DNA of 38,594 bases from Candidatus Woesearchaeota archaeon (GTDB taxonomy: Archaea; Nanobdellota; Nanobdellia; Woesearchaeales; GW2011-AR9). The stretch lies in the NCBI GenBank assembly GCA_018302605.1, contig JAGVZN010000011.1:1-38594 (forward strand). The letters are read 5' to 3'. The notes under the pieces are model-generated. The model made no database searches, was not told the origin of the DNA, and was given only the letters and a program-made list of their open reading frames with translations. This document shows, piece after piece, positions 1 to 38,594 of this stretch. Numbering within the stretch: the first letter of the stretch is position 1; each line of letters opens with the position of its first letter. The position numbers were made by a program, and so were the translations under genes.

Positions 1-813
1 TCTGGGCAGATCAAACCCAAACAACAGGTCGTCTTCAGCCAATTCTCCTTCCCTTCTAAAAATCAATGATCTCTCAATAACATTCTCCAATTCCCGAATA
101 TTTCCGTTCCATTCTTTCTGAGAAAGTGCTTCTAAAGCTTGGCGGGAAAAGCCCGTCGCTGTCGCCGTATATTTTAGATTGAGTCTGTTCAAGATGTATT
201 CTGCAAGCAGGGGAATATCTTCCCGACGCTCTCGTAGCGGAGGGATACGGATTGGCGCCACACTCAAGCGATAATAAAGGTCCTCCCGGAACCTACCCGC
301 TTTCACTTCTCCCCGCAGATCTTTATTTGTTGCCGCCACGACACGTACATCAACTTTCTCTACTCTTGCTGCCCCCACCGGCTGGACTTCTCCTTCCTGC
401 AACGCACGCAGAATTTTTGCCTGAAGAGGAAAACTCATCTCGCTAATCTCATCTAAAAATAGTGTTCCCCGATCTGCCGTTCGGAATACGCCGCGGGCAT
501 CTTTAATCGCTCCTGTAAACGCACCCCTAACGTGTCCAAATAAGATACTCTCCAGAAGTTCGGAAGGGATCTGCGCGCAATTTACGACGACGAGTGGTCC
601 CGTCGTGCTTCTCGTTCCGTTGTGATGCAGTGCCTGAGCAAATAATTCTTTCCCCGTTCCAGTTTCACCTTGCAAAAGGACGGTTGCCGGAACATTGGTC
701 AGGCGATTAAGATAATCAAAGAGCTGAAGCATCACGGGTGTTTTTCCGATGATTGCTTTGCCAGTTCCACTAATTTGATATTCTGGTTCCACATAATGTT
801 CTAAAGTGACCAT
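1..813 (-). CDS. Sigma-54-activator-type AAA+ ATPase (3' part beyond window)
   Basis: The reading frame is open from the ATG at 813 to the left edge (271 codons, no stop), so the C-terminus is missing. It encodes the central ATPase domain of bacterial enhancer-binding proteins almost from its first residue, without an N-terminal receiver or GAF domain. Visible motifs are Walker A GETGTGKE (residues 49-56), the sigma-54-contacting loop GAFTGA (97-102), Walker B LFLDEI (118-123), REDLYYRL (176-183) and the sensor II region WNGNIRELEN (235-244). In bacteria such ATPases remodel sigma-54 RNA polymerase; archaea have no sigma-54, so the target here is unknown. A TATA-like box lies 22-32 bases upstream on the same strand, which suggests native archaeal transcription. 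It is divergent from elp3. A DNA-binding domain may follow beyond the edge. The family call is firm; the role is not. Confidence 0.9.
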   Translation of the reverse strand, partial: MVTLEHYVEPEYQISGTGKAIIGKTPVMLQLFDYLNRLTNVPATVLLQGETGTGKELFAQALHHNGTRSTTGPLVVVNCAQIPSELLESILFGHVRGAFTGAIKDARGVFRTADRGTLFLDEISEMSFPLQAKILRALQEGEVQPVGAARVEKVDVRVVAATNKDLRGEVKAGRFREDLYYRLSVAPIRIPPLRERREDIPLLAEYILNRLNLKYTATATGFSRQALEALSQKEWNGNIRELENVIERSLIFRREGELAEDDLLFGFDLPR

Positions 814-834
814 GTTGCTCTTTAATAATGGTAA

Positions 835-845
835 CTTTTTATAAA
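835..845 (-). promoter_or_regulatory. TATA box for the sigma-54-activator-like gene
   Basis: On the minus strand this reads TTTATAAAAAG and ends 22 bases before the ATG at 813, the archaeal TATA spacing for a leaderless or nearly leaderless transcript. Confidence 0.5.
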
Positions 846-925
846 TGTTTTGGGAGATTTGACCTAAAGCAAATTACTCTATTCTTCACAGAAGATTAAT
901 AAAAAATGCCCCTTCTGAACGTTCC

Positions 926-2623
926 ATGGACTTTTATCAGGAACTATTTCAGGAATTGGAAGATAAAACTCTTCCTGAACTCTCTCTCACCAAATTGAAG
1001 CGGGCTCTTGCTCTGAAGCACCGGCTCAAGACAATTCCCTCGAATATCAATATCCTTCTTCATGCCCCCATTAAAGACATTCCTTTCCTCAAAAAGAAAC
1101 TGATCACCAAGCCTGTCCGGACCATTTCCGGCGTTTCACCCGTTGCCATCATGACCGCCCCGAGCAGATGTCCGCACGGCAAGTGCACTTTCTGTCCGGG
1201 TGGGTTAAACTCTCCCTGGGGAGACGTCCCCCAATCGTATACTGGCCATGAACCGGCGACGATGCGCGGCATGCGCAATCATTATGACTCCTATCTCCAG
1301 GTGATGAATCGTCTGGAGCAATATGTCCTGCTCGGCCATACTTTTGACAAGATTGAAATTATCGTCATGGGGGGAACATTTCCGGCGACAGAAAAAGCTT
1401 ATCAGGAGGATTTCATCACGGGCTGTTTTCAGGCAATGAATGATTTTTCCGAGTTGTTTTTTGATGAAAGTAAAGGATTTGCCTACATCAAGTTTAAAGA
1501 ATTCTTCCAGCTGCCCGGCGGCTTGCATGACGAACAGCGGATTAACAACATCAAAACAAAATTACTTGCGTTTAAACAGCGAAAGAAAACAACACTCGAA
1601 GAAGAACAGCAGAAAAATGAAACTGCCCAGATCCGCTGTGTTGCCCTGTGCATCGAAACCAAGCCCGATTGGGGCTTTCTTGAGCAAGGCAATGAGATGC
1701 TCCGTCAGGGCTGTACGCGTGTCGAATTGGGCATCGAATCGGTCTATGATGATGTCCTGCAACACGTCCATCGCGGCCATACGACTGAGGATTCCAAAAA
1801 ATCAATCCAGATCCTGCGTGATCTGGGCTTTAAGATCAATTTCCACTATATGCCCGGACTTCCGTTAACCGACCGGGAGCGGGATATCGACGGCATGAAA
1901 CAGCTTTATGCTGATCCTGATTATCGTCCGGACATGATCAAGTTTTATCCAACGATGGTCGCGCCAGGAACAGCATTATTTCAGCAATGGAAACAAGGCC
2001 AATTTCTACCTCTAGATACGAAAGAAGCAGCTGAACGCCTTGTGGAAATCAAAAAGATCGTTCCCGAATACTGCCGTATCCAGCGCATCCAGCGCGATGT
2101 TCCTACCAAATACTGGGAAGCGGGTGTCGGCCTGACTAATTTTCGGCAACATATCCATGAGAACTATGTCTTTCATTGTCGCTGCATCCGCTGCCGCGAA
2201 CCGAAAGGGAAGGACGTTAATTGGGGAAATATTCAGCTTAAAGTTATCGAATACGAAGCCTCTGGCGGAACAGAATTTTTCATCGCTGCGGAAGATCAGA
2301 GCAACGACATTATTCTCGGCTTCTGCCGCCTGCGTTTTCCCTCACAATTTCTCCGGCCGGAAATAACCCCTACGTCAGCATTGATCCGTGAATTGCACAT
2401 CTATGGCACGGCCACGGCGATTGGTGACGACGGTCTCGTCCAACATCATGGCTGGGGAAAGAAATTGATTGAGAGAGCGGAAGAGATTGCCCGGCAAAAT
2501 GGAAAAGATAAGATAATTATCATCTCTGGTGTTGGCGTGCGGCAGTATTATCAGGAGAAATGCGGGTATCGGCAAGAAGGGCCATATATGGCTAAAGAAA
2601 TTTCACTGAATAGTGGCAAATAA
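926..2623 (+). CDS. elp3: Elp3 family tRNA uridine(34) modifying radical SAM/acetyltransferase
   Basis: The 565-residue product has the length and order of archaeal Elp3: a radical SAM domain followed by a GNAT acetyltransferase domain. Elp3 uses S-adenosylmethionine and acetyl-CoA to form carboxymethyl-type C5 side chains on wobble uridine. The iron-sulfur motif is CPHGKCTFC at residues 82-90 (CX4CX2C), followed by PGG and YTGHEPATMR as in the family. The C-terminal domain keeps RELHIYG, the acetyl-CoA-binding HHGWGKKL stretch and SGVGVRQYY, close to eukaryotic Elp3. The ATG at 926 is the first plausible start; an AT-rich TATA-like stretch near 892-904 lies upstream. No other Elongator subunit is present, as is normal for archaea. 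Function is confidently assigned from family knowledge. Confidence 0.95.
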   Translation: MDFYQELFQELEDKTLPELSLTKLKRALALKHRLKTIPSNINILLHAPIKDIPFLKKKLITKPVRTISGVSPVAIMTAPSRCPHGKCTFCPGGLNSPWGDVPQSYTGHEPATMRGMRNHYDSYLQVMNRLEQYVLLGHTFDKIEIIVMGGTFPATEKAYQEDFITGCFQAMNDFSELFFDESKGFAYIKFKEFFQLPGGLHDEQRINNIKTKLLAFKQRKKTTLEEEQQKNETAQIRCVALCIETKPDWGFLEQGNEMLRQGCTRVELGIESVYDDVLQHVHRGHTTEDSKKSIQILRDLGFKINFHYMPGLPLTDRERDIDGMKQLYADPDYRPDMIKFYPTMVAPGTALFQQWKQGQFLPLDTKEAAERLVEIKKIVPEYCRIQRIQRDVPTKYWEAGVGLTNFRQHIHENYVFHCRCIRCREPKGKDVNWGNIQLKVIEYEASGGTEFFIAAEDQSNDIILGFCRLRFPSQFLRPEITPTSALIRELHIYGTATAIGDDGLVQHHGWGKKLIERAEEIARQNGKDKIIIISGVGVRQYYQEKCGYRQEGPYMAKEISLNSGK

Positions 2624-2676
2624 ACCAAAAGATTTAAATAACCACCTTCGTTTAAAGCTCTCCCGAGGTAAATCAA

Positions 2677-3201
2677 ATGACCATAACTGAAGATATTCCC
2701 CAACCTGAAGGACGACCATATATTTCCGTGCTGCATTACGATTCGGCTGCCATCCCAAAACTGCCACGTGTGCGTTTTGACAGACTAAATGATGCGAACA
2801 AGCTTCCTTACGAGTTCAGATTTACCGCTCCACGCCGTGTGCGTCGCGGCCTGCTTCCTGCTTTGCAGAAGACTCACCCGGAAAGCGAACGGTTAGACAG
2901 CCGGAATTATGAATTTGCCGGGCTGTGTCATTACAATATCATAAAGTAAACCCCTTGTTTGCCATCGGCATGGGTTTTGCCCCGGTTATGGAAGACATTA
3001 CTGTCAAGATTGAACCTGGCCATGCCGCTGATTCGCTGGCCGATACTGTCCGTCAATATTTACATGACGCACATCTTAGCTTTGCGTCGCAGCGGGGTCG
3101 TACGAACGTTGAATAACGGAACTTCAGCATGCTATTTTGACAATTATTTTTTTGATGGCTTCAAAGATGACGACGCGACGGCGCCAATCCGTTTTTTGTA
3201 G
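2677..3201 (+). pseudogene. Unknown small gene with two compensating frame breaks
   Basis: A TATA-like stretch (TTTAAATA near 2632-2639) and a GAGGT ribosome site nine bases before the ATG at 2677 mark a real gene start. The first frame runs to 2949. Protein-like coding then continues in another frame to 3116 (contains GMGFAPVMEDITVKIEPGH) and returns to the original frame up to the stop at 3199-3201 (CYFDNYFFDGFKDDD). The total length is 175 codons exactly, so the two shifts cancel. One extra A in the AAA run near 2945 and one base less near 3111-3116 would give one product of about 174 residues. I do not recognise the family. It may be a decaying gene, or an intact gene with two sequencing errors; alternatively 2677-2949 is a separate short gene. 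dphB follows 15 bases later. Confidence 0.4.
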
Positions 3202-3216
3202 GGGATTAGGTATACG

Positions 3217-3978
3217 ATGACACTCTATCTTATCGGCCTGGGTTTGGGAACAGAAAAAGACATCACCCTGCGCGGTCTGGAAGCGATCCAGCGTTGTGAA
3301 AACGTCTATTTAGAAAATTATACTTCTCTTCTTCAATGTTCTGTTGCCGATATGGAAAAGATCTATGAACAGAAGATCATTCCTGCGGATCGAGAAATCT
3401 CTGAACAAGGCGCAGAGCGGATCATTCACGAAGCAAAGACCAGCGATGTCGCTTTTCTCGTGATCGGTGATCCGTTCTCGGCGACAACACACATTGAATT
3501 GTTTAAATTAGCCCGAAAAAATAATATTACCGTCGAAGTCATTAATAACGCATCTGTTTTAACCGCGGTCGGCATTACCGGTCTACAACTATATAAATTC
3601 GGCAAGACTACCTCAATTCCTTTTCCCGAAGATCATCCTCACTTAGAAACACCATACAACGTCATCAAAGAAAATCAATCACTTGGTCTTCATACATTGT
3701 GCCTGCTTGACCTCCAGCCGGACAAAAATCAATTCATGACTGTTCCGGAAGCAATTATGATTTTGGAGAATATCGAACAGCGCAAACAAGAAAAAATAAT
3801 TCACAATAATCTGATTGTTGTTGGTTGCGCCCGTCTTGGATCAAAAGAGTATATCATTAAATCAGGAACCATTCCGGAACTAAAGTCTATTGACTTTGGC
3901 AAACCTCCCCAGTGTTTAATCATTCCCGGAAAATTACATTTCAGCGAAGAAGAGATGCTGAGGTTGTGGAAAAAATAA
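3217..3978 (+). CDS. dphB: Diphthine synthase
   Basis: The 253-residue product matches archaeal DphB, the methyltransferase that uses S-adenosylmethionine to methylate the modified histidine of elongation factor 2 during diphthamide formation. It starts MTLYLIGLGLGTEKDITLRG and carries LENYTS, VIGDPFSATTH, GITGLQLYKFGKTTSIPFP and LLDLQPDKN, all characteristic of this tetrapyrrole-methylase-like family. The length is normal (about 250-265). The start is supported by alignment of the N-terminus with the family; only a weak ribosome site precedes it. The next gene begins two bases after the stop, so the two are probably co-transcribed. Confidence 0.95.
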   Translation: MTLYLIGLGLGTEKDITLRGLEAIQRCENVYLENYTSLLQCSVADMEKIYEQKIIPADREISEQGAERIIHEAKTSDVAFLVIGDPFSATTHIELFKLARKNNITVEVINNASVLTAVGITGLQLYKFGKTTSIPFPEDHPHLETPYNVIKENQSLGLHTLCLLDLQPDKNQFMTVPEAIMILENIEQRKQEKIIHNNLIVVGCARLGSKEYIIKSGTIPELKSIDFGKPPQCLIIPGKLHFSEEEMLRLWKK

Positions 3979-3979
3979 T

Positions 3980-4633
3980 ATGGCGGCCACTAATCCTCCA
4001 ACATTTGAACAAGCTAGGGGACATGAAGAGTTTCGGCAGACCTATTTAGATACCCTTCTTCCTCATTGTTCAGATTCGGTTAGCGCCATTATTTATGATC
4101 CTTTATTACAACAGTTACGTCACCACTGTAGAGAATGGTTAACTGAAGGCTACCTGGACCAATTCGAGTTTGATATCACTTTTCCGAAAAATGATCAAAG
4201 TATTATGTTTGTACCCCCATTAATCCCTCGAAAATTTGGAACGGGGATTAGATCTCCTATTCTTGTTTCAAAATTTGGTTTTGAAAATGATTGTTTGACT
4301 ACCGAAGAGAGGGTATTAAGTGCTGTCTTTGATCATGAAGTAATCCATTGCTATGATGAGCAACGCGGATTCTCACTTTCCAATGGAATTACTATTGGTT
4401 CTCATAATATCTTAGAGTTGTCACCTTCTATCTATACACCCATACAGGAATTAAGGGCATATCGTGTTCAACTACATAGATGGAAAGAAAAAAAGATAGA
4501 AGATCCTCAGTGGATGGATCATATCGTTCAAAGTTTACTACGGTATACTTCTGATCTTGAACTAACCCACCCCAAAACAAAACTGGAAGAAATGGCTCGA
4601 GAAGAATATCTCTCTAATGGACAATTAGAATAA
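3980..4633 (+). CDS. Putative HExxH metalloprotein
   Basis: The 217-residue product is not one I can name. It holds a zinc-metallopeptidase-like motif, FDHEVIHCYDEQRG, with HEVIH at residues 119-123. A downstream helix with QELRAYR (E157) could supply the third ligand, as in gluzincins and SprT-like folds. There is no signal peptide or membrane segment, so it is probably cytoplasmic. The ATG follows the dphB stop after one base, which argues for co-transcription and translational coupling, but gives no clear functional link to diphthamide synthesis. The stop is followed three bases later by a long inverted-repeat element. Peptidase activity is inference from the motif only. Confidence 0.6.
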   Translation: MAATNPPTFEQARGHEEFRQTYLDTLLPHCSDSVSAIIYDPLLQQLRHHCREWLTEGYLDQFEFDITFPKNDQSIMFVPPLIPRKFGTGIRSPILVSKFGFENDCLTTEERVLSAVFDHEVIHCYDEQRGFSLSNGITIGSHNILELSPSIYTPIQELRAYRVQLHRWKEKKIEDPQWMDHIVQSLLRYTSDLELTHPKTKLEEMAREEYLSNGQLE

Positions 4634-4635
4634 GA

Positions 4636-4859
4636 GTATTTGTTTAGCTTTTCTGGCAGGCCGTGAGCGAGAGTGGAGAAAAAGTAATGTTCCCGCTCCA
4701 AGACCAGCTGTGGCTTGAACATTCTCCACGCAATAATCTTTAGCATAAAGCTCTTATCTCACTCACAAGAAAATTGAAAACTATCAATTTTCTGTGCTGA
4801 AATGAAATCGTCGTTTCATTTCATGCCCCTCTTGGCCTTGCCGCCAGCTAAACAAATAC
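4636..4859. mobile_element. MITE-like inverted-repeat element, copy 1
   Basis: A 224-bp stretch bounded by inverted termini: GTATTTGTTTAGCT at the left and AGCTAAACAAATAC at the right, extended imperfectly by CTGGCAGGCCGTG against GGCCTTGCCGCCAG. It has no ORF of note. Smaller palindromes inside include GAAAATTG/CAATTTTC and TGAAATGAAA/TTTCATTTCA. The same termini bound the element at 12559-12721, while the interiors differ. It sits directly after a stop codon between convergent genes and may also act as a transcription end. Confidence 0.6.
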
Positions 4860-4903
4860 GAATACGAAGAATCAAAAACAAAAAGAAATAAAATAAAACC
4901 GTT

Positions 4904-6913
4904 CTAAACCAAACTTTTCAATCCATAGGCCACAAACAACGGTGCGAAGACGATGGCAAAAGTGTTAATCACTTTGATCAGCGCATTCAATGCCGGCCCG
5001 GCCGTGTCTTTGAACGGATCACCAACGGTATCTCCAACAACTGCTGCTTTGTGCGCGTCACTGCCCTTACCGCCATGATGGCCTGATTCAATGTATTTTT
5101 TGGCATTGTCCCAAGCCGCCCCGGTATTTGACATGAATAAAGCCATGAGCAGACCTGACAGGATTACACCCATGATCAGACCACCGAGAGCCTGTATCCC
5201 CAAAAAAAACCCGACCAGTAATGGTGCAAGGATTGCAATAACTGCCGGGAGGATCATGTTGTGCAATGCCGCTTTTGTCACAATGTCAACACACTTACCA
5301 TATTCTGGTTTTGCTTTCCCCTCCATTAAGCCTTTGATCTCTTTGAACTGGCGGCGTACTTCAACGACAATCTTGTGTGCACTGCTGCCTACTGCCGTCA
5401 TGCATAATGCCGAGAAGAAAAACGGGAGCATCGCTCCGATGAACAAGCCGACAACAACCGCGGGATTAGTTAACAAGAAGGTTACTGGTGCTCCCAGTGA
5501 ATGTCCAATCTCCTCTGTAAATGCCACAAACAACGCTAGTGATGCCAGAGCAGCGGAACCAATTGCGTATCCTTTTGTTACGGCTTTGGTTGTATTTCCT
5601 ACTGCATCAAGAGCATCAGTCGTTTCACGCACTTTCTTATCTAGCTCAGACATCTCGGCAATACCACCGGCATTATCCGTGATTGGCCCGTAACTATCCA
5701 AAGCAATGATCATTCCCGTAAGAGATAACATCGCTACTGCGGCAATCGCTACACCATAGACTCCTGCTAAGAGGTATGCCCCAATGATTCCTGCACAGAT
5801 CACGAGAACGGGAACAATCGTGGATTGCATCCCGAAGGCAAGACCCGAGATCAGGTTCGTTCCTGCACCGGTTACTGATGCTTCTGCGATTTTCTGTACT
5901 GGTTTGTACTTCGTGCTTGTGTAATACTCTGTGATCACATTGATCAAAAGGGTAATCAACAATCCTACGAGAGTTGCGTAAAAGAGGCTCATTGGATTTC
6001 CCGTATAGCGCGTTACAAAGTAGAATCCTACTGCCGAAATAACTCCTGCTGCAATCAATCCTTTATATAACGCTCCCATGATATTCTTGGACTTTCCTAA
6101 GCGCACAAACCACATTCCAACAATTGAACCAACAATGGCAACACAGCCTAGTAATAATGGATATTCGACGGCAGATTGGTACGTCCCAGAGACGGAAGGC
6201 ATTAACGCTAATAACATCGCTGCTAAAAGAGTAACAACATACGTTTCATAGAGATCAGCACCCATTCCCGCACAATCTCCGACATTATCCCCGACATTAT
6301 CGGCAATTGTTGCCGGGTTGCGCGGATCATCCTCGGGAATTCCCGCTTCTATTTTACCAACCAAATCAGCGCCGACATCTGCTGCTTTCGTGTAAATCCC
6401 ACCGCCAACACGTGCAAAGAGGGAGATTAATGATGCCCCAAAACCCAAGCCAATCATCACTGCTGGGTCTTTGAAAATGGAGTAAAAGATACTAATTGCT
6501 AACAGCGCTAATCCCACCACCGCCATTCCGGTAACGGAACCGCCTTTAAACGCTACATCTAATGCGTCTTTCAATCCTTTCTTTGCCGTTTCCGCTGTGC
6601 GCACATTGGCGCGCACGGAAATGCTCATTCCGATAAAGCCGGATACTCCGGAGAGGACTGCTCCCAACAAAAAGCCCGCCGCAACTTGCCAGGTGAAGAG
6701 AAAAGCTAATAGCACGGTAATTCCAGCTGCAAAATAGGCAATCGTCTTGTATTGCCGTTTCATATAGGCCATCGCTCCTTCTTTGATCGCATTGGCAATC
6801 TCCTGCATGCGTTCCGTTCCGGGATGAACTTTGAGGATGCGCAGAGAAAGATAACCCGCATAGGCCAGGGCGACTAAACCCATCACAATCGCTAACAATC
6901 CGACATTAATCAT
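4904..6913 (-). CDS. hppA: Membrane-bound proton-translocating pyrophosphatase, K+-independent type
   Basis: The 669-residue polytopic membrane protein couples pyrophosphate hydrolysis to proton export. The substrate-binding signature is intact: [15 protein letters not shown] (195-200) and DNVGDNVGD (205-213), with further Asp/Lys clusters near the C-terminus ([12 protein letters not shown]). The segment [10 protein letters not shown] (439-448) has lysine (K443) where K+-dependent enzymes have alanine, which assigns it to the K+-independent, proton-pumping class by established family rules. A strong ribosome site, GAGGTG, lies eight bases before the ATG. Upstream (6940-7075) are three stacked hairpins. 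The gene is single; its neighbours do not indicate a pathway, but the pump recovers energy from pyrophosphate released in biosynthesis. Confidence 0.96.
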
Positions 6914-6939
6914 GGTAAAAGCACCTCGCTATTAGCTTA

Positions 6940-7075
6940 TAGTAAATCGCAATAATTTTTGAACTTTTTTGTTGCGATTTACTATTCTAGCAAATCTCCC
7001 AAAGGTTCCATTATTAAAGAGATTTGCTATTATACTAACGGACACAAATTCTGATACTATTAATCGTGTCCGTTA
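6940..7075. repeat. Three consecutive perfect hairpins upstream of hppA
   Basis: Perfect inverted repeats follow one another: TAGTAAATCGCAA (6940-6952) with TTGCGATTTACTA (6972-6984); TAGCAAATCTC (6988-6998) with GAGATTTGCTA (7019-7029); TAACGGACAC (7036-7045) with GTGTCCGTTA (7066-7075). They lie between the end of the ybaK-like gene and the start of hppA, both on the minus strand. They could end transcription of the upstream gene or bind regulators of hppA; the sequence alone does not decide. Confidence 0.6.
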
Positions 7076-7177
7076 TACATCGGAACTTAAATTTGTACGA
7101 AAATGTAAGTCCTTTGGTATAATACAATCAGAAATTGGTATTTGATTTATATAATTTTTGCTGGTCTAGGCACAAAT

Positions 7178-7645
7178 CTACTTTCTGATTCTTACAATTC
7201 TCCCATTATTCGCTTTCTGTAATTCCTCTGCCGCTATTTTGATCAGGGAGTTCTCCGAACCGCCCCCACTGTACACCATTTCTTTTTCCATCACTCGCGG
7301 ATCGATCAAAAACATGGCCGGATATCCAAATGAAGGGGTTCCCCCGCAGGGGTAGCCGGTTCTTTGTAGAATCTCTTCCGGCGTTGCAACCCGTATCTTT
7401 TCACTATTCAGCGCTTTCGCAACATTTGTTGTACTAACCCGATCTTCTCCTTTAACAATGGCAACAACGAGGTTATCACTTGAAGTGATGAGACAAATGT
7501 TTTTCACAAAATCATCGCTATTTGCATTTGCGGTCAGTGCAGCTTCTTCAACTGAATGACAAGATTGTTTAAAACTCAAATGTTCCGCTTTGATGTTGTT
7601 TTCGTCAATATACCATTTCAGTTTATCTTCGTATCGACTCATCAT
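7178..7645 (-). CDS. YbaK/ProX-type aminoacyl-tRNA deacylase-like protein
   Basis: The 155-residue product has the fold signature of the YbaK/ProX/INS editing family, which hydrolyses mischarged tRNAs such as Cys-tRNAPro or Ala-tRNAPro. Visible marks are HLSFKQSCHSVEEAA (residues 22-36), the substrate lysine region IVKGEDRVS, and the TGYPCGGTPSFGYP loop (96-109). The length is normal for a free-standing member. The exact substrate cannot be told from sequence alone. The start MM at 7645 is nine bases from the end of the upstream acidic protein gene, so the two genes are probably one transcript. Confidence 0.88.
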   Translation of the reverse strand: MMSRYEDKLKWYIDENNIKAEHLSFKQSCHSVEEAALTANANSDDFVKNICLITSSDNLVVAIVKGEDRVSTTNVAKALNSEKIRVATPEEILQRTGYPCGGTPSFGYPAMFLIDPRVMEKEMVYSGGGSENSLIKIAAEELQKANNGRIVRIRK

Positions 7646-7654
7646 TTTGTCAAA

Positions 7655-8215
7655 TCAAAATTTTTGAGAATAATCAACATCATTGGTCACCCAGTGCATC
7701 CGTGCCATCAGGTGTGCGAGGGATTGGTCAAAGATAAAATACGTTGCCAGTCGTTCGCGTGTCCGGCTATCAACTTCCCCTGCCGCCCCGCTGGCTGCCG
7801 CAAATTGCACGTCAGCGATCGCTTCCTCCGCCTCTTCCCGTGTCATCGTCTCCGCTTCTTGTTCCTCCATCACCCAACCTTGCGGACGCTCTTCTTCATC
7901 ATCATTTGCCGCGTATAACGGACGTAGTTCTTGATAGGATGGTGATGATTGATAGAATAATCCCTTGCCCTGAGCATAAAGTCCCGACCTCAAAAATTCT
8001 TCTGGAAGGGCATATTCCAGAGAAAACGCTACTTCTTCCGGGATAACTTTATCTGGTTCATCAGGATCGATAGTCTCAACTAACCTTAAACTGGATTTGG
8101 CAACAGGCTCCGGAAAAGAATTAGAATCTACCTCTCTTTCGGGTACTGGTTTCTGGCCTTTCCGCTGTTCACCATATAGATTTTCGATCGTCGTCTCCAG
8201 AAGTGTACTCATCAT
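7655..8215 (-). CDS. Acidic protein of unknown function
   Basis: The 186-residue product is strongly acidic, with Glu-rich stretches such as NDDEEERPQGWVMEEQEAE and TREEAEEAIADV. It shows no membrane segment, signal peptide, Cys cluster or catalytic motif I recognise. A TATA box on the minus strand (8233-8244) lies 18-29 bases before the start ATG, which supports both the gene and a leaderless transcript. It is followed after nine bases by the YbaK-like deacylase gene. Its C-terminal part (residues about 150-186, RLATYFIFDQSLAHLMARM) is predicted helical. I cannot assign a function. Confidence 0.6.
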   Translation of the reverse strand: MMSTLLETTIENLYGEQRKGQKPVPEREVDSNSFPEPVAKSSLRLVETIDPDEPDKVIPEEVAFSLEYALPEEFLRSGLYAQGKGLFYQSSPSYQELRPLYAANDDEEERPQGWVMEEQEAETMTREEAEEAIADVQFAAASGAAGEVDSRTRERLATYFIFDQSLAHLMARMHWVTNDVDYSQKF

Positions 8216-8232
8216 CTAGGCAGTCGTCATCA

Positions 8233-8244
8233 GTTTATATAAAG
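8233..8244 (-). promoter_or_regulatory. TATA box for the 8215-7178 operon
   Basis: The minus strand reads CTTTATATAAAC, 18 bases before the ATG at 8215, a strong archaeal TATA match. Confidence 0.55.
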
Positions 8245-8297
8245 ATTATGGAAAAGAAAAAATTAAAGTCATTTACTCTCCTGCTCTTTCTCTTTTT

Positions 8298-9437
8298 CTA
8301 GAATCTTACCTTAAATCTTTCCTGTACCGCCGCTTTTCGAATAAACCCGACTTCATCTTTCACGACATCATCAAAACGGAATGTCCCCGCCCTTGGCGGG
8401 ACTTCTACCAACTCCCAACGTAGGGAATCATCATCTGCTATCGCCACCCGTACATATCGTTTGGGGTTGGGGCGAAGAAGCTTTGTCTTGTCATCCAGGA
8501 GATACTCGTCCCTCCAGGTGCTGGGATGGATGATCACTCTCCCATCTTTCTCCTCGACATAACGCTCATGGATATGCCCCAAGACTAATACTTGCTTTTT
8601 TCGAATCAGCCTTCTTCTTTTCCACTTAAATTTTTCCACGATCGTATCTATCTCCCAATGAACTTTCTTAATCCGGCGATACACTTCCCGCAGCATTTCT
8701 TTGGGAAAATTATAGGTGGGGTCGTAATAATGACGGATTGGGAAATAGAGGATGCTCAGCAGGAAGTACTTTATTGACCGCCAGCTTAATTTCTTGACGA
8801 TTGCCTGATGATGAGAAAAGACAGCGGGTAAAGGGTTGATCCTTTCTAAAAAAGGGTGTTCTTCTTTCAAGACCATGAAGTTGCTGATCAGGCCGAAAGA
8901 CAGCCAGGGAATATTGAGGATCTGTTTCCCCCCGTAAAGATGGAATGGCTGCTTTGGTTTGATCTTATTCAGGAAATCATACTGCTGCCCGTGCTCGGCG
9001 TAGACTTCTTTGTATTGATATTGCAGGCGGAAAGAAATATTTTTCTTTCGGCTGAGATATTCTCTGATCTTTTGCTGGACGGCGGGAAAAAACAGGTCAT
9101 GATCATGATTCCCAATTATGAAATGCAGGCGGTTTTCTTTTTTCTTCACAAATTGTTTTAGTGCCTGAAAAACCAGCTCGTGTGCAGCATAGATCAATCC
9201 CAGTTTGGCCAGGGAAATCTCTTTGGTAATATGACGCGGATAGCTTCGTGTATTGCCGGAAATATATGGACATTTAAGGAAATCGAAGGTATCTCCATTC
9301 AATACCAGGTCAACCGGATGCTTGCGCTGGGCGAGCATGCGGATAAGCCGGGCAAGTGTCTTGTCGCTGATAAAATCATCAGTCAGCGTCCCTCCGCCAA
9401 GTTCAATATCTCCGATGATGATGATTTCTTTTTGCAT
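8298..9437 (-). CDS. Calcineurin-like metallophosphoesterase
   Basis: The 379-residue product has the five metal-binding blocks of the calcineurin-like superfamily: GDIELGGG (D10), NGDTFDF (D49), GNHDHD (N110, H111), AEHGQQYD (H149) and GHIHER (H288, H290). Order and spacing resemble UDP-diacylglucosamine hydrolase-like members, but archaea lack lipid A, so the substrate is unknown. A basic, aromatic central region (residues about 215-285, including KWKRRRLIRKK) could contact membrane or nucleic acid; this is inference. The start is the ATG at 9437. A tandem GAAGTTAGCC repeat sits just upstream (9461-9479). Confidence 0.88.
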   Translation of the reverse strand: MQKEIIIIGDIELGGGTLTDDFISDKTLARLIRMLAQRKHPVDLVLNGDTFDFLKCPYISGNTRSYPRHITKEISLAKLGLIYAAHELVFQALKQFVKKKENRLHFIIGNHDHDLFFPAVQQKIREYLSRKKNISFRLQYQYKEVYAEHGQQYDFLNKIKPKQPFHLYGGKQILNIPWLSFGLISNFMVLKEEHPFLERINPLPAVFSHHQAIVKKLSWRSIKYFLLSILYFPIRHYYDPTYNFPKEMLREVYRRIKKVHWEIDTIVEKFKWKRRRLIRKKQVLVLGHIHERYVEEKDGRVIIHPSTWRDEYLLDDKTKLLRPNPKRYVRVAIADDDSLRWELVEVPPRAGTFRFDDVVKDEVGFIRKAAVQERFKVRF

Positions 9438-9544
9438 GGGAAGAATAACTGTTGACCCGAAGTTAGCCTGAAGTTAGCCGTTCTGGTTATTTTGGGAGTA
9501 TCTTTTCTTCTATTTAAGATTTTCGACAGCAAGTATGTATTCAG

Positions 9545-9701
9545 TTAAGTCTGTGCGGGCTTGGTCAAGATGACCTGCCGAGCGCTGGCTTTGAGCAAGA
9601 GATTCAGAGTCTCGCTCATCCTAGAGAATATTTTTGGAGAGAAGTTGAACCCCCTTTCTGAGCGAGACGAGGCAGGCCGACCGGCCCAAGCACAGACTTA
9701 A
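9545..9701. repeat. Long imperfect inverted repeat
   Basis: The gap 9438-9751 (314 bases) has no gene. It holds a 157-bp hairpin with outer arms TTAAGTCTGTGC and GCACAGACTTAA. Further pairing includes CCTGCC against GGCAGG, and an inner pair GTCTCGCTCA (9610-9619) against TGAGCGAGAC (9659-9668). It shares no termini with the elements at 4636 and 12559. It could be an inserted element or a structured RNA. Confidence 0.5.
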
Positions 9702-9720
9702 TACCACATTTCGAGCAAAT

Positions 9721-9730
9721 ATTTTTATAC
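9721..9730 (+). promoter_or_regulatory. TATA box for the gene at 9752
   Basis: ATTTTTATAC lies 21-31 bases before the ATG at 9752, the usual archaeal distance for a leaderless mRNA. Confidence 0.45.
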
Positions 9731-9751
9731 CCGTTCAGGTTCTAAACTAAC

Positions 9752-10288
9752 ATGATAGAAATATTGGCATATAAAACTGCGGAAGAAGCAGAGCAGCAAT
9801 TAATAAATTACGAAGACGACAATAGAAAAGCCTTTGCAGAATTTAAGAAACCTCTGGCGGAGGGAGAAACACGTTCCGCGAGATTAGAAAGACAAAAGTA
9901 TTTTTTTGTTGTAGAATTAGGCGCACTTGTTGATGATGGCCCTGACAAGTATTGCGCTCACTCTCAGAATTTTCCCTTTGTAGGTTTTGATGATTGTTAT
10001 GATGATCTTCGGTCTTTAGCACAAGGAATAAAATCTGCTCTAGCGGGTCAAACGCCTCAAAATATTGAGGCTATTTTGTATACGGTTGAAGATCATGATG
10101 CTGAAAATAGAGAATGGAGAGAAACTGGGGAAGTAATCAGAGGATTTGTCGAAGGTTTGCGATTGGATAAAATTTATGGTCTGAATAGAGATCAATCTTT
10201 CTCGCAAGCACTTGAAGAGTTAAAAGATGCTGGGATCAGAGGATTGACTGAGCAAGAAAGAGAGGAGTTTGTGAGAGAATATACTTAG
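9752..10288 (+). CDS. Conserved-looking cytoplasmic protein of unknown function
   Basis: The 178-residue product begins MIEILAYKTAEEAEQQLINY and is acidic and soluble, with no membrane segment or signal peptide. It contains DDGPDKYCAHSQNFPFVGFDDCYDDL (positions about 61-86, two cysteines) and a helical C-terminus, LEELKDAGIRGLTEQEREEF. I recognise no family. A TATA box 21 bases upstream supports the ATG and independent transcription. A 39-bp palindromic repeat begins at its stop codon and may act as its terminator. Confidence 0.6.
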   Translation: MIEILAYKTAEEAEQQLINYEDDNRKAFAEFKKPLAEGETRSARLERQKYFFVVELGALVDDGPDKYCAHSQNFPFVGFDDCYDDLRSLAQGIKSALAGQTPQNIEAILYTVEDHDAENREWRETGEVIRGFVEGLRLDKIYGLNRDQSFSQALEELKDAGIRGLTEQEREEFVREYT

Positions 10289-10325
10289 AAGTTTGAATAA
10301 TTCAATTATTGATTTACAAACTTCT
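10287..10325 (+). repeat. 39-bp palindromic repeat, copy 1
   Basis: Nine-base inverted ends AGAAGTTTG and CAAACTTCT enclose 21 AT-rich bases. The same 39-bp unit occurs in opposite orientation at 14583-14621 with the same arms and length and a few internal differences. It begins inside the stop codon of the gene at 9752. Confidence 0.7.
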
Positions 10326-10494
10326 CTGCTGGTAAATAATTCTGTTTTGGATCTACTTCTTTTTTTCTCCCGCCGCAGTGAACAGAAAGCTATTTAAACT
10401 TTGAAAAGATTTCTCTGACGTTCAGGGTGTGGTAGAAAGAGGAGAGTGTGTTGTTCGTTTCTCTCCGTAAAAAATAAAAAAGGTAGTGTGAGCT

Positions 10495-10953
10495 ATGGCC
10501 ATCGAAAAAGAACTTCAGAATATCCGGCACGCCGTCGAGGAGCATCTTTCGGCAATTAACGAAAATACGGAAGAAATACAGAGCCTTTTTGATTATCTTA
10601 ACGAGGCCGAGATGAAGATGGACAAACTGTCCCAGCGCCTGGACCATTTGCAATTAAGCCTTGGTCATCCGATGGAGAAACCGGGCATTGCCCCGCTTAC
10701 CCATGTGGAAAGAAAAGTCTTCCTCGTCCTGTACACTGAAGAAACACCGTTATCCCAGAAAGAGATTGTCGAGCGTTCCGGCTTCTCTGCTGATTTTGTC
10801 CGTGAATGTATTTCTTCTTTGATCAAAAAGGGTGTGCCTCTGCAGCGCTCGTTCTTCAACGAGCAAATCTTCCTGCGTCTTGAACCGCAGTTCAAAGAGC
10901 TGCAGGCTAAGGAGAATTTGATTAATTTATCACTGCAGAGTTTTTTGGAGTAG
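10495..10953 (+). CDS. Coiled-coil plus winged-helix DNA-binding protein
   Basis: The 152-residue product has two parts. Residues 1-62 form a heptad-rich helix (EKELQNIRHAVEEHLSAINE and onward), probably a dimerising coiled coil. Residues about 70-140 form a helix-turn-helix/winged-helix unit: LTHVERKVFLVLYTEET, then LSQKEIVERSGFSADFVREC as the recognition region, and SSLIKKGVPLQRSF as the wing. This resembles archaeal MarR/Trm-type regulators, and it is probably a transcription regulator whose targets are unknown. A TATA-like TATTTAAAC at 10391-10399 lies about 100 bases upstream, so its mRNA probably has a real 5' leader of some 70 bases. Confidence 0.65.
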   Translation: MAIEKELQNIRHAVEEHLSAINENTEEIQSLFDYLNEAEMKMDKLSQRLDHLQLSLGHPMEKPGIAPLTHVERKVFLVLYTEETPLSQKEIVERSGFSADFVRECISSLIKKGVPLQRSFFNEQIFLRLEPQFKELQAKENLINLSLQSFLE

Positions 10954-10993
10954 ATTCTCGGTGTTACTTGGGAGTGATAATTATAACAAAAAG

Positions 10994-11003
10994 TTTATAA
11001 ACT
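10994..11003 (+). promoter_or_regulatory. TATA box for the PIN-RNA ligase operon
   Basis: TTTATAAACT ends 19 bases before the ATG at 11023, consistent with a leaderless transcript. Confidence 0.5.
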
Positions 11004-11022
11004 AACGTTCTCGTTACAATTT

Positions 11023-11715
11023 ATGTCACGCTATAAACCCGAATTGTTTCGTTACTTAAGAGAATATTTTGATGGCATGTCTAGCTTAGGCATAAAGCCC
11101 ATCCTCGTTCTTGATACTTCCAGTATCATTCAGCTTGAACAAGCATTTCGGCGAAAGCAAGGCTATGCTCGGGCATTTCAATTCATTGATCATTTAACTG
11201 CTACTGCGCCAGAACAAGATGCGTTTATTGTCGTTCCAGCTGGCGTAAAAGACGAAGTGACTCAGCATCATCTTTATCACTCTGTTAATAGAAGACCAGA
11301 AATTTCAAAAGAGACCGTTGATCGTCTAATTTTATCTCCAACTCAGCTTCAAAGTGTATCCTCATATCTTCAAACTGAACAAGGGGCTTCCAGAACGGAT
11401 ACTTTCCGCTACGAACTTCGGGGTCATTATCTGGAAAATATGACTGGAAAAAAAGCATCTGCTGATCCAATTTCACTAACTGATTGGGAAGTAATAGATA
11501 CTGCTCTCGCATCTACCGCCTATTCAGCTTCACACTTTAGACAAAATTCAGCTGTCGGTTCTCCCCATCCACTGTGGGGGTGTTATCGGGTGGCAGTTCT
11601 TACTGGTGATAAACACATCTCTTGGACATTGGGAGAAGCATTTAATATTCCGCGGGGGACTAGTCTTGCGGATTACGTTAGACCCATAAACACGCGAGGA
11701 TTTATCGTTGAATAA
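11023..11715 (+). CDS. PIN-domain ribonuclease-like protein
   Basis: The 230-residue product has the acidic residues of a PIN nuclease in order: LVLDTSSI (D31), PAGVKDEV (E78), SLTDWEVIDTAL (D154, D159) and VLTGDKH (D196). PIN domains cut single-stranded RNA with Mg2+ or Mn2+. At 230 residues it is longer than VapC toxins (about 130-150), with extra sequence between the second and third acidic blocks, so it is not a simple VapC. No small antitoxin precedes it. It is followed after one base by an RNA ligase-like gene, suggesting a cut-and-repair or RNA-processing pair. Confidence 0.75.
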   Translation: MSRYKPELFRYLREYFDGMSSLGIKPILVLDTSSIIQLEQAFRRKQGYARAFQFIDHLTATAPEQDAFIVVPAGVKDEVTQHHLYHSVNRRPEISKETVDRLILSPTQLQSVSSYLQTEQGASRTDTFRYELRGHYLENMTGKKASADPISLTDWEVIDTALASTAYSASHFRQNSAVGSPHPLWGCYRVAVLTGDKHISWTLGEAFNIPRGTSLADYVRPINTRGFIVE

Positions 11716-11716
11716 A

Positions 11717-12553
11717 ATGAATAGCGCTACCTTTAAATTTCCCTCCATTGAGGAAGAATATCGGGGTAGGAAGATAGTAGACCCAAATCTCTTTGTTTAT
11801 GAAAAAATTGACGGCAGCAATGTCTCTCTCCGCCAGTATGGCGGTAGAATTGTTCCCTGGAGCAGGGGTGGACCCATCGGTGGTGCTAATAAATTTTATT
11901 TTGATGATTATCGACGTTTTGTCTATGGCACATTAATTCCTCAGACCGGGATATTTGATCTTCCAGAAGAATTAATTCTTTTTGGCGAGTTTACCCATTC
12001 AGGCTTTGGTCATATTGACTATGGTCGAGAAAATACTAACCAATTCTTTGTTCTCGGCTTCTTCAATTGCGAGGAAAAGCGTTTTCTCATTCCGCAAGAG
12101 GTTGATGAGTGGACCAAACTTCTCGATCTTGACAATGTAGTCCGAAAAACACCTCTTCTTTGTCATGGCGAGATCAAGAAACGTGATCTCCATTCTCTTT
12201 TAGAACAAAGTCAGCTTTATACCGGCCCCCCAGAAGGTTTTGTTGTTCATCAATACAATCCGCGCTTTCCAAATGGTTTAAAGCTTCGGCGTTGTTATCA
12301 CCCGGATTTCCGTGAATCAACACCCTCATTAAAAGGAGCAGAGAAATATTTAACCGTAAAACGTTTTATTAAAGGCGGGCAGAGAGCGCTGATTGATGGA
12401 CAAGAAATAACTATTGGAGTTATTTTAGAAAATGTTGTTCAAGATGTTCTGAAAGAAAGAGATAATTCATTCAATGAAGAAAAATTGCGACAGAGCGTAG
12501 CTCAAAACAGAGATTTAGTGATGGATCGCGTTATACCCCTATTTCATTCATAA
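11717..12553 (+). CDS. RNA ligase family nucleotidyltransferase
   Basis: Counted from the ATG at 11717 (one base after the previous stop; an in-frame TTG at 11708 is less likely), the product has 278 residues. It has the ligase motifs of covalent nucleotidyltransferases: motif I EKIDGSN with the AMP-accepting K30, ILFGEF (E91), motif IV PEGFVVH (E173) and motif V GLKLRR (K189). This fits the Rnl2-like RNA_ligase family, which seals RNA 3'-OH/5'-phosphate nicks with ATP. The C-terminal portion (about 195-278) is helical and could be a substrate-binding add-on. Coupling to the PIN gene suggests linked cleavage and ligation. The ligase family is clear; the RNA target is unknown. Confidence 0.8.
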   Translation: MNSATFKFPSIEEEYRGRKIVDPNLFVYEKIDGSNVSLRQYGGRIVPWSRGGPIGGANKFYFDDYRRFVYGTLIPQTGIFDLPEELILFGEFTHSGFGHIDYGRENTNQFFVLGFFNCEEKRFLIPQEVDEWTKLLDLDNVVRKTPLLCHGEIKKRDLHSLLEQSQLYTGPPEGFVVHQYNPRFPNGLKLRRCYHPDFRESTPSLKGAEKYLTVKRFIKGGQRALIDGQEITIGVILENVVQDVLKERDNSFNEEKLRQSVAQNRDLVMDRVIPLFHS

Positions 12554-12558
12554 AATAA

Positions 12559-12721
12559 TTGTATTTGTTTAGCTTTCCTGACAGGCCGTGCATCCGTGCG
12601 GAAATCTGCTCCTGTTTTGTCTGCATCTCGCTAGAGTTCCAAATGATTTCCGCACCAAGCGAGGATTAAAGCATCTTCGGATGCACTTTGTGGCCTTGCC
12701 GCCAGCTAAACAAATACAAAT
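12559..12721. mobile_element. MITE-like inverted-repeat element, copy 2
   Basis: A 163-bp element with termini ATTGTATTTGTTTAGCT and AGCTAAACAAATACAAAT, the same family as 4636-4859 (shared CAGGCCGTG at left and GGCCTTGCCGCCAGC at right). The inside differs from copy 1; it holds its own palindrome, GTGCGGAAATC against GATTTCCGCAC, and GCATCCG against CGGATGC. It starts five bases after the ligase stop and ends 13 bases before the radical SAM start. It encodes nothing visible. Confidence 0.65.
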
Positions 12722-12734
12722 AATGAGATAAACC

Positions 12735-13946
12735 ATGACCACCGTCACTTTCGAAACCATCACCTTCCGTGCCGACAACGAATTCGTCCACGTTGACCTT
12801 CTCCGCTCGTACACGACTAAAATTCTGAACGAAGAACTGCGAGCCATCGCACCATTTACCATCACTTCCCCTCATCAAATCACCTTTGAAAACATTCCCG
12901 TTAAAAGAGCCGAAACAAAATTCTTCTCTCTCCTCACTAAATCGTTTGAAAATCTTACCACAAAACTCACCGGCAATCCCGCCACCTACATCCACCGCAA
13001 TTCGGGGATTCCTTTAATCGGCAACGTTGCGTTTGGCATCGTCTATCGCGGCTCGTCAATCATTGAAATCAAGACGAATAACGGTTGCAATTTGGATTGT
13101 GTTTATTGCTCTATCGCCGAAGGGCTTTCTTCTCGAAAACATGATTTTGTCATTGAAAAAGATTATCTACTGGACGAATTGGATCGGCTATTAGAGTTTG
13201 TTGGCGAACCAGTAGAGATCCACATCGGCGTACAGGGAGAGCCTTTCCTCTATGGCGACATGGAAAATCTCATCGGAGATTTGCAGGAGATAGAGCAAGT
13301 TCATACTATCTCCATTGACACCAACGGTACTCTGCTCAGCAAGCAGATGATCGATCGTCTGGCTCATTGTACGAAACTGCAATTAAATCTGTCGCTCGAT
13401 GCCCTCGATGATGAAACGGCAAAAGACGTCGCCGGAGTGAAGAGCTATAATGTCAAGTATGTCCAAGAGATTATCGCGTATGCCTGCTCAAAGTTGAAAG
13501 TAATTGTCGCGCCAGTGCTCACTCCCGGCTTCAATGAGCAGGAGATGGAAAAAATTATTCTCTTTGTCAAATCACTCCCCATTCAACCGATTCTGGGCAT
13601 TCAAAACTTCCTGCGCTATAAAGCGGGTCGCAATCCCGGGAAAGAAATGTCTTGGGAAGATTTTTACACACTTTTAAAAAATCTGGAGCAGAAACATGAG
13701 ATTAAACTTCGTCTTGACAAAACTGATTTTGCCGTCCGGGAGACAAAAGAACTGCCCAAGCCATTTAAAGAGGGAGATATTATTCCGGCAGTGATCAAAT
13801 GTCCCGATCGCTTCCCAAATTCTGTTCTTGCTGTTGCCCGCGGCCGATCAATTTCTGTTCCAAGCTGTTCTTTTCAGAAAGATAAACAAATCAAAGTAAA
13901 GATCTTGCGGGATAAACACAACATTTTTGTGGGGAAGTTGGTGTAA
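12735..13946 (+). CDS. Radical SAM protein
   Basis: The 403-residue product has the radical SAM iron-sulfur motif CNLDCVYC (C118, C122, C125) after a 110-residue N-terminal extension. It continues with family strands GVQGEPFLYGDME, ISIDTNGTL and LNLSLDALDDETA. The C-terminal 60 residues (from about PDRFPNSVLAVARGRSISVP) look like a small beta domain, TRAM-like, that could bind RNA; this is inference. The substrate is unknown; archaeal relatives are annotated only as radical SAM proteins. The ATG at 12735 is close behind the inverted-repeat element, whose right end may supply the promoter region (AATAATGAGATAAACC). Confidence 0.82.
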   Translation: MTTVTFETITFRADNEFVHVDLLRSYTTKILNEELRAIAPFTITSPHQITFENIPVKRAETKFFSLLTKSFENLTTKLTGNPATYIHRNSGIPLIGNVAFGIVYRGSSIIEIKTNNGCNLDCVYCSIAEGLSSRKHDFVIEKDYLLDELDRLLEFVGEPVEIHIGVQGEPFLYGDMENLIGDLQEIEQVHTISIDTNGTLLSKQMIDRLAHCTKLQLNLSLDALDDETAKDVAGVKSYNVKYVQEIIAYACSKLKVIVAPVLTPGFNEQEMEKIILFVKSLPIQPILGIQNFLRYKAGRNPGKEMSWEDFYTLLKNLEQKHEIKLRLDKTDFAVRETKELPKPFKEGDIIPAVIKCPDRFPNSVLAVARGRSISVPSCSFQKDKQIKVKILRDKHNIFVGKLV

Positions 13947-13969
13947 GATGGAAGAAGAATTACCGGAGA

Positions 13970-13987
13970 AGCTAAACAAATACAAAT
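13970..13987 (+). repeat. Solitary terminus of the MITE-like family
   Basis: AGCTAAACAAATACAAAT matches the right end of the 12559-12721 element exactly, but no left end is present nearby. It overlaps the first ATG of the following methyltransferase gene. It is probably a remnant of an excised or decayed copy. Confidence 0.55.
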
Positions 13988-14537
13988 GATGACTCCATTT
14001 TCTTCTGTGGCCTTTGAATATCATCCACTCAGAGATTCTTCATTTACAGAAATATCCCGGGCAGGCCTCATCTGGCATCATCTAATGGACTTATACGCTT
14101 CTCAATATGATCTTTCGATCAGAACTGCGTTAGACCTTGGCACGGGATTTGGACACATTGTTACCGTTGGTTCCCAGAGATTTGGTATTGATGTTATTGG
14201 AATGGATCTCCGCCGCGCTGTTTATCAAGGACCAGCAGAACGATTCGTAGAACATGATATTATGACGCCTTGGCCTTTTGCGAGTGGTCGTTTTGATCTC
14301 GTTTTAGAATGCTTACTCTTTGATGATCTAGTCGGCCTTCAGAAAAAACAGAAACAAGATGTTACATCGCATCTTTCTTCTGAAATTGATCGTGTTGTTC
14401 GTAAAAGGGGATATTTTTTCTCCCACTCGTCTTCTTCAAGAGACCTCATTTTGCCATCATTCGAGTTATTAGCAGATGATCGGTCATTTAGATTATATCA
14501 AAAGAGAAGTTTGAAAAAGAGTAATTTTGGCGAATAG
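13986..14537 (+). CDS. Class I SAM-dependent methyltransferase
   Basis: The 183-residue product has the Rossmann methyltransferase motifs: ALDLGTGFGHIVTVG (motif I, residues about 48-62), DVIGMDLR (motif II) and EHDIMTPWPFASGRFDLVLE (motif III and IV region). The substrate is unknown. The start is either ATG at 13986 or the adjacent ATG at 13989. It follows the radical SAM gene after 39 bases that include a remnant repeat terminus. A hairpin, GTAATTTTGGC (14521-14531) with GCCAAAATTAC (14552-14562), spans its stop codon and probably ends the transcript. Confidence 0.78.
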   Translation: MMTPFSSVAFEYHPLRDSSFTEISRAGLIWHHLMDLYASQYDLSIRTALDLGTGFGHIVTVGSQRFGIDVIGMDLRRAVYQGPAERFVEHDIMTPWPFASGRFDLVLECLLFDDLVGLQKKQKQDVTSHLSSEIDRVVRKRGYFFSHSSSSRDLILPSFELLADDRSFRLYQKRSLKKSNFGE

Positions 14538-14562
14538 GTTGTTTATTTCTAGCCAAAATTAC
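14521..14562 (+). terminator. Hairpin spanning the methyltransferase stop codon
   Basis: Perfect 11-base arms, GTAATTTTGGC and GCCAAAATTAC, enclose the TAG stop and a T-rich loop. It lies between convergent genes, so termination or 3'-end protection is plausible. Confidence 0.45.
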
Positions 14563-14582
14563 GCCCATTTCAAATTCTCTTG

Positions 14583-14621
14583 AGAAGTTTGTAGATAAAT
14601 CATTGAATTATTCAAACTTCT
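14583..14621 (-). repeat. 39-bp palindromic repeat, copy 2 (inverted)
   Basis: Its reverse complement matches the unit at 10287-10325: arms AGAAGTTTG/CAAACTTCT and shared core AATAATTCAAT. It sits in the 110-bp gap between the convergent methyltransferase and VWA genes. Confidence 0.7.
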
Positions 14622-14647
14622 CAAAAGAGAGGATAGTTTAACTGCCC

Positions 14648-15781
14648 CTACTTTCCCGTCATCAAAAAATGCTGCAGCGCATCAGCAATATCATCTCTCT
14701 GATACAATTTTGCCGCGCGTATTTTTGCGCTGGCCAAAGCGGACGTTCCCTCTAATTTAAAGAACTTTTTGAGGTCATGCAAATAATGCCCTTCATCTTT
14801 TCCTGATCCTCGGCATTGGCCGTAGCCAAACATATTTACCGCAGGAAGCAGATGTTTTTCCAGAAGTTCAAAAGAAGCGGCTGTATCTTCTCTTCCCATA
14901 TTATCTCCATCGGAGAAATGGAATGGATAAATATTATATACTTGGGGCGGGTATTCCTGTGAGATAATCTCCCAACAAAGCTCATACGCCGGGGCAAATG
15001 CCGTCCCCCCGCTGGAGCTCGTCTGAAAGAAAGCATCCCGATCAACTTCTCTTGCTTCTGTATCATGGATGAGATAACGTTCTTCCACCCCATGATAAAA
15101 TCGCTGCAGCCAAGCGCTTAACCAGAACGCCGTTGTGCGCACGAGCTCTTTTTCTTGTTCACCCATCGAGCCCGAAACATCGATCATATAGATCAGAACC
15201 GCATTTGTCTGGGGCGTAGGAACTTTTTCCAAAGCTCTATATCTCATGTCCTCTTTGATCGGGATAACTCTTGGGTTCGTGGGATCATACGACCCTTCGC
15301 CGAGCTGCCGCTGCAATGCTCTCCGATAACCTCGGGCAAAACTTCGTCGTGTTTGCGGCCCAACCCGTGAAATCCCTTTTACTTTGTACTTATCGCTGAT
15401 AATCTTATCCTCTCCTTTCGGTTCAATATTAGGCAGGCCCAATTCTTCGCCAAACAAATCGACAAGATCATCAAGAGAAACATCGACTTCCAGCTGATGC
15501 TCACCCGGCTGGTTTCCTGCCGACTGATCTCCGTCCTGCCTTCCGCCATCCCCGTCTTGGTCAATAAGATCTCCGATGTCGCCATCTCCTTGACCGACAC
15601 CCCCCTGCTCTCGTTCTCCGAAACGGAAGCGAGGCAGTTCGATGTGCGGGAGGGGGATCTTTATTTCTTTCCCTCCTTGCCGGCCGAAGAGATCGCCGTT
15701 CCCGATATATTCTTTGAGATTATTCCGAATGATCCCTTTGACAATCTGCCGGAAGCGTTGTGCATCCCTTTCGATTCTCAT
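14648..15781 (-). CDS. DUF444 (YhbH/YeaH-like) von Willebrand A domain protein
   Basis: From the ATG at 15781 the product has 378 residues; an in-frame TTG at 15829 would add 16, but ATG-MRIERDAQRF is the better start. It resembles the YeaH/YhbH family: RDAQRFRQIVKG at the N-terminus, a Gly/Asp-rich linker (GQGDGDIGDLIDQDGDGG), LDDLVDLFGEELGLPN, and a C-terminal VWA domain with the metal site DVSGSMG and FHFSDGDN. In bacteria this protein is encoded with the PrkA serine kinase and SpoVR as a stress or sporulation set; neither partner lies in this window. Its role in archaea is unknown. Confidence 0.82.
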   Translation of the reverse strand: MRIERDAQRFRQIVKGIIRNNLKEYIGNGDLFGRQGGKEIKIPLPHIELPRFRFGEREQGGVGQGDGDIGDLIDQDGDGGRQDGDQSAGNQPGEHQLEVDVSLDDLVDLFGEELGLPNIEPKGEDKIISDKYKVKGISRVGPQTRRSFARGYRRALQRQLGEGSYDPTNPRVIPIKEDMRYRALEKVPTPQTNAVLIYMIDVSGSMGEQEKELVRTTAFWLSAWLQRFYHGVEERYLIHDTEAREVDRDAFFQTSSSGGTAFAPAYELCWEIISQEYPPQVYNIYPFHFSDGDNMGREDTAASFELLEKHLLPAVNMFGYGQCRGSGKDEGHYLHDLKKFFKLEGTSALASAKIRAAKLYQRDDIADALQHFLMTGK

Positions 15782-15829
15782 TTTTCCACACAGAGACTTC
15801 TTACCTATTAAACTTTTTGACAGGAACAA

Positions 15830-15840
15830 TTAAAAATAAT
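15830..15840 (+). promoter_or_regulatory. TATA-like box for the gene at 15859
   Basis: TTAAAAATAAT lies 19-29 bases before the ATG at 15859, in the gap between divergent genes. Confidence 0.4.
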
Positions 15841-15858
15841 CTATTTATTTGGTCATAG

Positions 15859-16701
15859 ATGAATCTATCCACCACAGACGCATCCCATTTATTAGCCCAG
15901 ATTAAGCAAGACATTCAACTAAGAGCAAAGCATCCGTTGATCACGCTCACCACGCGAGGCGACGCTGCCATCAAAGCAGCCCTTTCCCTGCTTCCCAAAG
16001 ACAAGACACTCCTGATCCCCGAAGAAGGCGGGTGGTTAAGCTATCTGCGGATCCCCCGCGAGAAAAAAATACCAGTTATGGCCGTCCATTGTCATGACGC
16101 TAAGATTGATCTCTCCGATCTCCAGGAAAAATTAAAGTCTAATCCTTGTTCAGCTCTTCTTTATCAGAATCCCGGCGGTTATTTTGCCGAGCAGCCGATG
16201 AAAGAAATATATCAACTTTGCCAGCAATATCATTGCCGGGTCATCATCGATGTTTCTGGCGCCATCGGCACAGCGCTCTGCGACGGAGACTTCGCGGACA
16301 TCTTCGTCTGCAGTTTTGGGGAATGGAAATTAGTCGAAGCCGGCAAAGGCGGCTTTATCTCTTGTAAAGATGAGAAAATCGACGCTTCTCTTTCCCTAAA
16401 CGATCTCATTGACCCTGCGGTTCTCGCTTCGATTGCCGCTAGTCTTCAACTTCTCGATCAGAAGATTGATTTTCTGCTGGAGAAGAGAAAGATAATCCTG
16501 CGTGATCTTCAGAATTACCAGATTATTCACCGAGATGATCTTGGCTTTGTGATCGTTATCGCTTTCTCCACCTCCGAAGAAAAAGAAAAGATTATAAACT
16601 ATTGTCACCAGAACGAACTGGAATGGACGGAATGCCCGCGCTATATCCGTGTGCAGCGGCCGGCAATCTCTATCGAACTAAAACGTCTGCGCAAGTCATA
16701 A
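15859..16701 (+). CDS. PLP-dependent aminotransferase-like protein (fold type I, short)
   Basis: The 280-residue product resembles the large domain of fold type I PLP enzymes of the DegT/class V kind. TTRGDAAIKAAL (31-42) would be the phosphate-binding turn, VIIDVSGAIG the strand with the ring-nitrogen aspartate D131, and SFGEWKLVEAGKGG (152-165) the Schiff-base region with K157. It is shorter than typical family members (360-420) because the C-terminal small domain is reduced to about 90 residues. The reaction cannot be assigned. The double zinc ribbon gene starts 43 bases downstream, probably in the same transcript. Confidence 0.6.
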   Translation: MNLSTTDASHLLAQIKQDIQLRAKHPLITLTTRGDAAIKAALSLLPKDKTLLIPEEGGWLSYLRIPREKKIPVMAVHCHDAKIDLSDLQEKLKSNPCSALLYQNPGGYFAEQPMKEIYQLCQQYHCRVIIDVSGAIGTALCDGDFADIFVCSFGEWKLVEAGKGGFISCKDEKIDASLSLNDLIDPAVLASIAASLQLLDQKIDFLLEKRKIILRDLQNYQIIHRDDLGFVIVIAFSTSEEKEKIINYCHQNELEWTECPRYIRVQRPAISIELKRLRKS

Positions 16702-16744
16702 AAGTGTGAGAAAGCGTCTCGCCAGAAATCAGCTGAGGACTAAT

Positions 16745-17149
16745 ATGCCACTGAAAATCCCCGAATCTATGGATACCTGTCTTTATTTTACCAACCGGTC
16801 TGTTGGCGAGGGCCAGGTCATGGCTTGGGTCTATCGCAAGCCTTGTCCCCAATGCAAAAAAGCAACGATGGGCAAACCTGTCGTCAAAGGCAAAGTTAAA
16901 TCCCGGGCAACTGAATATGTTTGTCCTGTCTGCGGCTATACGGAACAAAAAACAGAACACGAAGAAAGCCTGAATTTAGAAGCGCAGTATACCTGTCCGG
17001 AATGCGGCAAGCAAGGTGAATCCAGCGCTCCTTACAAACGGAAAAAGTACAAAGGGGTCCTTTCGTTTGTTGTCGAATGTGTCCATTGTCAGGCGCTGAT
17101 TCCCGTGACCAAGAAGCTGAAAAAGATAAAATATACTAAAAAGAATTAG
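16745..17149 (+). CDS. Double zinc-ribbon protein
   Basis: The 134-residue product, starting at the ATG at 16745 behind a GAGGA ribosome site, has four CxxC pairs: C34/C37, C60/C63, C84/C87 and C112/C115. This makes two zinc ribbons, separated by an acidic hinge. Both are framed by basic stretches (KGKVKSR, PYKRKKYKG, KKLKKIKYTKK), which suggests nucleic-acid binding or association with transcription or translation machinery. It lacks the C-terminal DE signature of transcription factor S, so I do not call it TFS. A longer GTG-started form from 16706 is unlikely. Confidence 0.7.
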   Translation: MPLKIPESMDTCLYFTNRSVGEGQVMAWVYRKPCPQCKKATMGKPVVKGKVKSRATEYVCPVCGYTEQKTEHEESLNLEAQYTCPECGKQGESSAPYKRKKYKGVLSFVVECVHCQALIPVTKKLKKIKYTKKN

Positions 17150-17223
17150 GTTTCGAACCTAATTCTTTTGGTATATACCAAAATCCAGAGATTTCTGTTC
17201 GAAATCTATGGATTTTTAGTATA
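17132..17223. terminator. Nested palindromes between convergent genes
   Basis: Several inverted repeats are nested here: TATACTAAAAA (17132-17142) with TTTTTAGTATA (17213-17223), AAGAATTAGGTT (17140-17151) with AACCTAATTCTT (17156-17167), and AAAATCCAGAGATTTC (17180-17195) with GAAATCTATGGATTTT (17201-17216). The structure covers the zinc-ribbon stop codon and faces the end of the minus-strand gene at 17246, so a bidirectional terminator is likely. Confidence 0.5.
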
Positions 17224-17245
17224 GGTCGCAAAATGGTGTGATTCT

Positions 17246-17728
17246 TCACGCTTTTTGCAATAATTGTTGTTCTAGTACCTTAAACTTTCCCTGCTGCTCT
17301 TCACTTAAATATTTTTGCCGATAGTTAGTATCTGCTTGTTTTGCCAGCGCGTGTGCTTTTTCTCTGGAAAAGCCATTTTCGATGGATAATGCTTCAATTA
17401 TTTCGTGGTAGACAAAGATGTCCCGCCATTCTTCTGGGATTTTGTCCCATAATTCAATCCCCCAATATCCTACACTCTGCTGGTTCCCCCAAGAATCGTC
17501 AGAAAAAGGGGTATAATATCCCACGCCGGCAAGTTGTGTTGTGATATCCCAGCCGTATTCTTTCATCTCCGGCGGCTCTTCCGGAATAAGCTGGTAATGA
17601 AAGAAATGCCCATCAACCACGTATACTTCATTATCTTGATGAGGCTGGACGGACAATCTTCCGTTGCCTAATGTGAGGGGAATTTTAATCAGGTCTTCAA
17701 GACTCTTGCCGTCCAGATCTATCGCCAT
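17246..17728 (-). CDS. Putative metal-binding HEIIE-motif protein, unknown function
   Basis: The 160-residue product is soluble, with a beta-rich N-terminal half (GRLSVQPHQDNEVYVVDGHF) and a helical C-terminal half. The latter carries VYHEIIEALSIENG followed by REKAHALAKQAD. HEIIE plus the later AH pair could form a metal site, but this is not the HExxH of a classic metallopeptidase. It recalls the similar layout of the 3980-4633 protein (HEVIH in an otherwise unknown protein), though the sequences do not align clearly. The start ATG at 17728 is the only reasonable one. No recognised family. Confidence 0.55.
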   Translation of the reverse strand: MAIDLDGKSLEDLIKIPLTLGNGRLSVQPHQDNEVYVVDGHFFHYQLIPEEPPEMKEYGWDITTQLAGVGYYTPFSDDSWGNQQSVGYWGIELWDKIPEEWRDIFVYHEIIEALSIENGFSREKAHALAKQADTNYRQKYLSEEQQGKFKVLEQQLLQKA

Positions 17729-17836
17729 TTTGTGGAGAAAAAAATGGTTTAGTTTCTTTAAGTTATTTTACACTCTGTCAGAGCAGTGGTGATAATCGTG
17801 CTCACCAACGAATAAACTAAATACATACTTGGCAGG

Positions 17837-18045
17837 GGCACAATCCATTTTCTGAGTGATAGTTGTAGAGAGTGCTGCTGGGCCAAGATGTTCGGTCTGA
17901 AGTGCTATCCTCCAAAAATGTTGGAGCGAAAACTATCCTCCGATCAAGATTCTTCAGGAAGCATGATTTCTATCCTGTTTTCGCCAGACCGAACGGCCGG
18001 CAGCACTCTCTTTTTGGAACTATCACTCACTGTTCGGATTGTGCC
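17837..18045. repeat. Long near-perfect inverted repeat upstream of metG
   Basis: The gap 17729-18092 (364 bases) has no gene. It holds a 209-bp hairpin with collinear arms: GGCACAATCC/GGATTGTGCC, TGAGTGATAGTT/AACTATCACTCA, GAGAGTGCTGCTGGGCC/GGCCGGCAGCACTCTC and GTTCGGTCTG/CAGACCGAAC, plus an inner GCGAAAAC/GTTTTCGC. Arms of over 50 bases pair with small bulges. It ends 14 bases before the metG TATA box. It is either a non-autonomous element or a structured RNA. Confidence 0.65.
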
Positions 18046-18058
18046 TTGGCGGGGTAAT

Positions 18059-18070
18059 CTTTAAATAAAC
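18059..18070 (+). promoter_or_regulatory. TATA box for metG
   Basis: CTTTAAATAAAC lies 22-34 bases before the ATG at 18093, giving a leaderless mRNA that excludes the upstream hairpin. Confidence 0.55.
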
Positions 18071-18092
18071 TGGCTCTCCTCTGATCTAATCC

Positions 18093-20858
18093 ATGAAGAA
18101 ATTAAATAAATCCTCTCCGACGATCGTCACCGCCGCCCTGCCTTATGCCAACGGCCCCATCCATATCGGGCATCTTCTGGAATATATCCAAGCCGATGTT
18201 TATGCCCGTTTTTTGAAGCTGACTGGACACGATGCCCTTTATATCTGTGCTTCAGACATGCATGGCACGCCAATCGAGGTCAATGCGCAAAAAGCGAAAA
18301 TCAAGCCGGAAGTCTTTGTCGAACAATACTGGAAAGAACATCAAGAGGACTTCCAGTCATTTCTCATCCAGTTCGATAACTATTACAAAACTCACTCCCC
18401 AGAAAATAGGGAGCTTGCAGAGCTATTTTACAAAACTCTGCAGGAAAAAAGCCATATCTATCGCCAGAAGATCAAAGTGATGTATTGCGATAACTGCCGG
18501 CGCTCTCTGCCCGATCGTTATGTCAAAGGAACCTGTCCGCATTGTCATGCCCCTGATCAGTATGGCGACATCTGTGAAAAATGCGGCAGTGTCTTAAAGA
18601 GTGTCGATTTACTGAAACCATATTGTTCTATCTGTCAAAATACGCCGCGGCCGAAAGAGAGCGAACATTATTTCTTCAAGTTGAGCGCTTTCTCCAAGCA
18701 GCTCCAAAAATGGGCTGCATCGAAAGAAGCAAATCTTCAGCCAGAAGTCCGCAACTGGCTTCAAGGCTGGTTTGAAAAAGGCATGGAAGACTGGTGCATC
18801 TCGCGTGATGCTCCCTATTTCGGCTTTGAGATCCCCAATTCCAAAAAAGAAACGGGGGAAATAAAATATTTCTACGTCTGGCTGGATGCGCCGATCGGCT
18901 ATATCTCCTCGACAAAAAATTATTGCGACAAATCCGGCGGTGATTGGAAAGAGTATTGGTACAAAGGACAGATTATCCATTTCATCGGCAAGGATATCGC
19001 CTATTTCCATCTCCTGTTCTGGCCGGCGATGCTGATGGACATGGAGATTACGCTTCCTCGGGTGAATATCCACGGATTTATCACCGTCAATGGTGAAAAG
19101 ATGAGCAAGAGCCGGGGCACTTTTCTCACGGCAAAAGATTTTCTCAAGTCGTACTCTGCCGAAGCCTTGCGTTTCTATTACGCCAGCCATCTTGACCGCA
19201 GTGTTGTTGACGTTGATCTTCATTTCGACGAATTGAAAGCAGTGGTCAATAATGTCCTTCTCGGCAATCTCGGCAATTTCTGCTATCGCACTTTGATCTT
19301 TACTGAAAAAAATTATGGAAAGATCACCGCCATCGCCGAGGAAACGGATCTGCAGATCCACGTCGGCGAACTGCTCGATGAAATCCGCCGGAATTATGAA
19401 GTCCGTGAATTCAGATCTGCCGTCAAAAATATCCTCAAAATTGCTGATTTAGCCAATGCCTACTTCCAGAAAGCAGAACCGTGGAAAACAAAAGAATCTG
19501 CTGAAACAAAAGAAGCGCTCGGCTTCTGTGTCAATCTGGCGCGCAATCTGGCGATCATTGCCAGTCCAATCTTGCCGACATTCAGTCAGAAGATCTATGC
19601 TGCTCTTGCTGAGAAGAAACCTCTCTTTTGGAAAGATATCTCTTTTACCTGGAAAGGAAAAGTCGCTAAAGTAGCTGTGCTTGTGGAAAAGATTGAGGAA
19701 GTAAAACAATTGAAAGTTGCTCGTGAGGTTAAAAATATCGAATATTTGATCAGTCCTGAAATCGAGCAATTTGGTGTTAAAGTAAGAGTCGCTCAACTAA
19801 CAGGATTAACAATTAAGAAGAAGCATGAAGGAATCGAAAAGCTAAAAAGTGAAGTGCAGAAAAATATAATTTGCGATGAGCGTAAAGATATTCTTGATGA
19901 GTATCATAGCATTAATGAGAAAATGAAGTTAGATGATAAACGCTATCCTAATGCGGTTACTAATCTCATCTCACTGATTAAACAAAAAGGAAAGTTACCC
20001 CAAATTAATACGGTTGTTGATGTTTACAATGCTCTTTCTGTTGAAAGTGGCCTTGCTATGGCAACTCACGATATCGATAAAATCAATGGCAAAATTGTTA
20101 TCCGTCTCTCTAAAGAGGAAGAAGAGTTTACCGCTCTTGATGGAACGAAAGAGAAGTTAAAGGGTGGCGAAGTAATCTATGCCGATAATACTCTCATTCT
20201 CGGACGCTTCTCCAAACAGTGTCAACATACAATCACGACTAGCGAGAGCAAAGAGGTTGTTCTTATCGGCTTTGGAAATCTCAAGATTTCAGATGAAGAG
20301 ATGGATAAATCATTCCAACGAACATGTGAACTCATTACAAAATTTAATGGCGGTGAATTTAAGATTTTACATAATTTGAAGAATGCAATTTCTACTACCT
20401 TCCCTCTTCATCTTGCCGTCGGTCTGGTTGAAGAAGTGAACGACCATCCCGACGCCGATTCGTTGTACCTCCTGAAAGTTAATTTTGGTCCATTAGGCAT
20501 CAAGCAAGTTGTCACCAGCTTGAAGAAAATCCTGTCCAAAATGGCGTTTGCGAACAAGAAATTAGTCTTCTGCGTCAATCTCAAAGCAACTAAATTCCGC
20601 GGTGAAATTTCTGAGGCGATGATCTTAGGCGTTGATCACGACGACACGACGACTTTACTAGAAATGGCTTCATCTCTTCCTGGAGAAACTGTCGTTCCCG
20701 AAAGTATGGCTGCAAACACAAACCAAATCTCTTTTGCCGAACTCTCTCAAGTCGGACTGATCGTCAAAAATAAAAGAATTGTCTTTGAACAGAAGCCGTT
20801 GGGAACGGGGAAAGAAATGATCAAAATCAATGTTAAAGATGGGTTACAGGTGCACTAA
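18093..20858 (+). CDS. metG: Methionyl-tRNA synthetase with inserted B3/4 domain and C-terminal tRNA-binding domain
   Basis: The 921-residue product charges tRNAMet. Residues 1-536 are a complete archaeal-type MetRS: HIGH at 24-27, two CxxC zinc knuckle pairs (CDNC, CPHC, CEKC, CSIC), KMSKS at 336-340 and the helical anticodon-binding domain. Residues about 770-880 form an EMAP-II-like tRNA-binding domain (LVEEVNDHPDADSLYLLKV). Between them lie about 230 residues resembling the B3/4 domain known from PheRS beta editing and free-standing B3/4 proteins: INTVVDVYNALSVESG, ATHDIDKINGKIVIRLS, LKGGEVIYADNTLILGRF. The coding DNA of this insert (19,680-20,390) looks AT-richer than its surroundings. 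A proofreading or tRNA-recognition role is inference. The diiron gene follows after two bases. Confidence 0.93.
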   Translation: MKKLNKSSPTIVTAALPYANGPIHIGHLLEYIQADVYARFLKLTGHDALYICASDMHGTPIEVNAQKAKIKPEVFVEQYWKEHQEDFQSFLIQFDNYYKTHSPENRELAELFYKTLQEKSHIYRQKIKVMYCDNCRRSLPDRYVKGTCPHCHAPDQYGDICEKCGSVLKSVDLLKPYCSICQNTPRPKESEHYFFKLSAFSKQLQKWAASKEANLQPEVRNWLQGWFEKGMEDWCISRDAPYFGFEIPNSKKETGEIKYFYVWLDAPIGYISSTKNYCDKSGGDWKEYWYKGQIIHFIGKDIAYFHLLFWPAMLMDMEITLPRVNIHGFITVNGEKMSKSRGTFLTAKDFLKSYSAEALRFYYASHLDRSVVDVDLHFDELKAVVNNVLLGNLGNFCYRTLIFTEKNYGKITAIAEETDLQIHVGELLDEIRRNYEVREFRSAVKNILKIADLANAYFQKAEPWKTKESAETKEALGFCVNLARNLAIIASPILPTFSQKIYAALAEKKPLFWKDISFTWKGKVAKVAVLVEKIEEVKQLKVAREVKNIEYLISPEIEQFGVKVRVAQLTGLTIKKKHEGIEKLKSEVQKNIICDERKDILDEYHSINEKMKLDDKRYPNAVTNLISLIKQKGKLPQINTVVDVYNALSVESGLAMATHDIDKINGKIVIRLSKEEEEFTALDGTKEKLKGGEVIYADNTLILGRFSKQCQHTITTSESKEVVLIGFGNLKISDEEMDKSFQRTCELITKFNGGEFKILHNLKNAISTTFPLHLAVGLVEEVNDHPDADSLYLLKVNFGPLGIKQVVTSLKKILSKMAFANKKLVFCVNLKATKFRGEISEAMILGVDHDDTTTLLEMASSLPGETVVPESMAANTNQISFAELSQVGLIVKNKRIVFEQKPLGTGKEMIKINVKDGLQVH

Positions 20859-20860
20859 CG

Positions 20861-21763
20861 ATGAGCTTTTCTGGAGAATTACGGGAGTCGTGGAAAAAAC
20901 CGCCCAAGAGAGAAATATTTAAGCCGTTATCGCGTGAACAGCGCTCCCAATTCTTGGATGACTACTTGGAGCATCTGGGGCAGCGTGACGGCGTGATCGA
21001 TCCGGTGCAGCGCCGTTTTTCTATTCGTGAACAATTTTTTCGTGATGTTGAGGAAAATCCCGTCCGCCGCACTGGCGCGCTGGTAGTTGATCCGCTCGTT
21101 TTTGCGCGAAATGAAGACAAAAGTTATCCCGAAACAGGTCTGGACGAAGCGACGCTCTGGGCGTTGGCCGTAGCTAAAACCAACCGCGCCGAACGAGACG
21201 GCGTAGAATATGCTCTCGCCCGGACGGACATCAAGACGCTGCCCCGGGACGATCCTTACAGTTACATTCTCATCGAAGAATTTTACCATACCCGTATCCT
21301 GAGCGATGCGCTTTCCGTGCTCGGCCTGGAGATGCGTGACCTGCCGCCGCCTAAAACGACTCAACTTTTAACTCATTCAATGTATCATCTTCCCAAGGCT
21401 TTTTCGCATATGACCATTCTCTGTTCGGAGATTGTTGGTGTGGCCGGATTTCGCCTGCTTGCTGACAAAGCACAGGAGTTATTCTCCGACCAGCCGCAGC
21501 CGCTGCAACGGATTACTGAATTATTCCAGCAGATCCTTGTTGATGAGGTTGGCCATGTTCATTACGCGCGCAGCCAGCTTGGACCGGTTCGCCTTGCTGT
21601 TGCTGAAAAGATGCTCTCCACAGTTACGCAGCGCTTCTTTGAAGACATTCCCGAATTTGAATTGCTGTTTGGGAGAGAAAAGCTCTTGAAAACAGTGAAC
21701 ACGGCTGATGTTGCCGGGGCTGTTGCTCAATATAATGATCGATTTGTGCCAAAGTACGAGTGA
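20861..21763 (+). CDS. Ferritin-like diiron protein
   Basis: The 300-residue helical protein carries what looks like a complete diiron carboxylate set: E111 or E116 in a first helix (NRAERDGVEYAL), LIEEFYHTR with E140 and H143, CSEIVGVAGF with E190, and VDEVGHVHY with E229 and H232. Two ExxH motifs plus two isolated glutamates are the hallmark of ferritin-like oxygenases and oxidases. Substrate and partner are unknown; relatives include AurF-like and other non-haem diiron enzymes, and I cannot choose among them. The ATG is two bases after the metG stop, so it is translated from the metG mRNA. Confidence 0.7.
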   Translation: MSFSGELRESWKKPPKREIFKPLSREQRSQFLDDYLEHLGQRDGVIDPVQRRFSIREQFFRDVEENPVRRTGALVVDPLVFARNEDKSYPETGLDEATLWALAVAKTNRAERDGVEYALARTDIKTLPRDDPYSYILIEEFYHTRILSDALSVLGLEMRDLPPPKTTQLLTHSMYHLPKAFSHMTILCSEIVGVAGFRLLADKAQELFSDQPQPLQRITELFQQILVDEVGHVHYARSQLGPVRLAVAEKMLSTVTQRFFEDIPEFELLFGREKLLKTVNTADVAGAVAQYNDRFVPKYE

Positions 21764-21809
21764 GATCTGCTATTTTCGTGGTCTGGTTCCCGATCTTCGC
21801 CTCCCGTTC

Positions 21810-21960
21810 TAGAGAAAAATTCCTCCTGGCCATTGACCGTGGCGAAAACCGGTTGCGTTTAAGGTTGCAGAACCAGCCATTTGATCTGATCGTTTTCGCA
21901 CCTGTTCCCGGAGATCGCTTCCCCCGGTCAATCTTCAGGCCGGGCGGAGGACTTTTTCTA
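21810..21960. repeat. Long imperfect inverted repeat (first of a pair)
   Basis: The gap 21764-22176 (413 bases) has no convincing gene. Its first hairpin pairs TAGAGAAAAATTCCTCCTGG (from 21810) with CGGAGGACTTTTTCTA (ending 21960); inner pairs are ATTGACCG with CGGTCAAT and GGCGAAAAC with GTTTTCGC. It is about 150 bp long. Confidence 0.5.
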
Positions 21961-21964
21961 CAAA

Positions 21965-22130
21965 GCCCCATTCGGCTCTGTCAAAAATCTCCAAAAAGTC
22001 AGCCTGGCCGTTGCCTTCGTGCTTCTCCAGTTGCTTGGGTTACAGATCAGAAGCACCAATAATAGGGGTATATCGCAGTTCTCAGGCAACCTCTTGGCCA
22101 GGCGGCTGACTTTTTTGACAGAGCTGCCCC
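21965..22130. repeat. Long imperfect inverted repeat (second of a pair)
   Basis: Arms GCTCTGTCAAAAA (from 21975; outer GCCCC at 21965) and TTTTTGACAGAGC (ending near 22124, outer GCCCC), with further pairing of AAAAAGTCAGCCTGGCC with GGCCAGGCGGCTGACTTTTT. About 165 bp. It ends 10 bases before the TATA box of the next gene. Confidence 0.55.
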
Positions 22131-22140
22131 ATTCAAAACC

Positions 22141-22150
22141 TTTATATATC
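22141..22150 (+). promoter_or_regulatory. TATA box for the large exported protein at 22177
   Basis: TTTATATATC lies 26-36 bases before the ATG at 22177, an excellent archaeal TATA match and spacing. Confidence 0.6.
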
Positions 22151-22176
22151 CTGATTCTTTCCTCTATTCCGATAGA

Positions 22177-24681
22177 ATGGACGGTAAAAAGGGGCGTGGA
22201 TTTAGTACTCTCTCTCGGTTTTCTGCTCCCTGCTCCAGAAAAGGCCAGGTCACTATTTTTATCATCATCGGAATTGCCATCCTCTTTATCTTTGCTGGCG
22301 TTCTCTACGTCATGAAGAGTACGGTTACAGAGCAGACTGATGCGGAAGGCGTGCCGATCATCACCTCGGTTCCGGCAGAATTTCAGCCGCTGCAGGTGTA
22401 TACTGAAAATTGTCTGCGTGATACGGCCAAGCAAGGGCTGAAATTGCTCGGCCAGCAAGGCGGTTATATTTATCCGGAATTGGCGGGGAAGTTTACATTC
22501 ACCCCAGCGGAGGCCGATGGTATCTTGCTTGGCTCGACATCAATCCCTTACTGGTATTATCGGGTAAATCCCAACCCGGAAGAAGCACATGTTTATTCCT
22601 CATTACAACCGAAAGTGAAGCAATCGGAAGATCCTTCCCTCAGCGTGGAAGCACAACTGAATCGTTTTATCCGCGAAAGAATTGGATCATGTCTCAATGA
22701 ATATCACCCTTTTCTGGAACAAGGATATGATATCAAGAGCAGCCCAGATAAACAGAAAGTTTCCACAACCGTTGGAGAAACTTCCGTAAATGTCCTTCTG
22801 GAACTGCCTGTTCAAGCGCAAAAAGGCTCGGCCGAAAAAGAATTAACCAAATTCTATGTTCAGATCCCCCTGGCTTTAAGGCATTACTTTGATGTCGCTG
22901 CCCAGATCACGGAAACGGAGCAGGATGTCCGCTTCCTGGAACGGCAGGGGATGGAACTTGTTTCCATTTATTCCCGTAAAGATTCAAACTATCTCGCCCC
23001 CATCGCGTTGGACGGCTATGATCTTGCTTCCAACATCATCTGGAGCGAAGCGGACCTGAAACAGAAATATAATGAACTTTTATCATCATATGTTCCAATG
23101 CTCCAATTCCTTGGCAGCGCCAATTTCTTCTATGCGCCGATAAGCGGCATCCTGACCCAGAAAGCGACGGACAATGCCGTCCTCAGTTTAACTGGCGCAG
23201 AGGATGTTGATGTAACTTTTACCTATGTCCCTTCTGAGATCTATTTTAAGACAAACAGCAAAAATGGCGTGCTTGCTCCCAATAGCGCTCTTGTCCATGC
23301 TAATCTACTTACTTTTGGCTTCCAGGAATTCGATACCCATTATGATATCAGTTATCCCGTCCTTGTTACCTTGCGCGCTCCTGGCGCATTAGACGGCGAA
23401 GATTATCTTTTTAATTTTGCGTTAGAATCAAATATCCGTAATAACCGTCCTGCTCCTGCCGGCATCCTTCCCGTTAAGCGCGATCCTCTTCCTCTTTCAC
23501 CGATCGTCTGCAATCCCGAACAACGGGATACCGGGCTTCTGCGGACGGTTGTCGTCGATAGCTACACCAAAGAACCGCTGGAAACTGTGCGCGTCGGCTT
23601 TACTATTCCCGAACAAGCAGAATGCGAGATGGGATTGACTGATGCGCAAGGTGTGGTAGAAGAAAAATATCCGGCAGTCTATGGCGGTGTCGTGACTTTT
23701 CTGAAACCAGAATATCTGACCAATTTCTATCCACTGGACACTTACAAGCTGAAAGATAAAACATCGATCCTCGGCTATGCTGTTGCTGATATCCCTGCCC
23801 CCAAAGTGATCGAACTGGATCGGATCAAGACGATCAATATCAACGTCCTCAAAAAGAATGTGGAAAAGTGTATGACGCCGCTTCTCTGTGAATATACTAA
23901 AGGAGTGCATGCCTTGCTTCTTCCGTACAAAGATATCTCTTGTTCTCTCGGCGCAAAACAATGCTTCTTTCCCGCGGGAGGAAGTGTCTTTGGCGCAGGA
24001 AAGCCTCTGCTGGAGTTGGAAGCTGAAGGAAGCCTCAGCGGCGTGAGCAGTTATCATCTGACGCAGACGGTGCTGCCTCTTGCCGCAGATGAAGAAGCGA
24101 TGGTCACCCTGGAACGTGTGCGCGGCTTGCACCCTGAAGTAGTCGGTGATGCTTTTTCAGCGGTGGTGAGCGTGAAAGGATCTCAACCGGCGGGATCACC
24201 GCCCGCCAGCGTTAAACTTGTGCCGGGAATATATCAGGTTTCTATCCAAGCCATCAAGAAGAGTAAAGTTACGATTCCCGGTGACGAGCGTTGTTTTGCC
24301 TACGATCTCCTCACTGTTGCTCAACAAGAATGTTCCCAGCTTTCCCCTTCGGACTTGGACAGCTATATCCTCGGCGGATTGAATTGGAATAGTTCGGCAA
24401 CATATCTGACGATCACTCCGGAGATGCTTTATCCGGCGCAGACGCTTACGTTTACTGTCCCGACTCAGAATATTCAGGCCATCCCGGTGAAAATCACTGC
24501 TCCGCAGAAAGAATGTGAAGGTTTCCTTTGCGCGGGAAGCGGCTGTTTGTTTGAGACCTGTAATGAGAAGAAGTTTTCCCTTTCCGGAAGGACGGTTGAG
24601 GACCTGCAGGTTCCCGCGCAGGTCATCGAGAAAACAAGTTTAGCGGAATATCGCTCGACATTTAAACCAGTATTTGGCTAA
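22177..24681 (+). CDS. Large extracytoplasmic protein with pilin-like (class III) N-terminal anchor
   Basis: The 834-residue protein starts with a basic segment, then RKGQVTIFIIIGIAILFIF (residues 21-39). This is the KGQ plus hydrophobic helix typical of archaeal class III, prepilin-type signals; processing by a prepilin peptidase just before Q24 is possible, otherwise the helix is an anchor. The remainder is outside the cell: many beta-rich stretches, a carboxypeptidase-regulatory-like stretch (VVVDSYTKEPLETVRVGFTI, about 452-471), and Cys residues mostly toward the C-terminus. I do not recognise a catalytic domain. Similar anchors are common in DPANN surface proteins. It may act with the following 1101-residue secreted protein. 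The transcript is probably leaderless. Confidence 0.72.
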   Translation: MDGKKGRGFSTLSRFSAPCSRKGQVTIFIIIGIAILFIFAGVLYVMKSTVTEQTDAEGVPIITSVPAEFQPLQVYTENCLRDTAKQGLKLLGQQGGYIYPELAGKFTFTPAEADGILLGSTSIPYWYYRVNPNPEEAHVYSSLQPKVKQSEDPSLSVEAQLNRFIRERIGSCLNEYHPFLEQGYDIKSSPDKQKVSTTVGETSVNVLLELPVQAQKGSAEKELTKFYVQIPLALRHYFDVAAQITETEQDVRFLERQGMELVSIYSRKDSNYLAPIALDGYDLASNIIWSEADLKQKYNELLSSYVPMLQFLGSANFFYAPISGILTQKATDNAVLSLTGAEDVDVTFTYVPSEIYFKTNSKNGVLAPNSALVHANLLTFGFQEFDTHYDISYPVLVTLRAPGALDGEDYLFNFALESNIRNNRPAPAGILPVKRDPLPLSPIVCNPEQRDTGLLRTVVVDSYTKEPLETVRVGFTIPEQAECEMGLTDAQGVVEEKYPAVYGGVVTFLKPEYLTNFYPLDTYKLKDKTSILGYAVADIPAPKVIELDRIKTININVLKKNVEKCMTPLLCEYTKGVHALLLPYKDISCSLGAKQCFFPAGGSVFGAGKPLLELEAEGSLSGVSSYHLTQTVLPLAADEEAMVTLERVRGLHPEVVGDAFSAVVSVKGSQPAGSPPASVKLVPGIYQVSIQAIKKSKVTIPGDERCFAYDLLTVAQQECSQLSPSDLDSYILGGLNWNSSATYLTITPEMLYPAQTLTFTVPTQNIQAIPVKITAPQKECEGFLCAGSGCLFETCNEKKFSLSGRTVEDLQVPAQVIEKTSLAEYRSTFKPVFG

Positions 24682-24685
24682 GGTT

Positions 24686-24736
24686 AATAATTAGCCAAAA
24701 TAAATAATTAGCCTAAATGAATAATTAGCCAAAACA
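24686..24736 (+). repeat. Three tandem 17-bp repeats
   Basis: AATAATTAGCC recurs at 24686, 24703 and 24720, each followed by a 6-base AAAATA-like tail, giving an exact 17-bp period. With TTTGGCTAA just upstream (24673-24681, covering the previous stop), each copy can form a short hairpin with TTAGCCAAA. Confidence 0.6.
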
Positions 24737-24760
24737 AAATCTACCAAAACCAAATTCACT

Positions 24761-27700
24761 ATGATTAACATGAAATCAAAAATTCAACCATTACAGAAAA
24801 TCACGGCGCTCTTCATGATCTATTTGATCTTGATTCTCCCGCTCTCCTCAGCCAGCGCCCTTGCTGGGACGGTCACGATTTCCAAAAATAGCGGGCAGAA
24901 AGGATTGGCAAACTTTCTTGATGCGCAGGACGATGTCTGGACAGTAGAAGCGACAATCTCCAATCTTCAAAACGACGAAACGGTTGCGCCGGAAAATGTT
25001 CAGATTAAAGTCGGCGCGATTCAAAAGAATTTTAATTCCTGCTCTGTTACTGATGCTGGTGCGGTCTGCCAATATCTTGAGCCGTTGACGGGCGGGATTT
25101 CTCCCGGTACACATACATTTAACATTCTGTACACGCCGACGGTTGGCGTAGCAGGAGCGGCTGGAACAGCGGATAGCAAAGCCGGCATCATCAATGCCGA
25201 TGGCGCTGCTCCGGAAATCACCTTCACCCAAGGAAATGCAAAGCAGGAAGGGGATAAGGTCAAACTCTCGTTCACGATCAATGACAATGCCCATCCCCCG
25301 TGTATCGGGCTTGCTAAATATACTATTCTTGACGCGGATAGCGGAGCTGTCCTGCTGACCAAAGAGGATTTTTCCGAAAAATCATGCATTCCCTATGTCT
25401 TTGCTGAGGATGCCGCTCATAATAGCTACCTTCCCCTTGCTTCTCTGGATGGAGAGGGCGTCCGCCGCCTGAAAATCATCGCGGAAGACCGTCTTGGACA
25501 CAGTACCGCGAGCAGTGTGGTTTCCCTCTTGACTGATTTTGTCAAGCCGGAACCCATGGAAATGAATTTTACCGCTTTTGGCAAATTTCTTGGCGTGAAT
25601 GAGCAGGCTTCACCGCTCGTCGTCAAAATCCGTGAGAAAAGCAATCTTGTTCCGACGAAGGTTCTGGCCACGGCAGTTCAGACAACGCTGGATAAAACGC
25701 CGGCAAACAGCTGTACCCGCACAAAAGCCGATCCAAATATGTGGGAATGCGTCTGGAGTGCTGTGCGCGTTGATCCTGCTTCAAGCATTTCTGTCTTGAT
25801 CAGTGCGACTGATGTCATCGGCAACACGGCAGAAACAACACTTGCCCAGAATTTTGTGACTGATACGGATGTTCCGGTCGTGGAATACTTTGGTCCGTTG
25901 TTAGAATCAAATAATGTGGGGTTTGTCCAGAGCGGACAAAACACGATCGTCGCTAAAATCCGTGAGCAAGGTTCGGGTATGGCTTCGCAGAATATCCTGG
26001 CCCAATTTGGTTCACTCGGCGCGATCCAAGGGCCGAGTGAATGCGCTCAGGAAGGCGATCTTTTCGTCTGTTATTGGTTTCTTTCCGCTTCTTTCACTTC
26101 CACATCGGAAGATGTGCGTATCTCTCTGGTGAAAGTCGTGGACAATGTTGGCAATCAGGCTTCCCTCCCTCAGCGCGACCTGATTGTGGATATCACTCCT
26201 CCGTCTTTGGAAAAGATTGAGCTGTTCGGCGTGAGTAGCGGCGCCGCCAAGAGTTATTTCCAGAGCGGAGATATCCTGCGGATCAGCGCTGCGGTCAGCG
26301 AAGCAAATGGCATGTTCTGGCTGATTGACCTGCGCAATGTTGTCAATGATGCGGAAACGCTGTTCCCGGCAAGCAAACTCAATGCTGCCGGCTGGCAGAC
26401 ATTTAAAGGAGAGGATGTCTGTACGCAGAATGAAGAGAAAAGCTGGAATTGTAATTTTGAAACGGCGGCGATGAAGAGCGGCTTGGTCAAGAATGCATTA
26501 GTTACGCTGCAGCTTCGTGATGCGGCAGGAAATCTTGCCGTGAATTGGCTGGAAACTGTCAATGTAGAAAAACGCAGCAGCAAGAACGATGAGGGAAAAT
26601 ATGCATTTGATATCCTCGCCGTCAAAGATGAAGAAAATCCCGATTATTGGAGCGCCGGCACGGCTAAGCCGCTGCTTGCTTTTGTTGATCTTGATGCGAT
26701 GGTCATGCCGCTACGCATCCCGATCCAGATTTCGTTGAAAACAGATAATCTCAACGCGCGTGCCTTGGCTGTCGAGTTAGTCAGTTGTAATCCCAAGCAG
26801 GAAGGAGAGGTAGGTGAAGAGACAGCAGGTACAACTGCTTCTGCTTCGCCGGAGATCGGCCGGAAATTGATTTACGGTAATATTTTCCCCGATGGCAGCG
26901 CTGAACCGAAGCCGATCGTGATGCTGGAATTCTCGCCGATCGCCGATGTCCGTTCCTTTCTCGGAATTCCTAATGACGGCAGTTTCAGCGGCGTTAATAT
27001 CCCCTATACCTGCCAGCTGAAAATCTACTCCCGCCTGGGCAACACGGCGTTGGGCAATGCCGAAACACAGGATGTAGATCTTCTTGTTCCGTTTGCGTTC
27101 AGCGCGCTGGGCGGTATTGATGAAAATCTGGCGCAGAAGATCAAAGAGATGACCGAATCTGATTTCATGAAGTTTGCCGATGTGCTTGAATATGTCAATG
27201 ATGCCATCCAATGGATCAATTATATCCTCGGTTTCATGCAGATCATTAATGATGTTCTTGCGATTTATAGTTTGTTTAATACGGGATTACAGGCCTCAGC
27301 GCAAGCATTAGAAAATACCGGATTCCTTACTACTGTGGGAGCTGCTTTGCGTGGGCAGTGTGTTGTGGCTGAGGTTTCGCAGGAGGGCCTGTGGAGTGTC
27401 TTAGAATACATTCAGGTTATCGCCCAGGTTTTCAGCTGCAGTTCTGACCCGGAAAAGAATGCTTTAAGCTGGTATGGCAAATGGCAGAACACCGTTTTGA
27501 AAGCGTACAATGAACTTTCTGGCCGTGCTCTTCTCGGTGTTCCCGCCCAAACGCCGCTCGAGAACATCTATATTTCCATGGCGGCAGTCTGTGTGCCCGG
27601 CTTAGTCTATAATGTGCACAAAGCGCGGGAGATCAATTGCCGCAAAATATTCTGTTACGCCAAGGAGATTCCTGCCGGTTTGGCGACGTATGATTCTTGC

Positions 27701-28066
27701 GACAAACTCTATGATCTGCAGATGTGCGAGTTCTGGACTGGTCCTGGGGTGGATCTCATCCCCCTGCTTGGTGGCTTTGCTGATCTGGGCAAGATCCTGA
27801 AGAATGCCGGAACAAATCCTCTCGGCCTCATCAAGATTGCCGAAATCGTCGCCTGCGCCGCTGTCTGTTTTACGGACACGACGCGGGGAGCCGGTTATTT
27901 TGCCTGTAAAGCAACCTACGGCCTCAATAAGCTCCTTAATATTATCAATACGATCGCCAATGCCGTTGAGCAGACTCCTGGTTCGACCGGCACGGCATAT
28001 TGCGATGCTATCGAAGACATTGACTTTGATGCCTTGACCGGGCAGACACAGCTGGCGGTAAAATGA
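24761..28066 (+). CDS. Very large secreted surface protein with repeated beta domains
   Basis: The 1101-residue protein has a Sec-type signal, hydrophobic from about 14 to 36 (ALFMIYLILILPLSSASALA), starting at ATG 24761 or the in-frame ATG at 24770. Residues 40-630 look like successive Ig/cadherin-like beta domains, with recurring endings such as DRLGHSTAS, DVIGNTAET, DNVGNQASL and DAAGNLAV and paired cysteines. The last 330 residues are different: hydrophobic helical stretches (WINYILGFMQIINDVLAIYS) and a Cys-rich region (CKATYGLN, CYAKEI). It is probably an adhesin or envelope protein; there is no catalytic motif. Its last codons overlap the start of a PIN gene by ATGA, an odd partner for a secreted protein. 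Confidence 0.7.
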   Translation: MINMKSKIQPLQKITALFMIYLILILPLSSASALAGTVTISKNSGQKGLANFLDAQDDVWTVEATISNLQNDETVAPENVQIKVGAIQKNFNSCSVTDAGAVCQYLEPLTGGISPGTHTFNILYTPTVGVAGAAGTADSKAGIINADGAAPEITFTQGNAKQEGDKVKLSFTINDNAHPPCIGLAKYTILDADSGAVLLTKEDFSEKSCIPYVFAEDAAHNSYLPLASLDGEGVRRLKIIAEDRLGHSTASSVVSLLTDFVKPEPMEMNFTAFGKFLGVNEQASPLVVKIREKSNLVPTKVLATAVQTTLDKTPANSCTRTKADPNMWECVWSAVRVDPASSISVLISATDVIGNTAETTLAQNFVTDTDVPVVEYFGPLLESNNVGFVQSGQNTIVAKIREQGSGMASQNILAQFGSLGAIQGPSECAQEGDLFVCYWFLSASFTSTSEDVRISLVKVVDNVGNQASLPQRDLIVDITPPSLEKIELFGVSSGAAKSYFQSGDILRISAAVSEANGMFWLIDLRNVVNDAETLFPASKLNAAGWQTFKGEDVCTQNEEKSWNCNFETAAMKSGLVKNALVTLQLRDAAGNLAVNWLETVNVEKRSSKNDEGKYAFDILAVKDEENPDYWSAGTAKPLLAFVDLDAMVMPLRIPIQISLKTDNLNARALAVELVSCNPKQEGEVGEETAGTTASASPEIGRKLIYGNIFPDGSAEPKPIVMLEFSPIADVRSFLGIPNDGSFSGVNIPYTCQLKIYSRLGNTALGNAETQDVDLLVPFAFSALGGIDENLAQKIKEMTESDFMKFADVLEYVNDAIQWINYILGFMQIINDVLAIYSLFNTGLQASAQALENTGFLTTVGAALRGQCVVAEVSQEGLWSVLEYIQVIAQVFSCSSDPEKNALSWYGKWQNTVLKAYNELSGRALLGVPAQTPLENIYISMAAVCVPGLVYNVHKAREINCRKIFCYAKEIPAGLATYDSCDKLYDLQMCEFWTGPGVDLIPLLGGFADLGKILKNAGTNPLGLIKIAEIVACAAVCFTDTTRGAGYFACKATYGLNKLLNIINTIANAVEQTPGSTGTAYCDAIEDIDFDALTGQTQLAVK

Positions 28067-28554
28067 AACGGTTACTATTAGATACAAATATTTACGGAGA
28101 GATGATTTTCGACGCAGAGTATAACTTACTTAAAGAAAATATTGCCAAAAAAGTTGTTGTTCATGGTTTCAAAGTAGTTCGCGAGGAATTGCGTGATGTT
28201 CCTCGGAGTAGTAGGATTAGTGGACGCAATTTACGAGTAGCTCTATTACATATCTATGATGAAATGGTTAAAAAGAGTTATGTGGATGATTCTACTATAA
28301 AAGATCTTGCAGAGAAGTATTATATTCAATATAAAAAAAATGGGGGAAACCATAGTCGTGATAAGATGACTGCTGATTTCTCAGTTGTTGCTTGTGCTAC
28401 CATACATCAAATTGATATCGTCGTATCGGAAGATAACAAGACCATGCTCATAGAAACAGCCATCAAAGCGTACAATCTAATCAATAAATCATTACAAAAG
28501 AGAACACCTAATTTTATTGGTTACTTAGAATTTAAGAGGTTGTTGCTCGAATGA
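28063..28554 (+). CDS. PIN-domain toxin-like nuclease 1
   Basis: The 163-residue product starts MKRLLLDTNIYGE (D7), has VVREELRDV (acidic block 2), TADFSVVACA (D104) and DIVVSEDNKTM (D120 region), the order of PIN/VapC ribonucleases. It is a close paralogue of the protein at 31224: both share the first 13 residues, GRNLRVALL or PRNLRVALL, AEKYY and VVSED. The start codon overlaps the stop of the 1101-residue secreted protein (ATGA). No upstream antitoxin is present. Instead a 40-residue minus-strand ORF overlaps its 3' end by 23 bases, and the second PIN gene has a matching partner in the same place. Confidence 0.85.
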   Translation: MKRLLLDTNIYGEMIFDAEYNLLKENIAKKVVVHGFKVVREELRDVPRSSRISGRNLRVALLHIYDEMVKKSYVDDSTIKDLAEKYYIQYKKNGGNHSRDKMTADFSVVACATIHQIDIVVSEDNKTMLIETAIKAYNLINKSLQKRTPNFIGYLEFKRLLLE

Positions 28555-28654
28555 ACTCTCTCGTTTCCCTCAAGAAATCGGGATCATTTCTCCATTCTTC
28601 AATCTTCTTACAGATATCATCTTTCTTTTTAGTCGTTTGTTTTCGTATCATCAT
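28532..28654 (-). CDS. Small convergent ORF, candidate antitoxin of PIN 1
   Basis: Forty codons from the ATG at 28654 (a second ATG follows immediately) to TAA at 28532-28534. The product is MMIRKQTTKKKDDICKKIEE at the start, then WRNDPDFLRETREFIRATTS. It aligns with the 41-residue product at 31716-31841 through the pattern I..I, (N/K)DP(D/E)F(L/I)R, EFIR, T. Both lie tail-to-tail with a PIN gene, overlap its 3' end, and start 17-19 bases from a palindromic TATA box. That repeated layout and the protein similarity argue for a real gene. Antitoxin function is inference. Confidence 0.6.
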   Translation of the reverse strand: MMIRKQTTKKKDDICKKIEEWRNDPDFLRETREFIRATTS

Positions 28655-28671
28655 AACTTTCAAAGAAAGCC

Positions 28672-28681
28672 TTATATATAA
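28672..28681. promoter_or_regulatory. Palindromic, probably bidirectional TATA box 1
   Basis: TTATATATAA is its own reverse complement. It is 17 bases from the ATG of the minus-strand small ORF (28654) and 24 bases from the ATG of the leader copy (28706), distances that fit leaderless transcripts both ways. The same site with near-identical flanks recurs at 31861. Confidence 0.6.
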
Positions 28682-28705
28682 AAGTTACGTTCGTATTTGT
28701 TGAAG

Positions 28706-28900
28706 ATGAAAAAACAGGTGTTGATGTCGGTGATGCTGATTCTGCTATTTAACACCATCTTTGCTACTGCTCAGGAAGAACCAACAGCATCATCAGTTGC
28801 CTCTTCTGATTGTATTGTGAAATATTGTTCACGGTCCATTCAAAAAGAACAAATGTTTACTAAACAGGAACAGGGAGGATCTAATGGGTGGTGGTCTTAA
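28706..28900 (+). CDS. Leader copy L1: small secreted-type ORF (truncated)
   Basis: Sixty-four codons starting MKKQVLMSVMLILLFNTIFA, a Sec signal with likely cleavage after ATA. ASSVASSDCIV follows, then an unrelated tail. Bases 28706-28820 match 30991-31105 with about three differences in 115, so the two are recent duplicates; the match stops abruptly after ATTGTGA. The ORF ends inside the start of the nucleotidyltransferase gene (17-base overlap). It may be a translated leader for that gene, a small secreted peptide, or the broken start of a larger gene such as 33092. Confidence 0.5.
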   Translation: MKKQVLMSVMLILLFNTIFATAQEEPTASSVASSDCIVKYCSRSIQKEQMFTKQEQGGSNGWWS

Positions 28901-29429
28901 AATGGGACAACCACCCCAAAAATGGGACAAGATCATTGACTTATTCTTTCAGCACCCTTCTAAGTCTTTTCAACTTCGGGAGATTGCTCGTTTAAGCAGT
29001 ATTCCTAAAACAACTGTCCAACGGGCAGTTCGTGAGTTATTGAAAACAAAAATTATTGTAATAAAAAAGAATACCACTTTTCCCGCTTATATTGCTAATG
29101 AGAGTAACTTTTGGTATAAGTTTTACAAGAAATATTCCATTTTAGAAAAAATCTACGCTAGTGGTCTTGTAGCTTTTCTAGAAGAGTCTTTCCACCCCCG
29201 TTGTATGATCCTTTTTGGAAGTAGTGCTAAAGGAGAATATCTCAGAGAAAGTGATTTAGACATTTTCCTCTTAGCGATTGAGAACAAAATTAATCTAGTA
29301 AAGTATGAAAAGAAGCTGAAACATAAAATTAATTTACTTTTTAAAGAGGATTTTAATATGTTAAATTCGGAATTATTCAATAATATCATCAATGGTGTTA
29401 AATTAAGTGGGTTTATTAAATTAAAATGA
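28884..29429 (+). CDS. MNT-type nucleotidyltransferase with N-terminal wHTH (module 1)
   Basis: The 181-residue product has a winged-helix part (residues about 28-65: LREIARLSSIPKTTVQRAVR) and a minimal nucleotidyltransferase core, ILFGSSAKGEYLRESDLDI (109-127) with G112-S113 and D124/D126. In MNT-HEPN systems the MNT protein is the antitoxin and may adenylylate the HEPN toxin; the wHTH probably autoregulates. GGGAGGAT six bases before the ATG is a strong ribosome site and decides this start. Its stop overlaps the HEPN start by ATGA. Confidence 0.85.
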   Translation: MGGGLKMGQPPQKWDKIIDLFFQHPSKSFQLREIARLSSIPKTTVQRAVRELLKTKIIVIKKNTTFPAYIANESNFWYKFYKKYSILEKIYASGLVAFLEESFHPRCMILFGSSAKGEYLRESDLDIFLLAIENKINLVKYEKKLKHKINLLFKEDFNMLNSELFNNIINGVKLSGFIKLK

Positions 29430-29875
29430 AACCAGAATTAATGTCTTGGGAAAAATGTAAGGCGGAGCACATTCGTAAAGTTGAAGTAGATACCGAACGA
29501 ATAAATTCTATACTTAAAATGTGTTCCGTTCGTCTTCGTGTAGTTGTCGAAATTAAGTTAGATCACGAAACAGCATCAATTATTGCTGAAGATTTTTATG
29601 AAATCATAAAAGAACTATTAACTGCCACTCTTCTCTTTGCCGGCTTTAAATCGGATAATCATGAATGCCTAATTGCTTTCTTTAAGAAAATATATCCTGA
29701 AAAAGAGTATGAAACTGAGATAATGTATGAATTAAAGAGGATCAGAAATAAGATTAATTATGAGGGCTTTTTTATTGATAAAAGCTACATTGAAAGAAAT
29801 AAGCTGGAGTTCTCACATATCATTCATTTTTTAGAAGACGTAATTAAAGAAAAGCTTAAGAATAACAAAAAGTAA
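29426..29875 (+). CDS. HEPN-domain protein (toxin of module 1)
   Basis: The 149-residue helical product resembles HEPN ribonuclease toxins, with helices ASIIAEDFYEIIKELLTATL and KRIRNKINYEGFF. The usual catalytic motif is RNxxxH; here it reads R107-N-K-I-N-Y112, with tyrosine where histidine is expected. Either this is a Tyr variant or RNase activity is lost. The start overlaps the MNT stop (ATGA), the typical two-gene layout. The stop is followed after 12 bases by the remnant leader copy L2. Confidence 0.75.
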   Translation: MKPELMSWEKCKAEHIRKVEVDTERINSILKMCSVRLRVVVEIKLDHETASIIAEDFYEIIKELLTATLLFAGFKSDNHECLIAFFKKIYPEKEYETEIMYELKRIRNKINYEGFFIDKSYIERNKLEFSHIIHFLEDVIKEKLKNNKK

Positions 29876-29887
29876 TTATTAATAACC

Positions 29888-29914
29888 ATGAAAAAACAGG
29901 TGCTGATGTGGTAA
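29888..29914 (+). repeat. Leader copy L2: eight-codon remnant
   Basis: ATG plus seven codons (MKKQVLMW) then TAA. The upstream TATTAATAACC and these codons match L3 at 30991 and are followed ten bases later by the HEPN start at 29925. It is the shortest of the five copies, and shows that the repeat marks each module border even when the ORF is lost. Confidence 0.7.
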
Positions 29915-29924
29915 CGAAGAAATA

Positions 29925-30359
29925 ATGGTAACAATTAACTGGTGTTTAACGCAAAAAAATGGAATAGAGTTAATTGAACCTAATGATAATCTGTCTCAGT
30001 CTTATTTTAAAGAAGCAAAAGAAACTCTTCTCCAAATTCGGGGTACCGGCTCTAAATGGGAAGTGATTATGGCGTACTACGCTTGTTATCATGCTCTTTA
30101 TGCTCTACTACAAAAAGCGGGAATAAAATGTGAAATTCATGATTGTACAATAGAAATGCTACCCCTCATCAAAGCGTTCACCAACCAAGACTATCTTTTT
30201 CTTCAGAACTTAAAGCGCAGGCGGATCGATGCGCAATATTATCTTAAACCGGAAAGATTAGAAAGTCCTCACCCTGTTAAACAGTTTGTACTTAGATGTG
30301 AAGAAATTGCACAGAATCTTGATGTCGCCGCAATCAGGGGTAAAATTCATGTTTGGTGA
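29925..30359 (+). CDS. HEPN-domain protein (module 2)
   Basis: The 144-residue product has the HEPN helix pattern: SYFKEAKETLLQIRG, IMAYYACYHALYALLQKAG, then LKRRRIDAQYYLKPE, where the Arg...Tyr-Tyr segment is the active-site equivalent in many archaeal HEPN proteins. It precedes a wHTH-nucleotidyltransferase gene, so the gene order is HEPN-MNT, the reverse of module 1. The ATG at 29925 is ten bases behind the L2 remnant. It overlaps the next gene by 11 bases if that starts at 30349. Confidence 0.75.
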   Translation: MVTINWCLTQKNGIELIEPNDNLSQSYFKEAKETLLQIRGTGSKWEVIMAYYACYHALYALLQKAGIKCEIHDCTIEMLPLIKAFTNQDYLFLQNLKRRRIDAQYYLKPERLESPHPVKQFVLRCEEIAQNLDVAAIRGKIHVW

Positions 30360-30942
30360 AAATAGACATATGTCTGAAAAAATAGACATTGCCACCTTAT
30401 ATCTCTCGGACTACCCTCTTGGTTTTTCCGGAAGAGAAATCGCCCGACGTCTCAAAATTAACCACCAAACCGCTTCTCTCGCTTTGAAGAGAATGGTTAA
30501 AGAATCTTTTCTCAAAAGTCACGTCGAAGGAAGAAATATAAAATATCATCTTAATTTTGATGATTTTAAAACAAAACATCTCCTTTCTCTGGCAGAAGAT
30601 CATAGAGCACAGCATTTTCTGCAGACCTTTGAATTAAAATCCGTTGTTTCACGTATTCTGCCTTATGTTGATACGATCATTATTTTTGGAAGCTTTGCAA
30701 AAGGATTACAGAAAGACGGGTCTGATTTAGATTTGGTACTTATCCAAAGTTCATCCCGTTCAAAAATAGAAGAGGTATTTCATTTATTTCCGCGAGAGAT
30801 TAATGCCCATTATGCGACCTGGAAAGAATTTACCAGTTCCTTTCGTCAGGGGAACCATCTTGCATTCGAAATAAGGAAAGATCATATTATCTATGGAAAT
30901 ATCCTCAAACTGATTGGTGTCTATTCGGGGGGGGGAAGTTAA
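30349..30942 (+). CDS. wHTH-nucleotidyltransferase (MNT) of module 2
   Basis: From the ATG at 30349 the product has 197 residues; 30370 is an alternative start, and the longer frame from 30286 overlaps the HEPN gene too far. Residues about 10-70 form a winged helix (FSGREIARRLKINHQTASLA). Residues about 100-150 hold IIFGSFAKGLQKDGSDLDLV (111-130; G114-S115, D126, D128), the minimal nucleotidyltransferase motif. It is the likely antitoxin of the preceding HEPN gene. The 3' end contains a run of nine G bases (30927-30935), translated as GGGS before the stop, a possible slippage site. Confidence 0.82.
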   Translation: MFGENRHMSEKIDIATLYLSDYPLGFSGREIARRLKINHQTASLALKRMVKESFLKSHVEGRNIKYHLNFDDFKTKHLLSLAEDHRAQHFLQTFELKSVVSRILPYVDTIIIFGSFAKGLQKDGSDLDLVLIQSSSRSKIEEVFHLFPREINAHYATWKEFTSSFRQGNHLAFEIRKDHIIYGNILKLIGVYSGGGS

Positions 30943-30990
30943 GAATAAATAGATAAATATAAGACTTTATCTTAACTACTATTAATAACC

Positions 30991-31227
30991 ATGAAAAAAC
31001 AGGTGTTGATGTGGATGATGCTGATTCTGCTATTTAACACCATCTTTGCTACTGCTCAGGAAGAGCCAACAGCATCATCAGTTGCCTCTTCTGATTGTAT
31101 TGTGAGCATAGCCCATAATCTGCCGGCAAAAGAAAATGTTCGACTGTTTAAAATATCGTTCACTCAATATAATTGGGGGTGCGGGGTTAAGAGTGTGTTT
31201 AACGGAAATGTGGTTGGGAAAAAATGA
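30991..31227 (+). CDS. Leader copy L3: 78-codon secreted-type ORF
   Basis: Begins MKKQVLMWMMLILLFNTIFA, nearly the same as L1, continues SSVASSDCIV, and ends FNGNVVGKK. The end matches L4 (FNGNVVGNRE) at DNA level too (TTTAACGGAAATGTGGTTGG). Its stop overlaps the start of PIN 2 by ATGA. It could be a small exported peptide, a coupled leader ORF, or both. The upstream TATTAATAACC is shared with L2. Confidence 0.55.
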   Translation: MKKQVLMWMMLILLFNTIFATAQEEPTASSVASSDCIVSIAHNLPAKENVRLFKISFTQYNWGCGVKSVFNGNVVGKK

Positions 31228-31730
31228 AACGATTATTATTAGATACTAATATTTATGGAGAAATTATTATTGATCGGGAGTTGGATTTATTAATCTCATC
31301 TTATCGAAAAAATCATCATAACTTAATTTATGGTTTTTCTTTCATTCGAAAAGAGTTGCGAGCAACACCTAAAACCAAAAAGTATGGACCACGAAATCTG
31401 CGGGTAGCTCTCCTTAGTTTGTATGATCTGATCGTTGGCAAGCATTCGTTGGTTGTTGATGAAACTAAACTTAAATCTATTGCTGAAAAATATTATGGAA
31501 TGTATCGAGAATTAGGTGGTTCTTTCGGGAAAGAAGAATTAATGTCTGATTTTATAATCGTTGCCTGTGCTTCATTGAAAAAAATGGACATTGTAGTCAG
31601 TGAAGATGATTCTACAATGCTTTCAGAGTTGTCATTGAAAGCTTATTCACTGGTAAATAAAGTATTAACCCTAGAGAATCCGGAGTTCTACGGATATGTA
31701 AAGCTAAAAGAACTACTATTGCGAGCGTGA
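31224..31730 (+). CDS. PIN-domain toxin-like nuclease 2
   Basis: The 168-residue product is a paralogue of PIN 1 (28063): it has the same MKRLLLDTNIYGE start, RNLRVALL, AEKYYGMYRELGG, MSDFIIVACAS and DIVVSEDDSTM. The PIN acidic residues are conserved. The start overlaps the stop of leader L3 by ATGA. Its 3' end overlaps by 15 bases the convergent 41-residue ORF at 31716-31841. Gene plus convergent ORF recur as a unit with PIN 1. Confidence 0.85.
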   Translation: MKRLLLDTNIYGEIIIDRELDLLISSYRKNHHNLIYGFSFIRKELRATPKTKKYGPRNLRVALLSLYDLIVGKHSLVVDETKLKSIAEKYYGMYRELGGSFGKEELMSDFIIVACASLKKMDIVVSEDDSTMLSELSLKAYSLVNKVLTLENPEFYGYVKLKELLLRA

Positions 31731-31841
31731 TTTCCCAGTATGATGACGAATAAACTCATAAGCAGCTCGAATAAATTCAGGATCTTTTTGAGCTTGCAGT
31801 ATCTCGTTGATAAGATCGTTATCTTTTTGCTGATTTCCCAT
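31716..31841 (-). CDS. Small convergent ORF, candidate antitoxin of PIN 2
   Basis: Forty-one codons from the ATG at 31841 to TAG at 31716. The product runs MGNQQKDNDLINEILQ, then AQKDPEFIRAAYEFIRHHTG. It shares DP(D/E)F(I/L)R and EFIR plus a terminal T with the ORF at 28532-28654. It starts 19 bases from the palindromic TATA box at 31861, so a leaderless mRNA is likely. The short helical protein could wrap the PIN active site as VapB tails do; this is inference. Confidence 0.6.
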   Translation of the reverse strand: MGNQQKDNDLINEILQAQKDPEFIRAAYEFIRHHTGKSRSQ

Positions 31842-31860
31842 TTTAAGACAGAAGAAAGCC

Positions 31861-31870
31861 TTATATATAA
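31861..31870. promoter_or_regulatory. Palindromic, probably bidirectional TATA box 2
   Basis: TTATATATAA with flanks GAAAGCC and AAGTTACGTTCGTATTT, matching 28672-28681 with its flanks. It is 19 bases from the minus-strand ORF start (31841) and 24 bases from the L4 ATG (31895). Confidence 0.6.
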
Positions 31871-31894
31871 AAGTTACGTTCGTATTTATTGAAG

Positions 31895-32062
31895 ATGAAA
31901 AAACAGGTCTTGATGTGGGTGATGCTGATTCTGCTAGTTGGTGGTCTCTTTGTTACTGTGTGGGGAGAGACCAAGGCAGCATCCATTGCTTCTTCCGATT
32001 GTAATTTGTGCTGTAAAAAGATGTCAATTTTTAACGGGAATGTGGTTGGGAACAGAGAATGA
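31895..32062 (+). CDS. Leader copy L4: 55-codon secreted-type ORF
   Basis: Begins MKKQVLMWVMLILLVGG as in the full-length gene at 33092, then switches to ASIASSDC as in L1/L3, and ends FNGNVVGNRE like L3. It is thus a mosaic of the other copies. Its stop overlaps the start of the DUF1016 nuclease by ATGA. Its promoter block is the same as that of L1. Confidence 0.55.
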   Translation: MKKQVLMWVMLILLVGGLFVTVWGETKAASIASSDCNLCCKKMSIFNGNVVGNRE

Positions 32063-33087
32063 CAACTAAAATAATTAAAGAGAAAAAAGACTATCATCAT
32101 TTAATTAAAGTTGTTGGTCAGCTCCTCGAAGAGGCTCGAAAAAAGGTATACTCCACAGTTAATTCTATTCTGGTAGATACTTATTGGGAAATTGGACAAA
32201 GAATTGTTGAATTTGAGCAGCAAGGTAAAGAAAAAGCAGAATATGGGAGTAGATTACTAGAAAAATTATCGAGTGACTTGAAGCTTGAATATGGGAAAGG
32301 TTTTAGTAAGAGTAATTTAATCTATATGAGGCTTTTTTATCTCCACTATCCAAAAAGTGAGATGCTGTCTCACCAATTGAGTTGGTCCCATTATTTCGAA
32401 CTTTTAAAAATTGATGATAATTTAGCCCGTTCTTTTTACGAACATCAATGTCTAAATGAGCGATGGTCTGTTAGCGAGTTAAAACGACAGAAAAACTCGG
32501 CTTTGTTTGAACGGATAGCTTTTAGTAGGGATAAAAAAGGGATCTTAAAGTTAGCAAAAGAAGGGTGTATCATCGAGCGAGCAGATGATCTTATTCGTGA
32601 TCCATACGTCCTTGAATTCCTTGGGCTTCCTGAAAAGAAGAAGTATTCTGAAAAAGAACTGGAGCAGAGGATCATAGATAATTTACAGCATTTTTTGCTG
32701 GAATTAGGAAAAGGCTTCACTTTTGTTGCCAGACAATTTAGAATGAGCTTGGCAAATCGACACTATTATATCGACTTGGTTTTTTATCATCGTATCCTTA
32801 AGTGCTTCGTTCTCATTGATTTAAAGATTGGTGAAGTTACGCACGCTGATATTGGACAGATGAATCTATATCTCAATTATTTTAAATCCGAAGAAATGAC
32901 GGAAGGAGACAATGAACCTATCGGTATAATTCTCACCACCGAGAAAGAGAAAGTGATGGTACAGTACGCGTTAGGCAGTCTCTCAAACAAGTTATTTGTT
33001 TCAAAATATCAATTATATCTTCCTCATAAGAAAGAATTAGAAGCCGAAATAAGAAAACTCTTAAATAAAGAGAAAAAAATAAGGTAG
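32059..33087 (+). CDS. DUF1016 (YhcG-like) PD-(D/E)XK nuclease family protein
   Basis: The 342-residue product has the two parts of the YhcG/DUF1016 family. The N-terminal helical domain (residues about 10-150) holds VDTYWEIGQRIVEFEQQG and YGSRLLEKLSSDLK. The C-terminal nuclease domain has D239 in HYYIDLVFYH and D254-L-K256 in LIDLKIGE. Length is typical. Such proteins occur in toxin, restriction-associated and defence islands and are predicted DNA nucleases. The start overlaps the stop of leader L4. No partner antitoxin is visible. It ends five bases before the full-length leader-protein gene. Confidence 0.87.
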   Translation: MTTKIIKEKKDYHHLIKVVGQLLEEARKKVYSTVNSILVDTYWEIGQRIVEFEQQGKEKAEYGSRLLEKLSSDLKLEYGKGFSKSNLIYMRLFYLHYPKSEMLSHQLSWSHYFELLKIDDNLARSFYEHQCLNERWSVSELKRQKNSALFERIAFSRDKKGILKLAKEGCIIERADDLIRDPYVLEFLGLPEKKKYSEKELEQRIIDNLQHFLLELGKGFTFVARQFRMSLANRHYYIDLVFYHRILKCFVLIDLKIGEVTHADIGQMNLYLNYFKSEEMTEGDNEPIGIILTTEKEKVMVQYALGSLSNKLFVSKYQLYLPHKKELEAEIRKLLNKEKKIR

Positions 33088-33091
33088 TAAG

Positions 33092-34957
33092 ATGAAAAAA
33101 CAGGTGTTGATGTGGGTGATGCTGATTCTGCTAGTTGGAGGTATGGTGGAAGCGGCGAAAAAGGGGGAAATAATATTCGATAATGGGGTAATGGTGGGAG
33201 TTTATATCGATACTAGTCAGGCAGTTAGGATTGGAGATACTATCTCGTTCGCTAAACAGGCAAACTCAGTTGTAGTAGGCATTTCAAATTCTGGTCAAAT
33301 ATTCACGATGGAGGAAGCTAATTACAAGCAGAATTACAACCCCAAGAAAGATTATACAATTGATGAGTCAATTTTATGGATCGGTTCACCCGGTTATGAT
33401 AAAATAGTTATAAAAAAAGCTCCTGAATCAGAATCTGAACCGGAAAAAACTATTCCTCCAACGGAACCTGAACCGGAAGACACCACTCCAACTCCATCAT
33501 CCCCCGTCTATAATTCCCTCGCCGACATCCAACTCGCCCTTAAAGATAAAAAAATCACTCATGGACAAGCGTATGAAGAGGCGGCGAAAATAGCTAAACA
33601 AGAAGCGGACAAGTTCAAAAAAACAAAAGAAGTGTATGATCAAAAATTGCAGAATCTTGGGACCGGAAAAATCGATAAAGAAGGGAAGATACCCCCTACT
33701 GTGGCCGGAAATGATTTAGATGTAACTGGCAAAGTATTGGGATTTCCCCAACGGCCACCAGAAGGGCGGGCCGTTCAGAATTTCAAAGAGTTAAAGGTCG
33801 GGGATAGACTCTATTTAAATGATGATGATCAAAATCCCGAATATGGCAATATTAAATCTATCGATAAAGAAACCGGAGAAATTGAGTGGGTAGCTGAATC
33901 TAATCAGAACATAAATGTAATATTTACCCCAGAGAGCCACCCAGACATTGCTTCAAAAATGTTTAAACCGATTTCAGATGATGAATTCAGAAAACAGCAA
34001 CAAACTTTGTTAGACTCCCAAAAACCAAATGAAAATAACGCCAAAGCAGCTCAAACCTTCGCCGAATCCATCCAATGGCAAGGCACCTGGCTGGATGCTA
34101 TGGATCTGTCGAACTGGTATTCCAAGGGGGAGTATTCCGCTAAAAAATGGGGCGCATTCATCAGCGGCGGATTCCAAGCCGTTGCCTCATTAGGTGAATA
34201 TCGCGCTCTTTCTAATCTGCTCTTCCCGGAAACGACAGAAGCCTGGTCGGAATGGGCAAACAGTGAAACACTCAACAGGTGGGCAAGCCTGCCCAGTACA
34301 ATCACCGCTGATCTTTGTGTCGATGATGATACCAAGCGGGCAAACCGGCCAGGGCAAACAGCAGTCTTTATCACGACCTCGGCAGGAACACATCAATCTG
34401 TCGGCGCAGCCTCCGCCGAACGTTCGCCGGCAAAATTCCCGATCATTTGCACGAAAGATAAGGACGACGAATGGACCTGTCCGAAAAACTTAGTCTGCAA
34501 TGATAACACTTTCTGTTTTAAAGACAAGAGTGCAACAAAACCGGAAGAAGGTTATTTCTACAAGATCACCTGGGCGGTCAAGGCTCCGGCCGATGAAAAA
34601 TTTACCCGTTTTGTTGATGAAGCCGGCAATGCCGCCAAATTTAATGTCTATCTTGTCGGACCAGTTGGTGATCTTCCCCTGTACACGCGCAAGGGCATTA
34701 CTGATCCCAAGAAAGTCATCCAATTAGTAAAAGGAGATTCAGATGGCGGTATGATCATCCGCTATCTGCCGGGTGAATACAGCCAAGTCTGCGTCCGCTT
34801 TGCCGATGACGGTTACATCAAAGATCGTGATGGTGATGACATCCATGAGTTTTGCAATTCTGTTACCCTTTCGGAAGGAGGCGTGACCGAATATGCGCAA
34901 TCTGCGCGGTTTGAAACCATTGCCTCCACTTCTGCGGAAGTGGAACTGAATATTTGA
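33092..34957 (+). CDS. Secreted surface protein with leader L5 (full-length)
   Basis: The 621-residue protein starts with the repeated signal MKKQVLMWVMLILLVGG. A small beta-rich domain (about 25-110), an acidic Pro/Glu linker (ESEPEKTIPPTEPEPEDTT), a helical segment and a Cys-containing C-terminal half with beta structure follow (CTKDKDDEWTCPKNLVCNDN). I recognise no enzyme. AGGT six bases before the ATG serves as ribosome site. Base use changes inside the gene: AT-rich to about 34,050, GC-richer afterwards like the genes before 28066. That suggests the 5' part was exchanged by recombination, and that the gene is the likely source or last descendant of the truncated leaders upstream. Confidence 0.68.
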   Translation: MKKQVLMWVMLILLVGGMVEAAKKGEIIFDNGVMVGVYIDTSQAVRIGDTISFAKQANSVVVGISNSGQIFTMEEANYKQNYNPKKDYTIDESILWIGSPGYDKIVIKKAPESESEPEKTIPPTEPEPEDTTPTPSSPVYNSLADIQLALKDKKITHGQAYEEAAKIAKQEADKFKKTKEVYDQKLQNLGTGKIDKEGKIPPTVAGNDLDVTGKVLGFPQRPPEGRAVQNFKELKVGDRLYLNDDDQNPEYGNIKSIDKETGEIEWVAESNQNINVIFTPESHPDIASKMFKPISDDEFRKQQQTLLDSQKPNENNAKAAQTFAESIQWQGTWLDAMDLSNWYSKGEYSAKKWGAFISGGFQAVASLGEYRALSNLLFPETTEAWSEWANSETLNRWASLPSTITADLCVDDDTKRANRPGQTAVFITTSAGTHQSVGAASAERSPAKFPIICTKDKDDEWTCPKNLVCNDNTFCFKDKSATKPEEGYFYKITWAVKAPADEKFTRFVDEAGNAAKFNVYLVGPVGDLPLYTRKGITDPKKVIQLVKGDSDGGMIIRYLPGEYSQVCVRFADDGYIKDRDGDDIHEFCNSVTLSEGGVTEYAQSARFETIASTSAEVELNI

Positions 34958-35004
34958 TCGTTCCGGTGATCATCGTTTCTCTTTGACTCTCAATTTGTGA
35001 AGAA

Positions 35005-35016
35005 AAATATATAAAC
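35005..35016 (+). promoter_or_regulatory. TATA box for the RelB/RelE-like pair
   Basis: AAATATATAAAC lies 24-36 bases before the ATG at 35041. Confidence 0.5.
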
Positions 35017-35040
35017 CAGGTCATCTAAAGAATGTAGAAT

Positions 35041-35235
35041 ATGACTACAGACATAAAAGTAATTGAAGAATTAAAAGCAATCCGTGCTGATCTTGGTTAT
35101 ATTAAAGAACATATGGTTGATGTAGATGCTACCCTCACCGAAGAGGATTATATAGATTTACAAAAGTATCGCGGTGAAAAGAAAAACAAGAGACTCGCAT
35201 CTCACGCTTCGGTAAAAAGAGAATTAGGTCTTTGA
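35041..35235 (+). CDS. RelB-like antitoxin
   Basis: The 64-residue product is small, charged and helical (VIEELKAIRADLGYIKEHM, then LTEEDYIDLQKYRGEKK). It stands one base before a RelE-family gene and behind its own TATA box. Size, position and composition fit the antitoxin of an archaeal RelBE pair: it would neutralise the toxin and repress the promoter. No clear ribbon-helix-helix motif is visible, so the exact antitoxin class is uncertain. Confidence 0.7.
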   Translation: MTTDIKVIEELKAIRADLGYIKEHMVDVDATLTEEDYIDLQKYRGEKKNKRLASHASVKRELGL

Positions 35236-35236
35236 G

Positions 35237-35494
35237 ATGTATTCCGTGGAGTATTCCCAACAAGCACGAAAATTTCTAAAAAGCTGTAATCGTATTCTTA
35301 TTCAAAGAATATTTCAGAAAATAGACCGGATACAGAACGAGCCAGTTATCCCGGATACAAAAGTGATTCAAGGCTTTAGCGAGAGATTATACCGAGTACG
35401 GGTTGGTGAATATCGCATTCTCTATGAAGTTGATTACTCTTTAAAAATGATTGGAATTGTCAAGATCGATAAGCGCTCTCGTGTATATGATTAA
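35237..35494 (+). CDS. relE: RelE/ParE-family toxin
   Basis: The 85-residue product has the RelE fold pattern: YSVEYSQQARKFLKSC, then KIDRIQNEP, ERLYRVRVGEYRILYEVD and KIDKRSRVYD. RelE toxins cut mRNA in the ribosomal A site. The conserved LYRVRVGEYRILYEV segment with its arginines is intact. It lies one base after the antitoxin stop. It stands outside the MKKQ-repeat array, so it is an independent module. Confidence 0.85.
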   Translation: MYSVEYSQQARKFLKSCNRILIQRIFQKIDRIQNEPVIPDTKVIQGFSERLYRVRVGEYRILYEVDYSLKMIGIVKIDKRSRVYD

Positions 35495-35565
35495 GCTCGA
35501 AAGGATTATTTACTCCATTCGGGGCTTCCATTACCTTTTTATACTTTAGCCTGTTCAATACTCCT

Positions 35566-36384
35566 ATGAACAAAGCTGTCATCCGCTATCTCCACTCATT
35601 CTATCTGAATGGCACGGTCATCAAGATGTTTGGTATTGACATCATCGCTGGTGCTTTTATTGTCCTTTGCGCTTTTCTGCTCAACAAGATCCTGGAATGG
35701 CGGCTGTATCTGATTACGGGCGGGATGGACGTGGAAGCATTCAAAACTGCTTTACTTAGCGCTTCTGCTGAAACAGCCAAGCAGTTCCTCTTCGACACCA
35801 AAGTCTTTGTTGTCCTCTTTTTTTTAGTACTGCTCATCTTTCTCTTCTCCGCCCTCTGTTTTAGCGCCGTCTCCCAATATGCCGTTTGGTCGCTGCTTTT
35901 TAAAAAGAAAACGGCCTACACACACAAAAAAATCTTATCTTGGCTGGGGCTTTTTGCTGCATTCCTTCTGCTCGGTTCTGCTGTCCTGCTTGCCTACTTC
36001 CCATTGAACGTGTTCATCCATTTTCTCCTCCCGGAAGGGGTCGGCTCCGCCGCGCTCATCGTCGGCCTGTTCAATACTCTTTGCCTGCTTCTCTTCCTCG
36101 TCGGGACGCTTGTTATTGAGTATCATTTCATCGAGAAAGAAAAAGTCTGGGAAAGTATCGGGGCATCTTTCCGTTGGATAAAGCAGCATTATCAGAAATT
36201 CTCGCTGATTGTCTTCTTTGGCCTGTTGACCTTTGTGATCATCAATCTGCTTTATGGAAAACTGCTGCCCGTCCGTTTTACGCTGGCCGCAGCCCCGACA
36301 ACCATTTTCTTTCTCAAGCTATTCATCTTTCTCGGCTTCTATAATTGGTTAAGAGAGTATGTTGTGAGGGAAATGAAAGAATGA
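35566..36384 (+). CDS. Polytopic membrane protein of unknown function
   Basis: The 272-residue product has about six hydrophobic segments (near residues 22-42, 78-102, 122-145, 160-185, 212-232 and 245-262). Charged loops such as FKKKTAYTHKK and EKEKVWESIGASFRWIK separate them. I recognise no transporter or enzyme signature. A TATA box (TTTTTATAC at 35536-35545) lies 20-29 bases before the ATG. It is convergent with the minus-strand ribosomal operon. Confidence 0.65.
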   Translation: MNKAVIRYLHSFYLNGTVIKMFGIDIIAGAFIVLCAFLLNKILEWRLYLITGGMDVEAFKTALLSASAETAKQFLFDTKVFVVLFFLVLLIFLFSALCFSAVSQYAVWSLLFKKKTAYTHKKILSWLGLFAAFLLLGSAVLLAYFPLNVFIHFLLPEGVGSAALIVGLFNTLCLLLFLVGTLVIEYHFIEKEKVWESIGASFRWIKQHYQKFSLIVFFGLLTFVIINLLYGKLLPVRFTLAAAPTTIFFLKLFIFLGFYNWLREYVVREMKE

Positions 36385-36410
36385 TGATTTAATCATAATC
36401 CTCCTGCTGT

Positions 36411-37241
36411 TCATAACTCCCGATACCAATTCCGATCTTTCCGCTGCTCATACCCTAAACGTTCAGCTGTGTGATCATAGATCTGTCTCCCTCTCTCCAG
36501 AGGCAGTTTTTGGTATTCATAAAACCAGCGATTATTCTCTGCACTTTGGACGGAAACGACTTTAAACTCAGTCTCTTGCGCCAGCTGTTCCACGCAGGAG
36601 ACCAGAAATCTCTTCCAATCCAATGTTCCCAAACAGCCGCCGCCTTTATTTCCCTGGTGATCATTGTATTTCACGGCAATTCCCTGAAGCTGGTGGATCC
36701 GCAGTTCATCTTTTTTTGAGGGGAGGACGCTAATCAGGCAGCGCGGGACTTCTTGGTGGCACAGGCAAAAACTGATTGGTGTATCGAGATAAAGATCAAA
36801 AGTCTTTCGGTATTCTTTTCTATCAGCCCAGAATCGGGCATAATTTTTTTCGAAGCCGACCACTCTTGCTTCGTACGTCTCCAGCGGCTTTATAGTGAAT
36901 CCAGCTGTATGTTGAGCGGTCATCTCAAAAGGGGGAATAACGCAGTCTCTTAATATTGGAGAAAGATCACATTCTTTCACAAAACGGGATTTCAGATGAT
37001 GCAGGAGAAAAGCGGAAGGCAGGACTAAATCGCTTGAAAACGAGAAATATTTCCAATCGAGGCAATTTGCCGTGTTCTCTAACTCCTCTGGTTCTAATGC
37101 GGTCGCTTCGAGAATTTCTGAAAGCAGAATTTTTTCGGCTGCCGACGCTTTCGGTTTTTGTCTTTCTGCAAGCCAGCTTTCAACGAGGATAGAAAGTTCT
37201 GCTTCGATCATTGCTCTGTAATCAGCCCTTCCTAAATTCAC
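36411..37241 (-). CDS. Protein of unknown function at the end of the ribosomal operon
   Basis: The 276-residue product is soluble, rich in Trp, Tyr and Cys, with no membrane segment. It contains GNKGGGCLGTLDWKRFLVS and a basic, aromatic C-terminus (LGYEQRKDRNWYREL). I recognise no family. The ATG at 37241 overlaps the end of rpoN by 20 bases, so it is translated with the L18e-L13-S9-rpoN operon. A shorter start may be used, but the overlapping one keeps it coupled. Its position hints at a role in transcription or translation; this is inference. Confidence 0.6.
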   Translation of the reverse strand: MNLGRADYRAMIEAELSILVESWLAERQKPKASAAEKILLSEILEATALEPEELENTANCLDWKYFSFSSDLVLPSAFLLHHLKSRFVKECDLSPILRDCVIPPFEMTAQHTAGFTIKPLETYEARVVGFEKNYARFWADRKEYRKTFDLYLDTPISFCLCHQEVPRCLISVLPSKKDELRIHQLQGIAVKYNDHQGNKGGGCLGTLDWKRFLVSCVEQLAQETEFKVVSVQSAENNRWFYEYQKLPLERGRQIYDHTAERLGYEQRKDRNWYREL

Positions 37242-37419
37242 CAGCCGTGTCGATCAGATCGACGTGTCCAAGAAACAATCCTCGGCAGCAATAGCGTTCC
37301 AAACCGAGAGCATCAAGTGCTTTTTTCATCTCTTCTCCCCGTTCTACCCTTTGGTCAAATTCTTCTTTGAGATGGCCGACTGGTTTGCCGCAACTAAAGC
37401 AGCGGATTGGTATAATCAT
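37222..37419 (-). CDS. rpoN: DNA-directed RNA polymerase subunit N (Rpb10 homologue)
   Basis: The 65-residue product is subunit N of the archaeal RNA polymerase: it starts MIIPIRCFSCGKPVG with the first zinc pair CFSC and has RYCCRGLFLGHVDLID with the CC pair and the hallmark HVDLI. It helps assemble the RpoD/RpoL part of the polymerase. Length is normal. Its place behind S9 is the standard archaeal operon order. The name is unrelated to bacterial sigma-54. Confidence 0.97.
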   Translation of the reverse strand: MIIPIRCFSCGKPVGHLKEEFDQRVERGEEMKKALDALGLERYCCRGLFLGHVDLIDTAGEFRKG

Positions 37420-37474
37420 TTTTGTGTAACCTCATTTGTGCAATTTTTGGTTTCTTCGTCTATTTTTTGTTTCC

Positions 37475-37873
37475 TCATCTATATGATTTCTGCCGCTTGG
37501 CGCGTGGCTTGGAGTCGTTAGGTTTGCACGATTCATTCTGGCGGACATCAGCAACAAGCAGAAAGCGATCATATTCATCAAAGACGCCTTCTAACTTTTT
37601 GTCATGCACTACCAAAGCGCGGGCGACGGCAAGACGCGCCGCATCAGCCTGGCCGCTCACTCCGCCGCCAAACAAAGAGATATCGATATTGACATTTTTA
37701 ACGGCATCTCCCGCGAGGGTCAGCGGTTCGGCGATGCGTAATTGCAGGAGGGGATCACCATAATACTGAAGAGCCCGGCCGTTGATCGTGACAAAACCTT
37801 TTCCGGGGGAGAGCACTGCCCGGGCAATAGCTTTTTTCCGTTTTCCTTCCGTGATGATGTTGTTTACTTTCAT
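37475..37873 (-). CDS. rps9: Small ribosomal subunit protein S9 (uS9)
   Basis: The 132-residue product matches archaeal/eukaryotic S9: GKRKKAIARAVLSPGKG, GGGVSGQADAARLAVARALV and the C-terminal PRAKRQKSYR tail, which reaches the peptidyl-tRNA anticodon region in the ribosome. The length is normal. It is the third gene of the L18e-L13-S9-rpoN operon, 55 bases before rpoN. Confidence 0.97.
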   Translation of the reverse strand: MKVNNIITEGKRKKAIARAVLSPGKGFVTINGRALQYYGDPLLQLRIAEPLTLAGDAVKNVNIDISLFGGGVSGQADAARLAVARALVVHDKKLEGVFDEYDRFLLVADVRQNESCKPNDSKPRAKRQKSYR

Positions 37874-37975
37874 GATATTTCCTGTTTTTTCCCTTTTGAT
37901 CCTTTCTTTTTCATTTGATTCTTTTCTGTTCCTGGATAACCCTGTTTTTCCCGGAATCTATCTCCGGTTCTCCAC

Positions 37976-38398
37976 TTATCTCTTTCCACCCAGGCCTTTA
38001 CAGATATCCTGAACAGTTACATAATGAAGAGTGGGGAATTTTTTGACGGAGGCAGATTGCACTTCCACTACCGTTTTCCCGGTAAATTCGGGAGGAACGC
38101 CGATATAACACAGCACTCGCTTGTAGGCATCCCGTCCGCGGGTTATTCTCCAGGGGAGCATTCCACGAATCGCCCGGCGGACAAACCGATCAGACAGGCG
38201 CGGCCGTTTTTGACTTTTGAGCGGATACCCTCGGCGGTCCCAGCGCTGTTTCATTTCTGCCATGACGACAATCTTTTTTCCACTGACGACGACTTTTTCA
38301 CAGTTGACGACAGCGACTTCTTCTCCCAAGAGAGCATCTTTAGCGACATATCCGGCTAATCGACCGAGTACCATTCCCTCGCCATTGTAGATTTTCAT
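37976..38398 (-). CDS. rpl13: Large ribosomal subunit protein L13 (uL13)
   Basis: The 140-residue product has the archaeal L13 pattern: MVLGRLAGYVAKDALLGEEV, NCEKVVVSGKK, the FVRRAIRGMLPW signature and RGRDAYKRVLCYIGVP. It lies between L18e (upstream, partial) and S9, the usual order. The start MKIYNGEG agrees with family N-termini. Confidence 0.97.
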   Translation of the reverse strand: MKIYNGEGMVLGRLAGYVAKDALLGEEVAVVNCEKVVVSGKKIVVMAEMKQRWDRRGYPLKSQKRPRLSDRFVRRAIRGMLPWRITRGRDAYKRVLCYIGVPPEFTGKTVVEVQSASVKKFPTLHYVTVQDICKGLGGKR

Positions 38399-38422
38399 GG
38401 TATTATTCTTATTTTTAGGGTA

Positions 38423-38594
38423 TTATCCTAATATCCTCACTTTTTTCCCATCGGGATTTTTTTGCAGCAATTCTTGGATGGAAAGGACGGTTCCTTTTGC
38501 CGCTTTGATCTTTTGTTCTGCTTCTTTGGAAAAAGTGAAGGCGGCAACGGCAACTTTCTTGCTGAGATGGCCAACACTTAATACTTTTCCGGGA
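38423..38594 (-). CDS. rpl18e: Large ribosomal subunit protein L18e (C-terminal part)
   Basis: The last 57 codons before a TAA at 38423-38425 are open to the right edge; the N-terminus is outside the window. The segment PGKVLSVGHLSKKVAVAAFT and the ending NPDGKKVRILG are typical of archaeal L18e. It ends 25 bases before the L13 start, as expected for the first gene of this operon. Confidence 0.92.
   Translation of the reverse strand, partial: PGKVLSVGHLSKKVAVAAFTFSKEAEQKIKAAKGTVLSIQELLQKNPDGKKVRILG

Follow-up and report, generated by a model that had tools for sequence, protein, structure and literature searches.

Post-transfer editing in cis, inside the synthetase itself, is a feature of IleRS, LeuRS, and ValRS (CP1), ThrRS, AlaRS, and ProRS (INS), and the folds of these editing domains are unrelated to that of B3/4. 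To our knowledge no post-transfer editing domain is known for MetRS, LysRS, or TrpRS. The B3/4 domain is an editing fold of the PheRS beta subunit, where the substitution G318W abolishes editing (PMC8262941), and it is also found in stand-alone proteins, among which CtdA has been proven by experiment to be a canavanyl-tRNA(Arg) deacylase (PMC10018355). Editing by MetRS is described as pre-transfer and directed at homocysteine (PMC11004401). Extra domains fused into MetRS are reported from Mycoplasma penetrans; these are N-terminal nucleotidyltransferase-like and aminotransferase domains, with no editing domain among them (PMC13215547).

The MetRS considered here is encoded in a stretch of 38,594 nucleotides from a Candidatus Woesearchaeota archaeon (the whole of the DNA analysed, hereafter the window) and carries a B3/4 domain between its anticodon-binding and C-terminal tRNA-binding domains. 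As read from its sequence the protein would be a cis-editing aminoacyl-tRNA synthetase in which B3/4 has a new partner. The domain and the enzyme are each known already, while their joining and the sorting of such domains by amino acid over six synthetases were not found described in open-access sources. The sequence-only reading of this DNA had called the protein no standard MetRS, and the literature agrees with it so far as no paper on a B3/4 domain in MetRS was found in open-access sources, where most subscription papers are missing; nothing relevant was found there on COG3382, and the paper on unusual architectures in Leishmania contains no MetRS of the B3/4 kind.

The metG Locus

In addition to the domains of Table 1, Pfam delimits tRNA-synt_1g (residues 11–401) and the anticodon-binding domain (415–539) in the metG product. 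The MetRS family models NF001100 (700 bits, cut-off 587) and TIGR00398 (539 bits, cut-off 336) are both passed, and with HIGH and KMSKS intact the protein belongs to MetRS. In the source genome (1.16 Mb, 90% complete) metG encodes the sole MetRS, the remaining class I matches being much weaker and located in different long frames.

Several genes related to translation are found in the metG region. The window contains a YbaK/ProX-type stand-alone aminoacyl-tRNA editing protein (7178–7645, minus strand; PF04073, E 1e-24), together with an Elp3-like tRNA-modifying enzyme (926–2623, plus strand) and a diphthine-synthase-like gene (3217–3978, plus strand), the latter two assigned by sequence alone. 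Elsewhere in the same genome, on contig C12, a stand-alone B3/4 protein of a separate, family-specific clade is encoded beside a carbamoyltransferase-like gene (L002, 1513–2208, minus strand).

Table 1: Features of the metG gene in nucleotide positions of the window.
Feature	Position	Strand	Basis or remark
metG, MetRS with inserted B3/4 domain, 921 aa	18093..20858	+	one unbroken frame; Pfam
MetRS catalytic core and anticodon-binding domain	18093..19679	+	Pfam, NCBIfam
HIGH, residue 24	18162-18173	+	
KMSKS, residue 336	19098-19112	+	
B3/4 module, residues 547-761, complete stand-alone-type (CtdA-like) fold, predicted	19731..20375	+	profile of relatives; model
PF03483 (B3_4) match, residues 622-724	19956..20264	+	Pfam, E 6.1e-20
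H659-D660, invariant in MetRS B3/4 clade	20067..20072	+	alignment
K708-Q709, clade-invariant; aligned with E. coli PheT F317-G318 and CtdA R174-Q175	20214..20219	+	
G728-N729, invariant in MetRS B3/4 clade	20274..20279	+	alignment
C-terminal domain	20397..20855	+	tRNA_bind (EMAPII-like OB fold) match, residues 774-859

Extent and Fold of the B3/4 Module

The insert scores 72 bits against PF03483 (gathering cut-off 29.3; E 6e-20), which makes it a member of the B3/4 family, and stand-alone B3/4 proteins (about 230 amino acids) can be aligned over their entire length with residues 547–761. An AlphaFold2 model of the module made with 61 relatives reached pLDDT 95.5 and pTM 0.91. When this model was compared with the PDB by Foldseek, CtdA was at the top (9mkl, 9f7e; TM 0.90, E 7e-16) and bacterial PheRS-beta chains ranked below it (TM 0.60–0.69), these matches together with the model identifying the B3/4 fold; the profile search gave the same order (CtdA E 2e-31, PheRS E 6e-14). 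According to the model the insert is a whole stand-alone-type B3/4 protein, nearer to CtdA than to the B3/4 domain of PheRS beta.

The claim of a B3/4 domain in this MetRS, made earlier from the letters only, is therefore borne out by the PF03483 search and by structure prediction (pLDDT 95); the motifs quoted for it are present, and its proposed extent, 19680–20396, was correct to within the two linkers that flank the module at 19731–20375. The relatives named at that time, PheRS beta and free-standing proteins, fared unequally, since stand-alone proteins of the CtdA kind are the closest ones and the PheRS-beta domain is not.

The insert shares with CtdA the whole-domain fold, the RQ/KQ + T motif, and the E and D of the “GE...D” strand, whereas CtdA, a bacterial protein in its own right, acts on tRNA(Arg) and is 17–18% identical to this part of a synthetase. 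The GGEN motif of CtdA is absent and reads (T/A)HD in the insert, H659-D660 of the MetRS clade being aligned at its E-N. With PheRS beta the insert has in common the Pfam match (E 6e-20) and the editing fold; the structural match is lower (TM ~0.65) and the host is of class II, in contrast to the class I MetRS. Archaeal stand-alone B3/4 proteins of COG3382 type equal the insert in length and fold, and four of them (G084, G150, G414, G433) fall within the MetRS clade, but they are separate genes and the majority belongs to other clades.

In the full-length MetRS model (pLDDT 90), residues 538–543 and 764–767 form hinges of low confidence, as would be expected of a tethered domain, and the pTM of 0.62 means that relative domain placement is not to be interpreted.

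Conserved Residues and Selection

Among 24 domains of the MetRS clade the invariant residues include P636, N639, D643, Y645, N646, H659, D660, G666, K708, Q709, T713, G728, and N729. Three of these are nearly private to the clade: H659 occurs otherwise only in two TrpRS-borne copies, N729 only in one TrpRS-borne copy, and Q709 only in CtdA and two stand-alone proteins. In the insert the pocket residues known from PheRS have changed, with glutamine and alanine at the positions of E. coli PheRS G318 and H265, respectively. By alignment, the clade-specific conservation is placed at or near the putative editing pocket. No catalytic residue common to all B3/4 domains is known to us from which hydrolysis could be deduced.

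Comparison with the congener G002 demonstrates that the B3/4 domain (pN 0.14, pS 0.73, the latter saturated) is under purifying selection comparable to that of the C-terminal domain (pN 0.17, pS 0.68).

Distribution and Insertion Site of MetRS-Borne B3/4

Locus reading in surveys and one scan of archaeal genomes identified 25 MetRS-B3/4 genes. The window's class contains 21 of the 25, three of which (G147, G307, G580) are cut by contig ends; the other four are from other archaea, among which are a Diapherotrites assembly and archaeon GW2011_AR10 with its complete chromosome (L082). An exact degenerate pattern scan of contigs gave at least 14 matches, a lower bound that carries no information on bacteria. 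Being found in independent genomes, one of them a closed chromosome, MetRS-B3/4 is not an assembly chimera.

Three forms occur: body-B3/4-EMAPII, as in the window; body-B3/4; and body-B3/4 with a separate small EMAPII-like gene nearby (G580). The congener G002 has a MetRS of identical architecture with 81% identity across the whole protein, while another congener, G001, has a plain MetRS in which the linker reads KIES-KPKEGQKTNSTSDQSGNATVASSSHPL-FPAHLAVGL against KIEE-(B3/4)-FPLHLAVGL in the window. In the checked MetRS loci without B3/4 the EMAPII-like domain follows soon after the anticodon domain, with the exception of L140, which runs off its piece.

In the first sample B3/4 was present on MetRS in 4 of 24 family members, and the presence is patchy even inside the window's genus. 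The family's MetRS bodies with B3/4 do not form a clade (AU p ~1e-52), although their four B3/4 domains do (100/98), and the MetRS body tree requires at least seven changes between the fused and plain states; because of this discordance the B3/4 domain must have been acquired, dropped, or swapped independently of the body, and a single vertical origin along MetRS within the family was rejected. Within the window's genus, fused and plain MetRS have C-terminal domains that group together, which leaves B3/4 alone as the variable piece and led to the rejection of a cassette in which B3/4 and the C-terminus move as one.

The insert is AT-richer than its flanks, as the sequence-only reading had noticed, with GC3 of 0.32 against 0.53 in the core and 0.50 in the C-terminus. 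The later acquisition deduced from this did not hold up: a dip in the same direction is found in far-separated type-A fusions of quite different GC content (L069, L073, L074, L078, L081), and members of the MetRS B3/4 clade come from many families. Since the dip is common to deeply diverged relatives, AT-richness is no mark of recent transfer; it was not seen in C-terminal B3/4 fusions without EMAPII. Codon usage, translation speed, or amino-acid composition may account for the dip.

B3/4 Domains on Other Synthetases

The survey covered 288 genomes of the window's order, and non-MetRS long frames with B3/4 were named by family models and frame reading. Class II LysRS carries a C-terminal B3/4 in G109 and G153 (L083, L086), and class I LysRS carries it at the N-terminus in G201 and G286 and at the C-terminus in G371 (L089, L090, L136). 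N-terminal copies are present on ProRS in G192, G253, and G261 (L087, L088, L091) and on TrpRS in G172, G192, and G227 (L092–L094), the TrpRS copies being detected by a profile of relatives and missed by Pfam. Archaeal PheRS beta has an extra C-terminal B3/4 in G086, G192, G227, and G270 (L060, L084, L085, L138). Genomes with two or more kinds of fusion include G192, G227, and G270.

In the IQ-TREE phylogeny of 78 B3/4 domains all MetRS-borne copies fall in one clade of 24 rows, including two stand-alone proteins (97/89); after addition of five rows the clade has 29, with four stand-alone members and zero outsiders (SH-aLRT 88). The 25 fused genes thus carry B3/4 of a single clade in independent genomes, while the MetRS bodies beneath belong to three deeply separate groups: A, which includes the window and is NF001100-like, B, which is NF008900-like, and C, which groups with L140 and L144–L147 at 100. 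The ProRS-, TrpRS-, and PheRS-borne domains are each monophyletic (100/100). Lys-borne domains make two groups, one pairing the B3/4 of G109 LysRS-II with the C-terminal B3/4 of G371 LysRS-I as sisters (100/93), and one elsewhere on the tree with the LysRS-I group L064, L089, and L090 and the LysRS-II domain L061. Class I and class II LysRS yield the same product without being related. When the 41 fused domains are considered by themselves, their tree calls for 4 changes of partner amino acid, as few as five states allow, against 13 or more in 300 shuffles, and for 11 changes of partner scaffold type. This sorting and the cross-class LysRS pair indicate that the B3/4 domain follows the aminoacyl-tRNA and not the carrier protein.

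Stand-alone members of the MetRS clade have neighbourhoods of their own. In G150 (L140, 5428–10499) the genes for such a protein, a methyltransferase-like protein, a MetE-like protein, and a plain metG stand in a row, B3/4 lying about 2 kb upstream of metG with the MetE-like gene in between. In G433 (L194, 5720–6872) and G414 (L195, 5253–6454) the stand-alone gene has a neighbour in common, a small conserved gene encoding about 165 amino acids.

We incline to the view that DPANN archaea possess a roaming B3/4 cis-editing module in amino-acid-matched groups (Met, Lys, Pro, Trp, and extra Phe), which would be joined to, or placed beside, the matching synthetase whatever its class or type.

Proposed Function

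The reading that we favour, with a probability of about two in three, is that B3/4 serves this MetRS as a tethered, catalytically active deacylase, a true post-transfer editing domain for mischarged tRNA(Met); proofreading was also the role suggested by the sequence-only reading, and we infer it as the likeliest. MetRS would charge tRNA(Met), at times with a non-cognate amino acid; the acceptor end, kept close by the anticodon-binding and C-terminal tRNA-binding domains, would be handed to the flexibly linked B3/4 pocket, and this pocket may hydrolyse the ester by analogy with PheRS on Tyr-tRNA(Phe) and CtdA on canavanyl-tRNA(Arg). The likeliest targets would be methionine look-alikes that lack the thiol for the thiolactone route used by MetRS against homocysteine. 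Norleucine, a methionine analogue chargeable by MetRS and without a thiol for cyclisation, is an example, and its choice as substrate is a guess. The origin of the module was probably a free protein matched to tRNA(Met), which in-frame fusion then attached to MetRS, either in this one interdomain linker or C-terminally. Speaking for editing are the CtdA-like fold, the single B3/4 clade on three types of MetRS body, the sorting by amino acid, the clade-wide invariants, the purifying selection, and the G150 neighbourhood with its MetE-like gene and plain metG. Speaking against it are the changed PheRS pocket residues, the unfixed domain placement in the full-length model, and the fact that most relatives, including a congener, manage without B3/4 on MetRS. 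The further suggestion that the domain replaces a trans-editing factor is not needed, as the genome keeps its stand-alone B3/4 protein and the window has the YbaK-type one.

A non-catalytic appendage that binds tRNA or plays a structural part, raising tRNA affinity, appears improbable, even though appended domains of this sort are frequent in synthetases, an affinity tether would be compatible with the flexible linkers of the model, and the C-terminal EMAPII-like domain already has that role. The clade-wide invariants, unlike those of other B3/4 clades, and the strict partition by amino acid point to aminoacyl recognition, whereas a generic binder needs neither amino-acid-specific clades nor sister domains on both LysRS classes. 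Still less probable is the clearing of Met-tRNA(non-Met), methionine put on wrong tRNAs by MetRS itself: it would require discrimination by tRNA and leaves unexplained why the fold is also fused to LysRS, ProRS, TrpRS, and PheRS, although stress does relax MetRS tRNA specificity in several organisms, including the archaeon Aeropyrum pernix (reviewed in PMC11415595).

The rank of CtdA as best structural match and the occurrence of B3/4 on six different synthetases within one archaeal class would also suit a general trans-editing factor, acting for instance on canavanyl- or other analogue-charged tRNAs and anchored to any handy synthetase; we regard this as quite unlikely, since its partners would be mixed on the domain tree instead of sorted (4 changes against 13 or more in shuffles) and the MetRS clade has H-D in place of the CtdA GGEN. 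A chance fusion, assembly artefact, or recently acquired passenger, which the AT-rich insert and patchy presence might suggest, can hardly be reconciled with 25 genes from independent assemblies, a closed chromosome among them, with strong purifying selection and with the same AT dip in far relatives.

Conclusions

If the insert is indeed a tethered deacylase, MetRS, LysRS, and TrpRS would in these archaea have a post-transfer editing domain, and the known cis-editing systems would be enlarged by one module that is sorted by amino acid among six kinds of synthetase from class I and class II. The evolution of editing domains would then track the aminoacyl-tRNA instead of the enzyme. The absence of the module in some congeners raises the question of its reason, and it becomes testable which non-cognate amino acids are a threat at codons for Met, Lys, Pro, and Trp in archaea with small genomes.
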